Source: Acidipropionibacterium acidipropionici (GTDB taxonomy: Bacteria; Actinomycetota; Actinomycetes; Propionibacteriales; Propionibacteriaceae). From it: a stretch of 64,000 nucleotides of DNA. The notes beneath the pieces were generated by a model. That model ran no database searches. It saw only the letters and a list, made by a program, of their open reading frames with translations, and was not told the DNA's origin. The position numbers were made by a program, and so were the translations under genes. Below, piece after piece: positions 1 through 64,000 of the stretch (its first letter is position 1; every line of letters starts with the position of its first letter). The stretch lies in contig NZ_CP013126.1 of NCBI RefSeq assembly GCF_001441165.1, positions 1,331,551-1,395,550 of the forward strand, written 5' to 3'.

Positions 1-270
1 ACCGGCGAGGAGCTGCCGTTCAGGATGTGGGGGTACCCCTACCTGTCCTGGCTCACCCTGGCCGTCCTGATCGGGATCATCGGGCTGGGCATGACCGACG
101 CCGGGGTCCGCGGCCAGATCCTGGCCACCTTCGGGCTGACTGTGGTGCTCTTCGTCATCGGTATCGTCCGCACCCGCCGGCTCGGGCAGGACCCGTTCAA
201 GCCCGTCGTCACCCCCGGGGACCGTCTTGTCGACGCCGATCCGGCCGCCGAGCCCGCCGGGACCGACTGA
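1..270 (+). CDS. Amino acid permease (APC family), C-terminal end only
   Basis: The reading frame is open from the first base and stops at 268-270, so this is the last 89 residues of a gene that begins before the window. Two hydrophobic segments (about residues 15-32 and 38-55) are followed by a basic RTRR stretch and a polar, Pro/Ala-rich cytoplasmic tail. The phrase LPFRMWGYPYLSW just before the first segment is typical of the penultimate helix of APC-superfamily amino acid/polyamine permeases (GABA, D-serine/D-alanine/glycine type). The substrate cannot be told from this fragment. It converges on the ClC gene, with only 3 bp between the two stop codons. Confidence 0.7.
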   Translation, partial: TGEELPFRMWGYPYLSWLTLAVLIGIIGLGMTDAGVRGQILATFGLTVVLFVIGIVRTRRLGQDPFKPVVTPGDRLVDADPAAEPAGTD

Positions 271-273
271 GCG

Positions 274-1776
274 CTACTGCGTGTGGGCGGGGACCTGTGA
301 GTGGACCTTCCGCCCCTCGAGGCGGTCGGTGAGCTGGGACCGGTAGATCGACACCGGCCCAACCACCCGGGAGGCCACCGCCACCGCGATCATCCCCGGG
401 GCCAGCAGGGACAGGTTCCCGGTCATCTCACCGACCATGAGCATCATGCCGACCGGGGCGTGGGCGGCCGCCCCGAAGCAGGCGATCATCCCCACCACGA
501 TGAAGGACGTCGGCGAGGCCGGGATCCCGGGCAGCCCCTCCAGCAGACGCCACACGGCAGCCCCGGTGGCTCCTCCGATCACCATGCCGGGCCCGAAGAC
601 CCCGCCCGATCCGCCCGAGCCGATGGACAGGGTGGTGGCGGCGATCTTCGCGAAGGGGATCGCCAGCACCATGAGCATCGGCATCGCCGTGAGCGTCTCG
701 GGAATCATCTGCTGGGCGATCGAGCCGTAGCCGGTGCCCAGGGCCGCCGGAATGGCCAGCCCGAGCAGGCCCACGCACAGCCCGCCGATCGCCGGCGTCA
801 GCCAGCCGGGCAGAGGCAGCCGGTCGAAGAAATCGCAGCCCCGGTAGAAGGTGACGCAGTAGAGCCTGCCCATCGCCCCGGCCGCCAGGCCGATGACCAC
901 GAACCAGATGATCTGCAGCGGCTGGTTGAACACCTCACCGCTCAGCGTGCCGAAGATCGGATCGAAGCCGTACACCGACCCGAAGACCACATAGGCCACG
1001 ATCGAGGAGATCAGCGAGGGCATCATCGCATCGGCCTCCAGATCGTCCTTGTACAGCAGTTCGGCGCCCAGCAGCGCCCCGCCCAGGGGCGCCCGGAAGA
1101 TGGCGCCGATGCCCGAGGCGGTGGCGGCGATCACGGCGATCCGCGCATCGGGGGTCTTGATCCGCAGTCGGCGGCACAGGCTGGAGATGACGGTGGCGCT
1201 GATCTGGGCGGTGGGGCCCTCGCGGCCTCCCGAGCCGCCCGAGCCGATGAGGATCGAGGAGGCGACGATCTTGACCGCGGCCACCTTCCCGCGCAACGAC
1301 GTCGGGTCGTGATGGGCGGCGCGGATCGCGTTGTCGGTGCCGTGGCCCTTGGCGGCCGGGGCCACGAAGTACACCAGCAGGCCGGAGACCAGCGCCCCTC
1401 CGGTCACCACCAGCGGTATCGCCCAGGGCCGGGTGAACCCGGATCCGGCCGTGCCGTCGCCCTCCCCGGCGGTGCTCGGCGGGGTGTAGCCGCCCAGATA
1501 CCCCAGCAGCCAGCGGGTACCGGTGTGCAGGCAGAAGTAGAACAGGATCGCGCCGAGGCCGGAGACGACGCCGATCACCACGCCCATCAGCAGCCAGCGG
1601 TTGAGGGAGTCCCGGAAGGCCTTGGGGCGTCGGGGGACCAGGGCCGAACGGAACCGGCGCAGCAGGTTCTTCCACTCTTGTGGGGCGCGGTCGCCGGATC
1701 GTCCGGTGCCGGTGGTGCCGGTCCCGGCGGAGGCGGGTGTGTGTGGTTCGGGGGCGCCGGGTACAGCGTGGCTCAT
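274..1776 (-). CDS. ClC-family chloride channel / H+-Cl- antiporter
   Basis: A 500-residue, strongly hydrophobic inner-membrane protein. It has the paired glycine-rich ClC filter motifs: GSGGSGGREGP near residue 180, which contains the gating glutamate, and GSGGSGGVFGPG near residue 395. A second acidic site (GAELLYKDDLE) lies where antiporters keep the internal proton glutamate, so exchange of chloride for protons is more likely than a pure channel. The N-terminal 80 residues are polar, and no CBS domains follow the membrane part. The start ATG overlaps the stop of the upstream MarR gene (ATGA), so the two are co-translated. The likely role is pH or anion homeostasis, for example under acid produced by fermentation; that role is inferred. 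Confidence 0.9.
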   Translation of the reverse strand: MSHAVPGAPEPHTPASAGTGTTGTGRSGDRAPQEWKNLLRRFRSALVPRRPKAFRDSLNRWLLMGVVIGVVSGLGAILFYFCLHTGTRWLLGYLGGYTPPSTAGEGDGTAGSGFTRPWAIPLVVTGGALVSGLLVYFVAPAAKGHGTDNAIRAAHHDPTSLRGKVAAVKIVASSILIGSGGSGGREGPTAQISATVISSLCRRLRIKTPDARIAVIAATASGIGAIFRAPLGGALLGAELLYKDDLEADAMMPSLISSIVAYVVFGSVYGFDPIFGTLSGEVFNQPLQIIWFVVIGLAAGAMGRLYCVTFYRGCDFFDRLPLPGWLTPAIGGLCVGLLGLAIPAALGTGYGSIAQQMIPETLTAMPMLMVLAIPFAKIAATTLSIGSGGSGGVFGPGMVIGGATGAAVWRLLEGLPGIPASPTSFIVVGMIACFGAAAHAPVGMMLMVGEMTGNLSLLAPGMIAVAVASRVVGPVSIYRSQLTDRLEGRKVHSQVPAHTQ

Positions 1777-2288
1777 CGCCGGCCCCTGTCGTCGGACTTC
1801 TCTGGTGGCGCCGGGGTACCGTGCCCCGAGGCGACGGCCGCGGCGTTGAACAGCCGCAGCCCGTCCAGGACCGCCGAGATCTCATCGGCACCCAGGTGCT
1901 CGAGCAGGCCTCGCATCTCGCGCCGCCTCCGGTAGTTGACCCTCGACACCAGTCGATGCCCCGCAGCGGTGATCGCCAAGGAGTTGGATCTGCGGTCCTG
2001 CGCGTCGGGCGTGCGATCCATCAGTCCCTTGACGACGAGTCTGTTGACCAGGCGACTGCTGGTGGATGCGTGGATGCCGAGTGCGCGCGACAGGTCGACG
2101 CCGCGCATCGTCTCGCCGCCGTCCACCAGCACCAGGACGCGGTACTGGGGCAGCGTGATGTCGTCCCCGACACCGAGCAGCGATCGTGCGGCGATGTCCA
2201 CCAGCACTCGCGTGGCCTCCACCGCCTCATCAGCGAGGTCGCCCGTCTCCGCCGCGCGGGGCGTCCCCGGGTTGTCAATAGATTGCAT
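1773..2288 (-). CDS. MarR-family transcriptional regulator
   Basis: 171 residues, matching the usual MarR length. A winged-helix region is visible: a recognition-helix segment (GVDLSRALGIHASTSSRLVNRLVVKGLMDRTP) followed by the wing with the MarR-typical DRRSNSLAIT. The ATG at 2288 gives the family's normal N terminus; the open frame runs much further upstream but is only an antisense shadow there. No Shine-Dalgarno sequence is seen, so the message may be leaderless. The stop overlaps the ClC start, which makes it the probable local regulator of that transporter. The ligand is unknown. An inverted repeat just upstream is a candidate autoregulatory operator. Confidence 0.85.
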   Translation of the reverse strand: MQSIDNPGTPRAAETGDLADEAVEATRVLVDIAARSLLGVGDDITLPQYRVLVLVDGGETMRGVDLSRALGIHASTSSRLVNRLVVKGLMDRTPDAQDRRSNSLAITAAGHRLVSRVNYRRRREMRGLLEHLGADEISAVLDGLRLFNAAAVASGHGTPAPPEKSDDRGRR

Positions 2289-2290
2289 CA

Positions 2291-2319
2291 GGCAATTGTT
2301 GCATACGGCATGTATTGCC
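2291..2319 (-). promoter_or_regulatory. Candidate MarR operator overlapping the MarR-ClC promoter
   Basis: The arms GGCAAT and ATTGCC face each other across 17 bp, with an inner ATAC/GTAT pair. The element sits 3 bp before the MarR start codon, where RNA polymerase would bind for a leaderless transcript. Dimeric MarR proteins commonly repress their own operon from such a site. This is inference from position and symmetry. Confidence 0.4.
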
Positions 2320-2417
2320 GTGCCTGCGAGTCCAGGGGCGTGCGGGGCCGGGGGCGTGCGGGGCCCGGAGCCGGGATGCCGCCCCTGGCAGGTGGGTCGC
2401 AGCGATAGCGTGGCTCC

Positions 2418-3380
2418 ATGGCCAGGATCATCGTCACAGCCCCCCAGATGCCCGACGCACTCGACCTCCTCCGCGACCACGACGTCATGGGGGGAGACCA
2501 CTTCATGACCCGCGAGGAACTCGAGGAGGCCATCGTCGACGCCGACGCCGTCCTCAGCTCCCTGTCGGATCCTCTCGACGCCGACATGCTCGCCCGAGCC
2601 CCGAAGCTCAAGGTGATCGGCCAGTGCGCCGCCGGGTTCAACAACGTCGACATCGAGGCCGCCGGCAAGCAGGGGATCGTCGTCACCACCACCCCCGGGG
2701 TGCTCCACGAGGCCACCGCCGATCTGGCCTTCGGGCTCATGCTGATGGCCACCCGCCGCCTCGGAGAGGCCGAGCGGCTGGTGCGCGCCGGCACCCCCTG
2801 GCGATACGACCACACCTTCATGCTGGGGGCCGGGCTCCAGGGAGCCACCCTGGGCATCATCGGCCTGGGGCAGATCGGCGAGGCGATGGCCCGCCGCGGC
2901 GCGGCCTTCGGGATGGACGTCGTCTACACCGCCCGCCACGACCACGACACCTCCGCCGTCGACGCCACCAATCCGGCCACCGCCACCACCCGCCGGGTCG
3001 ATCTCGACGAGCTGCTGAGGATCTCCGACGTCGTCTCCCTGCACTGCCCGCTGACCCCCGAGACCACCCACATCATCGACTCGGCGGCGCTGGAGAAGAT
3101 GAAGCCGACCGCCTTCGTCATCAACACCGCGCGCGGCGCCTGCATCGACGAGAACGCCCTGGTGGCGGCTCTGCGGGCCGGGAAGATCGCCGGGGCCGGG
3201 CTCGACGTCTACGAGCACGAGCCCTCGATCACCCCGGGGCTCCTCGAGATGGAGAACGTCGTCCTGCTGCCGCACATCGGCTCGGCCGCACGCCCGACCC
3301 GTGGGGTGATGAGCGCCCTGTCGGTCCGCAACATTCTCGCGGTGCTGGACGGGAAGCCCGCCGAGACCCCGGTGAATTGA
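2418..3380 (+). CDS. D-2-hydroxyacid dehydrogenase (glyoxylate/hydroxypyruvate reductase type)
   Basis: 320 residues with the two-domain D-isomer-specific dehydrogenase fold. The Rossmann motif GLGQIG lies at about residues 150-155. The catalytic set is present: Arg in INTARGA, Glu in YEHEP and His in LLPHIGSA. A hydrophobic N-terminal substrate domain includes QCAAGFNNVD, which is typical of glyoxylate reductases. It would reduce 2-keto acids such as glyoxylate with NAD(P)H. The start has no Shine-Dalgarno sequence but has TAGCGT 6 nt before the ATG, so it is probably leaderless and transcribed alone. Substrate choice among glyoxylate, hydroxypyruvate and pyruvate cannot be settled from sequence. 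Confidence 0.85.
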   Translation: MARIIVTAPQMPDALDLLRDHDVMGGDHFMTREELEEAIVDADAVLSSLSDPLDADMLARAPKLKVIGQCAAGFNNVDIEAAGKQGIVVTTTPGVLHEATADLAFGLMLMATRRLGEAERLVRAGTPWRYDHTFMLGAGLQGATLGIIGLGQIGEAMARRGAAFGMDVVYTARHDHDTSAVDATNPATATTRRVDLDELLRISDVVSLHCPLTPETTHIIDSAALEKMKPTAFVINTARGACIDENALVAALRAGKIAGAGLDVYEHEPSITPGLLEMENVVLLPHIGSAARPTRGVMSALSVRNILAVLDGKPAETPVN

Positions 3381-3415
3381 GGTCGGGCGCGGCGGGGTCG
3401 AATCCTCCCCCGACC
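3381..3415 (+). terminator. Stem directly after the dehydrogenase stop
   Basis: GGTCGGG begins right after the stop codon and pairs with CCCGACC at 3409-3415 across a GC-rich loop. No U-tract follows. It is probably a transcription end or mRNA-stabilising hairpin and is followed at once by a second, larger inverted repeat. Confidence 0.45.
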
Positions 3416-3419
3416 GACC

Positions 3420-3493
3420 GCGCATTCTGCTAGCTGGAGGCCGGTTTCCGACAGGTTCCGACGGGAAACCGGCCTCCAGCGAGCAAAATGCGC
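3420..3493. repeat. Long intergenic inverted repeat H1
   Basis: Arms of about 30 bp (3420-3449 and 3464-3493) pair with few mismatches around a 14-nt loop. The outer arm GCGCATTCTGCTAGCTGGAG is nearly the same as in the inverted repeat at 38353-38430, so the two are related. A third, degenerate copy of the inner arm (AAACCGGCCTCCGGCTACG) lies just downstream near 3524. It probably acts as a terminator between the dehydrogenase and glpABC. Confidence 0.7.
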
Positions 3494-3732
3494 ACACGAC
3501 ATTTACGCAACAGAGACGTGACGTAAACCGGCCTCCGGCTACGGCGGACGCTGATCCTGCACAACTGTTGCAGTGAGGTGCACGTCCGTGCTCCCACGGC
3601 CCGGATATGTGCACATCGGAAGTACTCAATAGGTGACTCCCACATGTTTAACTACTGTCTGTAGTGGACTTGGCAATGGCGCACAGGCAGGTACCGATCA
3701 GCTGAACCGGCGCCCCGGAAGGAGCTTGAGAC
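3494..3732 (+). promoter_or_regulatory. glpABC upstream region with two small palindromes
   Basis: No gene is seen here. Two dyads stand out: ATGTGCACAT at 3607-3616, a perfect palindrome, and ACTAC-TGTCT-GTAGT at 3651-3665. Either could bind a regulator of glycerol or anaerobic metabolism, but neither matches a consensus I can name with confidence. A Shine-Dalgarno AAGGAG lies about 10 nt before the glpA ATG, so this operon is leadered. Confidence 0.35.
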
Positions 3733-5358
3733 ATGAGGACCATGGACGCAGACGTTGTCGTGGTCGGTGGCGGTGCCACCGGCGCGGGCGTCGTGCGGGA
3801 CGTCGCGATGCGCGGGTACTCCGCCGTCCTGCTGGACAAGGCCGATCTGGCCCAGGGCACCACGGGCCGCTACCACGGCCTGCTCCACTCCGGCGGGCGG
3901 TACGTCGTCTCCGACCAGGGCTCGGCCACCGAGTGCGCCGAGGAGAACGCCATCGTCACCCGGATCCACGGCGAGGCCGTGGAGAGGACCGGCGGCCTGT
4001 TCGTCGTCACCCCCGACGACCCGATGGAGTTCTCCGACCAGTGGACCGAGGGGGCCACGAAGTCGAAGGTGCCGTGGGAGGAGATCAGCGTCGCCGAGGC
4101 GCTGCGCCGCGAACCCCGTCTCAACCCCGGGATCAAGCGGGCCTTCGCTGTTCAGGATGGCACCGTCGACGGCTGGCAGATGGTCTGGGGCGCCGTGCAC
4201 TCCGCCATCGACCACGGCGCGAAGGTGCTCACCTACACCCCGGTCACCGAGATCATCCGCGAGGGCGATCAGGTCACCGCGGTCGTCGCCCACGACCTGC
4301 GCAAGGATGAGGACATCAGGATCTCGACCCGCTTCGTCATCAACACCGCCGGCCCCTGGGCCGGACGGATCGCCGATCTGGTCGGCTGTCATGACGTCGA
4401 CGTCGTGCCCGGCCGCGGCATCATGATCGCGATGAACCACCGCCTGGTGAACACCGTCGTCAACCGCTGCATCTACCCCGCCGACGGCGACATCCTGGTG
4501 CCCGTGCACACCGTGTCGATCATCGGCACCACCGACGTCAAGGCCGACGATCCGCAGAAGCTGCCGATCCCGCGCAATGAGGTCCAGCAGATGTTCGACT
4601 CCGGCGAGGCGCTCATCCCCGGCTTCCGCGACTCCCGCGCCGTCCACGCCTGGGCCGGCGCCCGGCCGCTGTTCAAGGACAAGAGGGTCGCCGCCACCGA
4701 CACCCGCCACATGTCCCGCGGCATGAGCATCCTCGACCACGGCACCCGCGACGGCGTCAAGGGCATCGTCTCGATCATCGGTGGCAAGCTCACCACCTAC
4801 CGCCTGATGGCCAAGAACGTCACCGACGTGATGTGCGAGCAGCTCGGCGACGACCGCCCCTGCACCACCGACAAGGAGGCCGTGCCCGGGGCGAGCGAGG
4901 GCAAGAACTACCTCATCACCCACCGTCTCGGCGTCAACGAGAAGGCCCGTTCCTCCCACATGGAGCCCAAGGCCAAGGCTCCGGTGAAGAAGAACGCGAT
5001 CGACGACCAGGTCATCTGCGAGTGCGAGCTCATGAGCCGCAAGATGCTCACCGACCTGCTCGCCGAGCAGCCCGACGCCACCTTCGACGACCTGCGCCGC
5101 CAGCTGCGTCTGGGCATGGGCCCCTGCCAGGGCGGCTTCTGCTCGATGCGCGCCACCGGCGTCGCCCTTGAGGAGGGCAACATCGACGTCGAACGGGCCA
5201 CCGGCCTGCTGCGCCTGTTCCTCAAGAACCGCTGGATCGGCCTGTGGCCCATCCTCTTCGGTGAGCAGGTGCGCCAGACCGCACTCGACGACTGGATCTT
5301 CCAGGGCACCTTCGACGTCGAGCATCTTCCCGTTCCCGAGAGCGAGGTCGAACTGTGA
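3733..5358 (+). CDS. glpA: Anaerobic glycerol-3-phosphate dehydrogenase subunit A
   Basis: 541 residues. The catalytic flavoprotein oxidises sn-glycerol-3-phosphate to dihydroxyacetone phosphate. An N-terminal FAD-binding dinucleotide fold (VVVGGGATGAGVVRD, residues 8-22) leads a DAO-type oxidoreductase domain. Near the C terminus a BFD-like [2Fe-2S] region has CECE (about residue 430) and GPCQGGFC (about residue 465), as in GlpA but not in aerobic GlpD. It forms the soluble core with GlpB and is anchored by GlpC, passing electrons to quinone. Its stop overlaps the GTG of glpB. In propionibacteria this route feeds glycerol into glycolysis and propionate fermentation. Confidence 0.95.
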   Translation: MRTMDADVVVVGGGATGAGVVRDVAMRGYSAVLLDKADLAQGTTGRYHGLLHSGGRYVVSDQGSATECAEENAIVTRIHGEAVERTGGLFVVTPDDPMEFSDQWTEGATKSKVPWEEISVAEALRREPRLNPGIKRAFAVQDGTVDGWQMVWGAVHSAIDHGAKVLTYTPVTEIIREGDQVTAVVAHDLRKDEDIRISTRFVINTAGPWAGRIADLVGCHDVDVVPGRGIMIAMNHRLVNTVVNRCIYPADGDILVPVHTVSIIGTTDVKADDPQKLPIPRNEVQQMFDSGEALIPGFRDSRAVHAWAGARPLFKDKRVAATDTRHMSRGMSILDHGTRDGVKGIVSIIGGKLTTYRLMAKNVTDVMCEQLGDDRPCTTDKEAVPGASEGKNYLITHRLGVNEKARSSHMEPKAKAPVKKNAIDDQVICECELMSRKMLTDLLAEQPDATFDDLRRQLRLGMGPCQGGFCSMRATGVALEEGNIDVERATGLLRLFLKNRWIGLWPILFGEQVRQTALDDWIFQGTFDVEHLPVPESEVEL

Positions 5359-6701
5359 CCACCACTGCCGTTTCCACCACCGCCGCCCGTATCGGCGCCC
5401 AGCCGCACGTCGTCGTGATCGGCGCCGGCATCGCCGGGCTCACCGCAGCCCTGAGGCTTCGCCGAGCCGGTGCCCGCGTCACCCAGGTGACCAAGGGCCT
5501 GGGCGGCATCCAGCTCTCCCAGGGCACCATCGACATCCTCGGCTACACCCCCGACCGCGTCTCCCGCCCGCTGGACGCCATCGACGACTACGCGGCGGCC
5601 CACCCCGCCCATCCCTACGCGAAGATCGGGTCGGACGCCGTCCGCCAGGGCGTCGCCTTCCTGCGTGACGTCGCCGGGGAGGAGTTCCTCGTCGGCGACG
5701 GCGAGGAGAACGTCAACCTGCCGACCGCCGTCGGCGCCGTGCGGCCCACTGCCCTCATCCCGCCGTCGATGACCGCCGGAGTGCTCCACGACGGGCTGAA
5801 GGTCGTCATCATCGGGACCGCCCAGCTCAAGGACTTCCACCCGATGCTGGTGGCCCAGAACCTCGAGCGCACCGTGCTGCCCGACGGCGGCAGGGTGCAG
5901 GCCCGCGCGGTGATGACCGATTTCGAGCCCCGCCCCAACGAGTTCGACGCCTCCGGGCTCACCTTCGCCCGGGCCCTGGACGACCCGAAGACCCGTCGCG
6001 CCTTCGCCGAGGGCCTCAAGGGATTCGTCAACGAGGGGGAGGCCGTCGGCCTGCCCGCCGTCCTGGGGCTGGACGACCACCAGGCCGCCATCGCCGAGAT
6101 CTCCTCGATCATCGGCGCCCCGGTCTTCGAGATCTCCTCCCTGCCGCCCTGCGTGCCGGGCATGCGCCTCAACGAGAAGCTCGTCACCACCGTCAAGACC
6201 GAGCGCGTCGAGTTCATCCTCGGCTCCAAGGTCATCGGGCGTACCGCCGCCGACGGGAAGATCACCTCGGTGACCGTCGGGGTCGCCGGCCACAAGCGCG
6301 AGATCGCCTGCGACGCCGTCATCCTGGCCGCCGGTGGATTCGAGTCCGGGGCGCTGCGCCTGGACTCCCACGGGACGGTGCACGACACGGTGCTCGACCT
6401 GCCGGTGAAGCTGCCCGAGGGCATCGACGCCGACACCCTCACCCATGAGGACTACTGGGGCAAGCCCCAGCCGCTCTTCGAGGTCGGCGTCGACGTCGAC
6501 TCGTCCATGAAGGTCATCAAGGACGGCGTGCCCGTCTTCGACAACGTCTACGCCGCCGGCGGAGTGCTCGCCGGCGCCACCCGCTGGCAGGACAAGACCG
6601 GCGAGGGGATCGCGCTGGGATCGGCCGTCAAGGCCGCCGACGCCGTCCTCGCCGGGCTCCCCGTCGCCGCACCGGCTGCCCAGACCGCGGAAAGGAACTG
6701 A
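5355..6701 (+). CDS. glpB: Anaerobic glycerol-3-phosphate dehydrogenase subunit B
   Basis: 448 residues. The FAD/FMN subunit of the GlpABC complex. It opens with a GTG that overlaps the glpA stop (GTGA). The N-terminal Rossmann motif VVVIGAGIAGLTAALRLRRAG is at about residues 16-36, and a C-terminal flavoprotein segment (NVYAAGGVLAGATRW) is typical of GlpB. Residues in between (LPPCVPGMRLNEKL) fit the family. It links the catalytic subunit GlpA to the membrane-anchoring iron-sulfur subunit GlpC. It lies one base before glpC, so all three are expected on one message. Confidence 0.93.
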   Translation: MTTTAVSTTAARIGAQPHVVVIGAGIAGLTAALRLRRAGARVTQVTKGLGGIQLSQGTIDILGYTPDRVSRPLDAIDDYAAAHPAHPYAKIGSDAVRQGVAFLRDVAGEEFLVGDGEENVNLPTAVGAVRPTALIPPSMTAGVLHDGLKVVIIGTAQLKDFHPMLVAQNLERTVLPDGGRVQARAVMTDFEPRPNEFDASGLTFARALDDPKTRRAFAEGLKGFVNEGEAVGLPAVLGLDDHQAAIAEISSIIGAPVFEISSLPPCVPGMRLNEKLVTTVKTERVEFILGSKVIGRTAADGKITSVTVGVAGHKREIACDAVILAAGGFESGALRLDSHGTVHDTVLDLPVKLPEGIDADTLTHEDYWGKPQPLFEVGVDVDSSMKVIKDGVPVFDNVYAAGGVLAGATRWQDKTGEGIALGSAVKAADAVLAGLPVAAPAAQTAERN

Positions 6702-6702
6702 A

Positions 6703-7956
6703 ATGGGAGTCATTGAGGAGACCTTCGCGGGGCATGAGGTGTCCCGCGCCTCCCTGGACAACTGCGTCAAGTGCACCATCTGCGAGACGGTGTGCCCGGT
6801 CGCCAAGGCCAACCCGCTGTTCACCGGGCCGAAGTACAACGGCCCGCAGGCCGAGCGGTTCCGCGACGGGGCGTCGGTCGACCACTCGCTGGAGTGGTGC
6901 GACTTCTGCGGCATCTGCACGCTGAACTGTCCCCAGGGCGTCAAGATCGCCGAGCTCAACGAGCAGGCCGCGGCCAAGATGAAGGCCCAGAACGGGGTGC
7001 CCCTGAGGGACCGGATCATCCCCGAGACCAACATGGAGGGCATGCTCCTGTCGCCCATCGCCCCGGTGGCGAACTGGGCGCTGGGAATCCGGCCGCTGCG
7101 CGTGGCGATCGAGAAGGTCATCAAGATCCACCGCGACGCCCCGATGCCCACCGCGCACACCGAGACCCTGGCGAAGTGGCTCAAGCACCGCAAGAAGGCC
7201 GACGTCAAGGCCACCAAGGGCCCGGTCGTGTTCTTCCAGGGCTGCGCCGGCGGCTACTTCGAGACCGAGACCTCCAAGAAGAGTATCGAGGTGCTGGAGC
7301 ACCTGGGCTACGAGGTCTTCGTCCCCAAGCAGTCCTGCTGCGGTCTGGCCAAGCAGTCCAACGGGCTGTTCAAGGGCGCCACGAATGACATCCTCAACCT
7401 GTGCGACAACCTGCTGAAGTTCGACAACGAGCTTCCCGTGGTGTCGTCGTCGGGCTCGTGCATCGGCATGGTCAAGCACGAGGCCCACGAGATCATGGGC
7501 GTCGACGATCCGCGTCTGGAGAACGTCTCGGTGCGCTCCCGAGACTTCTGCGAGTTCATCATGGAGGAGTACCGGGCCGGGCGCATCGACCCCTCGGAGT
7601 TCCGCGAGATCGACCTCACGGTGCCGTACCACCAGCCCTGCCAGGTCAAGAGCCAGGGCATGGGATTCCCCGCCATCGACATGATGGAGCTGATTCCCGG
7701 CGTCAAGGTCGTGGAGTCCAACGAGCCCTGCTGCGGCATCGCCGGCACCTACGGCCTGAAGGCCGAGCGCTACGACACCGCTCAGAAGATCGGCAAGGGC
7801 GTCTTCGAGCACATGCAGAACTACAACGAGGGCGTGGGGGTCTGCGACACCGAGACCTGCCGCTGGCAGATCGCGAAGTCGTCGGGCGTCAAGATCGTCC
7901 ACCCGGTGTGGCTGATGCACCATGCGCTGGGGCTGTCGGACAATCTGCTTAAGTGA
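6703..7956 (+). CDS. glpC: Anaerobic glycerol-3-phosphate dehydrogenase subunit C (Fe-S, membrane-associated)
   Basis: 417 residues. Two [4Fe-4S] ferredoxin-type clusters are visible, CVKCTICETVCPV at about residues 24-36 and CDFCGICTLNCPQG at about residues 66-79. They are followed by two CCG domains (SCCGLAKQS near residue 212 and PCCGIAGTYG near 344), as in heterodisulfide-reductase-like electron carriers. GlpC takes electrons from GlpAB and hands them to the quinone pool, here probably menaquinone coupled to fumarate reduction. A Shine-Dalgarno AAAGGA precedes the ATG. The gene is followed by duplicated stem-loops and a bidirectional terminator. Confidence 0.94.
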   Translation: MGVIEETFAGHEVSRASLDNCVKCTICETVCPVAKANPLFTGPKYNGPQAERFRDGASVDHSLEWCDFCGICTLNCPQGVKIAELNEQAAAKMKAQNGVPLRDRIIPETNMEGMLLSPIAPVANWALGIRPLRVAIEKVIKIHRDAPMPTAHTETLAKWLKHRKKADVKATKGPVVFFQGCAGGYFETETSKKSIEVLEHLGYEVFVPKQSCCGLAKQSNGLFKGATNDILNLCDNLLKFDNELPVVSSSGSCIGMVKHEAHEIMGVDDPRLENVSVRSRDFCEFIMEEYRAGRIDPSEFREIDLTVPYHQPCQVKSQGMGFPAIDMMELIPGVKVVESNEPCCGIAGTYGLKAERYDTAQKIGKGVFEHMQNYNEGVGVCDTETCRWQIAKSSGVKIVHPVWLMHHALGLSDNLLK

Positions 7957-7989
7957 GGGGGCAACCCCCTTCAAACCCCCGGCGGTGAG
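7957..7989 (+). repeat. 33-bp direct repeat, copy 1, directly after glpC
   Basis: The unit opens with GGGGGCAACCCCC, itself a hairpin, followed by TTCAAACCCCCGGCG. It recurs with one change at 8039-8071. The first base follows the glpC stop immediately, so it probably acts in 3'-end formation. Confidence 0.6.
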
Positions 7990-8038
7990 TCCGCGGAGAT
8001 CGGGCCACCGTCGCTGGCCTGTCGGAGGAGCTTGGGCC

Positions 8039-8071
8039 GGGGGCAACCCCCTTCAAACCCCCGGCGATGAG
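8039..8071 (+). repeat. 33-bp direct repeat, copy 2
   Basis: Second copy of the unit seen at 7957, 82 bp downstream. A 49-bp spacer with no ORF separates the two. The arrangement looks like a duplicated 3'-end stem-loop. Confidence 0.6.
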
Positions 8072-8087
8072 ACCGTCACTCCTCGGC

Positions 8088-8145
8088 GGCAGACAAAACT
8101 GGCGACGTCATGTGTATTCCGCTGACGTCGCCAGTTTTTCCTGCC
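8088..8145. terminator. Bidirectional intrinsic terminator H3 between convergent genes
   Basis: The arms TGGCGACGTCA and TGACGTCGCCA are perfect around a 12-nt loop. GTTTTTCC follows on the plus strand and GTTTTGTC on the minus strand, so each direction has a U-rich tail. The pairing extends to 23 bp arms. It separates glpC (+) from the kinase gene (-). Confidence 0.75.
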
Positions 8146-8179
8146 CTCGAGCGACATGGCGCGGCGGGAGGCTCCGGGG

Positions 8180-9311
8180 TCAGGAGATCTGGTCGCCGAC
8201 CCTGGTGATCGGGATCGATACCGTCACCGACCAGTAGCCGTCCGACAGGCGGGTCTCCAGGGTGCCGCCGATGGCCTCGGCGCGTTCCCGCATCCCGACG
8301 ATCCCCAGCCCCTCGGGACGACCGCCTGCGGGGTCGTCCTGGGAGGTCGCATTGCGGAAGGCCACCGCGATCCGGTGCTCCCCGGCGGACACCGTCGCCT
8401 CCGCGGGTTCGGCCGGGTCCCCGTACTGCTCCATATTGTTGAGGGCCTCGCGGGTGATCTTGCCCAGCGCGTCCGAGATGGCCGAGGGGAGGGTGTCGAC
8501 GTCGTGATCGGTGTAGATCTCCAGCTCGAAACCGGCTGTGGCCAGGCGCTCCGCCCCGTCCTGCAGTTCGCGGGAGAAAGAGGCCGGGGCTGACGACGTC
8601 TCGGCGACTCGCATCAGGGTCATGAGATTGTGCAGGTAGGTGGCGGTCCGGCTGCCCCTGGACGCGATGTCGGCGAGAATCTTCGCGGGGTCGACGTCGG
8701 CGTCTCCCCGGTTGAGGGCGTTCTGGGCGGCGGTGGCCTGGGTGACGATGGCCGACAGGTCGTGGGTGACGTTGTCGTGGAGCTCCGCGGCGATCTCGCG
8801 GCGCTGGGCCTCGGCACGGGTGGCCAGACGTCGTCTCTCATTGAGCTGGGTGTTGCGCAGAGCCAGGCCGATGAGCCAGGGGAGGGGCGTAGAAGCCGAT
8901 CCAGACGATGGTGGCCTGGATCTGCTCGGCAACGCTCGCGGCGTTGCGGAAGGACAACCACACCGAGACGAGATATCCCCAGAGGGTCGTCGCCGACGCC
9001 GTCCAGAACTTCTCGTGCCAGGCGCACGAAAGGATGACGATCATCGGGGCGTAAAGGCTGGTGCCCACAAGACCGTTCGGAAGCCACGCCAGGCCCGTGA
9101 ACCCGACGCAGGTGATGATCGCCCCGATGCGGGGGTACCAGGCCGTGAACGCGGCACCGGCACAGGTGAGGATGCTGAGGAGAGCGGCGGTCACGGCGCC
9201 GTCACCGGGGCGGAACCCGATGGCGTCGATCACGACGAGCATGAGGGCCAGGCCGACCTCGACCAGACCACTGCCCAGGTAGTGGCGCAGGGTGGCGGTC
9301 CGGGAACTCAT
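8180..9311 (-). pseudogene. NarL-type sensor histidine kinase, frameshifted
   Basis: Two reading frames together encode a DesK/NarX-class kinase that closely parallels the intact kinase at 17356-18456. The N-terminal part (from 9311) has five or so membrane segments including AWYPRIGAIITCVGF. The C-terminal part has the HisKA_3 box ELHDNVTHDLSAI with the phosphoaccepting His, then an ATPase domain (EALNNMEQYG, GLGIVGMRERAEAIGG). Against the paralogue YALPW, this copy reads YAP then LPW in the next frame, because of one extra C in the run complementary to 8884-8887. TACGAT lies 7 nt before the ATG, so it had a leaderless promoter. No response regulator is adjacent. Confidence 0.8.
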
Positions 9312-9364
9312 GGGCACGATCGTAGGGTCCGGCCGGTGCGCCCGAACAGTCGGGGGCGAAGAGT

Positions 9365-10129
9365 TCACGAAGTGCTGGTGACGGCCGGCCTCGGATCTGC
9401 TTCGTGTCTCTGCTCCTGGTGGGCCGGGCCGAGCTCGACGCGCCCCGTGCAGCGATCGGCGACGTGGTCGCTGTGGGTGGCGATGAGGACGAGTGCCCCA
9501 GTGTCGGCGAGTTCTTGAAGGACGCCGAGGACGAGGTCGCGGTTGGCGTGGTCGAGGGCCGACGTCGGCTCATCGGCGAGCACGACGGACGGGTCCTTGA
9601 GGATGAGACGGGCCAGGGCCACGCGCTGCTGCTGCCCGCCCGACAGGGTGTAGATCATGGTTTTCTGCGCCTCGGGAAGCCCTACGCGTTCCAGCGCCTG
9701 GGTGATCATGGCCTCCCTGGCCTTCGAGGAGAGTCCCCGCCGGTTCCGCAGGGGCACCATGAGGTTGCGCCGCACATTCCAGGTCTCGACCAGACCGTAG
9801 TTCTGGAACAGGAATCCGAGGACCTCGCGCAGGCAGCTGCGCTCCCAGGAGCCCACATGATGGGGCGGCCCGCCGGTGAAGGACCAGGGCCCGTAGGTGA
9901 TTTGGCCGGCGTCGAACCCTTCGAGCAGGCCCACGCAGTTGAGCAGGGTGGTCTTGCCGGCGCCCGAGGGCCCGGTGATCGCGGTCATGGTGCCCGATTC
10001 GGCGGTGAAGGAGAACCCGTCCCACAGGGTCCGGTTCCCGAAGGTCTTGGTGAGGCCTGTCGCGGTGAGGGTGAAGGGGGCGTCCTTGAGCGGCGTCATC
10101 GTGACAGCGGTCGTGGTGATGGCGGTCAT
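9365..10129 (-). CDS. ABC transporter ATP-binding protein (MacB/LolD type, bacteriocin-immunity associated)
   Basis: 254 residues with a complete nucleotide-binding domain: Walker A GPSGAGKT (about residue 52), signature LSGGQQQR (about residue 163) and Walker B VVLADEP (about residue 184), with an H-loop in ATHSD. An atypical insert (TGGPPHHVGSWERSCLREV) precedes the Q-loop. It follows the broken 7TM membrane gene by 17 bp and has a strong AGGAG Shine-Dalgarno sequence. In lactococcin-972-type loci this ATPase energises the 7TM protein to export or pump out the bacteriocin. With its partner broken, it may have no working membrane half. Confidence 0.85.
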   Translation of the reverse strand: MTAITTTAVTMTPLKDAPFTLTATGLTKTFGNRTLWDGFSFTAESGTMTAITGPSGAGKTTLLNCVGLLEGFDAGQITYGPWSFTGGPPHHVGSWERSCLREVLGFLFQNYGLVETWNVRRNLMVPLRNRRGLSSKAREAMITQALERVGLPEAQKTMIYTLSGGQQQRVALARLILKDPSVVLADEPTSALDHANRDLVLGVLQELADTGALVLIATHSDHVADRCTGRVELGPAHQEQRHEADPRPAVTSTS

Positions 10130-10146
10130 AGGGGGCTGCTCCTGTC

Positions 10147-12205
10147 TCAGGGACGCTTGATGAAGTCGGCGCGGGACCGGGTCTCGTAGACCCTCACGAA
10201 GACCGCGGCGACGCTGACCTGTGCTGCGACCAGGATGGCGGCTGCTGCGAGATCGCGGGGGAGGTGCATGCCGCCGATCATCCTGGTGGCGGTGGCTGTC
10301 AGGACGGCCAGGCCCAGATCTCCGGCCAGCAACGGCCCGTGCCGACGGGTGAAGCCGTAGCCGTGGAGGAGCTAGACGAAGCTGGTGCGCCGGTGCCGGT
10401 CGCAGTAGACGGCGGCGCTCACCATGGTCGCCAGGACCAGCACCACCATGCCGAGGGATATCCCGAAGACGTCCATGCGCTGCTCGAGTCTGGAGGCGGC
10501 CAGGGTCTCGGTGACGGCGTCGGCGGCGTTGTCGATGCCCTGGAAATGGCCTCGTATGCCGGCACTCGTCAGTCGCTGGTTAAGATCATCGGCATCAAAG
10601 AACAGCACAGAGTTCAGGGAAGTGTAGGAGAGGTATTCCATGGGGCCGATGAGCCCAGATGATGGTGAGACGACCGCTAGGACGGGATCGGTCAGTGATG
10701 TTCTCTCCTGGTCCTCCGCGGGAGAGGGATCGGTGCCTTTGAAGGTGAACAGTTGTTGTCCGGCGGCAGTGCGGATCACCCGGCCGTGGGGGGGCGCAAG
10801 GTGGCGTGGATTTAGGGGCGCCCAGCAGGCAGCTGTATTCCTTGAAGTATTTGGTGTAGGTGGCCAGCAGCGCGCCTACGTCACCGTGATAGGACGCGGG
10901 GACCAGCAGGGTGAAGCCATTCCGGGCGGTCGCGATATTGCGGATCCGGTGGCCGTCGGTGCCCAGGACGGGCTGGACACCGAGGTACTTCGGGTTGACG
11001 ATCATGGAGTTGGCTCCCTCGGGACCAGGTGGCGTGGTGCCATCGCCACCATTGGCGAGTTCGCCACCCTTGTATCCGGTCATGAGAACAGTTCCCTGCC
11101 GGTCCATGCGGGAGATGATGGAGGTCAGCGCCGGGGCGTCACGGAGGTCGTCGTCGTGTGTGCTGGCCGTACTGAGTCTGAGGGCATATGCAGGAGGCAT
11201 CTGAGACCATCGGCTCAATTCACGGGACGTTCGGCTGACGGCCTCGATGCGCCACATGGCTCCAGAGGTGCTTGCCAGCACCACCGCGAGCACTATCACC
11301 TGCGTGGCGGCGTCCAGCACCCCGTCGGCCAGGGGAGCGCGTTCGCCCTTGAGCACCTCGGGAATGCGGTGCCGCAGGGTTGCGACTCCGCCCAGCACGG
11401 TGACGAGGACGGCTGTCAGAAGAGCGAGGACCCCCAGACCTGTGCCCAGGAACCCGGCGAATCTCCAGACCTGATGGAACCTGGTGACCGCCCAGAGCAC
11501 CGGAGTGCCGATCAGTAGCAGGGCAGCGAGGCCGAGCCCGAAGGTTGCCCCTGCACTGCCGAGCTCGGCTCCCAGGATTGGCGCGCGACCGTAACCGTGC
11601 AGGCTCTTGATGGCGTGAGCCTTGCGGTTGGTGGTTCCCGAGTACGCCAAAGCCAAGGCGAGTGCGACGTACACGATGACGAAAGCAGCCCCGAGATTCG
11701 CCGGGCCCAAGGCGTACACGAAGATCTCAAAACCTGTGGCGGTCGAGTCATCCGCACTGATTCCAGCTTTGCGAAGATCGGCAAGGATCGACACCACCTG
11801 GGAGTGATCAGCGCTGGTGGCGTAGACGCCGCGCAAGTCCTGGGTGGTGATCCGGTCCGCCGGTGTGATCGTCGTTCTCTGAGACTGGGCAGAGAACGTT
11901 GGGTAGGAGTATCCCCCGGATCTGGCGAATGCGTCCCGGTTGCCGATGAAGGCGAACAGGGTCCTGCTCTGGAAGGAGTCGGTGTCCCCGGCCTGAACCT
12001 TGAAGATGTTGGTGTGCGATTGGAGAGCCGAAGCGCTGATCGCCTGGATGGCTGCTTCCTTGGACGGCGCGTTCACTCGGTCCACGGTGAATGCGGAGCG
12101 GGTTCCCATCGGCTGGGCCTCATCGACCGTGATGAACACCTGGAATGTCAGTATTCCAGTGAACAGGATTGAGATGAGAATGGAAGCCCTTGCGATCCAA
12201 TGCAC
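10147..12205 (-). pseudogene. Bacteriocin-associated 7TM integral membrane protein (TIGR01654/DUF1430 type), disrupted
   Basis: The reconstructed product is about 685 residues, the family's size. It has a first membrane helix (ILISILFTGILTFQVFIT), a long outer domain and two half-repeats, each with the motif LHGYG after a membrane segment (IKSLHGYG and LLHGYGFTRRHG). Two lesions break it. One is an extra base in a seven-G run at 10788-10794, which shifts the frame. The other is an in-frame TAG at 10372-10374 just before LLHGYG, probably a CAG to TAG change. The start is GTG at 12205 with a good Shine-Dalgarno sequence. Intact relatives give producer immunity or export for lactococcin-972-like bacteriocins. 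Confidence 0.8.
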
Positions 12206-12342
12206 CCTGAATAGCCCCCTCGGAGTAGAGTAGTAGCGACGACAGCGATAGGGGCGACAATCCCAGAGAGAAGGATTCTCGTCATCCAGATGACGATGAT
12301 CGAGGATTCATGGCTCTCGGCGAGTGCTGCGGGGTCTGCCAT
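12148..12342 (-). CDS. Small membrane-segment ORF upstream of the 7TM gene
   Basis: 64 residues from an ATG at 12342 preceded by GAGG. One hydrophobic helix (MTRILLSGIVAPIAVVATTLL, about residues 20-40) is flanked by a polar, acidic N terminus and a tail with two cysteines. Its 3' end overlaps the 7TM gene by 58 bp in another frame, which suggests translational coupling. It sits where bacteriocin loci usually carry the precursor gene, but it lacks the Trp/Tyr/Gly-rich tail of lactococcin 972. It could be a small accessory protein or an open frame without function. Confidence 0.35.
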   Translation of the reverse strand: MADPAALAESHESSIIVIWMTRILLSGIVAPIAVVATTLLRGGYSGCIGSQGLPFSSQSCSLEY

Positions 12343-12403
12343 TGACCTCGAACCGGATCCTTCCAGTGAGGTTTGTGGGTGGTCAAGGAGGAACCGGAAA
12401 CTC

Positions 12404-12438
12404 TGCCCGATCGGGTAGTGATTCTGCCCGATCGGGCA
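12404..12438 (+). promoter_or_regulatory. Paired palindromic operator, TGCCCGATCGGGCA type
   Basis: Box 1 (12404-12417) differs from the perfect box 2 (12425-12438) only by TA at its end; the centres are 21 bp apart, two helical turns. Box 2 is followed by AATTGTCGACATTTCGTAC, the same trailing sequence as before the response regulator gene. It lies 98 nt upstream of the peptide ORF at 12536 (+) and 62 nt upstream of the small ORF starting at 12342 (-), so it may serve both directions. Confidence 0.65.
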
Positions 12439-12535
12439 ATTGTCGACATTTCGTACTCCAGCCGGTCGGGCCCCTGTGGTCGGGCCGGGACGTGAGACCA
12501 TGTCGGAGAAGAACCGGTCCGACGATGGAGTTCCC

Positions 12536-12694
12536 ATGTCTGCCATCTCCCGATCCCGACGTCCTCGAATGCTCCGATTGGTGGCCACCAGCTTGACCGC
12601 CGTGATGCTCGCCGTCGCCAGCCCCGCCGTCGTGCATCCTGACGGCTGGTGCGACCGTTTTCCCTGGTGGCCCACCTGCCAGCGGGCCGTATGA
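12536..12694 (+). CDS. Small secreted peptide candidate with a two-cysteine mature segment
   Basis: 52 residues. A basic start (SRSRRPRM) and a hydrophobic core (LRLVATSLTAVMLAVASPAVV) form a typical Sec signal peptide. The remaining tail, HPDGWCDRFPWWPTCQRAV, is rich in Trp and Pro, with two cysteines eight residues apart that could form a disulfide ring once outside. The ATG at 12536 has GGAG at a good distance; an alternative ATG at 12500 would add 12 residues. It follows the paired operator at 12404 and overlaps the next ORF by ATGA. It could be a peptide pheromone sensed by the nearby kinase, or a bacteriocin. I recognise no family. Confidence 0.55.
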   Translation: MSAISRSRRPRMLRLVATSLTAVMLAVASPAVVHPDGWCDRFPWWPTCQRAV

Positions 12695-12831
12695 CCTGGT
12701 CAGCATCTGAAGGCGACGCCGACGCCCCTAACGCAGCCCTGGTCGACGAGATTTCCGGATGGCCAGACGAGCCTGGCTTCGGGGCCGACGACGTCCTGGA
12801 GGCTCTGGACGTCGGCCGCCAGGAACGGTGA
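12691..12831 (+). CDS. Small acidic protein coupled to the peptide gene
   Basis: 46 residues, strongly acidic, with no membrane segment. Its ATG overlaps the stop of the peptide gene (ATGA), which argues for real co-translation. The C-terminal DVLEALDVGRQER weakly resembles DVIFDGMRAGHAQEHE in the second small ORF of the pair at 18815-18973, which occupies the same position after another small ORF. It could be a chaperone, immunity or leader-like partner of the peptide; this is inference. Confidence 0.45.
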   Translation: MTWSASEGDADAPNAALVDEISGWPDEPGFGADDVLEALDVGRQER

Positions 12832-12850
12832 GCAGTGATACTTCGTCGCC

Positions 12851-14515
12851 TCAGCCCCGGCATGTCTTCAGTGCGGCGAGGGTCCTGTCCATGGTGGGGG
12901 TCTGCGCGTAGTCCTCGACGCCGAAGAGTTTCTGGAGGTCCGTCAGGTCGGTGCCCGCGCACCATGCGTGGGTGGAGTAGGTCAGCGAGTCGCCGGCCGG
13001 TGCTCCGAGCACCGTGGGTGGGGTGATGCCGCGTCCCGGCGCCGCACCGACGTCAGGCGGGTTCTCCAGACCCTTCGGGTGGATATTGCCGCCCATGGTG
13101 CCCGTGGTGGTCAGGCGTACCAGGCGGGGGAGGGCCTCGGGGTGGGGAGACTGGCTGTAGATCTGTGAGAGGGACGCGGCGGCGGCCGGCAGATACCCCT
13201 TGTCGGGAGCGGGGGCGCAGACCCTGACGTCCTGACCGGGCACCGTCTGGCAGGCGGTGTAGCCGTAGCGCTCAGCCCACTTCCGGTCGACGTCCTGGCT
13301 CGGCGGGCGTGGCACTGCGATCATCACGGCAAGACCGAGGATCAGGCAGGCCGGAGCCATCCAGATCCGGCCGGACCACCAGCCCGCGCAGGCTCCCAGT
13401 GCCGCGCCGATGGCCACCTCGGCCAGGACGAGGAGAGTGGGTGGCCAGCCGGCCAAGAACTCGGTGGCGACGACGTCGGCGCCCACCCCATGACGGGCCA
13501 GGTCGCCGGCAGTCACGAGGGCCATCGCCAGGGCCGGTGCGCCCACTGCGGCGACGGCCGTGGCCGCCGCTCTCCCGGCCGCCCGGGCGAGCAGCGTCCA
13601 GGCGGGGCGCGTGGAGAGCTGCTGCCATACTGCGACGCCGCTGCGCCATCGGTACTGGCCGCTCACCACTCCGAGCAGCACCGCGCAGGCCACGGCGATG
13701 AAGACCGAGGCGGGCACCTCGTCGCCCAGCAGGAGCCGGGGACTGCCACCCCACCAGGACAGTGACGTCATCCAGGGCCAGGCCGAGACCACCGCCACCA
13801 GGCAGGCCATCGGCACGGTGAGGGAGGCTCGCCTGAGGCCTCGGGTTCCAGAGCGTCGATGGGTCACAGCGTTCTTGCGGGGCTGTTGGGCCTTCGAGGT
13901 GAATGTCCGGGGAGCCCATCTCAAGCCGCGGGCGAAGGTCACGATCCCGGCAACACCGATCAGCAGGCACAGCGGGATGCTGAGGTTCGGCACGCCAGGG
14001 TCCAGGAATGCGTCCGCGGGTGCGTGCAGCGCCCCCCACAGTCCCAGGGGCAGTGTCGGGTGGAGGGGCCAGGAGAACGTCATCGATGCCATGGCAGCCA
14101 CGAGCGGAGTCACCCAGATGGCGGCCGGCGGCAGGACGGTCAGGCTCAGCAGGCCTAGGCCGAGCAGGGCGACGGCGTCGCGCCAGGTGGCCAGGAATCC
14201 CCATTCACCGCTGGTGGTGGGGAAGGTGGCCAGAGCAATGACCCCGGACACCAGGACCGCGATGCCCAGCAGCGTCCACCGGCGGGCCGCCAGGGAGCGC
14301 GGGGCAGCGCGGTCGGCGTCGGTCTCGGTGGTGAACATGAACAGCAGCGGGACGGCCGCGACGGTGGCCACCCACAGCGGCGCGACCTCCACCGTGCCCC
14401 CGTCGGCGGCGATGAGGAGCACCAGGCCGCGCACAGCCGCTGACGCGAGAACGGCCACCGTGATGCACGGCACGACGAGGTGATGGCGGGCCCACAGGGT
14501 GATGCCACGGCTCAC
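12851..14515 (-). CDS. ABC transporter membrane protein with an extracytoplasmic cysteine-containing tail
   Basis: 554 residues. About eleven or twelve hydrophobic segments fill residues 10-400. They are followed by a soluble tail of roughly 145 residues with four cysteines (ACQTVPG, VCAPAP, WCAGTD, TCRG), suited to two disulfides outside the cell. It is the last gene of a three-gene run and overlaps the ATPase stop by ATGA, which identifies it as the partner of that ATPase. Actinobacteria carry similar fused permeases of unknown substrate. It converges on the peptide pair at 12536-12831 with only 19 bp between. Confidence 0.7.
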   Translation of the reverse strand: MSRGITLWARHHLVVPCITVAVLASAAVRGLVLLIAADGGTVEVAPLWVATVAAVPLLFMFTTETDADRAAPRSLAARRWTLLGIAVLVSGVIALATFPTTSGEWGFLATWRDAVALLGLGLLSLTVLPPAAIWVTPLVAAMASMTFSWPLHPTLPLGLWGALHAPADAFLDPGVPNLSIPLCLLIGVAGIVTFARGLRWAPRTFTSKAQQPRKNAVTHRRSGTRGLRRASLTVPMACLVAVVSAWPWMTSLSWWGGSPRLLLGDEVPASVFIAVACAVLLGVVSGQYRWRSGVAVWQQLSTRPAWTLLARAAGRAAATAVAAVGAPALAMALVTAGDLARHGVGADVVATEFLAGWPPTLLVLAEVAIGAALGACAGWWSGRIWMAPACLILGLAVMIAVPRPPSQDVDRKWAERYGYTACQTVPGQDVRVCAPAPDKGYLPAAAASLSQIYSQSPHPEALPRLVRLTTTGTMGGNIHPKGLENPPDVGAAPGRGITPPTVLGAPAGDSLTYSTHAWCAGTDLTDLQKLFGVEDYAQTPTMDRTLAALKTCRG

Positions 14516-15210
14516 GGCGTCACCATCTCCAGATAGCGGGAGCGCACGGCCTCCAGATCGCGCGACCCGGCGAAGTCGTCGAAGGCCCCGCTGAAGACGA
14601 ACCGGCTCTGATCCATCACGGTCAGGGTGTCGGCATGGTCGAGCACGTCCTCGACGATGTGGGTCGACACGATCGTGATCGCGTTGGCTGCAACGCGTCG
14701 CAGCACTACCGACAGCGATTCACGCTGGGCTACGTCCAGACCGGCCGAAGGTTCGTCGAGGATCACCAGGGACGGGCTGCCCACCAGAGCCGAGCCGATG
14801 CCGACCCGCCGTCGCATCCCGCCGGACAGCGCTGAGATGCGGTCGTCGGCACGGTCGGTGAGAGATACCAGGTCGAGGACGCGGTCCACCTCGGCCGGGG
14901 TCTTGGGGTCGGGGATGCGGTGCAACCAGCACATGTAGGCCAAGTGCTCGCGCACCGTGAATCGTGATCTGCCGAGGTTCTCCTGGGGGCAGTAGCCCAG
15001 CTGTTCGCGGATCGCTGTCCCGGTGTGCCCGTCGAGCTCGACGGTTCCCGACGCTGGCTGCAGGGTGGCGATGGCGCGCAGCAGTGAGGACTTCCCCGCG
15101 CCGTTGGGGCCCAGCAGCGCGTGGAAGCCCTCATCAAGCCGCCAGGACACCGCGTCGACGGCGGTCCGCTTCCGGTATTGCACCGTCAGCTCGTCGACCG
15201 TGAGTGTCAT
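14512..15210 (-). CDS. ABC transporter ATP-binding protein
   Basis: 232 residues. Walker A GPNGAGKS (about residue 36), Q-loop YCPQEN, signature LSGGMRRRVGIG (about residue 132), Walker B LVILDEPSAGLD and H-loop STH are all present, so it should hydrolyse ATP. The subtype resembles CcmA/drug or peptide export ATPases that pair with a separate permease. The ATG at 15210 has a perfect AAGGAGG Shine-Dalgarno sequence; the longer open frame upstream lies in the GT87 gene. It overlaps both neighbours by ATGA, so the three genes form one tightly coupled operon. Confidence 0.9.
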   Translation of the reverse strand: MTLTVDELTVQYRKRTAVDAVSWRLDEGFHALLGPNGAGKSSLLRAIATLQPASGTVELDGHTGTAIREQLGYCPQENLGRSRFTVREHLAYMCWLHRIPDPKTPAEVDRVLDLVSLTDRADDRISALSGGMRRRVGIGSALVGSPSLVILDEPSAGLDVAQRESLSVVLRRVAANAITIVSTHIVEDVLDHADTLTVMDQSRFVFSGAFDDFAGSRDLEAVRSRYLEMVTP

Positions 15211-16496
15211 GAGGTTCCCTCCTTGACATGCGTACTGACCAGTCCGGCAGGTGCCAGCCTTCCCGGGGGTTCTGGCTGTGGGCCGGGAATCGGTGGCGAA
15301 GACTGGAGCATCGACTCTCGCACGGCGCGGACGCCGGCTGTGATGAGGATCCCGAAGGTGGCCAGGGGAATGGCGCTGCTGGCCCACCACGCGACGACGC
15401 TCCGGGGATCACGTGCGGTGGCGTGAAGGGCCCGGCAGACGAGCTGTGGCCCCAGCACAGCGATCGGCAGCGCAACGATGCCGAGCAGCCACCGGATAGC
15501 CCTGCTCCTGATGACGGTGGAGGCCCACATCGCGATGAATGGCATCCACACCCAGTGGTGATTCCAGGACACTGGTGAGATGAGCAGCATTACGGCGGTT
15601 CCGACGCCGAGGGATGCGGTGGGGTGTGCGCGGTCTCCGGGCAGGGCGAGGAATCCGGCGATCACAGTGACGACCACCAAGGCTGCCCAGGCGATCGATA
15701 CGATCGCCGGCTGGCCTCCGGGGGTCGGGACGACGAGCTTGGCTGCCCGCCGGATGACGGCGTTGAGGGAGGAGTTGGCCACGAAACCGACGTCGCCGAC
15801 CCTTCCCGGGTCCCAGGCAAGACGCCCCCAGTAGAGCCCTGATTCCACGGGGAGGAGCAGGACGCCGACGGTGATCGAACCGGTGAAGCCGCAACCCATG
15901 CCAAGGATGAATCTCCAGTCCCGTTGCCGCAGGGCGACGAGTCCCAGGGCCAAGGGAGTGAGTTTGATCCCGCCACAGAGACCGGCCAGAACTCCTCCGG
16001 TGAATCGTCGGTCGGTTGTGAGAGCGAACAGGCAGACGGCCGCGAGGATGAGGTTGATCTGTCCTTTCGCGAGAGTCTCCCACACTGGGTTGAGACAACA
16101 CATCAGGGTCGCACCGAGAGAGAGAAAGCACCATGGATGAGAGTTCCGAAAATTCACGAATCGGTGAGGTGCCAGGTCGATAATCTGTGACGTCAGGTAG
16201 ACCGTGGCGACACATGACAGGAACTCCATCATGGCTGCGGATGACGTGGGACGCAGGAGCGCCCCCGGTGCGAAGACCAGACCGGCGAAGGGCGGGTAGG
16301 TGAAGGGCAGCGCGGGCCGTGGAGCGTAGAGGGCTCCAGTCCGTCTCAGGACGTCGGAGCCTCCCTGCCAGTACACGTTGAAATCGATCGGTACCAGCTG
16401 TCGAGAGAGGATGTGGATCAAAAGGAACAGCATGCCCCCGACCGCCACGACTCTGGCGGAATCGGCTCTGCTCTTGCTCGACGTGAACAGGGTCAC
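15207..16496 (-). CDS. GT87-family (GT-C) polyprenol-phosphate-mannose-dependent mannosyltransferase
   Basis: 429 residues with around ten membrane helices. GT87 landmarks are visible: DFNVYWQGG near residue 40 (the acidic catalytic loop region), FTYPPFAGLVFAP near residue 65, KGQINLILAA near residue 145 and SPVSWNHHWVWMP near residue 305. In mycobacteria this family (PimE) adds mannose to phosphatidylinositol mannosides outside the membrane. It is first in an operon with an ABC exporter, which is unusual and suggests export or decoration of a glycosylated lipid or peptide. The GTG at 16496 sits very close to its GGAG; the ATG at 16433 is an alternative start. Confidence 0.75.
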   Translation of the reverse strand: MTLFTSSKSRADSARVVAVGGMLFLLIHILSRQLVPIDFNVYWQGGSDVLRRTGALYAPRPALPFTYPPFAGLVFAPGALLRPTSSAAMMEFLSCVATVYLTSQIIDLAPHRFVNFRNSHPWCFLSLGATLMCCLNPVWETLAKGQINLILAAVCLFALTTDRRFTGGVLAGLCGGIKLTPLALGLVALRQRDWRFILGMGCGFTGSITVGVLLLPVESGLYWGRLAWDPGRVGDVGFVANSSLNAVIRRAAKLVVPTPGGQPAIVSIAWAALVVVTVIAGFLALPGDRAHPTASLGVGTAVMLLISPVSWNHHWVWMPFIAMWASTVIRSRAIRWLLGIVALPIAVLGPQLVCRALHATARDPRSVVAWWASSAIPLATFGILITAGVRAVRESMLQSSPPIPGPQPEPPGRLAPAGLVSTHVKEGTS

Positions 16497-16652
16497 TCCT
16501 TCGTCGTGGAACTCCCGTCCGAGATCTGCCGACGTGGTTAAGGTCGCCTGCCCTGGTGATTTCGCGTCATTCGGCCTCGAGAATCGGTCTGCTGGTTCTG
16601 GCGCGACGTTATGGCGTGGGGTGTGTGCTCAGCAAGAGGCTCAGGCAAACTC

Positions 16653-16686
16653 TGCCCGATCGGGCACAAAATTGCCCGATCGGGCA
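16653..16686 (+). promoter_or_regulatory. Paired palindromic operator upstream of the response regulator
   Basis: Two perfect TGCCCGATCGGGCA boxes (16653-16666 and 16673-16686) have centres 20 bp apart. They are followed by AATTGTCGACATTTCGTAC, as at 12438. The boxes end 64 nt before the regulator ATG and also lie upstream of the divergent GT87 operon. The spacing on one helix face suits cooperative binding of a dimeric regulator; LuxR-type regulators bind such dyads. Confidence 0.7.
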
Positions 16687-16737
16687 ATTGTCGACATTTC
16701 GTACCCCGGGCCGTCGGGGCGGGCCGTCCCTGGCGGC

Positions 16738-16743
16738 TATGAT
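16738..16743 (+). promoter_or_regulatory. -10 element of a leaderless promoter for the response regulator
   Basis: TATGAT, the consensus -10 hexamer, ends 6 nt before the ATG at 16750. Transcription would start at or next to the A of ATG. No Shine-Dalgarno sequence is present. There is no good -35, which fits activator dependence on the boxes upstream. Confidence 0.55.
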
Positions 16744-16749
16744 CCGGCT

Positions 16750-17394
16750 ATGAGCGCTGGGGGTATCAGAGTCGGGATCTGCGACGACAGCCAGGTGGTG
16801 CGTCGCCAGATGGGGACCTACCTCTCCGCCGCCCCGGACATCGTGGTGTGCGGGATGTACGGGTCCGGCCCTGACGCGATCGCCGGCGTTTCCCGGGATG
16901 ACATTGAGGTGATGCTGCTCGACGTCCGGATGCCCGGTATGACGGGGCCCGCCGTAGCGTCGGAGCTGGCGGCGTCGGGGAGTGGCTGCAAGATCCTGTA
17001 CGTCACCTCGTATCCCGACGAGGTGCCGGTCCGCGGCGCCCTGCGGCAGACGGTGCTCGGTGCGCTGACCAAGGATGTGAGTCCTGAGAATCTGGTGGCG
17101 GCCGTCCGCCTGGTGGCGTCGGGCGTATCCCTGCTGGCTCCCGAGTTCATCCGGGAGTCCGCGGCTGGCGGGGAGGGCCTGATGGACTGGTCGGCCGACC
17201 CGCGGGAGCGCGAGGTGTTCAGGCTCGTCCAGACAGGTGCGACGAATGCGCGTATCGCCGAGGAACTGAACATGTCGACATCGTGGGCGAAGCAGACGAT
17301 CTCGGCACTGTGCCGCCGTTTCGGCGTGAAGGGAAGGGCCGCGCTCGCGGCGTACTCAGGAGGCGCTGCCTTCGACCATGGCGTCAGGAATTGA
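16750..17394 (+). CDS. NarL/FixJ-family response regulator
   Basis: 214 residues. The receiver domain (about 6-125) has the acidic pair in ICDDS, the phosphorylation Asp in LLDVRMPG, Thr in YVTSYPD and Lys in LTKDVSPE. A LuxR-type helix-turn-helix (about 148-205: DPREREVFRLVQ, NARIAEELNMSTSWAKQTISALCRRFGV) follows. It pairs with the kinase on the opposite strand, and the two 3' ends overlap by 39 bp. Palindromic boxes upstream suggest autoregulation. As the only such regulator in the island, it may also have served the frameshifted kinase at 8180-9311. Confidence 0.92.
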   Translation: MSAGGIRVGICDDSQVVRRQMGTYLSAAPDIVVCGMYGSGPDAIAGVSRDDIEVMLLDVRMPGMTGPAVASELAASGSGCKILYVTSYPDEVPVRGALRQTVLGALTKDVSPENLVAAVRLVASGVSLLAPEFIRESAAGGEGLMDWSADPREREVFRLVQTGATNARIAEELNMSTSWAKQTISALCRRFGVKGRAALAAYSGGAAFDHGVRN

Positions 17395-18456
17395 GACCCT
17401 GACCGTCCAGCGGCCGTGGGACAGTCGCGTGTCAAGGGTGCCGCCGAGGCCTTCCGCCCGGTCCCTCATGCCGGTGATGCCCAGATCGTCTCCGTGGTAG
17501 GCGGTGGTCGTGGCGTTGGTGAACGTTGCCCTGAGACCGCTGCTGTCGGCTCGCGCCGTCACCCTGCACAGGCCATCAGGGGAGCCGTGCCGGAGGATGT
17601 TGTTGAATGCTTCGTGGGCGATGTGCCCCAGGGCGCTCGACATCGCCGGTGATATCGAGTCGACGCCGTCGCCGATTTCGGGCTCGACGCTGAAGCCGGC
17701 GTCGGCAAGGCGGGCGAGGCCGTTTCTGATCTCGGTGGAGAATGACAATGGTGGCGATGCGATTCCGGCTCGCATGAGGCTCACCATGTGTCGTACATAG
17801 GCGGAACTGCGGCGGCTCATGGCTGCGATGTCGACCAGTGCGTCGTCCTTGTCGATAGTGGGATCTATCCGGGTGGCTTCCGCGGTCATGGTGATGAGTG
17901 CCAGCTCGTGCGTGACGTTGTCGTGCAGCTCGTCGGCGATTTCCCGGCGCTGAGCCTCGGCGCGAGCCGCGATCCGGCGACGCTCGACGAACTGGGTGTT
18001 GCGCAGGGCCAGCCCGACAACCCACGGGAGAGCGTAGACGCCGAGCCACACGACGATGGCCTGGAGGTCCTCGCGCATCGTCGTGGTGTTGCGGAAGGAC
18101 AGCCACAATGACACCCCATATCCCCAGGCTGAGGTCGCCACCGCCGTCCAGAACTCCTCATGCCAGGCGCACGAGAGGATGACGATCATCAGGGCATACA
18201 GGGTGGGGCCGACCATGTTGTCGGGCAGCAGTGCCAAACCGCCGAAACCCAGACAGGCGATGACCGCGCCGATGCGGGGATGCCAGGCCGTCAGCGCGGC
18301 ACCTCCGCAGGCGATGATGCCCAGGATCAGCGCGAGCGTGGCGTCATAGCCGGGGTGGAAGGGCAATGCGTCGATGGCCAGGAGGACGATGGCGAGGGTC
18401 ACCTCCATGGCGCCGCTGCTGAGTGTGCGGTGCAGAAGTCCTCTGCGGAGTGCCAT
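17356..18456 (-). CDS. NarL-type sensor histidine kinase (DesK/NarX class)
   Basis: 366 residues. The N-terminal 150 residues hold about five or six membrane helices with little extracellular loop, so the signal is probably sensed in or at the membrane. The HisKA_3 dimerisation box reads ELHDNVTHELALI (about residues 193-205) with His as phosphoacceptor. The ATPase domain has EAFNNILRHG (N box) and DDLGITGMRDRAEGLGG (G box). TAGCAT lies 7 nt before the ATG, so it is probably leaderless. A single TGCCCGATCGGGCA box is 88 nt upstream. It is the intact paralogue of the kinase at 8180-9311. Confidence 0.92.
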   Translation of the reverse strand: MALRRGLLHRTLSSGAMEVTLAIVLLAIDALPFHPGYDATLALILGIIACGGAALTAWHPRIGAVIACLGFGGLALLPDNMVGPTLYALMIVILSCAWHEEFWTAVATSAWGYGVSLWLSFRNTTTMREDLQAIVVWLGVYALPWVVGLALRNTQFVERRRIAARAEAQRREIADELHDNVTHELALITMTAEATRIDPTIDKDDALVDIAAMSRRSSAYVRHMVSLMRAGIASPPLSFSTEIRNGLARLADAGFSVEPEIGDGVDSISPAMSSALGHIAHEAFNNILRHGSPDGLCRVTARADSSGLRATFTNATTTAYHGDDLGITGMRDRAEGLGGTLDTRLSHGRWTVRVSIPDAMVEGSAS

Positions 18457-18543
18457 GAGTCAGATGCTAAGGGTCCGCGCGTGAGATGGTGCGCCCCGTG
18501 GCGAGATCCGGTGACTGGCCGGAGGCGTCAATTTGTCGACAAT

Positions 18544-18557
18544 TGCCCGATCGGGCA
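18544..18557 (-). promoter_or_regulatory. Palindromic operator upstream of the intact kinase
   Basis: A perfect TGCCCGATCGGGCA box. Its asymmetric flank AATTGTCGAC reads toward the kinase gene on the minus strand, the same orientation relative to the gene as in the other two sites. The second box expected about 20 bp farther upstream is only a degenerate GGATCGAAC. The small ORF pair at 18661 lies on the other side. Confidence 0.65.
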
Positions 18558-18660
18558 GAGTTCGATCCATTCGCTCGACATGGCAAAGGCGGGGGCGTAG
18601 CGTCCCCGGTGCAAATTGGCCGCTAGTCGTGGTCAACGGAAATATGAATGGAGACCATTC

Positions 18661-18837
18661 ATGGTAACTGAATCAGCAATTGCCGCATTATCGATCGGCG
18701 GACTGGTGGTGGGCATCGTCGTTGCGTGCGTGATCCTCATCAGTCTGATCGTCACCGCATACAACACGACGAAGATTTGCCGGGAACTCCAGGAGATCAA
18801 GGAGCGGTTTGCACATGACAATCACCTCGCGTCCTGA
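18661..18837 (+). CDS. Small single-pass membrane protein
   Basis: 58 residues. A long hydrophobic helix (ALSIGGLVVGIVVACVILISLIVTAY, about residues 8-34) is followed by a charged amphipathic tail (KICRELQEIKERFAHDNH) that could form a short coiled coil. GGAG precedes the ATG at a good distance. It overlaps the next ORF by 23 bp. It lies upstream of the kinase on the opposite strand, 103 bp from the shared palindromic box. It may be a small regulator of the kinase or a membrane-active peptide; no family is recognised. Confidence 0.6.
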   Translation: MVTESAIAALSIGGLVVGIVVACVILISLIVTAYNTTKICRELQEIKERFAHDNHLAS

Positions 18838-18973
18838 ACCGTCGCCGACGGAGGCGGAGTTCAGCCGCCAGATGGACGTCATCTTCGACGGCATGAGGGC
18901 CGGACATGCTCAGGAGCACGAAGTTGTCGAAGAGTCGCCGTCCCCTGTCGCGGGCACTACCGGTAACGCGTGA
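18815..18973 (+). CDS. Small acidic protein overlapping the small membrane protein
   Basis: 52 residues from an ATG at 18815, inside the 3' end of the preceding ORF, with GGAG upstream. It is hydrophilic and acidic. Its arrangement (second, overlapping, acidic) and the segment DVIFDGMRAGHAQEHE recall the second small ORF at 12691-12831. It ends 10 bp before the convergent FAD oxidase gene. Function is unknown. Confidence 0.45.
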   Translation: MTITSRPEPSPTEAEFSRQMDVIFDGMRAGHAQEHEVVEESPSPVAGTTGNA

Positions 18974-18982
18974 GCTCCGGGT

Positions 18983-20395
18983 TCAGTACTTCTTGCCCGG
19001 GTTGAGGATGCCGTTCGGGTCGAAGAGCCCCTTGATCCGGCGCTGCAGGTCCAGAGCCGCCGGAGCCATCTCGGTGTCCAGGGCGGGCAGCTTCTCCAGC
19101 CCGACGCCGTGCTCGCCCGACATCGTCCCGCCCATCTCCTGGGCCAGTCGGCTCAGCGTCATGACAGCCTCATCGGCCCTCTCCCGGGCCCCCTCGGCCG
19201 GCGTGTAGGCCACGATCGGATGCAGGTTGCCGTCGCCCACATGCCCGCCCAGAGCGATCGTGACGTCGTAGGCGTCCTCCACCTCGGCGACTCGCGCACT
19301 GAAATTGGCCAATGCACTGCGGGGCACCGCGATATCGCCCTCCACCGACCCGCCGAGCAGTCCACGGGCGCTCGGCTGGAGCTGGCGCCTGGCCTCCAGG
19401 ATGGCCTCCAGCTCCTCGGCGCTGTCGGCCCGTTGCACGGTCGTCGCCCCGGCGTCGGCGAAGATCCGCTCGAAGCTCGCCAGGTCCTCCTCGGCCCCGT
19501 CGCGGGCATCGGTGACCGCAAGCGCCCACGCGTTCGCCTCGGCCGGGACCGGGGCGTCGGGAATGTGCTTGCGGATCGCCTCCAGGCACCGGCCGTCCAT
19601 GAACTCCAGCCTCGCCGGAGTACGCGGCCCCGCGGCGATCCGGTTCGTCGCGCTCAGTCCTTGGGCGACGGTGGGGAAGAGTCCCAGCACGCCGCGCTCG
19701 GGCCCCGGTGCGGGCAGCAGCTTCACGGTGATCTCGGTGACCACAGCCAGGGTCCCCTCCGAGCCCACGATGAGCCCGGTGAGATCCAGACCGCCGACGG
19801 TCTTGATGGTGCTCGGCCGGGTGCGCATGACGGTGCCGTCGGCCAGCACCACCTCCAGAGAGCGCACCGACTCCCGCGTCACCCCGTACTTGATGCAGCG
19901 CATTCCGCCGGCATTGGTGGCCACATTGCCGCCCAGCGTCGCGATCTGTGCTGACGCCGGATCGGGGGCGTAGAACAGGCCCTGTTTCGCGGCCGCCGCC
20001 GCTAGATCGGCCACGATGACGCCGGGCTGGGCCACCGAGATCATGTCATCGGCGTCGATGCGGATGATGGCGTCCATGGCGGTGAGATCCAGCAGGATCG
20101 CGCCGCTGATGGCCGACGCCGCCCCGGCGACGCCGGTGAGGGTGCCCTGCGGGACGACGGGGATCCGGTGGGCGTTGGCGTAGGCCAGCAGGGCCGAGAC
20201 CTGCTCGGTCGACGCGGGCCGGGCCAGCACCAGGGGATCCGGGTCGCCCGGCATCGCCGAACGATCGGTGCGGTGGGCGGCCAGCGTGGTCGGGGAGTCG
20301 TCGAGGTTGATGCCGGGCAGTGCGCCACGCATCGCGGTCACAACACGGTGGGGAGCGGTCTCGTCGGTGAGATCGGGGTCGAGGGTGGTGGTCAT
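18983..20395 (-). CDS. FAD-linked oxidase, glycolate oxidase GlcD / D-lactate dehydrogenase type
   Basis: 470 residues. A PCMH-type FAD-binding domain occupies about residues 45-225, with VVPQGTLTGVAGAAS, GGNVATNAGGMRCIKYG and VGSEGTLAVVTEITV. A C-terminal FAD-oxidase domain ends with the metal/substrate residues GGHVGDGNLHP and GTMSGEHGVGLEK. It would oxidise a D-2-hydroxy acid such as D-lactate or glycolate, passing electrons to quinone. The ATG at 20395 was chosen because the domain starts soon after it; the longer frame reads into the aminotransferase gene. It lies 20 bp after the aminotransferase gene and is probably co-transcribed. Confidence 0.88.
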   Translation of the reverse strand: MTTTLDPDLTDETAPHRVVTAMRGALPGINLDDSPTTLAAHRTDRSAMPGDPDPLVLARPASTEQVSALLAYANAHRIPVVPQGTLTGVAGAASAISGAILLDLTAMDAIIRIDADDMISVAQPGVIVADLAAAAAKQGLFYAPDPASAQIATLGGNVATNAGGMRCIKYGVTRESVRSLEVVLADGTVMRTRPSTIKTVGGLDLTGLIVGSEGTLAVVTEITVKLLPAPGPERGVLGLFPTVAQGLSATNRIAAGPRTPARLEFMDGRCLEAIRKHIPDAPVPAEANAWALAVTDARDGAEEDLASFERIFADAGATTVQRADSAEELEAILEARRQLQPSARGLLGGSVEGDIAVPRSALANFSARVAEVEDAYDVTIALGGHVGDGNLHPIVAYTPAEGARERADEAVMTLSRLAQEMGGTMSGEHGVGLEKLPALDTEMAPAALDLQRRIKGLFDPNGILNPGKKY

Positions 20396-20415
20396 CAGGA
20401 TCTTTCTGGTGGTGG

Positions 20416-21672
20416 TCAGTGGAGCTTCTGGAAGCGGTCGACCGCCTGGTGAATGCTGTCGGCGGACTTGCAGTGGGCGAATCGCACCAGGGAGCGCATC
20501 CTGGCGGCGTTCGGCCCGGCTGCGCTGGTGAAGGCCGAGACGGGGACGGCGGCGACGCCGATCCGTTCGGGCATTTCGCGGCACAGCTGGGCGCCGTCCT
20601 CGAAACCCAGCGGCGCGGCGTCGACCACCGTGAAGTAGCCGGCGTCGGGGACGATGACGTCGAAGCCCGCGGACCGAAGCCCGGAGACGAGCAGGTCGCG
20701 GCGGTCCTGAAGAGAGGAGCGGACGGCGTCGAAGACCTCGCCCCCGAGCCCGAGCCCGGCTGCGACACCGACCTGGAAGGGGCCGCCTCCGGCGAAGGTG
20801 AGGAACTGCTTGACGGCCTGAATCGCGGTGATGAGCTCCGGTGCGGCGGTGATCCAGCCGATCTTCCAGCCGGTCACCGAGAAGGTCTTGCCGGCCGAGG
20901 AGATCGAGACCACGGTGCCGCGGGCCCCGGGCAGGGTGGCCATCGGGATGTGCGGGCCGGCGAAGGTGAGGTGCTCATAGACCTCATCGGTGATGACGTA
21001 GGCGCCATGTTCCTTGGCGACGGCCAGGATCTGTTCCAGATCGGCGCGGCCGAGCATGGTGCCGGTGGGATTGTGCGGGGTGTTGACGATGATGGCCCGG
21101 GTGTTGTCGGAGACGGCCTCCCGGAGCGCCGCCACGTCCAGGGAGAAGCCGTTCGGGTGGCCGTCTGCGCCGTGGGTCAGATCCAGCGGGGCGGGGACCT
21201 GCACGCCGCCGGCCAGGGCGATGACCGCGGCGTAGGCGTCGTAGAAGGGGTCGATCGTGACCACTTCCTGGCCGGGCTCCACCAGCGCCAACAGGGACGC
21301 GGCCATCGCCTCCGTGGCGCCCATGGTCACCTGAATCTCGGTGTCCGGATCGATATCCAGACCGTAGAAGCGGGCCTGGTGAGCGGCGATCGCGGTGCGC
21401 AACGAGGGGATTCCGGGCAGCGGCGGGTACTGATTACGGCCCGCGGCGATGGCCTCGCGGGCGGCGTCGAGCACCTCGTGCGGCCCCGGATCGTCGGGGA
21501 ACCCCTGCCCGAGATTGAGCGCGCCGGTGCTGGTGGCCAGGGCGGTCATCTCGGTGAAGATCGTCGGCGCCACCCGGCCGTCGGCTCCCAGCAGCCCGGC
21601 ACCGGCGGCCGTGCGGCGCCATGGGCCGGTGACGGGTGCCGGTGTGTTGAGATCCTCGGCGTTCTCACTCAT
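20416..21672 (-). CDS. Class I/II pyridoxal-phosphate aminotransferase (DapC / kynurenine aminotransferase-like)
   Basis: 418 residues with the fold-type I signature: substrate Gly (NLGQGFPD), Tyr in DPFYDAY, Asn in NTPHNPTG, Asp-Tyr in ITDEVYEHL, the Schiff-base Lys in SSAGKTFSVTGWKIGW and the carboxylate-binding Arg in RFAHCKS. The family covers succinyl-diaminopimelate, kynurenine and methionine aminotransferases. In actinobacteria this subgroup is often annotated DapC, which would fit an LL-diaminopimelate cell wall. The following gene is the D-hydroxyacid oxidase. The exact substrate is not decided. Confidence 0.85.
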   Translation of the reverse strand: MSENAEDLNTPAPVTGPWRRTAAGAGLLGADGRVAPTIFTEMTALATSTGALNLGQGFPDDPGPHEVLDAAREAIAAGRNQYPPLPGIPSLRTAIAAHQARFYGLDIDPDTEIQVTMGATEAMAASLLALVEPGQEVVTIDPFYDAYAAVIALAGGVQVPAPLDLTHGADGHPNGFSLDVAALREAVSDNTRAIIVNTPHNPTGTMLGRADLEQILAVAKEHGAYVITDEVYEHLTFAGPHIPMATLPGARGTVVSISSAGKTFSVTGWKIGWITAAPELITAIQAVKQFLTFAGGGPFQVGVAAGLGLGGEVFDAVRSSLQDRRDLLVSGLRSAGFDVIVPDAGYFTVVDAAPLGFEDGAQLCREMPERIGVAAVPVSAFTSAAGPNAARMRSLVRFAHCKSADSIHQAVDRFQKLH

Positions 21673-21727
21673 TGACCCAGTGTCTCAAGCCCCAGCATCC
21701 CGGCCGCCTGCCGTTCACTAGATGACC

Positions 21728-21814
21728 GGTACCGGGTGATCCAGCGAGACAGCCGCTGATCTGTGGCGTTCTTGTCCCAGGCCCCCCATGTCTCGCTGGT
21801 TTACCCGGGACACC
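21728..21814. repeat. Long intergenic inverted repeat H10
   Basis: The arms 21728-21751 and 21789-21814 pair around a 37-nt spacer; the inner CCAGCGAGACA/TGTCTCGCTGG is perfect and the outer part pairs with gaps. It lies between the aminotransferase start and the 3' end of the oxidoreductase gene (both minus), a terminator position for the latter. Confidence 0.6.
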
Positions 21815-21851
21815 TCGGGTATGCGCACCGGGCAGGCATCGGATCGGGCGG

Positions 21852-23072
21852 TCATAGCTCGGCGAAGGGGACCTCCGGATCGGCCAGCCGGGCCGGATCG
21901 ACGGGCCTGCGGGCCGCGATGATCGGCTTGACGGCGTCGATGACATCCCAGACGTTGACATTCATCACCGCGGTGATGCGGTTCGCGTCGAGCCAGAAGG
22001 CCACGAACTCGCGGGTGTCGAGGCTCCCGCGGATCACCAGGGAGTTTTCCTCCCCGGGCTGCCCGTAGTACTCCATGCCGACGTCGTACTGATCGCTGAA
22101 GAAGTACGGCAGTTCCTCCCAGCGGGCCTCCCCGCCGAGCAGGTTCGTCGCCGCGATCGCGGGCTGGTTGAGGGCCGTGGCCCAGTGCTCCACCCGGCTC
22201 CTGGCGCCCAGGACCGGATGGTCCACATTGGCGATGTCACCCACCGCATAGATGTCCGGGTCGCTGGTGCGCAGCCCGGCGTCGACGAGGACGCCGTTGT
22301 CGACGGCCAGCCCGGCGGCCTCGGCCAGTGCCACATTCGGCTCGGCGCCGATGCCCACCAGGACCGCGTCCGCCCTGATCGTCTCTCCGTTGGTGAGCCT
22401 CACCCCTGTCGCCCGGCCGGCCGTCGCGGTGATCTCGGCCACCGAGGTCCGCAGCTTGAAGGTGACGCCGTGCTCGCGGTGGAGCTTCGCGTACACGGTG
22501 CCCATCCGGTCGCCGAGTGCATTGGTCAGGGGGATGGTGGACGGGGCGACGACGGTGACGACGCTGCCCTTCGCCCTCGCGGTGGCGGCCGCCTCGAGAC
22601 CGATCCAGCCGGCGCCGATCACCACGAGACGGCGCCCCTCGCCGAACTCGGCGCGCAGCGTCTCGGCGTCCTGCCTGGTCCGCAGCACATGGACCCGCTC
22701 GGCGCCGGCCCCGGATACGGTGAGCCGCCGTGGCGTGGATCCGGTCGCCAGGACCAGCTTGTCGTAGCGCAATGGGGCGCCCTCGTCGAGGGTTACCGCA
22801 TGCACCTCGGTGTCGATCGCGGTGGCCCGGGTGGACAGCCGAAGGTCGACGTCGTGCTCGGTGTACCAGTCGCGGGGGTGGGTGACGGCGTCCTCGAAGG
22901 AGTCGCCGCCGGCCAGGAATCCCTTCGACAGCGGTGGTCTCTCGTAGGGCAGGTTTGGTTCCGCGGCGATGAGGGTGATCGAGCCGTCGAAACCCTGTTC
23001 CCTCAGCGCCTCGACGGTCTTCGCCCCGGCCAGGCCTCCGCCGATGACGCCGACATCTCGTGGACTGCTCAT
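21852..23072 (-). CDS. FAD-dependent pyridine nucleotide-disulfide oxidoreductase (ferredoxin/rubredoxin reductase type)
   Basis: 406 residues. FAD motif VGVIGGGLAGAKTVEALR (about 6-23), the ferredoxin-reductase fingerprint YERPPLSKGFL (about 44-54), the NAD motif VVIGAGWIGLEAAATAR (about 140-156) and the second FAD motif DPDIYAVGDIA (about 265-275) are in the usual order. A C-terminal reductase domain follows. It probably transfers electrons from NAD(P)H to a [2Fe-2S] ferredoxin or a dioxygenase partner, but none is adjacent. The ATG at 23072 has a perfect GGAGGAG; the frame's earlier start is not needed. Confidence 0.88.
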   Translation of the reverse strand: MSSPRDVGVIGGGLAGAKTVEALREQGFDGSITLIAAEPNLPYERPPLSKGFLAGGDSFEDAVTHPRDWYTEHDVDLRLSTRATAIDTEVHAVTLDEGAPLRYDKLVLATGSTPRRLTVSGAGAERVHVLRTRQDAETLRAEFGEGRRLVVIGAGWIGLEAAATARAKGSVVTVVAPSTIPLTNALGDRMGTVYAKLHREHGVTFKLRTSVAEITATAGRATGVRLTNGETIRADAVLVGIGAEPNVALAEAAGLAVDNGVLVDAGLRTSDPDIYAVGDIANVDHPVLGARSRVEHWATALNQPAIAATNLLGGEARWEELPYFFSDQYDVGMEYYGQPGEENSLVIRGSLDTREFVAFWLDANRITAVMNVNVWDVIDAVKPIIAARRPVDPARLADPEVPFAEL

Positions 23073-23182
23073 TGGATCTCCTCCGATGGTGATCGTCACG
23101 GCCATTGTTGCGCGGGATGCGGCGCCGAGGGAGGGGCCGAGGGTGGTTCTTTGACGGGAGCGTCCCCGACCAGTGCCTCAAT

Positions 23183-23260
23183 CCTCCACGTCGCGCCAGA
23201 GTCTGCACGACGCGCCAGGAATTTCAGGCGCGTCGTGCAGACTCTGGCGCGACGTGGAGG
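23183..23260. repeat. Perfect long palindrome H4 with 34-bp arms
   Basis: The arms 23183-23216 and 23227-23260 are perfectly complementary over 34 bp around the loop AGGAATTTCA. The outer end reads CCTCCACGTCGCGCC. It lies 110 bp upstream of the oxidoreductase start and 66 bp past the 3' end of the next minus-strand gene. It probably ends transcription of the gene at 23327-24058. Confidence 0.8.
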
Positions 23261-23326
23261 AGGACGAGGGACGGTACCGGGGAGGGGGGCGGGGGAACGG
23301 GTGCAGGGGAGAAGGGGGAACGGGGT

Positions 23327-24058
23327 TCAGAGGCCCGGGGGCAGAGCCCGGTCGCCGAGGACCGACTGGTCCCAGTAGTCGATGTCGTCGGGGCGGCGTA
23401 CCGCGTCGTACTTGTTCAGCCACTCCGGCAGCAGCCACACCCGCTGGTAGAGCTGCGGATGCTGAGGCTGCCGGTGAGCTGCCCACAGGAAGAACACGAG
23501 CTCGGCGAGATCGGACTCGATGACATAGCTCACCCGGCCCTGCTCCGAATTGCCCACCATGGCGAACTGGCCCCGCTGGACCATCTGGCCCAGGTCGATG
23601 CTCTGCCAGTCCCAGGTCACCAGATCCCCGGCGGTCAGTAGGTGGAAGCCGTCGATGTTGATGAAGATCCGCCCCTGGTCCAGAGGACGCCACATCCGGG
23701 TGGCGTCGGCCTGGGCGGCATTCCTGCGCTGGGAGTTCCCGATGGCCCGGGCGAGCCCGACGCCGGCCGTCAGCGCCAACCCGTACTCGCCGGTGGCGAA
23801 GAAGAACCCGTTGTCATGGACGTAGGAGCCGTCCCCGGCCGCCTGGAAGGAGTACAGCGTGAAGGGGGCTGTGGCGATCACCCGGTTCTGCGGGAACTGC
23901 CCCGGAACCGCGAAGGGCACCGGAATGCCCGGCACCTCGTCGAAGTGGTCGGTGAGGATGCAGTGCACCGCGAAGGCGGTGCGCAGCAGGGACTCGTCAC
24001 GGGGAGTCCACCCCACTCCGGGCACGCTGCTCCGGTACGCCCAGTCGAATCCGCTCAC
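23327..24058 (-). CDS. Conserved-looking protein of unknown function
   Basis: 243 residues starting at GTG. It has no signal peptide or membrane segment and no motif I recognise. It is rich in aromatic residues (WAYRSS, MWRPLDQGRIFINIDGFHLL, TWDWQSIDLG, VWLLPEWLNKYD) and codon use matches the surrounding genes, so it is very likely a real protein. The patterned hydrophobic strands suggest a beta-rich soluble domain. It is transcribed alone, with long inverted repeats on both sides. No function is proposed. Confidence 0.7.
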   Translation of the reverse strand: MSGFDWAYRSSVPGVGWTPRDESLLRTAFAVHCILTDHFDEVPGIPVPFAVPGQFPQNRVIATAPFTLYSFQAAGDGSYVHDNGFFFATGEYGLALTAGVGLARAIGNSQRRNAAQADATRMWRPLDQGRIFINIDGFHLLTAGDLVTWDWQSIDLGQMVQRGQFAMVGNSEQGRVSYVIESDLAELVFFLWAAHRQPQHPQLYQRVWLLPEWLNKYDAVRRPDDIDYWDQSVLGDRALPPGL

Positions 24059-24096
24059 CTGGATATGGTATTCCGCCGATGTTCAGGCCCGACCAG

Positions 24097-24171
24097 GTGG
24101 CGGATCTCCCGGCAGTCGCGGGTTTCCGGCCCGGCCGGACCGAAAAGGACGGCCCGTCGGGAATCTCGTCC
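24097..24171. repeat. Weak intergenic inverted repeat H11
   Basis: The arms GGATCTCCCGGC and GTCGGGAATCTCGTCC pair imperfectly around an inner CCGGCC/GGCCGG stem. The right arm shares CGGGAATCTCGTCC with the inverted repeat at 49211-49280. It lies just past the 3' end of the racemase-like gene (minus), a terminator position. Confidence 0.4.
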
Positions 24172-24173
24172 CC

Positions 24174-25271
24174 TCACTCCACGATGATCCGGTCCGGGGT
24201 GGCGGTGGTGGCGCGCATCGTCACCTCGAGCTCGTCGCCGATCCGCACCGAGCCGGGCACCCACAGCAGGCTCGCCTGCATGTGCGGAGGCTCGGCGAAG
24301 AAGAGCTTGTGGCCGCCGGCCGAGTAGGGGGACAGGGCCATCCGGCCCGCCTCCATGACGCCGTTGGCCACGGTCTGGGCGATCTGCCGGGCGTTGGCCG
24401 CAGCCGTCGGGGCCTGCATGGCCACCCCGTTGGCGGTTCCCCCCGAGACGATCGCCAGCCGGTGGTGACGCCGCCCGGCCCGGCGCTGCCAGTACCCGAC
24501 GCGTTCCGAGGGCGCGACGTCGTGGACGTCCTGGACGCTCGCCCGGTAGTGCAGGGCGTCGTGGGCCCCCAGCCACAGCTCGGTGCCGACGCGATGGCGC
24601 ACCTCGACGTGGAAGGTCTGACGCAGCCGGTCCAGATCGGCGGCGCTGAGGTGGGAGACCCACAGTGGAGCCGTGTACGCCGACAGGGCGGCGGTGGCCA
24701 GGTCGGTGGCCTCGCCCAGATGCTGGCCGATCATCGGCAGGTGGATGGTCCAGCCGACGATCTCCAGCCCCTCGGCGGCCGCGACGGCGGCCTCGAACTC
24801 GTCTGGCCGCATCCCGTAGCGGCGCATGGAGGTGAGCACCTCCAGGATCACCCGCGCTCCCGGACGGGCCTTCGCGACGGCGGCCACATCCTCGAGGCGC
24901 GAGAGGGTCGTGATGACGCCGGGATCGGCGAGCGCCGCCTCGGCCACGGCGTCGCCGGGACGCCACGGGGTGAGGACGACGACGTCCCCCTCGAATCCCG
25001 GATGCTCGGCGTCCCCGGCCCGGACATCGTGCTCATCAGCGCTGCCGCGCACCTCGTGCTCATCAGCGCTGCCGCGCACCAGCGCCACCTCCTCGGCCGT
25101 GCCCACCGCCAGGCAGCCCAGCCCGAGTCGTGTCACCTCGCCGGCCAGCCGGGCAAGCCCGAAGCCGTAGCCATTGCCCTTGGCCACCGGAACGATGCCC
25201 GGATCGCCGGCCACCACCGAATCCTGATGGGCCCGCCAGGCGGCGCCGTCGACGTGGAGCACCAGGCTCAT
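24174..25271 (-). CDS. Alanine racemase-like PLP protein
   Basis: 365 residues. The N-terminal TIM-barrel half has the PLP lysine in PVAKGNGYGFG (about residue 30; alanine racemases read KADAYGHG). A C-terminal beta domain follows (VSGGTANGVAMQ, SVRIGDELEVTMRA). The spacing is that of alanine racemase, but several consensus residues differ, so it may act on another amino acid. Its start overlaps the stop of the FemX-like gene (ATGA). The pair suggests supply and attachment of an amino acid in the peptidoglycan bridge. A perfect 9-residue tandem duplication (VRGSADEHE/D) lies near residues 70-85. Confidence 0.75.
   Translation of the reverse strand: MSLVLHVDGAAWRAHQDSVVAGDPGIVPVAKGNGYGFGLARLAGEVTRLGLGCLAVGTAEEVALVRGSADEHEVRGSADEHDVRAGDAEHPGFEGDVVVLTPWRPGDAVAEAALADPGVITTLSRLEDVAAVAKARPGARVILEVLTSMRRYGMRPDEFEAAVAAAEGLEIVGWTIHLPMIGQHLGEATDLATAALSAYTAPLWVSHLSAADLDRLRQTFHVEVRHRVGTELWLGAHDALHYRASVQDVHDVAPSERVGYWQRRAGRRHHRLAIVSGGTANGVAMQAPTAAANARQIAQTVANGVMEAGRMALSPYSAGGHKLFFAEPPHMQASLLWVPGSVRIGDELEVTMRATTATPDRIIVE
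25027..25080. repeat. 27-bp perfect tandem duplication inside the racemase-like gene
   Basis: Two exact 27-bp units (25027-25053, 25054-25080) sit in frame and add nine residues. A unit of this size can expand or contract by slippage without shifting the frame. Confidence 0.85.
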
Positions 25272-26434
25272 CGCGACCTCCGGTTCATGTACCAGTCGAA
25301 GACCTTGTAGAGCAGCGGATCGATGACCAGATCCCACTCGCCGATGTAGGAGACGGCCTCGCCGCCCGAGCCCACCTTGAACTGGATGAGCCCCAGTTCC
25401 GGGTCGTCGGCGGCCAGTCCCTCGGTGATCCCGCGCAGATCGTAGACGTCGGCGTCGACGGCCATCGAGTCGCGGATCATCTGCCACTGGATGGCGTTGG
25501 AGCCGCGGACGTCGCGCTTGGCCGAGGTGGAGGCGCCGTAGGAGTACCAGGTGTGACGGCCCACGTGCACCCAGGTGGTCGACGCCACCAGGTCGCCCTC
25601 GTGGTGGGCCAGATAGAGGTGCATCCGGTCGGGGTCCTCGCCGTTGAGGGCGTCCCACATGGTCTGGAAGTACTCCAGCGGTCGGGGGGTGAAGCCGTCG
25701 CGCCCGGCGGTCTCCACGTAGATCTTGTGGAAGGCGGGAAGGTCCTCGCGGCCCCCGCGGGTCACCTCGACGCCCTTCTTGTCGGCCTTGCGGATGTTGC
25801 GGCGCCACAGCTGGTTCATCCCGGACAGCACCTCGTCCTCGGACTTCCGGCTGCGCACGCCGTCATCCCAGGTGACCAGGGGGAGCTGGAAGTTGAACTT
25901 CGGCTGCCCGGCCGCGAACCCCTCGGAGTCCTTGGGGGGACGCCAGCCCAGATGGCGCAGCTCATTGGCCAGCCGGGTGGCGTGGAGATTCGTGACGTCG
26001 GCGGGCGCCTGGGACAGGGCGGTGATCGACTCGTCGGCGATCGCGGTCTTGATGGTGTCCTTGCGCCAGGTCTGATGCGGGACGGTCGGGCCGATCCTCA
26101 GCGCGAAGGCTCCGCGCTTCTTGACGTGGTCCCGCAGCGCCTCGAGGATCTCCGGAAGGTCGGGGGTCGTCCAGTCCAGCACAGGCCCCTCGGGCAGGTA
26201 TGCGAGGTAGCGCTTGAGCTTCGGGACCTTGCGGTAGAGCACCAGGCCGGCACCGATGAGCTCGTCGGCGTCACGAATGATCCCGACGGACTCGCTGAGC
26301 CATTCCTGCTTGACCTTCCCCCACGCCGGCGTCTGGAGGAAGCTCACCGTCTCCTCGGCGGCCGAGCCCGGTGCGGCCCAGTCGTGGAGGAAGGCGAGAT
26401 GCTGGTCGGCGGAGATCTGTCGTACCTGAATCAC
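25268..26434 (-). CDS. FemX/FemAB-family peptidoglycan aminoacyltransferase
   Basis: 388 residues with the double GNAT-like Fem fold. Visible landmarks are FLQTPAWGKVKQEW near residue 32, LPEGPVLDW near 80, NIRKADKKGVEV near 215 (the helical-arm region), and WYSYGAST and NAIQWQMI near 300-320. Such enzymes attach the first amino acid of the interpeptide bridge from aminoacyl-tRNA to lipid II at the cytoplasmic membrane. Propionibacteria often have LL-DAP with a glycine bridge. TAAGGT lies 6 nt before the GTG start, so the message is probably leaderless. The racemase-like gene follows, overlapping by 4 bp. Confidence 0.88.
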   Translation of the reverse strand: MIQVRQISADQHLAFLHDWAAPGSAAEETVSFLQTPAWGKVKQEWLSESVGIIRDADELIGAGLVLYRKVPKLKRYLAYLPEGPVLDWTTPDLPEILEALRDHVKKRGAFALRIGPTVPHQTWRKDTIKTAIADESITALSQAPADVTNLHATRLANELRHLGWRPPKDSEGFAAGQPKFNFQLPLVTWDDGVRSRKSEDEVLSGMNQLWRRNIRKADKKGVEVTRGGREDLPAFHKIYVETAGRDGFTPRPLEYFQTMWDALNGEDPDRMHLYLAHHEGDLVASTTWVHVGRHTWYSYGASTSAKRDVRGSNAIQWQMIRDSMAVDADVYDLRGITEGLAADDPELGLIQFKVGSGGEAVSYIGEWDLVIDPLLYKVFDWYMNRRSR

Positions 26435-26488
26435 ATGGACACCTTACGGGTACGACGGACGCCGGTGGGCCCGGGAACAGTCCGTCGG

Positions 26489-26568
26489 GGTGGAGGATCT
26501 CCTCCCAACACGCCGTCCCCGAGCGCTGCCGGGCGCCACGACGGCGTGTTGGGAGGAGAATCTTCACC
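26489..26568. repeat. Long intergenic inverted repeat H6
   Basis: 28-bp arms (26489-26516, 26541-26568) around a 24-nt loop, with the inner CTCCTCCCAACACGCCGT exact. It lies between the 3' end of the membrane protein gene at 26597 and the FemX promoter, a terminator position on the minus strand. Confidence 0.7.
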
Positions 26569-26596
26569 GCCCAGGGCCGCGGCTCGGGCTGCGGCC

Positions 26597-27337
26597 TCAG
26601 TTCTGGCCCGGTGTCGGCATTCCCGGGCCGATCGCCCCGGGAACCGGCGCTCCCGGCAGCGGCGCCGGGCCGGACCCGTCGGGCCGCGGGAAGCCTTGCG
26701 GGAAGGCCGACTTCACCGACTCGGGGATCGCGTGGACGAAGGCGCACAGCTGCCGGCAGGCCTGGTCCATCCTCTCCTCGTCGACCCTTCCGGTGGTTCC
26801 CCGGACCCAGCTGGTGACGGTGCCGCCGCCGATGATGAACCCGATGTTCTTCCCCTGCGCCATGAGGAACTGGGCGACCTGCGGGGTGATGACGGCCCTG
26901 GCGAATCCCTCGTCGCCAGTGACGTTCCAGCGCTTGTTGAACTCCTCATCGGGGAACTTGATCGCAGTCGCCTTGCGGTTGATCCACCAGGTGCCGTGGA
27001 CCAGCTGAAGAGACGGCGTCTGAGGGGCGGGTGTCGTGACATACCGCTGGGAGTAGGTCGTCGAGTACCGCCCGGCGCCGGTCCGGTAGGAGTAGATGCC
27101 GGAGGTGATCCGCAGCCCGTCGAAGACGCCGTTCATGACGAATTCGTCGGCGTGGCTGCTGCCGAGCACGAAGATCCCGCCGGGCAGCCGCTCGTCGATG
27201 CGCGGCCTCGCGTCACCGATCCACTGCCAGCCCCGGCGGGCCGACAACTCGGTCCACTTCCCGTTGCGGTTCTTCTTGATGAAATGGGCGGCGACGAGGA
27301 CTATCGCGAAGACGGCCAGATATATGAGGAATCTCAC
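26597..27337 (-). CDS. Membrane-anchored protein of unknown function
   Basis: 246 residues from a GTG at 27337. One N-terminal helix (RFLIYLAVFAIVLVAAHFI) is followed by a basic KKNRNGKW, so the body is likely cytoplasmic. The body (LSARRGWQWIGDARPRIDERLPG to AFVHAIPESVK) has the strand pattern of actinobacterial proteins that look like a diverged DUF3137 or PH-type domain. The C terminus is Pro/Gly/Ala-rich and disordered. The longer open frame upstream is an antisense shadow of the neighbouring gene. Function is unknown; identification of the domain is tentative. Confidence 0.6.
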   Translation of the reverse strand: MRFLIYLAVFAIVLVAAHFIKKNRNGKWTELSARRGWQWIGDARPRIDERLPGGIFVLGSSHADEFVMNGVFDGLRITSGIYSYRTGAGRYSTTYSQRYVTTPAPQTPSLQLVHGTWWINRKATAIKFPDEEFNKRWNVTGDEGFARAVITPQVAQFLMAQGKNIGFIIGGGTVTSWVRGTTGRVDEERMDQACRQLCAFVHAIPESVKSAFPQGFPRPDGSGPAPLPGAPVPGAIGPGMPTPGQN

Positions 27338-27347
27338 ATTCCGGAGA

Positions 27348-27839
27348 TTAGGGGAGGTGAGGTTCAGGATCGGCGATCGGGAAGCAGACGTCGCAGGCCG
27401 GATCGTCCATCGCCAGGAAGTCCCAGTTCGCCCAGTAGAGCTCTCGGGGGGCTCCCCGGCGCTCCCAGCCGCGGGCCCGGCAGGCGGCGTCCAGCTCGTC
27501 GTAGACGTCGTCGATCTCCGGGTAGGCGAGCTCGGCACGGGTGACGGTGACGTAGGCCTCGCAGTGGGCCTCCTCGATGCGGCGCACCACCCCGACCGGC
27601 AGATCCTGGTGGCGGGGGGCGCGTTCGTCGACCGGTTGGCAGACCTCCACGGTGCCGTCCTTTCCCGCCGCCAGGCCGTCGCAGTAGACGACGAAGTGGG
27701 GCGCTGCGACCGGTGCCAGGGACTCCAGAAGGCGCATCGACGTCTCGATGTGATCGTCCAGCTCGTCGATCGAGATGCGCCCGCGGACGGCCAGCACGGT
27801 CTGAGCCTCGACCCGCCGCAGGCGCGGTTCGACGGTCAT
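27348..27839 (-). CDS. GyrI-like / effector-binding domain protein
   Basis: 163 residues. The pattern is that of a stand-alone GyrI-like small-molecule-binding domain: VEAQTVLAVRGRISIDELDDHI at the start, PHFVVYCDG in the middle, a pair of repeats and CDVCFPI at the end. The conserved glutamate-containing strand EVCQPVDE is present. In AraC-type regulators this domain binds hydrophobic drugs; stand-alone forms can hydrolyse or sequester toxins. There is no DNA-binding domain. The ATG at 27839 was chosen because it starts the domain; the gene lies between an acyltransferase and a membrane protein on the same strand. Confidence 0.7.
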   Translation of the reverse strand: MTVEPRLRRVEAQTVLAVRGRISIDELDDHIETSMRLLESLAPVAAPHFVVYCDGLAAGKDGTVEVCQPVDERAPRHQDLPVGVVRRIEEAHCEAYVTVTRAELAYPEIDDVYDELDAACRARGWERRGAPRELYWANWDFLAMDDPACDVCFPIADPEPHLP

Positions 27840-27873
27840 CGTGCCCGCCACAGCCCGGTGGGGCCAGGGATGG

Positions 27874-28857
27874 TCATCCCGCCCGCCGCTCCGGGGAACC
27901 GGGGTTCGCGGGCCCGTCCTCACCTGCCGTCCGGGGTGAGGCGCCGGAATCGGTGTGGCCGGAATCGGAGGGATCTGCTGCCGCGGGGCCGGTCGGTGCC
28001 GGCTCGTCGGGGGCGTCGGGGGAGGCGGCCTCCATCAGCTTTGCCGCGGCCGCCTTGGTGGCCTCGGCCTCCTCCGCCTTCTTGGCGACCTTGTCGAGGG
28101 CCAGGGTGCGGGCGTACTCGGCCTGGGTGGGCATGCCGTAGGCGCGCGCCGTCTGATCGTGCAGCTCCATGATCTGGCGGCGGACCCGCTCGGAGAACTC
28201 GTGGGCGATCTCGCCGGGGGCCGGGCTCATCGGGTGGCCGTAGACCACATGGACCTGCGGGCGTCCCTTGGGGAGCAGCCCCTCGATGTCCGAGGGCATC
28301 GCGGCGAAGGCGCCGACCAGGGCGACCGGGATCACCGGCACTCCCCGGGAGATGGCCAGGGCGGCGGCGCCCGGCTTGAAGGGCCCCATCGCGCCGGTGC
28401 GCGAGCGGGTCCCCTCGGCGAAGATGAGCAGCGGGACGCCGTCGGTGAGCAGGGAGCCTGCCAGGCCGCGGTGGGAGCGGCCCGCCGCGCCCTTCTTCGA
28501 GCGACCCTTGCCGCCGCGGTCGACGGGGAAGGCGTTGAAGAAGAGCACCGGGGTGAGGGCCTTCCACCATGCGGTGAAGAAGTAGTCGGCGGCCGCCCCG
28601 GTGGACAGGTAGCGGCTCAGCCGTTTGGGCAGCGACCCGAAGATCAGCGGGGTGTCCAGATGGGAGGAGTGGTTGGCGGTGATGACGTAGGCGCCGTCGA
28701 CCCCGTCCAGATTCGCCAGGCCGTGGATGGTGACCTTCGTGACCCTCCACACCAGCGGCTTGAGCAGCAGGATGTTGGCCGCCTGACGCGTGATGGCGGA
28801 CAGGTCGCTGGTGTAGCGTCCGCGATCCTTGACCCTCGGCTTGATGGCCATGGTCAT
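27874..28857 (-). CDS. 1-acyl-sn-glycerol-3-phosphate acyltransferase (PlsC family)
   Basis: 327 residues. Motif I NHSSHLDTP (about residue 62) has the catalytic His and Asp; motif II is seen in FFNAFPVDRGG, motif III in FAEGTRSRTG (about residue 146) and motif IV in VPVIPVALVG. It would acylate lysophosphatidic acid at the membrane in phospholipid synthesis. The last 90 residues are an Ala/Pro/Glu-rich, disordered tail, longer than in the core family. The start overlaps the stop of the SDR gene (ATGA), so the two form an operon. Confidence 0.9.
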   Translation of the reverse strand: MTMAIKPRVKDRGRYTSDLSAITRQAANILLLKPLVWRVTKVTIHGLANLDGVDGAYVITANHSSHLDTPLIFGSLPKRLSRYLSTGAAADYFFTAWWKALTPVLFFNAFPVDRGGKGRSKKGAAGRSHRGLAGSLLTDGVPLLIFAEGTRSRTGAMGPFKPGAAALAISRGVPVIPVALVGAFAAMPSDIEGLLPKGRPQVHVVYGHPMSPAPGEIAHEFSERVRRQIMELHDQTARAYGMPTQAEYARTLALDKVAKKAEEAEATKAAAAKLMEAASPDAPDEPAPTGPAAADPSDSGHTDSGASPRTAGEDGPANPGSPERRAG

Positions 28858-29678
28858 CGATCACCGCCCTGCTGAGACCGCCCGGCCGGTTCATCCGGGA
28901 AGTCCGTCTTGTCGCGGCTGGAGGTCAGCGTGCGGGAGAGCCAACGCATGGTCGATCGGGGGGCGACCCCCGCCACTGAGATGGCCGCCTTCCAGAGGCG
29001 ATTCGGGATCGAGACCACTTTGCCCTTCTCAAGATCGGTCAAGCTCTGGCGCACCACGGTCTGGGGATCAGTCCAGACGACCTCGGGAAGATTGGTCGCG
29101 GTGACGTGGGCGCGTTCGTGGAACTCGGTGTGCACCCACCCGGGGCAGACAGCCATCGCCGAGACGCCGGTGCCGTGCAGCTCATTGGCCAGCCCCTCGG
29201 TGAAGGTGAGCACCCAGGCCTTGATGGCCGAGTAGTTGCCGGTGTTGATCCAGGCCGAACCCGAGGAGATGTTGACGATGGCGCCGCTGCCCCGCGACTT
29301 CATCGCGCGCCCGGCCGCCGCCGACAGCACCAGCACGGCCCGGCACATGACGTCGAAGGCGCGGTCCTGGAGGGGCAGGGTCCCGGCGTCGAGGATCTTG
29401 GCGTGCAGTCCGAAGCCGGCATTGTTGACCAGCAGGTCCACCGGGCGGTCCGGGTCCTCGAGGCGGGCGGCCACGGCGTCCACCTCGTCGCGGACCGACA
29501 GATCGGCGCGGAGTGTTTCGATCTCCACGCCGTACCGGGGTTCGAGCTCAGCCTTGATGGCCGCCATGCGCTCCGTGTCGCGGGCGACGATGATGACGTC
29601 GTCCCCGCGTGCCGCGAGTTGTGTGACGAACTCCCGGCCGATGCCGGAAGTGCCACCGGTGACCATGCAGGATGACAT
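28854..29678 (-). CDS. Short-chain dehydrogenase/reductase
   Basis: 274 residues. The classical SDR pattern is clear: cofactor motif TGGTSGIG (about 7-14), NNAG (about 89-92), catalytic Ser in NISSGSA and YSAIK with the Tyr and Lys (about 149-153). The DsbA-like subgroup 'DltE/YqjQ' acts on lipid or ketone substrates; the exact substrate is unknown. Its stop overlaps the PlsC start, which suggests a role in lipid metabolism. TAGATT lies 7 nt before the ATG and no Shine-Dalgarno sequence is seen, so transcription is probably leaderless. Confidence 0.85.
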   Translation of the reverse strand: MSSCMVTGGTSGIGREFVTQLAARGDDVIIVARDTERMAAIKAELEPRYGVEIETLRADLSVRDEVDAVAARLEDPDRPVDLLVNNAGFGLHAKILDAGTLPLQDRAFDVMCRAVLVLSAAAGRAMKSRGSGAIVNISSGSAWINTGNYSAIKAWVLTFTEGLANELHGTGVSAMAVCPGWVHTEFHERAHVTATNLPEVVWTDPQTVVRQSLTDLEKGKVVSIPNRLWKAAISVAGVAPRSTMRWLSRTLTSSRDKTDFPDEPAGRSQQGGDR

Positions 29679-29847
29679 AGGCACTAATCTACGACAGCCC
29701 GTGGGCCCCGACCGGTCCGCAGGTCGGACGGTTCGCGGGGGCGAGCTGCGATTCTCGACGAGATCGACGTCGAATCCGCCACCCAACGCGCGTCAGAGGC
29801 CACTTGGTGTCTCGGTTCCGTCGGGAATCGCAGATAGGCTCGGGGAC

Positions 29848-30651
29848 GTGACTGAGCGAATCATCGGGGCAACTGTCGACGAGTCCGACCTGGGCGCCCA
29901 GACCGGCGAGCGCGGCGCGAACGTGGCGCAGATCATGGTGGGGGACCCGCAGTCCTGGCGCAAGCCCGCCCTGGCCCATCCCGGCGGTGCCGCCGGGCTG
30001 CGGGAGGCGGCGGAAGAAGCCGGCCTGGCCCTGGTGGTGCACGCCGCCTACGTCATCAATGTGGCCTCCCTCAACAACCGGATCCGCATCCCGTCGCGCA
30101 AGCTGCTGCAGCAGACCCTGACCCTGGCCGGCGAGATCGGGGCGATCGGCGTGGTGGTGCACGGCGGCCACGTCCGCGACGGGGAGCCGATCGAGCAGGG
30201 ACAGGACAACTGGCGCAAGGCCATCGACGGGCTGGAGCTGCCCGTCCCGGTGTTCCTGGAGAACACCGCCGGAGGCAAGCATGCGATGGCCCGCGAGCTG
30301 GAGCGGATCCGCGGCACCTGGGAGGCCATCAGCGCCGCGGAGGGGGCCGAGAGTGTCGGCTTCTGCCTGGACACCTGCCACGCCTTCGCCGCCGGACTGG
30401 ACATGACGACCGTGGTCGACGACGTGAGGGCGATCACGGGGCGGATCGACCTGGTTCACGTCAACGACTCCCAAGGCCCCGCCGGATCGGGCCGCGACCG
30501 TCACGCCAACCTGGGGAAGGGCCAGATCGATCCCGACGAGCTGGCCGCGGTGGCCCGTGACGCCGGGGCGCCGCTGGTCGTCGAGACTCCCGGTGAGGCC
30601 CCCGACCAGGCCGCCGACATCGCGTGGCTGCGGGAGCGCCTAGGCGCCTGA
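29848..30651 (+). CDS. nfo: Endonuclease IV (AP endonuclease)
   Basis: 267 residues from GTG. It has the TIM-barrel AP-endonuclease 2 pattern with metal ligands in VVHAAYVIN, VVHGGHV, LENTAGGK, CLDTCHAFAAG, HVNDSQG and the RHANLGKGQI signature, all in order. It cleaves the DNA backbone at abasic and oxidised sites in base excision repair. The length matches the family. TAGGCT lies 7 nt before the GTG, so the start is fixed as probably leaderless; the long upstream frame is antisense to the SDR gene. Its 3' end overlaps the next, convergent gene by 12 bp. Confidence 0.93.
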   Translation: MTERIIGATVDESDLGAQTGERGANVAQIMVGDPQSWRKPALAHPGGAAGLREAAEEAGLALVVHAAYVINVASLNNRIRIPSRKLLQQTLTLAGEIGAIGVVVHGGHVRDGEPIEQGQDNWRKAIDGLELPVPVFLENTAGGKHAMARELERIRGTWEAISAAEGAESVGFCLDTCHAFAAGLDMTTVVDDVRAITGRIDLVHVNDSQGPAGSGRDRHANLGKGQIDPDELAAVARDAGAPLVVETPGEAPDQAADIAWLRERLGA

Positions 30652-31518
30652 CCAGGCTGTCAGCGCATCGGAGAGGCGTTGCGGGTCCGTCAGCCAGACC
30701 AGTGATCGCCACGGCTGCTCGACGAGGGGGTGGCCCGGCCCGCGGCGGGCCAGTGGACGGGCGAGGGCGTGGTTCTCGGATGACAGCCAGATGGTGATGT
30801 CCAGGCCGGGATCGGTCCAGGCGCTGAGCCAGTTGAGATCCTCGATGGATGCCTCAGCGGGCTGGAACGGAAGAGTTTCGTCGTAGGGTTGGCGCGCCTC
30901 CTCGGCCTCCTGCCACATCGTCGTCGCCCTCTCACACAGTGCGGGATCGCTGGTCACCTGTGTGCCGTAGGCCAGTGCCGCGTACGCGGTATACCCCTCG
31001 CGCGGATACGGCCCGGTGGGGCTGAGGTCCTTGAGCGCCGATGAGAACAGAACCTTCACCGTGCTGTAGGGCGGCGCGTAGGGAGCGACCTGCTTCTCAG
31101 CCTCCTTGATGTCGTCCAAGACGACGCTCGGAGAGTCCCGGAACTCGTCGTCGCCGAGCGCCTCGATGATTGTCTCGTAGGGCCGCTGGGGGCCGTCGGG
31201 GTGGTACATCGGCACCGACCAGACCAGCTCCAGACCGGAATCACATGCCTGGATCCCGGCCGGGTCGATGAGGACCGCACGCCGGGCACGGCCCGATCTC
31301 ACCAGTGCTGCGGCCGGTCCGCAGCCGAAGCCCAGCCCGACCGCACCGTCCCATACGTCCGCGCCGTCCTCCAGATCTGTGAGAGTCTCGGCGGCCTGGA
31401 CGGTGGGAACCATGGTCGGGGCCGTGCTGGCACGCCAGGCCACGGTGTCGGGTATTCGCCGGGCCACGTCACCCGTGATCCGTGCGCCCAGTTGCGGATC
31501 GATCAGAACTGACGTCAT
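30640..31518 (-). CDS. Protein of unknown function, possible degenerate alpha/beta-hydrolase
   Basis: 292 residues from an ATG at 31518 with GGAG 12 nt upstream. Around residues 60-85 it reads GLGFGCGPAAALVRSGRARRAVLIDP, which has the shape of a nucleophile elbow followed by a strand as in alpha/beta-hydrolases, but with Cys in place of Ser. The C-terminal SSENHALARPLARRGPGH could carry the matching His. No other motif is recognised. GC and codon use fit the neighbours. It is transcribed alone, convergent with nfo. Confidence 0.6.
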   Translation of the reverse strand: MTSVLIDPQLGARITGDVARRIPDTVAWRASTAPTMVPTVQAAETLTDLEDGADVWDGAVGLGFGCGPAAALVRSGRARRAVLIDPAGIQACDSGLELVWSVPMYHPDGPQRPYETIIEALGDDEFRDSPSVVLDDIKEAEKQVAPYAPPYSTVKVLFSSALKDLSPTGPYPREGYTAYAALAYGTQVTSDPALCERATTMWQEAEEARQPYDETLPFQPAEASIEDLNWLSAWTDPGLDITIWLSSENHALARPLARRGPGHPLVEQPWRSLVWLTDPQRLSDALTAWSGA

Positions 31519-31774
31519 GTCAGGCAACTCCTGTCGCACGTGCGTCGACCATGAGGTTCTTCGCCATGTCAACCCCCGTATCCGGATACCGACACGCTAT
31601 CTGGGCGACGAGCGCCGGGTCTTCGGAACTGATGTCTCCGGCAGCTCCAACTGGGGGCGCCTGGCTGGTCCGGCCGCTGCTTGGCGGTTCTCCCTACGAT
31701 GGGCATTACCGGGCCTGCGGGGCGGCCACCCCTGACTGCCCGTCGCGGCCCGGTCCCGAAGCAAGGAGTGGGCC

Positions 31775-33748
31775 ATGTCGAACCCAGCCGCAGACGCCGC
31801 CGTCCGGAACGAGCCGCGCCCCGACCCCGCGGCCGAGCTGCTGGGGACCCCCGTGCCCGGCGAGGACCCGGCGTCGGTCCACCTGGTCCATATGTTCCGC
31901 CGGACCGTCGCCACCTACCCCTACCGGCCCGCATCCCGGGTCCGGGAGGACCAGCAGTGGCGCATCCGCACCTACGCCGAGACCGGACGCCGTGTCCAGG
32001 CCCTGGCCCGGGCGCTGGTGGAGCACGGCATCGCCCGCGGCGACCGGATCGCCCTGTTCGCCAACAACTGCCCCGAATGGATCGAGCTCGATCTCGCGAT
32101 CATGACGGTCGGGGCGGTCCCGGTGCCGATCTACCCCACCAGCACCCCCGACCAGCTGGTCCACATCGTCACCGACGCCGGCGTCCGGATCATCTGCCTG
32201 GCCGGGGCCTCGGAACGCGACCGGGTGCTCTCGGCCGCCGATCGGATGCCCAGCCTCGACGCGATCGTGACGATCGACGCGGAGGCCGCCGATCACACCG
32301 GCCTTCCCGCGGCGTCGCTGCCCGTGCATTCCCTTTCCGATCTCGTGTCAGCCCCTCGTGAGGCGGGGGAGGCCGAGCGACTCGACGCCCTGGTGGACGA
32401 GAGGATGGCGCAGGCGGCGGGGGACGACGTCGCCTCCCTCATCTACACCTCGGGCACCACAGGGGCCCCCAAGGGGGTCATGATCACCCACCGGGCGGCG
32501 ATGTCCCAGCCCGCCGCTCTCGACGAGTTCTTCACCATCACGGCGTCCGACCACTCGCTGTGCTTCCTGCCGCTCTCCCACGCCCTGGAATGGGCCTGGA
32601 CGATGGTGATCATCAGCCACGGCTGTCTCAACACCTATGTCACCAATCCCAAGACGGTGGCGTCGATGCTCGCGGAGGTGCGCCCGACCCTTTTCGTCAC
32701 CGTGCCGAAGCTCTACGAGCAGGTGATGACGGTGGCCCGCGAGAAGGTCTCCGACTCCCGCCTCAAGATCCGGATCTTCGACTGGTCTCTGGACGTCGGG
32801 CGCCGCTGGTGGCAGACGACGGAGGCCGGACGCCGTCCTGATGTGGGCCTTCGGATCCGCCACGCGGTGGCCGACCGGCTGGTGCTGAGAGCCGTGCGCG
32901 ACGCCGTCGGCGGCCCGAAGACCGTGCTGGCGGCCGGCGGCGCCCCGCTGCGCCAGGAGGTGGAGGAGTTCTTCGCCTCCATCGGGCTGCTGATCTGCCA
33001 GGGGTACGGACTCACCGAGTCGTCCCCGCTGGTGAGCTTCAACTCGCCGGGTGCCCACAAATTCGGCACCGCCGGGAAACCCCTTGTCGGGTCGCAGATC
33101 AAGTCGGGCGCCGAGGGGGAGATCCTGTACCGGGGGCCCAACATCATGAAGGGCTACTGGAACAATCCCGAGGCCACGGCGTCGACTATCCAGGACGGCT
33201 GGCTGCACACCGGAGACATCGGCCACGTCGACGACGACGGCTATCTCGTCATCACCGACCGGCTCAAGGACATCATCGTCACCCTCAACGGCAAGAACAT
33301 CTCCCCCCAGCCCATCGAGGGGCTGCTGCTGGCCGATCCGCTCTTCGAGCAGGCCGTCATTCTGGGCGACAACAGGCCCTGCCTCACCCTGCTCGTCAAG
33401 CCGTCGATGCCCCATGTCGAGGAGATCGCCGAGCGGCTCCACCTCAATCTGGCGCTGCCGGAGAGCCTCAGGAGCCCCGAGCTGGCCGAGGAGATCCGCA
33501 AGCACGTGGCCGAGCTCACCGCCAAGCTGCCGAATCAGGAGCAGATTCGGGACCTGCGGCTGCTGTGGGAGGACTTCACTCAGGACAACGGTCTGCTGAC
33601 GCCGACGCTCAAGGTGCGCCGCCGCGAGGTGGAGAAGCGGTTCACCGAGGTGATCGAGGAGATGTACGCCAAGCTGGCGAAGCTGCGGAAGGCCGATCAT
33701 CAGAAGGCCGACCATCAGAAGACCGATCACGGCGGCGGCGAGCGGTGA
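31775..33748 (+). CDS. Long-chain fatty-acid-CoA ligase (AMP-binding)
   Basis: 657 residues. The AMP-binding motif YTSGTTGAPKGVMITH is at about residues 223-238, a second motif GYGLTESSP near 410, the hinge TGDIGHVDDDGYLVITDRLKD near 475 and the catalytic Lys region LNGKNISPQPIE near 505. It activates long-chain fatty acids to acyl-CoA through an acyl-AMP. Length and the FACL-type C terminus match FadD15-like actinobacterial enzymes. A good AAGGAG precedes the ATG. The last residues form a short His/Lys repeat (KADHQKADHQKTDH), probably disordered. Confidence 0.92.
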   Translation: MSNPAADAAVRNEPRPDPAAELLGTPVPGEDPASVHLVHMFRRTVATYPYRPASRVREDQQWRIRTYAETGRRVQALARALVEHGIARGDRIALFANNCPEWIELDLAIMTVGAVPVPIYPTSTPDQLVHIVTDAGVRIICLAGASERDRVLSAADRMPSLDAIVTIDAEAADHTGLPAASLPVHSLSDLVSAPREAGEAERLDALVDERMAQAAGDDVASLIYTSGTTGAPKGVMITHRAAMSQPAALDEFFTITASDHSLCFLPLSHALEWAWTMVIISHGCLNTYVTNPKTVASMLAEVRPTLFVTVPKLYEQVMTVAREKVSDSRLKIRIFDWSLDVGRRWWQTTEAGRRPDVGLRIRHAVADRLVLRAVRDAVGGPKTVLAAGGAPLRQEVEEFFASIGLLICQGYGLTESSPLVSFNSPGAHKFGTAGKPLVGSQIKSGAEGEILYRGPNIMKGYWNNPEATASTIQDGWLHTGDIGHVDDDGYLVITDRLKDIIVTLNGKNISPQPIEGLLLADPLFEQAVILGDNRPCLTLLVKPSMPHVEEIAERLHLNLALPESLRSPELAEEIRKHVAELTAKLPNQEQIRDLRLLWEDFTQDNGLLTPTLKVRRREVEKRFTEVIEEMYAKLAKLRKADHQKADHQKTDHGGGER

Positions 33749-33830
33749 TCGGGACGCCCGGTACTGAGCGCTGAGTGAACGGGCCGCACGTCCCGAGCCA
33801 CGACGTCGGCCACCCTCTAGAATCACCGCC

Positions 33831-34214
33831 ATGGGACTGCGGAACTTCCTCACCAACCGGGGCATGCCGAGCGGGGGGATCGACCTGCCGACGGCGCTGA
33901 CGACGTTGGCCAACGGCGGCGTCCTCGTCGACGTGCGCACGCTGCGCGAGTACGAGGCGGGTCATGCCCCCGGGGCCCGGCTCGTGGAGCCGAAGGAACT
34001 GTCCGCCGATCCCTTCACCGCCGTCTACGGGGACGACCCGCTGGCGGAGCCCGACCCGCACTTCGTGCTGATCTGCGATACCGGATTCCGCTCCGGGCAC
34101 CTCGTCCAGGCGGTCCGCGACAAGGGCTACGACTGCGACTTCGTCACCGGTGGCCTGCGCGCCTGGCGGGACGCCGGGGAGATCCTCATCCTCGGCCCGC
34201 CGCGCAAGAAGTAG
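33831..34214 (+). CDS. Rhodanese-like domain protein
   Basis: 127 residues, a single rhodanese module. LVDVRTLREYEAGHAPGA is the CH2A-type entry motif and LICDTGFRSG carries the catalytic Cys and the loop, followed by VTGGLRAWRDAG. It would carry sulfur as a persulfide, or act in a detoxification or signalling role. It has no signal peptide. TAGAAT lies 7 nt before the ATG, so the message is probably leaderless. It lies between the acyl-CoA ligase and the iron operon, with its own terminator-like hairpin after it. Confidence 0.88.
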   Translation: MGLRNFLTNRGMPSGGIDLPTALTTLANGGVLVDVRTLREYEAGHAPGARLVEPKELSADPFTAVYGDDPLAEPDPHFVLICDTGFRSGHLVQAVRDKGYDCDFVTGGLRAWRDAGEILILGPPRKK

Positions 34215-34289
34215 AGGGCCCGCCGAGCAACAACGCCCAGCAACCGATAGGGCGACGGCCCCGCCACGTCCGCCCTCTCGCGACCTCGG

Positions 34290-34343
34290 CAGAGAGTTTT
34301 CACTCCGGCAGCGGTATTCCACTGCCGGAGTGAAAACTCTCTG
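34290..34343. repeat. Long intergenic inverted repeat H5
   Basis: Perfect 22-bp arms (34290-34311, 34322-34343) around the loop CGGTATTCCA. The same loop and much of the stem (GAGTTTTCACT..GGCAG) recur at 58351-58416, 24 kb away. It lies after the rhodanese gene, a terminator position, but the shared loop implies common ancestry. Confidence 0.8.
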
Positions 34344-34441
34344 ACGACGTCGGACGGGGCAGGGGGCTGGCAGGAAGGGCGTCGTCATCAGTCGGCGTCA
34401 GGATGTGGACGCCGGGGTTGACCGCCCATCCGAAGGGATGA

Positions 34442-34460
34442 TTAGGTAAGGCTCGCCTAA
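34442..34460 (+). promoter_or_regulatory. DtxR/IdeR-type iron box
   Basis: TTAGGTAAGGCTCGCCTAA matches the 19-bp IdeR/DtxR consensus (TTAGGTTAGGCTAACCTAA) at most positions, with 7-bp flanking symmetry. It lies 34 bp before the efeU start. An iron-loaded repressor here would shut off efeUOB when iron is plentiful. Confidence 0.85.
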
Positions 34461-34463
34461 GGA

Positions 34464-34480
34464 GCTGGAAACCTTCCAGC
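34464..34480 (+). other. Short leader hairpin between iron box and efeU
   Basis: GCTGGAA and TTCCAGC pair perfectly around ACC. It would lie in the 5' leader of the efe message, just before the GGAG ribosome site, and might affect stability or access to it. Confidence 0.4.
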
Positions 34481-34493
34481 GGATGGAGAGCCC

Positions 34494-35423
34494 ATGTTCG
34501 TCGCCAATCTGCTCATCGCCCTGCGCGAGGGCTTCGAGGCGTCTCTGGTGGTCGGCATCATCGCCGCCTACCTCGTCAAGGCCGGACGCCGCGACCTCAT
34601 GAGCAGACTGTGGATCGGCGTCGGCCTGGCCGCCCTCATCCCGCTTGGGGTCGGCGCGATCCTCACCTGGGGCCCCAAGACGCTGACCTTCCAGGCCCAG
34701 GAGATCCTCGGCGGCGGGCTCTCCCTGGTGGCGGTGGCCATGGTCACCTGGATGGTCTTCTGGATGGGCAAGAACTCCCGCCAGCTCAAGCACGACCTCG
34801 AGTCCGACCTCACGAAATCCCTCCAGCACAACGGCTCCGGCTGGGGCGTCGTGTGGATCGCCATCCTGGCCGTGGGCCGCGAGGGGGTCGAGACAGCCCT
34901 GTTCATCTGGGCCACCGTCAAGTCCTCGGTCCGCACCAGCACCTTCCAGACCACCGCCGGCGTGCTCGTCGGCCTGGCCCTGGCCGTCCTGCTCGGCTGG
35001 GCCGTCTACCGCGGCGCCGTGCGGATCAACATGCACCGCTTCTTCGCCCTCACCGGCGGATTCCTCATCCTGGTCGCCGCCGGCATCGTCTCCTACGGCA
35101 TCGGCGACCTCCAGGAGGCCGGTGTCCTGCCCGGCATCATGACCCACGCCTGGGACTTCTCGGCAGCCCTGCCCGCCTCGACGTCACCCGTCTACTGGCT
35201 CTACGTCGTGCTGGTGGCCATGTTCCAGGTCAACCTGGCCCCGACCGTCCTGCAGGCCATCGCCTGGTGGGTCTACCTGGTCCCGGTGATGACCCTGTTC
35301 ATCGCCCAGGTCAACGACAAGCTCCCCGGCCGTGCCGTCCGGGCCCAGGACGCTCCGGCGCCGGGTACCGCAGCCGGGTCCCAGCCCCCCGCCGAACGCA
35401 GGACGGCGACCGCGACCGGCTGA
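34494..35423 (+). CDS. efeU: EfeU/FTR1-family ferrous iron permease
   Basis: 309 residues, seven membrane helices. Both iron-binding REGxE motifs are present: REGFE at residues 11-15 and REGVE near residue 128, the hallmark of FTR1 permeases. It imports iron across the cytoplasmic membrane, at low pH in the enterobacterial EfeUOB. The C-terminal tail of about 35 residues is Ala/Pro-rich and cytoplasmic. GGAG precedes the ATG. It opens the efeUOB operon behind an iron box and is followed by efeO after 91 bp. Confidence 0.95.
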   Translation: MFVANLLIALREGFEASLVVGIIAAYLVKAGRRDLMSRLWIGVGLAALIPLGVGAILTWGPKTLTFQAQEILGGGLSLVAVAMVTWMVFWMGKNSRQLKHDLESDLTKSLQHNGSGWGVVWIAILAVGREGVETALFIWATVKSSVRTSTFQTTAGVLVGLALAVLLGWAVYRGAVRINMHRFFALTGGFLILVAAGIVSYGIGDLQEAGVLPGIMTHAWDFSAALPASTSPVYWLYVVLVAMFQVNLAPTVLQAIAWWVYLVPVMTLFIAQVNDKLPGRAVRAQDAPAPGTAAGSQPPAERRTATATG

Positions 35424-35514
35424 CGACGTCCCCCTGGACCCGCCCCGAACCTGCCCCGGCACGCAGCCGGAGGTGCCACCCGCGTCACGCACGCACGACA
35501 TCCCTGAGGAAGAC

Positions 35515-36843
35515 ATGCCCAGCTCCAATCTCCGCCGATCCGCGGCGGGAGCCCTCGCCCTCGCCGCCCTGCTGACCGCCGCCGGCTGCACCGACAACAC
35601 CGACGACGCCTCGGCCCCCGCCGGCTCCGCCTCGGCCGGCAGGCCGACCTTCACGATCACCGGTTCGGGCGACACGTGCTCGCTGTCGGCGACCACTCTT
35701 CCCGGCGGCCAGGTCACCGTCACCATCGCCAACAACGGATCGACGGCCAACGAGTTCGAGATCCTCACCGAGAACAAGCTCCAGATCATCGCCGAGAAGG
35801 AGAACATCGGCCCCGGGGTCACCACCACCCTCACCACCGCGCTGGAGAAGGGCACCTACTACACCGCCTGCAAGCCCAACATGGTGGGCGCGCTCAAGGG
35901 CGTGCAGAAGCTCACCGTCACCGCCGGCTCGGGCAAGGAGGTCTCGGCCGACACCCAGCAGCTCGAGCAGAGGGCGATCACCAACTACACGGCCTACGTC
36001 AAGGACCAGGTGGGCCAGCTGCTCACCCGGACGACGGCCTTCACGAAGGCCTACACCTCAGGGGACACCGCCAAGGCCAAGGAGCTCTACCCGGTGGCCC
36101 GCAGCCACTACGAGCGCATCGAGCCCACCGCCGAGGCCTTCGGCATCAAGGAGGCCGGCGACCTCGACGCCGCCCTCGACCTGCGCGTCCAGGACATTGC
36201 CGCCGACGCCGGAAAGAAGGTCACCGACCCCGCGGTGCTGAAGTCGTGGACCGGCTGGCACCGCATCGAGGCCGACCTCTTCACCGCCGACGGCTCGGCC
36301 TTCAAGTTCGCCTCGGCCGCCGACCGCAAGGCCGCCGCCGACCAGCTCAACAAGGACACCCAGAACCTCTACAACCTGGTCTACGGCAAGATCAACGGGG
36401 CCTCGGGCAAGTTCGCGCTCAAGCTGACCGACGTCGTCACCGGTGCCTCCAGCCTCCTCGAGGAGATCGCCACCTCCAAGATCGTCGGCGAGGAGGAGAC
36501 CTTCTCCCACACCGACCTGCCCGACTTCAAGGCCAACCTCGAAGGCGCCCAGGTGGCCTACGGCAACGTGCAGGCCCTGGTGAAGAAGTCCGACGCCGAT
36601 CTGGACGCCGAGGTGACCCAGTCCTTCAAGGACCTGGAGACCCTGCTGAAGAAGTATGAGGACGGCAAGGACTCGATGGGCAATGTGAAGTACGTCGACT
36701 ACTCGACGATCGCCGCGGTCCAGAAGGACGCCGGCGAGGCTCCCAAGGACTCGGCCTACACCAAGGCCCAGCGGGAGCTCTCCGACGAGGTGAACGTCTC
36801 CTCCGAGGCGCTCTCCAAGGTGCCGGGCAAGATCCTGCACTGA
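35515..36843 (+). CDS. efeO: EfeO iron-uptake lipoprotein (cupredoxin plus M75 imelysin domain)
   Basis: 442 residues. A lipoprotein signal peptide ends in the lipobox LLTAAGC with Cys at about residue 24. A cupredoxin-like domain (about 40-135) includes EFEIL and ACKPNMVGAL. The M75 (EfeM/imelysin) domain (about 150-440) carries HYERIEPTAEAFG with the HxxE metal motif and the WTGWHRIEADLF segment. It is thought to oxidise or hold iron outside and pass it to EfeU. The ATG at 35515 with GAGGA sets the signal peptide; the earlier open frame does not. It is followed by a long inverted repeat before efeB. Confidence 0.93.
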   Translation: MPSSNLRRSAAGALALAALLTAAGCTDNTDDASAPAGSASAGRPTFTITGSGDTCSLSATTLPGGQVTVTIANNGSTANEFEILTENKLQIIAEKENIGPGVTTTLTTALEKGTYYTACKPNMVGALKGVQKLTVTAGSGKEVSADTQQLEQRAITNYTAYVKDQVGQLLTRTTAFTKAYTSGDTAKAKELYPVARSHYERIEPTAEAFGIKEAGDLDAALDLRVQDIAADAGKKVTDPAVLKSWTGWHRIEADLFTADGSAFKFASAADRKAAADQLNKDTQNLYNLVYGKINGASGKFALKLTDVVTGASSLLEEIATSKIVGEEETFSHTDLPDFKANLEGAQVAYGNVQALVKKSDADLDAEVTQSFKDLETLLKKYEDGKDSMGNVKYVDYSTIAAVQKDAGEAPKDSAYTKAQRELSDEVNVSSEALSKVPGKILH

Positions 36844-36848
36844 CCCAC

Positions 36849-36917
36849 GGTTCAACGACCCGCGCTCAGGGACAGTCTTTCAATGTCGCCACACACCTGA
36901 GCGCGGGTCGTCAATCC
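36849..36917. repeat. Long intergenic inverted repeat H7 inside the efe operon
   Basis: The arms TCAACGACCCGCGCTCAGG and CCTGAGCGCGGGTCGTCAA pair over about 20 bp around a 25-nt loop. It lies between efeO and efeB, where it could end part of the transcripts and lower efeB relative to efeUO. Confidence 0.75.
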
Positions 36918-36936
36918 ATTGACCAATCCTGAGCGA

Positions 36937-38349
36937 ATGCGTGACCGGATGAGCGACAAGGACGAGCGGACCGAACCCGGCGAGGGGGAGGGCGGCCACC
37001 CCGCCGAGGAGACGGCGTCGGCCGACCGGGAGCCGACGGACCCCGGTGCCCGGCGCCGGGTCTCGCGTCGCGCGATGCTGGCCTCCACCGGCGGGGCCGC
37101 CGCGGCCTTCGGGCTGGGCGGCTACGCCCTGGCCCGCCACCTGGAGCGCGAGGACGCCGCGTCCGCGAAGCACTCCAGCGACACCACCTACCCGTTCCGC
37201 GGGGCCCACCAGAGCGGCATCCTCACCCCCGCCCAGGACTCGATGTTCACCGCCGCCTACGACCTGCGCGACATCGACGTCCGGCTGGTGCGCAAACTGC
37301 TGCGCGACTGGTCTGTGGCCGCTGAGCAGATGATGGCCGGTGAACTCGTCGGCGGACAGCCGCTGGCCGACAAGCAGGCCGCCCCCACCGACACCGGCGA
37401 GGCCTGGGGGTACCCGGCCTCCGGGCTCACGATCACCTTCGGGCTGGGACGGGGCCTCTTCGTCGACGCCAAGGGCCGCGACCGCTTCGGGCTGAAGTCG
37501 CGGATGCCCGGGATCCTCGCCGAGGGGATGCCGAGATTCGCCAATGAGACCCTCCAGTCCGGCGACTCCGACGGCGACCTGCTCGTCCAGTGCTGCGCCG
37601 ACGACAATCAGGTCGCCATGCACGCCATCCACAACCTCACCCGGATCGCCTTCGGCAAGGCTGTGATGCGCTGGTCCCAGGTCGGCTACGGGCGCACCTC
37701 CTCGACGTCGACCGACCAGCAGACGCCGCGCAACCTGTTCGGTTTCAAGGACGGCACCAACAACATCAAGGCCGAGGACCCTGCCGCCCAGCTCGACGAG
37801 CACCTGTGGGTGCAGCCCGGCGACGACCAGGGCGACTGGATGGCCGGAGGCACGTACTACCTGTCCCGGCGGATCCGGATGTTCATGGAGGTCTGGGACC
37901 GGCTGCGCCTGGGGGAGCAGGAGCAGACGATGGGTCGCGACAAGATGTACGGGGCGCCGCTGTCGGTGACGGCCCCGACCTCGGCGAAGCAGGAGTTCAC
38001 CGCCCCCGACTACGCCGCGAAGGCCGGGGGAGACCCCCTGGTGCCCGGCGACTCCCACATCGCGGTCGTCTCCCCCCAGCAGAACAAGGGGCGCCGGATG
38101 CTGCGACGCGGATACAACTTCACCAACGGGATCGACTCGTTGGGGAGGATCAACGCCGGGCTGTTCTTCGTCGCCTTCGTGCGCGATCCGAGGACGAACT
38201 TCTACCCGATCCTGTCGAGGATGACGCAGTCCGACGCGCTGACCGAGTACCTCCAGCACCAGGCCTCGGCGCTGTTCGCCATCCCGCCGGGCATCGGTGC
38301 GGCAGATCAGGGCGTCGCGGAGAAGCTCTTCAAAGGGGTTGTGGCGTAA
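36937..38349 (+). CDS. efeB: EfeB DyP-type haem peroxidase, Tat-exported
   Basis: About 470 residues. A long acidic N terminus leads to a Tat signal, RRRVSRRAMLAS, then a hydrophobic stretch (GGAAAAFGLGGYALA). The mature part is a DyP peroxidase with GFKDGTNNIK, the GXXDG motif with the catalytic Asp, and the proximal haem His in the region of HIAVVSPQQNKG. It oxidises ferrous iron or haem during iron uptake. The start is uncertain: ATG at 36937 or 36949 lie just after the inverted repeat, with no good ribosome site; a TTG at 36919 is less likely. Confidence 0.9.
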   Translation: MRDRMSDKDERTEPGEGEGGHPAEETASADREPTDPGARRRVSRRAMLASTGGAAAAFGLGGYALARHLEREDAASAKHSSDTTYPFRGAHQSGILTPAQDSMFTAAYDLRDIDVRLVRKLLRDWSVAAEQMMAGELVGGQPLADKQAAPTDTGEAWGYPASGLTITFGLGRGLFVDAKGRDRFGLKSRMPGILAEGMPRFANETLQSGDSDGDLLVQCCADDNQVAMHAIHNLTRIAFGKAVMRWSQVGYGRTSSTSTDQQTPRNLFGFKDGTNNIKAEDPAAQLDEHLWVQPGDDQGDWMAGGTYYLSRRIRMFMEVWDRLRLGEQEQTMGRDKMYGAPLSVTAPTSAKQEFTAPDYAAKAGGDPLVPGDSHIAVVSPQQNKGRRMLRRGYNFTNGIDSLGRINAGLFFVAFVRDPRTNFYPILSRMTQSDALTEYLQHQASALFAIPPGIGAADQGVAEKLFKGVVA

Positions 38350-38352
38350 CGG

Positions 38353-38430
38353 GTGCGCATATTGCTAGCTGGAGGGCCCGGTCCGACACATTTCTGCCAG
38401 AAACGGCGCTCCAGCTAGCAGAATGCGCAC
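38353..38430. repeat. Long intergenic inverted repeat H2
   Basis: 22-bp arms (38353-38374, 38409-38430) with one mismatch around a 34-nt loop. The arm GTGCGCAT.TTGCTAGCTGGAG is shared with the inverted repeat at 3420-3493. It lies between efeB and rpsF, a terminator position for the iron operon. Confidence 0.75.
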
Positions 38431-38444
38431 CCCGACCGCTCGTC

Positions 38445-38474
38445 TTGGTGATCGGCGGGCCGCTGGCGTAGAGT
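38445..38474 (+). promoter_or_regulatory. Candidate promoter of the rpsF-ssb-rpsR-rplI operon
   Basis: TTGGTG (38445-38450) and TAGAGT (38469-38474) are separated by 18 bp and have a fair match to -35 and -10. The transcript would have a leader of about 115 nt before rpsF. Confidence 0.5.
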
Positions 38475-38548
38475 TTCCCGCTGGCTGTCCCTCGTCGGGA
38501 CGGCCACGTCGGGCGGGTCAGTCCCCCCGACGGGCATTCGCCCTCCTG

Positions 38549-38567
38549 CCACGGGAACGACCCGTGG
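38549..38567 (+). promoter_or_regulatory. Leader hairpin of rpsF, possible S6:S18 binding site
   Basis: CCACGGG and CCCGTGG pair perfectly around AACGA about 30 nt before the rpsF start. Bacterial rpsF leaders often hold an S6:S18-binding hairpin that represses the operon; this is the right place for it, but the exact motif was not confirmed. Confidence 0.4.
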
Positions 38568-38598
38568 CCGCTGAGACCAGAGGAGGTGGAGTCAGCGT

Positions 38599-38889
38599 AT
38601 GCGCAAGTACGAGGTCATGATCCTCATTGATCCTTCCGTCGACGAGCGTCAGGTCGATTCCCTCATGGAGCGTTACCTGAAGGTTGTCACCGACGAGAAG
38701 GGCACCGTCGACAACGTCGATGTGTGGGGCAAGCGTCGCCTGGCCTACGAGATCACGAAGAAGTCCGAGGCGATCTACGTCGTCCTGGACGTCACCTGCA
38801 ACCCTGCTACCGTCCAGGAGGTCGATCGGCTCTTCGCCATCGACGAGAACATCCTGCGGACCAAGGTCATGCGCCCCGAGATCCACTGA
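38599..38889 (+). CDS. rpsF: 30S ribosomal protein S6
   Basis: 96 residues, the normal length. MRKYEVMILIDPSVDERQV at the start and WGKRRLAYEITKKSEAIYVVLD in the middle are classic S6. S6 binds S18 and 16S rRNA in the platform of the small subunit. AGGAGGTGGAG precedes the ATG. It heads a leadered operon with ssb, rpsR and rplI, an order conserved in actinobacteria and usually near the replication origin. Confidence 0.97.
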   Translation: MRKYEVMILIDPSVDERQVDSLMERYLKVVTDEKGTVDNVDVWGKRRLAYEITKKSEAIYVVLDVTCNPATVQEVDRLFAIDENILRTKVMRPEIH

Positions 38890-39041
38890 GGATCCGGCAC
38901 ACGATCACATCAGGACCCCTTCACCAGCTGGAGGGACGCGACGTCCGATCTCTGGATCCGGCTCCCCGACGACATACATGTCGGTGGGGGCTGGCAGTCT
39001 TGAACTGACGACGTCGTACCCGTTCCGATTCGGAGAGTCAC

Positions 39042-39671
39042 ATGGCAGGCGAAACAACCATCACCGTGATCGGCAACCTCACAGCCGATCCCGAACTGCG
39101 ATTCACCCCCAACGGGGTACCCGTGGCCAACTTCACGGTGGCATCCACACCGCGCACCTTCGATCGCCAGTCGAACGAGTGGCGTGACGGTGAGGCGTTG
39201 TTCCTCAACTGCTCGGTGTGGCGCAACTACGCCGAGAATGTGGCCGAGTCCCTCTCCAAGGGCACCCGGGTCATCGTCCAGGGCAACCTGCGCGCCCGCT
39301 CCTTCGAGGACCGCGACGGCAACCACCGCGTGGTCCACGAGCTGGACGTGCTGGAGGTCGGCCCCTCGCTGAGGTTCGCCTCCGCGAAGGTCACCCGCAC
39401 TCCCGGTGGCGGTGGCGGCGGCTGGTCCGGGGGCAACTCCGGCGGCTCCCGCAGCGGGAACTCCGACGGGGGCAACTCCGGCGGGTTCAACCAGGGTGGT
39501 GGCGGCGGCTGGTCCTCCCAGCAGCCCCAGCAGCCCCAGGGAGGCAACTCCGGCGGCTGGAACAACGCCCCCTCCGGCAACAACCAGGGGTCCTACAACC
39601 AGGGATCGGACAACCGAGGAGGCGGCGTCGACCCGTGGGCCCAGGCCCAGAGCGACGAGCCCCCGTTCTGA
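39042..39671 (+). CDS. ssb: Single-stranded DNA-binding protein
   Basis: 209 residues. An OB-fold domain (about 1-110: [43 protein letters not shown]) is followed by a long Gly/Asn/Ser/Gln-rich linker and the acidic tip DEPPF that recruits partner proteins. The linker is unusually repetitive (GGNSGG motifs). It coats single-stranded DNA during replication and repair. GGAG precedes the ATG. It lies 152 bp after rpsF in the same direction. Confidence 0.96.
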
Positions 39672-39834
39672 TCGATCCAGGTCAGGCCACCTCGGTCTGA
39701 TCCCCATCCAGAGTCAAGTTCCGCCCTCGCGGACGGCGGCCGACAGGTCGGTGCCGGCGGGGACACGGACAGGCACATTCCGGCGAGAGCCGGGCTTTCA
39801 CGGGAGAGATCCCGTAGACAAGGAGAGCACCACA

Positions 39835-40074
39835 ATGGCCGGTCCACAGCGCAAGTCTGTGAACAAGAAGAAGGTCGTCCCCGTCAAGACGGTGCACATC
39901 GGCGAGGTCAACTACAAGGACACCGCTCTGCTGCGCAAGTTCATCTCGGAGCGGGGCAAGATCCGCGCCCGCCGCGTCACCGGGCTGTCGGTCCAGGATC
40001 AGCGCAAGGTCGCCATCGCGATCAAGAATGCGCGCGAGCTGGCCCTGCTGCCCTACGCCTCGACCGCGCGCTGA
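39835..40074 (+). CDS. rpsR: 30S ribosomal protein S18, zinc-site-free form
   Basis: 79 residues. [24 protein letters not shown] and the C-terminal ALLPY are S18 signatures. The N-terminal segment that carries CxxC in the usual actinobacterial S18 reads [18 protein letters not shown] here, with no cysteine at all in the protein. This is the C-minus type, which in mycobacteria is the zinc-starvation paralogue, yet it sits in the main ssb operon. AAGGAG precedes the ATG. S18 binds S6 on the 30S platform. Confidence 0.95.
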
Positions 40075-40089
40075 GTCAGGAGGATTGAC

Positions 40090-40536
40090 ATGAAGCTCAT
40101 TCTCACCGCACCCGTCGCGAAGCTCGGCGTCCCCGGCGACATCGTCGAGGTCAAGGACGGCTACGGCCGCAACTACCTGCTGCCGCAGCATTTCGCCATC
40201 AAGTGGTCCCGCGGGGCCGAGGCCCAGATCGATCAGATCAAGCGGGCCCGTGCCGCCAAGGAGATCAAGACCCGCGAGCAGGCCGAGGTGGTCCGCGAGC
40301 AGCTCGAGGACTTCAAGGTCCAGATCGCAGTGCAGGCCGGCGAGTCCGGTCGGCTCTTCGGTGCCGTCACCCCCGGCGACATCGTGCTGGCCGTCAAGAA
40401 GGCCGGAGGCCCGGCCCTCGACAAGCGGTCCATCGAGATCAACAAGCCCATCAAGACCCTCGGCACCCACACCGTCGGTGTGAAGCTGCACGAGTCCGTC
40501 AAGGGCCACGTGGCCGTGGAGACCGTCGCGGCCTGA
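40090..40536 (+). CDS. rplI: 50S ribosomal protein L9
   Basis: 148 residues, the usual length. The N-terminal domain (MKLILTAPVAKLGVPGDIVEVKDGYGRNYLLPQHFAIK) and the long central helix joining to the C-terminal domain are typical. L9 binds 23S rRNA domain V and restrains frameshifting. AGGA precedes the ATG, 15 bp after rpsR. It is the last ribosomal gene of the operon. Confidence 0.97.
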   Translation: MKLILTAPVAKLGVPGDIVEVKDGYGRNYLLPQHFAIKWSRGAEAQIDQIKRARAAKEIKTREQAEVVREQLEDFKVQIAVQAGESGRLFGAVTPGDIVLAVKKAGGPALDKRSIEINKPIKTLGTHTVGVKLHESVKGHVAVETVAA

Positions 40537-40558
40537 TCGCCCCGACCGTCAGGCCATC

Positions 40559-41212
40559 ATGAGAGAAGGGGTCACGCCTGATCGGCGTGGCCCCGTCTCG
40601 GCACCTGGAATCGGCGAGGCTGTCACCGATCCCCCCGAATGGCAGTCGGACGTCGTCTTCACCCACTCGCTGGCACTGGTCCTGGATGCCGGCTCCAGTC
40701 GCCGGGTGGACGCCGTGGGTGGCGAACTGCGGCGGGCCGGGGTGCCGGTTCTCGGGTATCACCCCCACATCACGCTGTGCTGTGTCGACACCATGGAGGG
40801 GGTCCGCCGCACCCTCGGCGGCCTGGGCCTGCCCCGGAGCCTGGTGCTCGGCGCAGCGGCCCTGCTGCCGGACTCCTCGGGGGTGGTGGCCCTGTGCCCC
40901 TCGGACGGCGTGGACGAGGAGCACCCGGCGCGCGGGCGCAGGGGGCCCGCCGCTCCTGGCCCGGTGGCCCGGCTACGGGCCGGTCACCGGCTGCTCCACG
41001 AACGCCTGGCACGGGCCGGCGTCGTCACCTTCAACTACTACGGGCCACCCCTGTGGCGGCCACATGTCACAGTCGGATACCAGGTGCCCCGGGCCCAGCA
41101 GGACCTGGCCCGCGCCATCCTGGCCCGCCATCTGCCGATGACGGTCGGGTTCGGCGGGATCACCGCCTGGACCGTGGGCACCGACGAGGTGCGTACGCTC
41201 ATGGAGTTCTGA
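40559..41212 (+). CDS. 2H phosphoesterase / 2'-5' RNA ligase family protein
   Basis: 217 residues. Two HxT motifs, HPHITLCC near residue 68 and RPHVTVGY near residue 170, mark the 2H phosphoesterase fold that includes RNA ligases and cyclic phosphodiesterases. The spacing is right for the two active-site histidines. The N-terminal 30 residues are poorly defined and the true start may lie downstream of the ATG at 40559. It lies 22 bp after rplI and may be co-transcribed. The substrate, perhaps an RNA end, is unknown. Confidence 0.8.
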   Translation: MREGVTPDRRGPVSAPGIGEAVTDPPEWQSDVVFTHSLALVLDAGSSRRVDAVGGELRRAGVPVLGYHPHITLCCVDTMEGVRRTLGGLGLPRSLVLGAAALLPDSSGVVALCPSDGVDEEHPARGRRGPAAPGPVARLRAGHRLLHERLARAGVVTFNYYGPPLWRPHVTVGYQVPRAQQDLARAILARHLPMTVGFGGITAWTVGTDEVRTLMEF

Positions 41213-41260
41213 GCAGCGGATTGCTGGACGACCGATGAGCCTGGCCGCTCACCCGGCCGA

Positions 41261-42082
41261 TCATGTTCTGGAACCCCGTCGTCTTGCCGGTGCTCCGCGA
41301 TGGGCGCGCCAGCCGTGAGTGGCCGAGAGGGTGAACAGCGATGCCCATTGATCGGCCGAAAGATCCTTGGGCAGCGCGGACGGCCGCAGGCCCGTCCGCC
41401 GCAGCCGGCGGGCGAACCCGGCCCAGGACCGGGCGGGCAGGCCCCGCTCCACGATCTGCGCGATGCCGTTGCCCCGCCCGGTGAAACAGCCGTGGACGAA
41501 CTGGCGGTAGTCGGCGCGGTCCGACCATGCCACGAGTGGCTCGTCACGCCGGCGCATCATCAGCAGCCCTCCGTCGACCGCCGGCGCCGGCCGGAAGGCA
41601 TGACGGGGCACCCGGGCGATGAGTTCGAAATCGATCCAGGGCCACCACTGGGCGGTCATCATGGAGGCTCCACCGACGCCCGCCCGCCGCCTGGCCACCT
41701 CCCACTGCATGAGCAGGATCGCCGCGCTCCAGTGAGGGTCGTGCAGCAGCTTGCGCAGCACGGCGGTGGTGAGACTGTAGGGCAGGTTGCCGACGATCAC
41801 GTGGGGGCGCTCGGGCAGCTGCCAGGTGAGGAAGTCGGCGTTGACCAGGTGGACCGATGGCAATCGCCGACACAGCCGGCCGACGGCGCGCCGGTCGATC
41901 TCCACGGCCGTCAGCGGGCGGTCAAGACCGGCGAGGGGGATGGTGAGGGCGCCGCCGCCCGGGCCGATCTCGACGATCGGGCCGCTGGTCGATGACGCGA
42001 GGTCGACGATCCGCTGGATCGTCGCGGTGTCGATGAGGAAGTTCTGGCCGTGCTCGTGCCGGCCGCCACGATAGGTGGGCAT
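41261..42082 (-). CDS. Erm-type 23S rRNA adenine N6-methyltransferase
   Basis: 273 residues. GRHEHGQNFL at the N terminus is typical of actinobacterial Erm proteins and not KsgA. SAM motif EIGPGGGAL (about 39-47), NLPYSL (motif IV) and QWEVARRRAGVGG, FRPAPAVDGG are seen in order. It resembles Erm(X)-like proteins from corynebacteria and cutibacteria. It would methylate A2058 of 23S rRNA and give macrolide-lincosamide-streptogramin B resistance; whether it is expressed is unknown. The ATG at 42082 has GGAG upstream and a hairpin-containing leader, so translation may be controlled. The C terminus is basic. Confidence 0.85.
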   Translation of the reverse strand: MPTYRGGRHEHGQNFLIDTATIQRIVDLASSTSGPIVEIGPGGGALTIPLAGLDRPLTAVEIDRRAVGRLCRRLPSVHLVNADFLTWQLPERPHVIVGNLPYSLTTAVLRKLLHDPHWSAAILLMQWEVARRRAGVGGASMMTAQWWPWIDFELIARVPRHAFRPAPAVDGGLLMMRRRDEPLVAWSDRADYRQFVHGCFTGRGNGIAQIVERGLPARSWAGFARRLRRTGLRPSALPKDLSADQWASLFTLSATHGWRAHRGAPARRRGSRT

Positions 42083-42628
42083 GGGAAGACAGCTCCGTGA
42101 ATCCGATTGGATCCGGGCAGATCACGCCGCAGTGCGGCGCTGCTCAGGCCCGGTTGGTCATCAGAAGCGGAGAGCGATTCGGTGCTCTGCCCTGCCCCCG
42201 CGATCACTGGGACGCCGAGCAGTCCCCGATAGGGGGCCGTGGCGTCGGCCAGCGCGGGGATACCCGGCGATCCGTCGCTATCCGCGACGGAGAGGAATCA
42301 ATGCACCTATGAGGCCAGCTTAACTGACCGTCCTCGAGGGGCGTGACCGTGCCGATGAGGAGGCGACGAAGGGCCCGCCGCTCAGCGGACCCAGGGCCTC
42401 GCCACGGCGCACGCGGCGGCAGCGGCCGCGGCAGAACATCCACACATGGGTGTGAGGTTAGCAGTCGTGGCGCCGGCGCCCCACAGTGCGAGTTCTTGAG
42501 GCGGGCATCTAGGCTAAGGGACTGCACCGGGGGTTCGCCTGGCTCTCACCAGGGCGATCCCGATCGATGCCATCCCCCGCACCGGTTCCATCGGACCGGT
42601 GCGCCGACAACAGAAAGGGCCGTTCTTC
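42083..42628. other. Intergenic region between erm-type gene and uppP
   Basis: No convincing gene is seen. It holds a 7-bp stem (CCGTCGC/GCGACGG) at 42272-42290 in the erm leader, possibly an attenuator. CGCACCGGT/ACCGGTGCG at 42578-42603 is a 9-bp dyad 26 nt before the uppP start. A Cys-tRNA-like or leader peptide ORF was looked for and not found. The two genes are divergent, so both promoters must lie here. Confidence 0.5.
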
Positions 42629-43498
42629 GTGAACTGGTGGCAGGCCGTCATTCTCGGCATCGTCGAGGGCATCACTGAGTATTTGCCGGTGTCGAGCACC
42701 GGTCACCTGCGGATCGTCGAGAACCTCTTGGGGTTCAAGACTCAGGGCGACGGGATCACGGCCTTCACGGCGGTGATCCAGATCGGGGCGATTCTGGCGG
42801 CGGTCATCTACTTCTGGTCGGACATCGTCCGCATCGTCGGCGCCTGGTTCAAGGGATTGGCCGACAAAGAGGCCCGCGAGAACCCCGACTACACCCTGGG
42901 GTGGGGGATCATCATCGGATCGATCCCGGTGGCCGTCGTCGGCCTCCTCCTCGGTGATTTCATCCGCGGCCCGCTGAGCTCCATCTGGGTGGTCGCCGGA
43001 GCCCTGATCCTGTGGAGTTTCGTGATGATGTTCGCCGACCGCCGTCAGGACCTGGGGCGGACGATGACAGACGTCACCCTGAAGGATTCCATCGTCATCG
43101 GTTGCTTCCAGGCCCTGTCGCCTCTGTTCCCGGGGATCTCCCGCTCCGGGGCCACCATCTCGGCCGGCCTGTTCCGCGGCTTCGACCGCGAGACCGCCAC
43201 CCGGCTCTCCTTCTTCATGGGGATCCCGGCACTGGTCGCCGCCGGCATCTACGAGGCGATCGGGTCCGCAGACGACATCACTGCTGCCGGACCGATCCTC
43301 ACCAACGGCGGGACGGCTGTCATCGGGTGGGGGCCGACGATCATCGCCCTGCTGGTGTCGGCGGTGGTGGCCTACTTCTCCATCGCCTGGCTGCTGAGAT
43401 TCGTCTCCTCGAACAAGTTCACCGGCTTCATCTGGTACCGGATCATCCTCGGCGTCCTCATTCTCATCCTCGCCTTCACGGGTGTGGTCGCGGTCTGA
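42629..43498 (+). CDS. uppP: Undecaprenyl-diphosphatase
   Basis: 289 residues, many membrane helices. The start is placed at GTG (VNWWQAVILGIVEG), the family's usual N terminus. EGITEYLPVSSTGHL (about 12-26) and PLFPGISRSGATIS (about 167-180) are the two conserved active-site regions with the catalytic Glu, Ser/Thr and Arg. It recycles undecaprenyl pyrophosphate for peptidoglycan synthesis and confers some bacitracin tolerance. It sits about 25 nt after a dyad that may be a regulatory or terminator stem. Confidence 0.95.
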   Translation: MNWWQAVILGIVEGITEYLPVSSTGHLRIVENLLGFKTQGDGITAFTAVIQIGAILAAVIYFWSDIVRIVGAWFKGLADKEARENPDYTLGWGIIIGSIPVAVVGLLLGDFIRGPLSSIWVVAGALILWSFVMMFADRRQDLGRTMTDVTLKDSIVIGCFQALSPLFPGISRSGATISAGLFRGFDRETATRLSFFMGIPALVAAGIYEAIGSADDITAAGPILTNGGTAVIGWGPTIIALLVSAVVAYFSIAWLLRFVSSNKFTGFIWYRIILGVLILILAFTGVVAV

Positions 43499-43505
43499 TA
43501 CGCGA

Positions 43506-44279
43506 CTAGTCCCCGGACTCCGCCTCCATGGCCCGGTTGAACCCGGGCTTCATGACCCGCCAGCCCTCGGCGTCACGGCCGGCGATCCAGTAGGCCGACA
43601 GGAGCAGGCGCTGGCGGGCCAGGCCGCGCTCCATCCTGAGGTGGCGCCGCAGCGGGCGGATCATCCCGGCCTGGCCGTGGACGAATGCCCACCACGGCTG
43701 CCGCGGCGTCTCCATACCGCGCACCGCATCCACCAGTGCCGAGCCATCCGGGGTGACGGGGACGTCGACGATCTGTGCGCCCGGCCGCTCGGGCAGAGGG
43801 TAGGAGCGGCGTCCGCCCTCGAGCAGAACGACTGCCTCGGCGTCGGCGGGCAGTTCCTCCAGCGCGTTGGAGATCGCGGGGATGGCGACGGCATCGCCCA
43901 CCATCCACACCGTGCCGGGATGCTCGGGCATCTGCCAGTGGCCTCCGGGGCCGCGCACTGTCACCTCGTCGCCCGGTTCCACGGTGGACGCCCAGTCGCT
44001 CCCCGGGCCGCCGTGGGCCAGATCCAGGACGTCGATGCCCCAGGATCCGGTAGCCGGGGCGTAGCGACGCCGGGTGTAGGTGCGCAGCAACGGCGCCGGG
44101 CTGCCGGGAACCGGTATCGGGACCGGACTGGTGTACGGGGCCCCCGGCGGCGGGAGCAGGATCTTGACGTGGTCGTCGACATGGCTGCGGGGTGCCAGGC
44201 CCGGGGCGAAATCGATCGAGGTGACTCCCATCTCGCGGGAAACGGCGGTGACGCGGGCGCGGTGCAGCGGCTTCGGCAT
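43506..44279 (-). CDS. Siderophore-interacting protein (FAD-binding ferric-chelate reductase)
   Basis: 257 residues with the ViuB/SIP layout: an N-terminal FAD domain with RTYTRRRY (about residue 65) that binds the flavin, and a C-terminal NAD(P)H domain ending in SAYWIAGRDAEGWR. It would release iron from imported siderophores by reduction in the cytoplasm. TACGCT lies 6 nt before the ATG, so the message is probably leaderless. No iron box is visible in its upstream region. It converges on uppP with 7 bp between. Confidence 0.9.
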   Translation of the reverse strand: MPKPLHRARVTAVSREMGVTSIDFAPGLAPRSHVDDHVKILLPPPGAPYTSPVPIPVPGSPAPLLRTYTRRRYAPATGSWGIDVLDLAHGGPGSDWASTVEPGDEVTVRGPGGHWQMPEHPGTVWMVGDAVAIPAISNALEELPADAEAVVLLEGGRRSYPLPERPGAQIVDVPVTPDGSALVDAVRGMETPRQPWWAFVHGQAGMIRPLRRHLRMERGLARQRLLLSAYWIAGRDAEGWRVMKPGFNRAMEAESGD

Positions 44280-44412
44280 GGGACCAGCGTAGTGAATTGT
44301 GCAAGGAAGCTGTTTCTCAAATGCTCCACGGGCTGGCCGGTGGACGGTGGGTAGTTCCTCATCCACCGTCTGCACAGGGCTTTGACTACGGGTTCCGGTG
44401 CATCTCGAGGTG

Positions 44413-44455
44413 TTATTCACACCAGGGGCCGAGTTGTCCACAGGAGTTGTCCACA
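44413..44455. other. Cluster of three DnaA-box-like 9-mers
   Basis: TTATTCACA (44413-44421), TTGTCCACA (44434-44442) and TTGTCCACA (44447-44455) lie in the same orientation in a 43-bp stretch between the siderophore gene and the ATPase. TTGTCCACA is the common actinobacterial DnaA box. No AT-rich unwinding element is seen. Confidence 0.6.
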
Positions 44456-44560
44456 GGCTGGGGGCAACTCGGAGCGGGTTGCCCGACCCGTGTCCCGGCG
44501 CGACACTGAAGAAACAGCACGAGACCGGCCGCCCCCGCCGGGGGTGGCCTGGGAGGCGAG

Positions 44561-47470
44561 ATGACGAGCGGCCCGAAGACACCCCTGCACGAGCTGGGGG
44601 ACCCGGATCCTGCGGCGAGGCCGGATCCCTCGACCAGCGAGCCCGATGAGGTGGCCGAGGCCTTCGGTGTGGATCTGAGCGCCGGCCTGTCCTCGCAGGA
44701 GGCGCTGCGACGGCTGCAGGAGCACGGCCCCAACGAGTTGCGTCACGCCGAGAGGGAACCGGTCTGGCGCCGCTTCCTGCGCCAGTTCGCCGACCCGCTG
44801 GTGTACCTGCTGCTGGTCGCCGTGGTGATCTCCCTGGCGGCCTGGCTCATCGAAGGGGCCGTGGGCGTCCCGGTCGACGCGGTGGTCATCCTCGCGATCC
44901 TCATCGCCAACGCGGTCCTCGGTGTCACACAGGAGAACAAGGCCTCCGACGCGGTGGCAGCGCTGTCGACCATGACGGCGGCGACCTCCAGGGTGCTGCG
45001 CGACGGCCGGCTGGCCACCGTCCCCTCGACCGATCTGGTGACGGGCGACGTTCTCGTGCTGGCCGAGGGGGACTCGGTGGGCGCCGACGTGCGCCTGGCC
45101 GAGGCCCACTCCCTGCGCATCCAGGAGTCCTCGCTGACGGGGGAGTCCGAACCCGTCGGCAAGACCGTTGACGCCCTGGCCGAAGCTGCTGCGGTGGGGG
45201 ACCGCACGAATATGGCCCACAAGGGCACGGCCGTCGTCTCGGGCACCGGCAGAGGGGTGGTGGTGGCGACCGGCATGGACACCGAGGTGGGCCGGATCGC
45301 CACTCTCCTCGAAGAGACCGAGTCTGAGGACACCCCGCTCCAGGTGGAGGTGCGCTCCATCTCCAGGACCCTGGGGATCGCCGTCATCGCCATTGCCGTG
45401 GTGGTGATGGCGGCGCTCATCCTCGTCAACGGCGCCCACTCCGGAGGGGAACTGGTCGAGGTGCTGCTGATGGGGGTGTCGTTGGCCGTCGCGGCGGTGC
45501 CCGAGGGGCTCCCGGCGATTCTGTCGCTGGTGCTCGCCCTGGGCGTGCGCGCCATGGCCAGGCGCAATGCGGTGATGAAGAACCTCCACTCCGTCGAGAC
45601 CCTCGGCTCGGCCTCGGTGATCTGCTCAGACAAGACCGGCACCCTGACCCGTAACGAGATGACCCTTCGGACGGTGCTGACCGCCTCCGGGGCGGTGACC
45701 TTCCAGGGCACCGGGTACCAGCCGTCCGGGGCGGTCGAGGTGGAGTCCGGTCCCCGGGAGGATGCGATCGCCCAGACGCGCCGGGTGATCAGGGCCGGAG
45801 CGTCGGCCAATGACGCCCAGCTCACCGGGGATGACGGATGGCAGATCCAGGGAGACCCCACTGAGGCCGCATTCCTGGTGGCCGCGCGCAAACTCGGCCC
45901 TGTTGGCGGATCAGCTGAGCCGGCGCCCCGGCGTATGGCCGAGGTGCCGTTCAACTCCGAGCGCAAGATGATGTCTGTCCTTGTCGAGGACGGCCCCTGG
46001 CGCGTATTCACCAAGGGGGCTCCCGACGTCCTCCTGGAGCACTGCTCGTCCGAGCAGGTGGCGGACCGTCGGGTGCCGCTGACCGGGGAACGCCGTCAGC
46101 AGCTGCTTGCCGACGTCACCCGGCTCTCGGAGCAGGGCTACCGGACCCTGGCCACCGCCGGGAAGGACGGCGAGGGGATCGATCCGCGCGCCTTCGGCGA
46201 GGGCGATGAGAGCGGTCTCATCTGGTTCGGCGTGGTGGGGATCATCGACCCGCCGCGCACCGAGGCGGCCGAGGCGGTCGCCGATGCCCACCGCGCCGGC
46301 ATCCGTACTGTGATGATCACCGGTGATCATCCGGTGACGGCGGCGCGGATCGCCGCCGACCTGGGCGTCTCGGAGCTGCCGCGGGGCCCGGCGCGCGGCA
46401 CGGAGCAGGGCCCGCAGCAGAACCCGGAGCAGGCGGGGGCCACGGTCTCCGGGCGAGAGCTCGACGCCTTGGACGACGCCGCCCTCGACGACGTCGCGGA
46501 GAGGGCCACCGTCTACGCGAGGGTGTCCCCGGAGCACAAGCTGAGGATCGTCGATGCCCTGCAGCGGCGCGGCAACGTGGTGGCGATGACCGGGGACGGA
46601 GTGAACGACGCCCCGGCCCTCAAGAGCGCCGACATCGGGATCGCCATGGGCATCACCGGAACAGAGGTGACCAAGGAGGCCGGCCAGATGATCCTGGCCG
46701 ACGACAACTACGCGACCATCGTCGAGGCGATCCGACGTGGCCGGGTGATCGTCGACAACATCAGGAAGTTCCTGCGCTACCTGCTGAGCTCGAACATGGG
46801 CGAGGTGTGCACCATTTTCTTCGGGGTGGTGCTCGCCGGGGTGCTGGGACTGTCGGACCCGGCCGACCCGGCGGCGGCGTTCGTGCCGCTTCTGGCCACC
46901 CAGATCCTGTGGATCAACCTCGTCACCGACTCCGCTCCGGCCCTGGCGATGGGCGTCGATCCGCAGATCGACGATGTCATGGTGCGCCCGCCACGGCGCC
47001 CCGGGGACCGCATGCTCGACAGGCCCATGTGGGCGACGATCCTGGGGACCGGCCTGGTGATGGGCGCGGTCACCCTTTTCATCCTCGACGTCGCCCTGCC
47101 CGGTGGCCTCTGGTCCGGAATGGTGCACGGCGTCCCCGTGGACGAGCAGTTGCCGGTGGCACGCACGATGGCCTTCTGCGTGCTGGTGTTCATGCAGCTC
47201 CTCAACGCCTTCAACACCCGTTCGGCGACATCCTCGGCCTTCCACCGGATGTTCTCCAACAAGTGGCTGTGGGCCTCGGTGCTGCTCGGGGTGGTGCTGC
47301 AGGTGCTGGTGGTGGAGGTGCCCCTCCTCCAGGTCGCCTTCGGCACAGCATCCCTGGACGTCGGGCACTGGCTGGTGGTGGCCGCCGCCTCCCTGGTGAT
47401 CGTGGTCTACGAGGAGGCCGTCAAGGCCGTCAAGTGGCTGGTGCGCAGGCGGCTGGTGCGCAGAAGCTGA
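44561..47470 (+). CDS. P-type cation-transporting ATPase (P2, Ca2+/PMA1-like)
   Basis: 969 residues. A cation ATPase N-terminal domain (about 25-95), an actuator domain with LTGESEPVGK (about 195), the phosphorylation site CSDKTGTLTRN with Asp357, the nucleotide-binding domain (FNSERKMMSV, FTKGAPD) and MTGDGVNDAPALKSADIGIAMG near residue 680 are present. About ten membrane helices fit P2 pumps. Candidate ions are Ca2+ or H+/Na+; the intramembrane sequence PEGLP (VAAVPEGLPA) fits Ca2+-type pumps. The gene is alone and convergent with an OYE gene. An N-terminal acidic, Pro-rich extension is present. Confidence 0.93.
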   Translation: MTSGPKTPLHELGDPDPAARPDPSTSEPDEVAEAFGVDLSAGLSSQEALRRLQEHGPNELRHAEREPVWRRFLRQFADPLVYLLLVAVVISLAAWLIEGAVGVPVDAVVILAILIANAVLGVTQENKASDAVAALSTMTAATSRVLRDGRLATVPSTDLVTGDVLVLAEGDSVGADVRLAEAHSLRIQESSLTGESEPVGKTVDALAEAAAVGDRTNMAHKGTAVVSGTGRGVVVATGMDTEVGRIATLLEETESEDTPLQVEVRSISRTLGIAVIAIAVVVMAALILVNGAHSGGELVEVLLMGVSLAVAAVPEGLPAILSLVLALGVRAMARRNAVMKNLHSVETLGSASVICSDKTGTLTRNEMTLRTVLTASGAVTFQGTGYQPSGAVEVESGPREDAIAQTRRVIRAGASANDAQLTGDDGWQIQGDPTEAAFLVAARKLGPVGGSAEPAPRRMAEVPFNSERKMMSVLVEDGPWRVFTKGAPDVLLEHCSSEQVADRRVPLTGERRQQLLADVTRLSEQGYRTLATAGKDGEGIDPRAFGEGDESGLIWFGVVGIIDPPRTEAAEAVADAHRAGIRTVMITGDHPVTAARIAADLGVSELPRGPARGTEQGPQQNPEQAGATVSGRELDALDDAALDDVAERATVYARVSPEHKLRIVDALQRRGNVVAMTGDGVNDAPALKSADIGIAMGITGTEVTKEAGQMILADDNYATIVEAIRRGRVIVDNIRKFLRYLLSSNMGEVCTIFFGVVLAGVLGLSDPADPAAAFVPLLATQILWINLVTDSAPALAMGVDPQIDDVMVRPPRRPGDRMLDRPMWATILGTGLVMGAVTLFILDVALPGGLWSGMVHGVPVDEQLPVARTMAFCVLVFMQLLNAFNTRSATSSAFHRMFSNKWLWASVLLGVVLQVLVVEVPLLQVAFGTASLDVGHWLVVAAASLVIVVYEEAVKAVKWLVRRRLVRRS

Positions 47471-47475
47471 GACGG

Positions 47476-47557
47476 GGGTCCGGACATCTCAGCGCGACCG
47501 GGGTCCTCAGGTACAGATCTTGTCCGGGACTCCCGGCGTCTGGCTGAAATGCCCGGG
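47476..47557. terminator. Imperfect long inverted repeat H8 between convergent genes
   Basis: The left arm (GGGTCCGGACATCTCAGC) and right arm (GGCTGAAATGCCCGGG) pair with mismatches, enclosing a second CCGGGGTCC/GGACTCCCGG stem. It lies between the ATPase (+) and the OYE gene (-), where both need a terminator. Confidence 0.5.
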
Positions 47558-47575
47558 TGGGTGCAGGTAGCGCGC

Positions 47576-48676
47576 TCAGCGCCACATGCCCCTGGCACGC
47601 TGGGGCTGCCAGGGAGCCTCGTCATTCGGCAGCCCGAGCTCGTGGGCGGCGCGCAGCGGCCAGTTGGTGTCGCGCAGCGCGCCCCGGCCGACCATGACCG
47701 CGTCGGTGCTGCCCTCGGAGACGAGTCTCTCGGCCAGAGCGGGTTCCCAGATCATGCCGACCGTGGAGACCGGGATGCCGGCGCTCTGGCGCACCTGTGC
47801 GGCCAGATCGGCCTGGTAGCCGGGGCCGATCGGGATCCGGGCGCTGGAGTTGCCGCCCGAGGAGGCGTCGAGAAGGTCGACGCCGGCCTCCTTGAAGCGC
47901 CTGGTGAGTTCGATGGAGTCGTCGACCTGCCAGCCGTCGTCGCGCCAGTCGGTCACCGAGAGGCGGGCCAGCAGGGGCATGCCGTCGGGGATGGCGCCGC
48001 GCACGGCGCCGGCCACCGCCACCGGGAGCCGCAGCCGGTTGCCGAAGCTGCCGCCCCAGTCATCGGTGCGGGTGTTGGAGATCGGCGAGTAGAACTGGTG
48101 CAGCAGGTATCCGTGGGCCGAGTGGATCTCGACCGCGTCGAATCCTGCGTCGACGGCCCGGGATGCGGCGGCCGCGAAGTCGTCGACGACGCCATGGATC
48201 TCGGCGTCGGTGAGAGCGTGAACCGTCTCGCCGACGAACTCCTTGCCGTCCCCGGGTGCCGTGGTGGGCCCGACGACCTGCCAGCCGCCCTCGGACTCGG
48301 GGATCACGCGGGTGGCGTGGCCCGGCCACCAGCGGTTGGTGCTGCCCTTGCGCCCGGCGTGGCCGAGTTGCACGGCGATCTTGGCGCCCAGGGCGTGGAC
48401 GGCGTCGGTGATGGTGCGCCAGGCGTCGACCTGCTTGCCGTTCCACAGCCCGGTGTCGAAGGGGCTGATGCGTCCCTCGGGGTTGACCGCGGTGGCCTCG
48501 GCCACGATGAGCCCGAAGCCGCCGATCGCAAGCGATCCCAGATGGATCAGCTGCCACTGCACCGGGACGCCGTCCTGGGCGTCGACGGAGTACTGGCACA
48601 TCGGCGGTACCCAGGCCCGGTTGGGGAGGGTGAGGCCGCGAAGGGTGATCGGTTCGAAAAGTGCGGGACGCGTCAT
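47576..48676 (-). CDS. NADH:flavin oxidoreductase (Old Yellow Enzyme, YqjM type)
   Basis: 366 residues, a TIM-barrel FMN enzyme. PPMCQYS (about residue 25), HLGSLAIGGFGLIVAEATAV (about 45), QLGHAGRKGST (about 105), EIHSAHGYLLHQFYSPISNTRTDDWGGS (about 180) and VGRGALRDTNWPLRAA at the end are YqjM-subgroup features. It reduces alpha,beta-unsaturated carbonyls with NAD(P)H. The ATG at 48676 is family-typical; no strong ribosome site is seen. It converges on the P-type ATPase gene and is divergent from the DCC-type gene. Confidence 0.92.
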   Translation of the reverse strand: MTRPALFEPITLRGLTLPNRAWVPPMCQYSVDAQDGVPVQWQLIHLGSLAIGGFGLIVAEATAVNPEGRISPFDTGLWNGKQVDAWRTITDAVHALGAKIAVQLGHAGRKGSTNRWWPGHATRVIPESEGGWQVVGPTTAPGDGKEFVGETVHALTDAEIHGVVDDFAAAASRAVDAGFDAVEIHSAHGYLLHQFYSPISNTRTDDWGGSFGNRLRLPVAVAGAVRGAIPDGMPLLARLSVTDWRDDGWQVDDSIELTRRFKEAGVDLLDASSGGNSSARIPIGPGYQADLAAQVRQSAGIPVSTVGMIWEPALAERLVSEGSTDAVMVGRGALRDTNWPLRAAHELGLPNDEAPWQPQRARGMWR

Positions 48677-48812
48677 GTATCCCATCCCAGCACGCGGGTT
48701 CAAGAGGCCGGGACGGGGGTCTGGGGTTCGGCGCGTGTCGTGTCGAATCGCGCATTCGTGATCGTGATGCCCGTGACGCAGGATGGTGGCACGCCCGTCG
48801 CCGGGAGGACTC

Positions 48813-49193
48813 ATGGGACCGTTGATCACCGTCGTGCCGCCCGAGGGCCTGCTGCTCTTCGACTCCGACTGCGGTTTCTGCACGGCCTGTGCCAGGTGGT
48901 TGTCGCGGCGCGGGGCCCGGGTGGTCACCAGGCCGTTGATCGCCGCCGATACCCGGGCTCTGGGGGTGGATGCGGAGCGGGCACTGAGGGAGATCCCGCT
49001 GGTCGGCGCCGACGGCGTGGTGTGGGGCGCCGAGGCGATCGCCGGGGCGCTGATCTCGTGCCCGCCGCCGTGGCGGTGGGCGGGAAGGGTCATCGCGTCG
49101 GCGCCGGTGAGGCCGCTGGCCGGGCGGATCTATGCGTGGGTCGCCCGGAATCGCCATCGATTCCCGGGCGGATCCGAGGCCTGCCGGCTGTGA
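48813..49193 (+). CDS. DCC-family thiol-disulfide oxidoreductase-like protein (DUF393)
   Basis: 126 residues. The diagnostic FDSDCGFCTACARWL (about residues 16-30) has the D-x-x-C-x-x-C pattern of the DCC family. The rest fits: RPLIAADTRALG, VGADGVVWGAEAIAGAL and a C-terminal RIYAWVARNRHRF. Such proteins are predicted to have a thioredoxin-like fold; their partners are unknown. GGGAGGA precedes the ATG. It is followed by a long inverted repeat and converges on the YciI gene. Confidence 0.85.
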   Translation: MGPLITVVPPEGLLLFDSDCGFCTACARWLSRRGARVVTRPLIAADTRALGVDAERALREIPLVGADGVVWGAEAIAGALISCPPPWRWAGRVIASAPVRPLAGRIYAWVARNRHRFPGGSEACRL

Positions 49194-49210
49194 GCGCGTC
49201 GGGTCGGGTG

Positions 49211-49280
49211 ACGAGACTCCCGCTCAACGGCCCTTGTGGTCTCCGGCGGGACGGAAACGGCCGTTGAGCGGGAATCTCGT
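49211..49280. terminator. Long inverted repeat H9 between convergent genes
   Basis: 22-bp arms (49211-49232, 49259-49280) with one mismatch (ACGAGACTCCCGC against ACGAGATTCCCGC) around a 26-nt loop. It lies between the DCC-type gene (+) and the YciI gene (-). The right arm end CGGGAATCTCGTCC recurs at 24158-24171. Confidence 0.65.
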
Positions 49281-49364
49281 CCGGCGGCCGGCGACGCCGT
49301 CGTCACCGACCGCCCGACCACCGCTCGAGGGGTGCAGGGCGGTCGTCCGCCCCCTCTCGACAGT

Positions 49365-49637
49365 TCAGAACTCGAAGTTCGGCTTCCACTCGCGGACCGC
49401 GGACACCTGGACGGCGTCCTTGGGGTAGGGGTCGGCCTCGAGCAGGCGGTCGAGTTCTCGGCGGCTCCCCACGGTGTAGATGAGGAAGGCGCCCGAGCCG
49501 TCGGCCAGCGGGCCGGCGTTGACGAGCTGGTGACGCTCGCGCATCACGTCGAGGTTCTGGAGATGGAGGGGGCGGGCCGCCAGACGCTTGTCCTGGAGCT
49601 CGGGAACATAATGGGTTTCGACGATGAAAGTAGCCAT
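49365..49637 (-). CDS. YciI-like protein
   Basis: 90 residues, a single YCII domain of ferredoxin-like fold. FIVETHYVP at the start, MRERHQLVNAGPLADGSGAFLIYT in the middle and ADPYPKDAVQVSAVREW near the end match the family, including the His and Asp thought to be in its active site. It may degrade or detoxify small lactone- or dioxolane-like products; the substrate is not known. TACCAT lies 6 nt before the ATG, so it is probably leaderless. Confidence 0.85.
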   Translation of the reverse strand: MATFIVETHYVPELQDKRLAARPLHLQNLDVMRERHQLVNAGPLADGSGAFLIYTVGSRRELDRLLEADPYPKDAVQVSAVREWKPNFEF

Positions 49638-49692
49638 GGACGAATGGTAGGGCCATTCACAGGTTTTGAGTAACCGGGGCCCGCCGTGGTGT

Positions 49693-50607
49693 TCACGCGC
49701 AGTCGTGTTCGGTGGCCTCGTGGCGCGACGGCTCCACCTGGAAGGTGGTGTGACCCACCGCGAAGTGGGTCTGCAGGCAGGTCTGCACCTCGTCGAGGAT
49801 CTGGTGGGTGTGACCGTCGGCGAAGCAGCTGTCCTCGACGACCAGGTGCGCGGAGACGGCCGGGAGATTCGACGTGACGGTCCAGGCGTGGAGGTCGTGG
49901 ACCGCGAGGACGTGGTCGACGCCGAGGATGTGGGTGCGCATGGCGTCGAGGTCGAGTTCCTGGGGGGCGGCCTCGAGGAGTACCCGTCCGGAGTCGCGGG
50001 TGAGGCCCCATCCGGCGCGCAGCATGAGGGCGACGACGACCAGCGAGGCGATCGGATCGGCTCGGGTCCAGCCGGTGGCGAGGATGATGACGCCGGCGAC
50101 GGCGGTGCCGATGAATCCGAAGAGGTCGGTGAGCACGTGCTGGTAGGCGCCCCGGATGTTGAGGCTGGTGCGGTCGGCGCGGGCGATGAGCCAGGTGGCG
50201 GCGATGTTGACCACGACGCCGACCAGGGCGACGACCAGGACGGTGACGCCGGTCACCTCGGGCGGGTGGATGAGGCGCCTCACGGCCTCGATGGCGACGA
50301 TGACGGCGACGACCAGGAGGGTGACACCGTTGGCCAGGGCGGCGAGGATCTCGGCCCTCTTCCACCCGTAGGTCATCGCTCCGCGGGCGGGTTTGGCGGC
50401 CAGGCTGATGGCCCACAGCGCCCCTGCCAGGGCCCCCGCGTCGGTGAGCATGTGGCCGGCGTCCGAGAGCAGCGCCAGGGAGCCGGAGACGATGGCAGCG
50501 ACGACCTCGCCGGCCATGAATGCGAGCAGCAGGGCCAGGGCGCCCCACAGGTACCGTCTGTCCGCCCGGACAGACGGCCCATGATGGTGGTGCTCGCTGT
50601 GTCCCAT
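49693..50607 (-). CDS. Cation diffusion facilitator, CzcD/ZitB-like
   Basis: 304 residues with six membrane helices. A His-rich start (HSEHHHHGP) precedes the first helix. LLSDAGHMLTDAG (about 45-57) and ADRTSLNIRGAYQHVLTDLFG (about 140-160) carry the paired Asp/His zinc sites of helices II and V. A cytoplasmic C-terminal domain (HDLHAWTVTSNLPAVSAHLVV) follows. It exports Zn2+ or similar divalent metals in exchange for protons. TACCCT lies 6 nt before the ATG, so it is probably leaderless. Confidence 0.93.
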   Translation of the reverse strand: MGHSEHHHHGPSVRADRRYLWGALALLLAFMAGEVVAAIVSGSLALLSDAGHMLTDAGALAGALWAISLAAKPARGAMTYGWKRAEILAALANGVTLLVVAVIVAIEAVRRLIHPPEVTGVTVLVVALVGVVVNIAATWLIARADRTSLNIRGAYQHVLTDLFGFIGTAVAGVIILATGWTRADPIASLVVVALMLRAGWGLTRDSGRVLLEAAPQELDLDAMRTHILGVDHVLAVHDLHAWTVTSNLPAVSAHLVVEDSCFADGHTHQILDEVQTCLQTHFAVGHTTFQVEPSRHEATEHDCA

Positions 50608-50662
50608 GCCTCGAGGGTAGGTGGATCGAGGGCCCCGGACGAGTCGGGAAGGATTACCAGAA

Positions 50663-51868
50663 TCAATCGCTCGTGCAGGCCTGGGGCGCGGCCGCCGTGG
50701 TGTCGGAGGCCCCGGCCGCGATCATGGACCGTGTGGCGTTGTTGGTGAGGACGTATCCGGTCTCGGAGTCGCTGGTGGACCGTGCGAAGACGGTGCCGGC
50801 GACCTTCCCGTCGGTGGTGAGCAGCGGCCCGCCGGAGTTCCCCGGCTGGACGGTACCGCGCACCGCCATCACCTCGCGCACGACAGTGCGGGTGGCGTAG
50901 ATGTTCTCGCCCCGGGCATCGAGGGTGCCTCTTACGGTGGCGGCCCGCAGCGTGTAGGGGCCGTCGAGCGGGTAGCCGGCGACGATGGTCTGGTCTCCGG
51001 TGGACACGGACATGTCCGTCTGCAGGGGGGCGAGGCCCAGGTCGGGGACCCGAAGCACGGCGAGGTCGAGGTCGGGGTCGTAGGCGACGACGGTGGCTCG
51101 GACGGTCTTCCCGGACTGCGTCTCGATCGAGACGGTGCTGGCTCCGGCGACGACGTGGGCATTGGTGACGATCCGGTTGGTGGCGCTCACCCAGCCGGTG
51201 CCCTCGGAGGCCCGGGAGCACTGGGTGGCGGTGGAGCGCACCTTGACGATGCTGGCTCCGGCCTTCTGGACCCCGGCGCTCTGGGTGACCGACTGGTCGG
51301 GGGTGCGGGCCGGGAGCTCGGGCTCGACGTCGAGCCCGGAGAAGACCCGGGGGAAGCCGTCGGCGAGGGTCCCGGCGAGCCGGTTGGCGGCGCGGTTGAC
51401 GGAGTCGGGGACTGCCCGGTCGACGGTGGCCAGCACCTTGGATCCGGCGACTGCCTGCGAGCCGGTGGGCGGGAGGAGGGGGCGGACGGCGCCGGCGGCG
51501 ACGGTGAGGACGACGGCGGCCACGACCACCGAGACCACCGAGCCGATGAGCGAGTCCGCGGTGCGCAGGGTGGGTATCCGGTTGGCCGCTCGCAGCCTCA
51601 TCCCGATTCCGGAGAGGAGGGATTCGCCGGCCTCCGCGGCCAGGACAAACAGCGCGATCCGGGCGATGGCGATCCACAGGGCGCCCAGGTCTGTGCCGCT
51701 GGCCATCCAGTCGCCGGCCCGTCCGGCCAGCCAGAGGCCGAACCACGCGCCGAGGATGAGTCCGGCCAGGCTCAGTACGCCGATGACCGCACCCCTCCGC
51801 CATCCGCGCCGGGCCTGAGCGATGAGCAGGAGGATGAGCACGACGTCGAGGATCACTGAACCGGTCAT
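50663..51868 (-). CDS. MarP-like membrane serine protease (CvpA domain plus trypsin domain)
   Basis: 401 residues. Four membrane helices form a CvpA-like region (about 1-150). A trypsin-like domain follows with all three catalytic residues: His in TNAHVV, Asp in DLDLAVL and Ser in GNSGGP near residue 345. MarP in mycobacteria lies in the periplasm, and protects against acid and oxidative stress by processing cell-wall enzymes. Two cysteines (TQCSRAS, ACTSD) may form a stabilising disulfide. The ATG at 51868 has AAGGGGA. It is divergent from idi. Confidence 0.9.
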   Translation of the reverse strand: MTGSVILDVVLILLLIAQARRGWRRGAVIGVLSLAGLILGAWFGLWLAGRAGDWMASGTDLGALWIAIARIALFVLAAEAGESLLSGIGMRLRAANRIPTLRTADSLIGSVVSVVVAAVVLTVAAGAVRPLLPPTGSQAVAGSKVLATVDRAVPDSVNRAANRLAGTLADGFPRVFSGLDVEPELPARTPDQSVTQSAGVQKAGASIVKVRSTATQCSRASEGTGWVSATNRIVTNAHVVAGASTVSIETQSGKTVRATVVAYDPDLDLAVLRVPDLGLAPLQTDMSVSTGDQTIVAGYPLDGPYTLRAATVRGTLDARGENIYATRTVVREVMAVRGTVQPGNSGGPLLTTDGKVAGTVFARSTSDSETGYVLTNNATRSMIAAGASDTTAAAPQACTSD

Positions 51869-52064
51869 GGTCGTCCCCTTCCTGGTGAGCTGGTGCGGTG
51901 CGCGAGGCCCGGTCAGGGGTGCGACAGCAGTATCAAGCCTGACACGTTGTTCAATGACGAGTCTGTGAACTGGTCTGCGGACGGTGCCGGCGGTCCACCC
52001 GGCGCGCATCCTGAATGCCGGGTGCGTCCGCGAGGAGGGGCGTCGGTGAGGTACCTTGGCCGTC

Positions 52065-52757
52065 ATGATCACCCCGAGTGAGTCCGACGGCGGACGAGCT
52101 TCAGACGAGCGTCCGTGGGAGGGCCCGGCCTGGGATGCGGTGCGCCCCGAGCACGTCGTCGGCTCAGAGGTGCCTGAAGGTGCCGGCGAGGAGGATCGCT
52201 ACGTGGATCCCGATGATCTGGTGGTGCTCATCGATGACAGCGGCAAGCGGATCGGCACGGCTCCGCGGGGGGCCGTCCACACGCGGTCGACGCCGCGCCA
52301 TCTGGCGTTTTCGTGTCACATCCTCGACGTCGGCGGCCGGGCGCTGATCACTCGTCGGGCATTGACGAAGGTGGCCTGGCCGGGGGTGTGGACGAATTCG
52401 TGTTGCGGCCATCCCCGCCCTGGTGAGCGGATGGAGGACGCCATCGTCCGCCGGGTGCGCGAGGAGCTGGGGCTGGACCTCAACCCTGAGGCTGTCAACT
52501 GTGTCATGCCGGACTTCTCCTACCGGGCGACGGATTCCTCGGGGATCGTGGAGAACGAGCTGTGCCCGGTCTACGTGACGGTCCTGGATGATCCCGAGGA
52601 GATCGTGGAGCTGTACCCCGACCCCGATGAGGTCGAGGAGGTCTCCTGGGTCGGCTGGAAGGACCTCTACCGCACGGTGCAGACGATGTCGTCGCTGTTG
52701 GCGCCGTGGACGGTGGCGCAGATGCGCGCCCTGGGGGACGACCTCCGCCAGTTCTGA
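52065..52757 (+). CDS. idi: Isopentenyl-diphosphate delta-isomerase, type 1
   Basis: 230 residues. The Nudix-like IPP isomerase features are present: TPRHLAFSCHILD, the catalytic Cys in NSCCGHPRPGE, Glu-rich metal box RRVREELGL and the second Glu in ENELCPVY. It interconverts isopentenyl and dimethylallyl diphosphate. The N terminus is about 45 residues longer than in compact forms, and acidic. TACCTT lies 7 nt before the ATG at 52065, which supports this start over the upstream TTG at 52056. Confidence 0.93.
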   Translation: MITPSESDGGRASDERPWEGPAWDAVRPEHVVGSEVPEGAGEEDRYVDPDDLVVLIDDSGKRIGTAPRGAVHTRSTPRHLAFSCHILDVGGRALITRRALTKVAWPGVWTNSCCGHPRPGERMEDAIVRRVREELGLDLNPEAVNCVMPDFSYRATDSSGIVENELCPVYVTVLDDPEEIVELYPDPDEVEEVSWVGWKDLYRTVQTMSSLLAPWTVAQMRALGDDLRQF

Positions 52758-52907
52758 GGTCGACGTCGCTACGAGGTGGCAGCGAGCGTCTGAGCGCGGT
52801 TGCAGACCGGACCCGCTGCGGGTGGCCGGCGACGAGAACCCGACCGAAGCGATTGATGCCGCTACGGGGAGGAGCGAGCGCTTGCGCGAGCGAGGAGGGG
52901 TCGTCCC
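52758..52907 (-). repeat. Dispersed intergenic repeat, copy A (minus orientation)
   Basis: Read on the minus strand it begins GGGACGACCCCTCCTCGCTCGC and continues with GCGGGTCCGGTCTGCAACCGCGCTC and TGCCACC. The same blocks occur in the same order, with substitutions, in copy B at 58232-58349 on the plus strand. It has no open frame of note. The rest of the gap to 53150 holds the DnaA-box cluster. Confidence 0.6.
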
Positions 52908-52962
52908 TTCCTCTGACAGCACAGTGGAAACGACAGCTGTGTGTTTTCCCCAGCCAGAGCGG

Positions 52963-53029
52963 TTATCCACAGGGTGTGTGTGGATAACTCCCCAGAGCCG
53001 CTGTGGAGAACGCTCATATCTGTGGACAA
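52963..53029. other. Cluster of four DnaA-box-like 9-mers
   Basis: TTATCCACA (52963-52971) and its inverse TGTGGATAA (52979-52987), then TGTGGAGAA (53002-53010, one mismatch) and TGTGGACAA (53021-53029) lie within 67 bp between idi and the YibE/F gene. The first two match the strict consensus. Another near-match (TCATCCACA) lies at 53177. Confidence 0.65.
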
Positions 53030-53150
53030 CTCGCGTTTTCCGGTGGACAGTCTCTGGAAACCGCCTCTGACAAGCCCTGACAGTCAGCTTCGCCGAGCGG
53101 ATTCTGCCGCCCCAAGAGTCTCACCGACGTCTGACATCGTGACGGACCTC

Positions 53151-54551
53151 TCACACGGGCCGACGGTAGAAGGAGTCATCCACAGGCTCCGGTGGATTGC
53201 CGGGATCCGCGCCCCGGTCGCCGTCCTTGGCGTGGGAGGGCAGCCTGCCCGCGCGGCCCAGCACCTCGACCCGGCCTCCCGGCCCCATCGGCGCCGTCTC
53301 GTCGACGATTCCGCGTCGCGGCCCGGTACCACCCCGGCCCCGCCCGCCGGAACCGTGCAGCGTCCCCCAGGCCAGCATCGTCCCGATGAAGGTGGTGAGC
53401 GGCACGGCCAGGACCAGTCCGATCGACCCCACCAGGGTGCGCACGATCTCCCCGGCGAAGGTCTCGCTGCGCAGCACGTCGCCCAGCGGCATCTGGTAGA
53501 TGGAGAGCAGCAGGAGGGTCGACAGGGCCGCCCCCGCCGTCGCGAAGGCGATGGTGTAGACGCTGGAGGCGATGTGGTCCCGGCCGATGCGCATCGCCCG
53601 TCGGTACAGGTCGCGACGGCTGCAGGCCGAATCCGCCAGCTCCCACACCGAAGACGCCTGGGTGACGGTGACGTCGTTGAGCACGCCCAGCCCGGCCACG
53701 ATGATCCCGCAGATGATCACCGAGGTGAGGGTGAGGTCGGGGGCCGAGGCGGTCAGCACGAAGTCGTCCTCCCCTGTCACCCCGGTGAGGTGGGCCCAGC
53801 GCGCCGTCGCGAACCCGAGCCCGGAGGTCAGCAGCAGCCCGAAGAGGGTGCCCAGCAGGGCCGTCGTCGTCCTGGTCGAGAAGCCGTGGGTGACGTAGAT
53901 GACGATGAACATGATCGCCGAGCAGGCCACCAGCCCCACCCAGGTGGGGGAGGATCCGCTGATGAGCGCAGGCAGCATGAACCGGCCGATGATGAGGAAG
54001 GCGAAGACCAGGCTGATGATCGCGGCGAGACCGCGGCGTCGGGCCACGGCTATGACGACGGCCACGAAGGCCAGGGCGATGACGATCAGCGGCACGGTGC
54101 GTTCGAAGTCGTAGAACTGGTAGGCGGCCTTCGCCCCAGCGGGGGTCCGGTACATCCGGATCACCTGGCCGTCGCGCACCCCCGAGGAGGTCACCGCGGC
54201 ATTGAGCTGGACGCTGGTCGACGAGCCGGCCTCGGGCCCCTCGTCGATCCGCACCGTCACCTTGGCGCACTGCTCGGAGCCGCCACTTCCCCCGGACCCC
54301 GGCTGCCCGTCGCAGGAACCGTGGGCGACGCCGGTGATCGTGCCCTTGATGATGCTCACCCCGGGCGCCTGCCAGGCCGAGGAGTCGTTCTGGATGTGGC
54401 TGGAGACGTCGTGCGGCCACATCGCGATCATGCCGGCGACCGTCGCCAGGAAGAGCGGGGCGAGCAGGATCAGCAGCCGCCCCAGGGCCGCGCGCTCCCG
54501 GCCGACCTGTTCGGGGGTGCTGGGGCCGCGTGAGTGAGAATGAGCATGCAT
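53151..54551 (-). CDS. YibE/F-family membrane protein
   Basis: 466 residues. One N-terminal helix (about 24-44) is followed by an extracytoplasmic domain (about 50-145, with VTVRIDEGPEAG) and seven or so membrane helices from about residue 150 that match the YibE/F pattern (VLNDVTVTQASSVWEL, FIGTMLAWGTL). The C-terminal 60 residues are Gly/Arg-rich. The family's function is not known; a role in secretion or metal transport has been suggested for relatives. The ATG at 54551 has GGAG just before it. It is followed by the intergenic DnaA-box region. Confidence 0.85.
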   Translation of the reverse strand: MHAHSHSRGPSTPEQVGRERAALGRLLILLAPLFLATVAGMIAMWPHDVSSHIQNDSSAWQAPGVSIIKGTITGVAHGSCDGQPGSGGSGGSEQCAKVTVRIDEGPEAGSSTSVQLNAAVTSSGVRDGQVIRMYRTPAGAKAAYQFYDFERTVPLIVIALAFVAVVIAVARRRGLAAIISLVFAFLIIGRFMLPALISGSSPTWVGLVACSAIMFIVIYVTHGFSTRTTTALLGTLFGLLLTSGLGFATARWAHLTGVTGEDDFVLTASAPDLTLTSVIICGIIVAGLGVLNDVTVTQASSVWELADSACSRRDLYRRAMRIGRDHIASSVYTIAFATAGAALSTLLLLSIYQMPLGDVLRSETFAGEIVRTLVGSIGLVLAVPLTTFIGTMLAWGTLHGSGGRGRGGTGPRRGIVDETAPMGPGGRVEVLGRAGRLPSHAKDGDRGADPGNPPEPVDDSFYRRPV

Positions 54552-54621
54552 CTCCACGCCCCCGAGCCTCTCACGGCCGGCCAACACGTCACGGGTCCAC
54601 GCCAATGCCTGTGGTCAGGGC

Positions 54622-56061
54622 CTACTCGAGTGGCTTCTCGCCGTCCTCGGCTTCGGCGGGCGCCGTCACCGGCAGGCTCATGGTGAACTGGGCGCCGCCT
54701 CCGGGCGCCCGGGAGGCCTTCACCCAGCCGCCGTGGGAGGTGACGGTGTGGGCCACGATCGACAGCCCCAGGCCGGTGCCCGGGGTGTTGCGGGAGCGGT
54801 CCGAGCGGTAGAAGCGCTCGAAGATGTGCGGCAGGTCCTCCTCGGCGATGCCGGGCCCCTGGTCGCTGACGGTGATGGTCTCCCCCTCCATCCGCACGGT
54901 GACGGTGCTGCCCTCGGGGGAGAACTTCACGGCGTTGTCCAGCAGATTGGTGACCGCCCGCTCCAGGGTGGCCGGCTCGCCCATCATCGGATGGGAGGCC
55001 AGGGTGACGTCGAAGGTCAGGCTGGGACCGCGCCGCCGGGCCCTCTCCACGGCCTTCTCGACGACGTCCGACAGATCGAGCGGCTCGGGGCTGCGCGGCG
55101 GGGCGTCGTCGCGGGAGAGCTGCACCAGGTCGCCGATGAGGCTGGAGAACTCGCCCAACTGGGCGGCGATGTCGGTGAGGATCTCGCCGCGCGCCGCCTC
55201 CGGCAGCATCCCGGTCTTCTGATCGGCCAGCAGCAGTTCCACATTGGTGCGCATCGAGGTGAGCGGGGTGCGCAGCTCATGGGAGGCGTCGGCGATGAGT
55301 CTTCGCTGGCGCTCCCGCGAGGACGACAGGGACGACAGCATCGTGTTGAAGGAGGTCGCCAGCTGCCCGAGCTCGTCGGCCGAGCGCACCGGGATGGGGT
55401 CCAGCTTGTCGGTGCGGGTCACCCGGTGCACAGCCCGGGAGAGATCGGTGATGGGCCTGGTCGTGGACCGGGCGGCCAGATAGCCGGTGACGGCGCTGAG
55501 ACCCACGCCGATGAGGCCGACCACCACGAGCACCAGCCACAACGAGCTCAGGGTGGCCTCGGTGGCCTCCATTGAGCGGCCGAGTACCAGGGCATAGCGG
55601 GTGTTGTCGATCGAGACCGGCACCGAGACGATCCGGGTGGGCACCCCCCGGGAGTCGGTGATGGTCCGTGCCGTGGTGCCCATCCCGATCCGGGCCACCG
55701 CCAGCTCCTCGGGCCCGGTGGCCAGGGTGGCGGCGGCTCCGTCGACCGTCTGGGGCTTGCTGCCGTCGGCCGGCACCAGTGCCACATTGACGTCAGAGGC
55801 CTCCAGGCCGCTCGGGTCGAGCGAGTTGATCCCCTCGGGACTGGTGGCCAGGGGCCCTGCCAGGTAGCTGCCGAGGTTGGTGAGCTGGCGATCGAGCTGG
55901 GAGTACAGGGACAGCTTCGTCATGGAGTAGCCCGCGATGCTGGAGCCCAGCACGGCGATGAAGACGCTGGCGGACACCAGCAGGGTCACCCGCCGGCGCA
56001 TCGTGATCCGTGGGATCCGTGGTTGCCAGTCGAGGATCCGCCGCCACCAGCGTCTGATCAC
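54622..56061 (-). CDS. Sensor histidine kinase, OmpR-class (MprB/TcrY-like)
   Basis: 479 residues. Two membrane helices (about 28-50 and 180-202) flank an extracytoplasmic sensor domain; a HAMP linker follows (about 203-255). The HisKA box reads [14 protein letters not shown] (about 270) with the phosphoacceptor His. The ATPase domain has [31 protein letters not shown] and [18 protein letters not shown]. It should phosphorylate the regulator encoded just upstream, whose stop overlaps its start by ATGA. MprAB in mycobacteria responds to envelope stress; the signal here is unknown. Confidence 0.95.
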
Positions 56062-56756
56062 GAAGTCGCTTCCCGCAACACGTAGCCGACGCCGCGCACC
56101 GTGTGGATGAGGCGGGGCTCGCCGTCATTCTCGGTCTTTCGGCGCAGGTAGCCGATGTAGACCTCCAGCGAGTTCGCCGTGGTGGGGAAGTCGAATCCCC
56201 ACACCTCGTGCAGCAGCCAGGAGCGCTCCAGCACCTTGCGGGGGTTCTGGAGGAAGACCTGCAGGAGGGCGAACTCGGTGCGGGTCAGGCTGATCCGGCG
56301 TCCTCCCCGGCTCACCTCGCGGGTCTGCGGGTCGAGGGTGAGGTCGGCGAAAGTGAGCACCTCGGCGTCCTCCAGGGACTCCGGCTCGGACTCGGCGCGG
56401 GAGCGGCGGGTCAGGGCCCGCAGCCTGGCGAGCAGCTCGTCGAGGGCGAAGGGCTTGACCATGTAGTCATCGGCACCGGCATCCAGGCCGTCGACCCGGT
56501 CGCCGACGGCGTCGCGGGCGGTGAGCACCAGGATCGGGACGTCGTTGCCGGTGGAGCGCAGCATCCGGGTGGCCTCCAGGCCGTCGAGCCGGGGCATCAT
56601 GACGTCCATGATGACGGCGTCGGGGCGCATGGAACTCAGCTTCGCGAGTGCCACCACCCCGTCCTCGGCGGTGTCGACCTCATAGCCGCTGTAGTGCAGC
56701 GAGCGCGCGAGGGATTCGCGCACGGCCCGGTCGTCGTCCACCACAAGGATGTGCAT
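56058..56756 (-). CDS. OmpR/PhoB-family response regulator (MprA-like)
   Basis: 232 residues. The receiver domain has the DDD acidic cluster (about 7-9), the phosphorylation Asp in AVIMDVMMP (about residue 51), Thr in LVLTARD and Lys in [14 protein letters not shown] winged-helix DNA-binding domain (about 130-228) includes [30 protein letters not shown] and [12 protein letters not shown]. It controls genes in response to the kinase that follows. A stretch of the linker is acidic. The start ATG has no clear ribosome site. Confidence 0.95.
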
Positions 56757-56786
56757 GGGTATAGCCTGCCACCTCTCACTGACCGC

Positions 56787-58205
56787 TCACGACTCGGCCT
56801 GTGCCGGGTCGGCGGGCGCCGAACCGGCCTGATCAGCCGTGTCTGCAGCGGTCGACGTCTTCTTCTGGGTCTTGCGGGTCCGCTTCGCCGGCTCCTTGGC
56901 CGACGCCGTCCCGGACGTCTTCGACGCGGTCTTCGCGGATGTCTTCTCCGAGGATTTCGCAGAGCTCCGTCGGCGTGTCGTGGCCTTCGTCGCCGTCTTC
57001 GCCGTGGTCTTCGTCGCGGTGGACCTCTTGCGGGGGGCGGACTTCCTGGCCGGCTTCTTCTGCTCGGTCTTCTCCTCGGCCGTGTCATCGCCGGACGCCG
57101 TCTCGTCGGACCCGCCGGCGGTGTCGTCGGCCTTGGCGTCGGGCTGGGCCGTGGTGGAGGGGGCGACCTGCGGGGCCTCGGCCTCCTGGGACGGCGTCTC
57201 CTGAGCGCCGGCGGGCGCTGCCTGAGCGGGGTTGTCTGACGGCTCGGCGGCGGGCTCCCCGGCCTCCCCGGCCTCCCCGGCCTTCTCCGCCTTCTGGCCG
57301 GCCTGCTCGGTCTGCTTCTTGTGGGCGGCCCGCGTCGCGGCGGCGACCTGCGCCAGCCCCGCGAACTTCGGCGGGGTGGGGGCCGGGGCGATCGGACGGT
57401 GGGCGCCGCGCTCGCTGCGGACCACGACGCCGACGGGGTCCTTGGTGAACCAGCGCACGAGACCCTCGCCCATCACCATGGCCCGCCCGGAACCCTGCTG
57501 CACCTTGAGACAGGTGCCCTCGTCGATCGCGACGGCCGAGTGCAGCAGTCCACCCTCGACGGCCGATATGAGCAGCCCGTCGGCGGTCAGGACGTCGTTG
57601 TGGGCATAGCTGGTGACGCTCACCAGGCCCAGGCCCTCGGTGATCGTCAGCTCCTCGACGCCCTCGGCGGCGGCTTGCGGGGCGACCTGGCGTCCGTTCA
57701 GACGCCAGCCGCCCTGGACGGCCGCCACCGCGGTGACCATGGCGCCGGCCGAGAAGCCGAGCCACGGGGCCCCGCCGCGCACCAGGCGGGACAGGAGGTC
57801 GGCCGCCGGGCCGAGACCTGCGATGTAGCTCGCCACGCGGCCCCCGCCGACGATGATGCCGTCGAAGGTGTCCAGCCCCTCGGGGAGAGCGAAATCGGGG
57901 TCCTCCTCCCAGGTGGGCTCGGGATCGTCAGGGGACGCGGCGTTGACGTCGGGGGAGGTGCCCGCCCCGGTGAGGTGGATCGGCGTCACCTCGGCCTGGG
58001 GCCACCGTGAGGTGACGATCTGGGAGAGGGCCGAGGCGTGCTCCCCGGAGAGCTCGGACGGGCCGGCGACCACCACGGCGATCCTGCCCCCGGCCGCGTT
58101 CCTGCCGCCCTGATGACCGGTGTGGGTCCTGGCCTCGGCGATGAACTCGTCGTAGACCTCACCCAGGCCGTCATCGACTCCGCCGCCAACCAGGAAGAAA
58201 CTCAT
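56787..58205 (-). CDS. Peptidase S51/class I glutamine-amidotransferase-like protein with a histone-H1-like tail
   Basis: 472 residues. The N-terminal 290 have the S51 look (cyanophycinase/dipeptidase E): MSFFLVGGGVDDG, FDGIIVGGGRVASY and GFSAGAMV with the likely nucleophile Ser near residue 152. The last 170 are low-complexity: first acidic with Ala/Glu/Pro, then very basic Lys/Ala/Thr/Ser (KKPARKSAPRKRSTATKTT), as in histone H1-like and AlgP proteins that bind DNA. I know no standard family with this fusion. TAGTCT lies 6 nt before the ATG, so it is probably leaderless. Confidence 0.75.
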   Translation of the reverse strand: MSFFLVGGGVDDGLGEVYDEFIAEARTHTGHQGGRNAAGGRIAVVVAGPSELSGEHASALSQIVTSRWPQAEVTPIHLTGAGTSPDVNAASPDDPEPTWEEDPDFALPEGLDTFDGIIVGGGRVASYIAGLGPAADLLSRLVRGGAPWLGFSAGAMVTAVAAVQGGWRLNGRQVAPQAAAEGVEELTITEGLGLVSVTSYAHNDVLTADGLLISAVEGGLLHSAVAIDEGTCLKVQQGSGRAMVMGEGLVRWFTKDPVGVVVRSERGAHRPIAPAPTPPKFAGLAQVAAATRAAHKKQTEQAGQKAEKAGEAGEAGEPAAEPSDNPAQAAPAGAQETPSQEAEAPQVAPSTTAQPDAKADDTAGGSDETASGDDTAEEKTEQKKPARKSAPRKRSTATKTTAKTATKATTRRRSSAKSSEKTSAKTASKTSGTASAKEPAKRTRKTQKKTSTAADTADQAGSAPADPAQAES

Positions 58206-58231
58206 AGGCCAAGACTATCTATTGAGAGGAG

Positions 58232-58349
58232 GGGACGACCCCTCCACGCTCGCCAGGGCTCGCTGCCACCCCGGGCGGGTCGGGTCTGTGACCATGCTCG
58301 CGACCCCTCCACGTCGCTTCGCTCCTGCCACCCCGAGCTGTCATGCCCG
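58232..58349 (+). repeat. Dispersed intergenic repeat, copy B (plus orientation)
   Basis: Begins GGGACGACCCCTCCACGCTCGC, 21 of 22 identical to copy A at 52886-52907 on the other strand, then GCGGGTCGGGTCTGTGACCATGCTC and CTGCCACCCCGAG. A second internal GACCCCTCCACG at 58299 suggests internal duplication. No ORF stands out. Confidence 0.6.
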
Positions 58350-58350
58350 A

Positions 58351-58416
58351 CCCAGGCAGCGAGTTTCCACGTCGTCAGCGGTATTCCACTGCCGAAGTGA
58401 AAACTCACTGCCTGGG
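58351..58416. repeat. Long intergenic inverted repeat H12, related to H5
   Basis: 28-bp arms (58351-58378, 58389-58416; four mismatches) around the loop CGGTATTCCA. The loop is identical to that of H5 at 34290-34343, and the stems share GAGTTTTCACT..GGCAG. It lies between the LacI gene and the S51-like gene (both minus). Confidence 0.8.
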
Positions 58417-58431
58417 TGGGGGATCACGACG

Positions 58432-58519
58432 GTGGGACGGGGACCGGGACAGTCGGGGGTTCGGGACAGTCGGGGGACCGGGACTGGGGCAGTCGAGGGA
58501 CAGGGACCAGGGGTCAGGG
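58432..58519 (+). repeat. G-rich imperfect tandem repeat
   Basis: Units of about 16 bp based on CGGGACAGTCGGGGG recur about four times, giving more than ten runs of three to five G in 88 bp. Such a run can form G-quadruplexes. The right end overlaps the stop of the LacI-family gene (minus strand, C-rich in the mRNA). Confidence 0.6.
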
Positions 58520-59503
58520 GACTGTCTCGCCCTCCACGACCTCGCCGCGGACCGCTTCGATCCCCTCATCCGGGTGTCCGTCGATCGCATCCATGAGGCG
58601 CCGAGCGGCCCGCGCGCCGATCTCTGACAGGTTGTTGTCGATGGTTGTGAGGCGTGGAGTGGACAGGTCCGCGATGAAGTCCCAATTGTCGTGGCCGATC
58701 ACCGCGACATCATCGGGGATTCGTATGCCATGACTCATAAGTTCAAAAATGCATCCCTGAGCAAGTACATCACTCTGACAGATGACGCCGTCGAAAGCGA
58801 TTCCGGATTCAATAAGATTCCGTACCGATGTCCTTCCCCAAGATGCGGACCAATCACCTAAATGCGACTCTCCGACAATCCCCAGATCCGCTCGCGCAAG
58901 AGCCTCGAGAGATCCTGTGAGGCGGTCCTGGGCCGCCTCGAAACGACTTTCGCCGCCGATCAGTCCTATACGGGTTCGACCGGCTCTGATCAGGCGTTCC
59001 GCTGCGAGCCGTCCGGCGTAGACGTTGTCGACCACCACAGAGCTGTCGGACGAGTTCGTCGATGCCGCGTAGGCGTAGACCACCGGAATGGGCGCTTCGA
59101 TCGGCCGGCGCGGATTCGGCTCGGCATTCACCACGAGAATTCCGTCGACATTCCGCGAGACCAGGAAATCGAGCTTTCGTCGTTCCAGTTCCGGATCCCC
59201 GCGGGCGTATGACAGGAGAACCGTGCTCGAACTCGCACTGAGTTCATCCTCGGCCCCGACCATGATGGGCGCCGAGAACATGCCTCCCGGATCCGAGGTA
59301 ATGAGACCGATTGAGCTGGAGCGGCCGGTCACCAGGGACTGCGCCTGGGCGTTGGGCACGTAGGCCAGCTCGGACGCGGCCCGTCGGACTCGCTCCCGGG
59401 TCGCCGCCCCGACCCGTGGGCGATTGTGCAGCGCCTTGGACGCGGTGGCCACCGATACGCCGGCGGCCGCGGCGACGTCGGCGAGGGTGGCTCTCTTCTG
59501 CAC
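58514..59503 (-). CDS. LacI-family transcriptional regulator
   Basis: 329 residues. The N-terminal helix-turn-helix (ATLADVAAAAGVSVATASKALHNRPRVGAATRERV, about 4-38) and the hinge ELAYVPNAQAQSL lead to a periplasmic-binding-protein-like sugar domain (IGLITSDPGGMF to VIGHDNWDF). It is divergent from the sugar importer and probably represses it when no sugar is bound. The middle (about 58730-58870) is noticeably less GC-rich than its neighbours, which hints at acquisition by transfer. TAGTCT lies 6 nt before the GTG start, so it is probably leaderless. Confidence 0.9.
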   Translation of the reverse strand: MQKRATLADVAAAAGVSVATASKALHNRPRVGAATRERVRRAASELAYVPNAQAQSLVTGRSSSIGLITSDPGGMFSAPIMVGAEDELSASSSTVLLSYARGDPELERRKLDFLVSRNVDGILVVNAEPNPRRPIEAPIPVVYAYAASTNSSDSSVVVDNVYAGRLAAERLIRAGRTRIGLIGGESRFEAAQDRLTGSLEALARADLGIVGESHLGDWSASWGRTSVRNLIESGIAFDGVICQSDVLAQGCIFELMSHGIRIPDDVAVIGHDNWDFIADLSTPRLTTIDNNLSEIGARAARRLMDAIDGHPDEGIEAVRGEVVEGETVP

Positions 59504-59674
59504 GCCTGAAGACTACCTGTGGGCGCCTGGGGCCACCCGGGTCTGCCCGTTCACAGTCTTCGCGAGTCTTCGTGCGCCGCCGCGCGCGGCACGTGTCTTT
59601 TAGCACCGCGAGCCCCAGGCATCAAGACAGAAGGGCTCTGGTATCCGTTCGCCCGGAGTGCTAACGTCTGCAAC

Positions 59675-59690
59675 GCGAAAACGCTTTCGC
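59675..59690. promoter_or_regulatory. LacI-type operator
   Basis: GCGAAAACGCTTTCGC is a near-perfect dyad around a central CG, the classical LacI/GalR operator type. It lies 42 bp before the binding-protein start and between the divergent LacI gene and the importer. Confidence 0.75.
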
Positions 59691-59732
59691 ATGTCTGACA
59701 ACGCAGTTCTGACAGCACAGGGAGGTGCGTGT

Positions 59733-61096
59733 ATGAGCCTGATCGAATTCAACCGGCGACGCCTGCTCCAAGGCGGAGGAGCCGCCGCCATCGCTGCAGT
59801 TGTGGCCCTCGGTCACGACAACTTCGTCTCCTCGAGGAGGAACCCCAAGCAGTTCGTCTTCACGTTCTGGGGAACCGGTTCTGAGAAGGACGAGGTCTCC
59901 AAGGTCGTCAACAAGAACGCGAGAACGGCGGGCCACCCCGCCCCGAATCCACCCAGACCAACTACGACACCCGTATCAACACTCTCGTCGCAGCGGGCAC
60001 TGCGCCCGACGCCGGCTATCTCACCGGCCCGATGTCGATGAGGTTCGGTGAGGACGGTCTGCTGGTCAACATCGCGGGCAATGAGAAGTTCGCCGACTTC
60101 ATGCCACAGACCATCCATTGGTACTCCGACAAGGGATGTGTCTCCAACACCGCCGTCGAGAGCTTCGGGCTCTACTACGACAAGGACGCCACCACCAAGG
60201 CCGGCCTCACGATGCCCACCTCGGCCGGGAACACCTGGACCTGGGACGAGTTCGTCGAGGCGGCCGACAGACTGACCGTCGATGCCAACGGCAAGCACCC
60301 CTCCGAATCGGGTTACGACGCCGGTGACGTCGTCCGCTACGGCGTCGCTGTTCCCACCGCGCTGCAGCAGGTCTACCCGCTGCTGCTGTCCAACGACGTC
60401 CATCTCTTCGATGACAAGGGCACGACCACCCGCGCGGCCACCGCCGGATCGATCAAGGTCTTCCAGGCCATCACCGACCTGGTGACCAAGCACCGCGTCG
60501 CCCCCACCCCTGCCCAGGCGAGCAACTTCGGCGCCAGCGTCTCCCTCCTGCTGGCCAGCAAGCGCGTGGCTATGGCGATGGACGGCGCCTGGGCGCTCCT
60601 GGACCTCTCGCAGTCGTCGGTGAACTATGAGACGGCACCGTTGCCGAAGTTCCAGGAGTTCAAGAACTCGATCGTCGGCGGAGCGACCATCGCATTCGCG
60701 AAGGGCCCGCACACCACTTTCGCCACCAAGATGCTCACCGACCTGGCCGATCCGAGACAGTCGGATCTCTACACGAAGGGCCTGTGGATGCCCATGCAGT
60801 CGAGCTACTACACCGATGAGGACAAGATCTCGGCGTGGATCGATCCCAAGGTGCACAAGAAGGGTTTCCGCACAGCGGTCGTCGACAGCCTGCTGAAGAG
60901 CGCCGAGACCTACCCGATCTACCGCCTGCGGAACTTCGCCCAGATCGAGAGCACGATCCAGGGCACCTTCTCCACGATGTTCGCGACGCCGGGACCCGTC
61001 CGTCCGCAGATGCGCCGGACCGCGGACGCCGTCAACGGCCTCATGGAGGGCGCATATCCGGATCAGCTCGGTGGCGTGGATCGAGGCGCGAAGTGA
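59733..61096 (+). pseudogene. Sugar ABC transporter substrate-binding protein, frameshifted
   Basis: From the ATG with GGGAGGTG the frame gives a Tat-like signal (NRRRLLQGGGAAAIAAVVAL) and the start of an extracellular solute-binding protein (FVFTFWGTGSEKDEVSKVVNK). It then leaves the frame somewhere between 59916 and 59942. A second frame resumes (TQTNYDTRINTLVAAGTAPD) and runs on to 61096 with a typical family-1 binding-protein body (SFGLYYDKDATTKAG, ALQQVYPLLLSNDVHLFD, LASKRVAMAMDGAWALL). One base gained or two lost would reconcile the frames. No lipobox cysteine is seen, which is unusual for a Gram-positive binding protein. Confidence 0.8.
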
Positions 61097-62064
61097 GTAC
61101 CGTCAGCCGCGCCGTCAAGAGCACCCCGTCCGTCGCGACGTCCCGGACGCGCGCGGACCGCGCCACCTCCGTCAACAAGCCGCCGTCCTTCAAGAAGTCC
61201 CAGTCCCGCTGGGGCCGGGCCTTCGTGGCTCCTGCAGTGATCGGCTTCCTGGTCTTCACCCTCGGCCCGATGGTGGCGTCGATCATTATCAGCTTCACTG
61301 ACTGGAACATCTGCGGCAGCCCGCACATGGCCGGCCTCGACAATTACCAGAAGATGCTGGCCGACCCGAAGTTCTACCACGCCCTCAAGGCCACCGTGAT
61401 CTACGCACTGATCGCCGTGCCCGGGACGATCCTCGTGGCCTTCTGCATGGCCCTGCTCATGCACCGGATCCGGCGGGGCGTCGGGCTCTTCCGCACCATC
61501 TTCTACCTGCCGGTCCTGGTGCCCCCGGTGGCAAACTCCATCCTGTGGATATGGATGTACGACCCCACCGCCGGCATCCTCAACACGATTCTCAAGTTCC
61601 TCCACCTGCCCACCTCGCAGTGGATCTACGCCGAGAACACGGCCGTCCCGTCGATCGCCCTGATGGCCATGTGGGCCTTCGGGAATATGGCGATCATCTT
61701 CCTGTCCGCCCTCCAGGGCGTGCCGAGGGAGCTGCTCGAGGCCGCCGAGATGGACGGCGCGAATGCCTGGATGCGCATGTGGCACGTCACCATGCCGCAG
61801 ATCAGCCCGATCATCCTGTTCAACCTCATCACCGGGCTTGTCGGCGCCTTCCAGCAGTTCGACACCGCCTTCATCATGACCAGCGGCGGTCCGAACGATG
61901 CCACGCTGTTCTACGTCTTCTACCTCTATTCCAAGGCCTTCACCGACGGCCAGCTCGGCTACGCCTGCGCCCTCGCGTGGGTGCTGTTCCTGCTGATCCT
62001 CGTGGCCACCCTGCTCGTCTTCCGGTCCTCCGACCGGTGGGTCTACGCCGGAGGTGCCAAGTGA
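61093..62064 (+). CDS. Sugar ABC transporter permease (MalF/UgpA type)
   Basis: 323 residues, six membrane helices after a basic, Ser-rich N terminus of about 40 residues. The EAA loop (ELLEAAEMDGANAWMRMWHVTMPQISP, about residue 210) contacts the ATPase. The GTG start overlaps the stop of the binding-protein gene (GTGA). With the next gene it forms the membrane channel of a carbohydrate importer of the CUT1 class. The ATPase subunit is not encoded here; CUT1 systems often share a MsmK-like ATPase elsewhere. Confidence 0.93.
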   Translation: MSTVSRAVKSTPSVATSRTRADRATSVNKPPSFKKSQSRWGRAFVAPAVIGFLVFTLGPMVASIIISFTDWNICGSPHMAGLDNYQKMLADPKFYHALKATVIYALIAVPGTILVAFCMALLMHRIRRGVGLFRTIFYLPVLVPPVANSILWIWMYDPTAGILNTILKFLHLPTSQWIYAENTAVPSIALMAMWAFGNMAIIFLSALQGVPRELLEAAEMDGANAWMRMWHVTMPQISPIILFNLITGLVGAFQQFDTAFIMTSGGPNDATLFYVFYLYSKAFTDGQLGYACALAWVLFLLILVATLLVFRSSDRWVYAGGAK

Positions 62065-62942
62065 CCCAGCACTCCACCACCACGACCACCCGGAAAGTGC
62101 AGTCGAACACTCCGGCGGCACGCGTCGGCCGCGGGGTCATCTACGTGATCCTGGCGCTCGTCGTGGTCGCCTGCCTGTTGCCGTTCGTGTGGCTCGTGCG
62201 CAGCTCGCTGATGAACAGCGAGCAGATCTTCTCCTACCCACCAGAGTGGATCCCCAAGCCCTTCGAGTGGTCGAACTTCAGCGGTGCCATGACCTCGGCG
62301 CCCTTCGGACGGTACTTCCTCAACACCCTCACCGTGGTCGTGCTCGTGGTGCCCGGCACGATCCTGGCCACCTCGGCGGCGGCCTTCGCCTTCTCCCGCC
62401 TGGTGTGGAAGGGCCGCACCCTCTGCTTCTGGGTCAGCATGGCGACCATGATGCTGCCCTACGCCGCGACCCTCATCCCGACCTTCATCGGCTGGCAGGC
62501 GATCGGCGCGGTGGACACCTACTTCCCGCTCGTCGTGCCGGCATGGTTCGCCGTCGGCGGCGCCTCCAACATCTTCATGCTGCGCCAGTTCTTCCTGCAG
62601 ATCCCCCACGAGCTCGACGAGGCCATGTACGTCGACGGCGGCTCTCCCTGGCGGGTGTTCTGGAGCGTCATTCTGCCGCTCAACGCCGGGCCTCTCACCC
62701 TGGTCGGGATCTTCTCCACCATCGGCGCGTGTAATGACCTGCTCGGGCCGCTCATCTACCTCTCGGACCAGTCGAAGTTCACCCTGTCGCTGGGGCTGGC
62801 CTCCTTCCGCTCCCTGTACAGCAGCCAGTGGGGCTACCTCATGGCGGCATCCCTGCTGGTCATCCTCCCGATCCTGGTGCTCTTCGCCTTCGCCCAGCGG
62901 ATGATGCTGGAGAACGTCGCACTCACCGGGCTGAAGGGCTGA
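62061..62942 (+). CDS. Sugar ABC transporter permease (MalG/UgpE type)
   Basis: 293 residues, six membrane helices. It has the EAA loop of the second permease (ELDEAMYVDGGSPWRVFWSVILPLNAGPL, about residue 190) and the family N-terminal PFVWLVRSSLMNSEQIF with PPEWIPKPFEWSNF. GTG start overlaps the stop of the first permease gene (GTGA). It completes the CUT1 channel. The next gene follows after 3 bp. Confidence 0.93.
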   Translation: MTQHSTTTTTRKVQSNTPAARVGRGVIYVILALVVVACLLPFVWLVRSSLMNSEQIFSYPPEWIPKPFEWSNFSGAMTSAPFGRYFLNTLTVVVLVVPGTILATSAAAFAFSRLVWKGRTLCFWVSMATMMLPYAATLIPTFIGWQAIGAVDTYFPLVVPAWFAVGGASNIFMLRQFFLQIPHELDEAMYVDGGSPWRVFWSVILPLNAGPLTLVGIFSTIGACNDLLGPLIYLSDQSKFTLSLGLASFRSLYSSQWGYLMAASLLVILPILVLFAFAQRMMLENVALTGLKG

Positions 62943-62945
62943 GCG

Positions 62946-63527
62946 ATGACCTGGGACACCGACTGGCTTCCGGTCCGCATCATGACCTGGATCGGCCGCG
63001 TGCTGCTCGTGGGCCTGCTCGTCCTCGTCGCCTCCCTGCCGATCGTCACCCTCCCGGCGGCGATCGGCGCGGGGGCCGCCGCCCACTGCGGCGTCGGCGG
63101 CTCGATCTTCACCCGATTCTGGGAGGCCTTCCGGGCCGGGTGGCGCCGCAGCCTTCCGATAGGCCTGCTCATGGTCGTCATGACCGTCGTCGTGGGCTGG
63201 GACCTGATCTGGGCCACCAGCCGGCCCCTCGGGCCGGTGACCACACCCGTGGTGGCCGCGGCCCTGATCCTGGCCTGGCTGGGCTCGTCGATCTGTCTGC
63301 TCGGGTCCGCCCGCCTGGCCGGGGCGCGAAGGGTCCGCGACGTCGTGAAAGGGGCTGCCCTCGAGGGGGCCAGATCCCCGCTCAAACCGGCAGCCCTGCT
63401 GGTCGCGACGGCGGCCACGGTGCTCGTGGCGCTGGTCTGCCTGCCGTTGGTCGTCGTGGCCCTCGGTCTCGACTGCGTCGTCGTCGGTCGGATGACGCGC
63501 TCTGCCGCCGCTCCAGCACCCGGCTGA
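62946..63527 (+). CDS. DUF624 (YesL-like) membrane protein
   Basis: 193 residues with about five membrane helices. The first segment TWDTDWLPVRIMTWIGRVLLVGLLVLVASLPIVTLPAAIGAGA matches YesL/DUF624 proteins, which accompany sugar ABC importers and glycosidases in many Gram-positive clusters. Their exact role is unknown. It lies between the importer and the arabinofuranosidase in one direction, so it belongs to the same operon. Confidence 0.75.
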   Translation: MTWDTDWLPVRIMTWIGRVLLVGLLVLVASLPIVTLPAAIGAGAAAHCGVGGSIFTRFWEAFRAGWRRSLPIGLLMVVMTVVVGWDLIWATSRPLGPVTTPVVAAALILAWLGSSICLLGSARLAGARRVRDVVKGAALEGARSPLKPAALLVATAATVLVALVCLPLVVVALGLDCVVVGRMTRSAAAPAPG

Positions 63528-63533
63528 ACCCGA

Positions 63534-63560
63534 CCCCATCCGCAACCCATCCGCAACCCT
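63534..63560 (+). repeat. Short tandem repeat before the GH127 gene
   Basis: CCCATCCGCAA occurs twice back to back, just before the ribosome site. It may be a slippage product or a weak binding site. Confidence 0.5.
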
Positions 63561-63571
63561 GGAGTCCTCAC

Positions 63572-64000
63572 ATGTCTCACCCTTCCGCTCCGCTCCCACT
63601 CGGTGCCGTCACGGTCACCGATCCCTTCTGGCACGCGAAGCAGGAGCTCGTCCGCACCCAGGTGATCCCCTATCAGTGGGAGGCCCTCAACGACCGCGTT
63701 CCCGGCGCCGCACCCAGTTATGTGATCCACAACTTCGCCGCGGCGGCCCGGCAGCGCGATCGCAGGACCGCGCAGGGGGCGGCGTTCAAGGCCCCGACCC
63801 TCACCAACCGCGGCTTCGAGACCTGGCCCGAGGACTCCGACCACCCCGACCCGGACACCTTCTACGGCCTGGTCTTCCAGGACAGCGACCTCGCCAAGTT
63901 CATCGAGGCGGCCGCCTACTCCCTGGCCGGGCACCCGGACGCGACGCTCGAGGCCGAGGTGGACGCCGCGATCGACCTCATCTGCTCGGCCCAGCTGGAC
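63572..64000 (+). CDS. GH127 beta-L-arabinofuranosidase, N-terminal part (truncated by window end)
   Basis: The first 143 residues are in the window; the gene runs off the end. VTVTDPFWHAKQELVRTQVIPYQWEALNDRVPG at the start and FETWPEDSDHPDPDTFYGLVFQDSDLAKFIEAAAYSL are typical of GH127 (DUF1680) enzymes, which remove beta-L-arabinofuranose from plant glycans and hydroxyproline-linked arabinans. The catalytic Cys cluster lies beyond this window. GGAG precedes the ATG. It gives the likely substrate of the upstream importer. Confidence 0.85.
   Translation, partial: MSHPSAPLPLGAVTVTDPFWHAKQELVRTQVIPYQWEALNDRVPGAAPSYVIHNFAAAARQRDRRTAQGAAFKAPTLTNRGFETWPEDSDHPDPDTFYGLVFQDSDLAKFIEAAAYSLAGHPDATLEAEVDAAIDLICSAQLD

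Follow-up and report, generated by a model that had tools for sequence, protein, structure and literature searches.

A clustered 14-bp palindrome as the predicted operator of a two-component system with a conserved peptide partner in Acidipropionibacterium acidipropionici

The window analyzed here is a 64,000-nt stretch of A. acidipropionici DNA (contig NZ_CP013126.1, positions 1,331,551 to 1,395,550), and the features described are collected in Table 1. They comprise a NarL/LuxR-type response regulator, a HisKA_3 histidine kinase, a candidate secreted peptide, two operons that include ABC transporter genes, and a small membrane protein gene, together with copies of the palindrome TGCCCGATCGGGCA (the box), which is accompanied on one side by an asymmetric trailer, AATTGTCGAC. 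The boxes start at 12404 (one mismatch, TGCCCGATCGGGTA), 12425, 16653, 16673, and 18544, which are the three sites reported in the initial annotation, including the spacing it gave for the pair in front of the response regulator; overall, tandem boxes in the window are spaced by 20–21 bp.

Table 1. Genes, boxes, and predicted promoter elements at the locus (window coordinates)
Feature	Coordinates	Strand	Remarks
Second kinase copy	8180..9311	−	Frameshifted
ABC transporter ATPase	9365..10129	−	Best match TIGR03608 (bacteriocin export ABC), under cut-off
Permease	10595..12205	−	Like bacteriocin-associated integral membrane protein (TIGR01654, under cut-off); probably frameshifted
Predicted permease/ABC operon promoter	12357..12386	−	−35 TTGACC (12381–12386), 18 nt, −10 AAGGAT (12357–12362); 17-nt offset from box A
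Box pair A	12404..12438	−	12404–12417 (1 mismatch) and 12425–12438, 21 bp apart; faces permease/ABC operon (minus), trailer toward peptide (plus)
Secreted peptide candidate	12500..12694	+	64 aa (ATG 12500) or 52 aa (ATG 12536); mature end ...HPDGWCDRFPWWPTCQRAV; homologues in G002, G003 (two), G004
Large membrane protein	12851..14515	−	No family match; third gene of GT87 operon
ABC transporter ATPase	14512..15210	−	Second gene of GT87 operon
GT87 glycosyltransferase	15207..16496	−	Pfam PF09594; first gene of divergent operon
Predicted GT87/ABC operon promoter	16606..16635	−	−35 TTGCTG (16630–16635), 18 nt, −10 TAACGT (16606–16611)
Box pair B	16653..16686	.	16653–16666 and 16673–16686, 20 bp apart; between GT87/ABC operon (minus) and response regulator (plus)
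Putative regulator −10	16738..16743	+	TATGAT; predicted leaderless mRNA; conserved in orthologues
NarL/LuxR-type response regulator	16750..17394	+	Proposed box binder; Response_reg and GerE domains; covariation with boxes
HisKA_3 histidine kinase	17356..18456	−	Hydrophobic N-terminal half; own −10 TAGCAT (18464–18469) just before ATG
Box C	18544..18557	+	Best read as operator of small membrane protein gene (plus), not kinase
Predicted small-membrane-protein promoter	18575..18603	+	−35 TCGACA (18575–18580), 17 nt, −10 TAGCGT (18598–18603); G002 orthologue TTGACA-16-TATGGT
58-aa single-span membrane protein	18661..18837	+	Conserved next to kinase in G003 and G004; similar ORF in G002

A search of the whole genome (3,651,382 bp) returned four exact copies of TGCCCGATCGGGCA, all inside one 6-kb stretch of the window, which bears out the earlier expectation that the box does not occur at random. 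Sites with one mismatch numbered two: the 12404 copy and a site at 3404690, which lies inside a long coding ORF and was rejected as a member of the regulon. When three mismatches were allowed, the window held 10 TGCCCGATCGGGCA-like sites; this count equals the chance level, and therefore only exact copies are informative. The 23-mer TGCCCGATCGGGCAATTGTCGAC (box plus trailer) occurs in the genome three times without mismatch, each time at this locus. We also rejected the idea that TGCCCGATCGGGCA is a mobile repeat, because it is restricted to regulator loci and its promoter context is fixed.

Analysis of the sequences flanking the boxes revealed a clear polarity. On the non-trailer side of all 12 distinct sites, a −35/−10 promoter begins exactly 17 nt from the box; the aligned sites read GA[G/C]TT or a close variant, followed by a −35-like hexamer (TTGnnn, TCGACn, or TGTACn), 16–18 nt, and nAnnnT. 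This pattern was spotted by eye and then scored on the same sites, with an all-offset scan and shuffles as the control. Specifically, the scan gave a single peak at 17 (z 6.3, 12 distinct sites), and with nine less related sites added, none of 1,000 shuffles reached the observed mean at any offset (12.6 versus ≤8.9). The implied box center, near −60, is where a class-I activator would sit. On the trailer side, the offset scan found no −10 at a consistent distance, and the best offsets there reflect the trailer itself; lacking a consistently placed −10, the trailer was rejected as a promoter. The initial annotation had held that the trailer points toward a gene and marks the direction of control. 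In the window, it does lie on the peptide, regulator, and kinase side, but as a general rule this fails in relatives, where the trailer also faces a convergent gene from its 3′ end (L051:5045, L052:5433) and is absent from the sites of an Acidipropionibacterium MAG (G002) and from the TACC-type boxes of A. thoenii; as to control, the fixed-geometry promoter stands on the opposite side of every box. At all trailer-bearing sites, AATTGTCGACA (with GTCGAC or GTTGAC) is conserved from one paralogous site to another with no promoter recognizable there, and it may be an extra regulator contact or the site of another factor.

Because the fixed-geometry promoter lies opposite the trailer at every box, the best-supported candidate targets, as judged from promoter placement, are the divergent genes, i.e., the bacteriocin-type permease/ABC operon, the GT87/ABC operon, and the 58-aa membrane protein. 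In the first of these operons, the TIGR03608 score was 209.6 against a cut-off of 254.85 bits and the TIGR01654 score (G004) 54.2 against 189.35 bits, so that both cut-offs were missed. The permease is probably frameshifted, since it has one extra base near 10794 relative to G004. With its frameshifted kinase copy and broken permease frame, this operon appears to be in decay (a sequencing error is possible), and one of the three predicted output arms is probably non-functional in this genome. The box promoters of relatives are directed at an ABC/FtsX-like pair together with an I36-inhibitor-like secreted protein, at a 161-aa secreted protein, and at ABC genes. Outlying boxes in A. jensenii and A. 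thoenii (L052:5433, L056:6195-6229) stand before genes for a 220-aa protein and for the secreted 161-aa protein, the latter shorter in A. jensenii; no confident family match was obtained for either product, and both genes are candidate effector or bacteriocin genes.

The regulator has the make-up of the NarL/FixJ group, scoring above the cut-off for both PF00072 (65 bits) and PF00196 (32 bits). The kinase scored above the cut-off for PF07730 and below it for PF02518 (14 bits), with typical N and G boxes readable. Among regulator genes, the start codon lies 53–63 nt from the box, and TATGnT is located 6 nt before the start codon and 41–51 nt from the box. Because this hexamer precedes each regulator start within that range, autoregulation is possible and, judged from these distances, plausible; the variable −10 spacing counts against the overall model. 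Kinase genes carry TAnnnT 7 nt before the ATG regardless of the distance to the box (74, 125, 341, or 450 nt). Since the box-to-kinase spacing varies while the −10 stays by the ATG, the box is unlikely to drive the kinase in a fixed geometry, and we rejected the kinase as a box target, although the initial annotation had placed it under box C. Within the genus, all the regulator and kinase genes of this type that were examined have a −10-like hexamer 6–7 nt ahead of the start codon. The arrangement suggests that the regulator and kinase mRNAs are leaderless.

Comparison with relatives revealed that TGCCCGATCGGGCAATTGTCGAC recurs at the same genes in A. jensenii DSM 20535 (G001), A. thoenii DSM 20276 (G003), and G004, with extra loci beyond the shared genes in the first two, and that boxes lie upstream of regulator orthologues in all five Acidipropionibacterium genomes examined. 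In A. thoenii, a paralogous regulator (61% identical) is preceded by two perfect TACCCGATCGGGTA palindromes, 21 bp apart, and its recognition helix reads SRVKQI in place of SWAKQT. The G002 regulator also has SRVKQI, with one box of mixed TG/TA type. The covariation of box variants with regulator paralogues is suggestive rather than proof, the cases being few. A third A. thoenii copy (65% identical) has no box upstream of its own gene, with boxes near its kinase, and in A. jensenii the regulator and boxes are present with no peptide detected. A scan for the tandem element in one genome per species (84,980 species) returned eight stretches, five in Acidipropionibacterium and three in unrelated settings. 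The tandem-box matches in Krasilnikoviella, a Chloroflexi MAG, and a Phycisphaerae MAG were set aside, as were matches with three mismatches in other genera, with no related genes found nearby in either case. Separately, several species of genus g11 (L019-L023) carry TGCCCGATCGGGCA within a conserved stretch, GACTGCCCGATCGGGCAAGTGACGACCAGAAAGTGGGC, without this regulator nearby. The proposed tie between the box and the regulator/kinase/peptide system stands, given that the box is confined to the locus in the genome, recurs at the same genes in relatives, and follows the paralogues.

Of the two possible peptide starts in the window, ATG 12536 has a GGAG site and agrees with the homologues, and ATG 12500 lies 61 nt from the box with no good −10 at the expected place. 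Box control of the window's own peptide is uncertain. In G004, other sequence replaces the peptide at the equivalent of box A, and an intact homologue adjoins the kinase. Five peptides of this family within the genus share a signal-like stretch and C-x3-PWWP-x-C-[QH]R, and four of them stand beside this kinase type. A FitA/VapB-like antitoxin gene, complete in G004 (77 aa; L057:7335-7568), is represented after the peptide by its tail (12649–12831), which makes the peptide region the meeting point of two broken modules.

To follow the peptide beyond the genus, we used a peptide-only profile (C-x3-P-x-W-P-x-C after a signal-like segment), extended once with family matches and scoring few candidates per genome. 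In an order-wide sample (E up to 0.001), it matched 20 places outside the genus but within the family, and 18 of these adjoin a HisKA_3 kinase; the two exceptions are among the weakest matches. Seventeen of the regions were read at length: the peptide and kinase genes diverge in every one, and 13 have a detected LuxR-type regulator next to the kinase. Since the genomes concerned have only 3–19 HisKA_3 kinases in 2.5–4.2 Mb, the probability that a peptide would fall within a few hundred bases of one by chance is well below 1% for each locus. A class-wide sample gave three weak matches only, without a kinase, and matches were confined to this bacterial family in the samples searched. The link between peptide, sensor, and regulator, already proposed from the window, is strongly supported by this conserved gene neighborhood, with the peptide family a consistent partner of the kinase type.

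Tandem 14-bp palindromes were also sought without a preset motif; the known sites came back, along with new ones. At four loci of genus g23, tandem TGNCC-N4-GGNCA palindromes spaced by 21–22 bp end 52, 53, 53, and 51 nt upstream of the peptide start codon (at one locus, the second possible start), and shuffling produced such pairs in 0–1 of 300 trials per locus. Further box copies in g23 lie beyond the regulator; at three loci a similar small gene follows them, and one of the products scored above the Pfam cut-off for Colicin_immun. No recognizable tandem boxes were found at the peptide in 13 of 17 loci outside the genus. The claim that boxes control the peptide gene thus finds support in another genus, though the window's own copy has no convincing −10. 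The view of the locus as one circuit holds in outline, most strongly through these g23 boxes, with its direction and targets corrected.

Taken together, we regard the following mechanism as probable. TGCCCGATCGGGCA would be the operator of the response regulator, which the neighboring HisKA_3 kinase would phosphorylate. We infer that the regulator binds the box as a dimer, with tandem boxes two helical turns apart taking two dimers, and that it would then activate sigma-A promoters on the GA[G/C]TT side of the box, where the −35 begins at a distance of 17 nt, the box center near −60 matching a class-I arrangement. The three promoters so activated would drive the permease/ABC operon, the GT87/ABC operon, and the small membrane protein, with secreted proteins and ABC/FtsX exporters as additional targets in relatives. 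As the signal, a secreted, cysteine-bracketed peptide of the 12500–12694 family is the most likely candidate, and the placement of the peptide itself under such boxes in another genus would form a feedback loop. With less confidence, we lean toward a broader reading in which an undescribed disulfide-closed peptide family (C-x3-P-x-W-P-x-C) is the pheromone for HisKA_3/LuxR-type systems across the actinobacterial family, with each regulator recognizing a set of tandem 14-bp palindromes of its own near −60 and controlling the peptide and competition genes.

The targets resemble export and immunity functions (the TIGR01654/TIGR03608-like pair, the I36-like protein, Colicin_immun), and ABC transporters, a bacteriocin-associated permease, and immunity-like proteins would also be expected of a real circuit that senses foreign antimicrobial peptides or envelope stress in a Lia/Bce-like detoxification, with the peptide a co-regulated bacteriocin or defense product instead of the ligand. 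The peptide is cationic with two cysteines, like many bacteriocins, and A. jensenii has the boxes and regulator without a detected peptide. However, the peptide gene adjoins the kinase across genera even at loci lacking a nearby exporter or immunity gene; because this adjacency persists, the peptide fits a ligand better than a cargo, and we consider foreign-peptide sensing rather unlikely.

Less likely still is the original reading, in which the trailer sets the direction and the boxes control peptide, regulator, and kinase. Conservation of the trailer between paralogous sites speaks for it, as do the distances from the box to the regulator starts (53–63 nt), to peptide ATG 12500, and to the peptide starts of the other genus (51–53 nt), but these are outweighed by the lack of a consistent −10 on the trailer side, by trailers that no gene follows or that are missing at some regulator sites, and by the unconserved kinase spacing. 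Finally, the same palindrome in the unrelated setting of g11 could mean that a different regulator encoded elsewhere binds the box, the two-component genes being merely among its targets; box variants that follow the regulator paralogues and tandem 14-bp palindromes that recur beside related systems of another genus make this the least probable of the alternatives. Activation by the locus's own regulator, with the peptide as the most likely signal, is the reading that we retain.

In the literature searched, with subscription journals mostly outside reach, we found neither TGCCCGATCGGGCA in a regulatory sense, in line with the initial annotation, nor a comparable peptide system. Peptide signaling is poorly documented in these bacteria, and in a 2016 review of quorum sensing in actinobacteria, AI-2 is the only signal listed for Propionibacterium (PMC4748050). 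From the conserved sequence features, we infer an undescribed peptide-sensing two-component family that controls competition genes. If the peptide is the kinase ligand, then peptide, kinase, regulator, and an operator of known spacing would make up a compact, directly testable module, and bacteriocin-type gene sets of dairy and environmental bacteria would probably be under its control. The operator rule (box, GA[G/C]TT, 17 nt to −35) also predicts targets in new genomes.

Among known systems, NarXL, UhpAB, and MadSR (NarL/FixJ with HisKA_3) are alike in their Response_reg plus GerE/HisKA_3 domains and, as predicted here, in a palindromic operator and activation upstream of the −35, whereas the system described here falls under every NCBIfam equivalog cut-off and has a conserved peptide gene divergent from the kinase. 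NarL heptamer pairs have a 2-bp center, and the box here is a 14-bp palindrome without it. The peptide quorum-sensing systems of Firmicutes (Agr, ComDE, Blp) appear similar in outline, with a small predicted-secreted peptide beside a kinase and regulator, feedback on the peptide gene (here, in another genus), and bacteriocin-type outputs. AgrB (PF04647) was absent from the 10 genomes tested, mostly peptide carriers, and unlike in ComC/Blp, the peptide alignments have no GG before the mature end and show a signal-like hydrophobic segment instead. Agr and ComDE have kinases of the AgrC/ComD type and regulators of the LytTR type, in contrast to the HisKA_3 kinase and LuxR-type regulator found here. 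The ABC/permease pair at box A resembles both models of the lactococcin 972-type export/immunity pair (TIGR03608 ATPase, TIGR01654 membrane protein), each below its cut-off, and the window peptide had no family match. A Bce-type permease (FtsX) domain was not found above the Pfam cut-off at the window permease; a two-component system linked to ABC transporters is common to the Bce/Lia modules and the present system, which differs in having its own conserved peptide beside the kinase.
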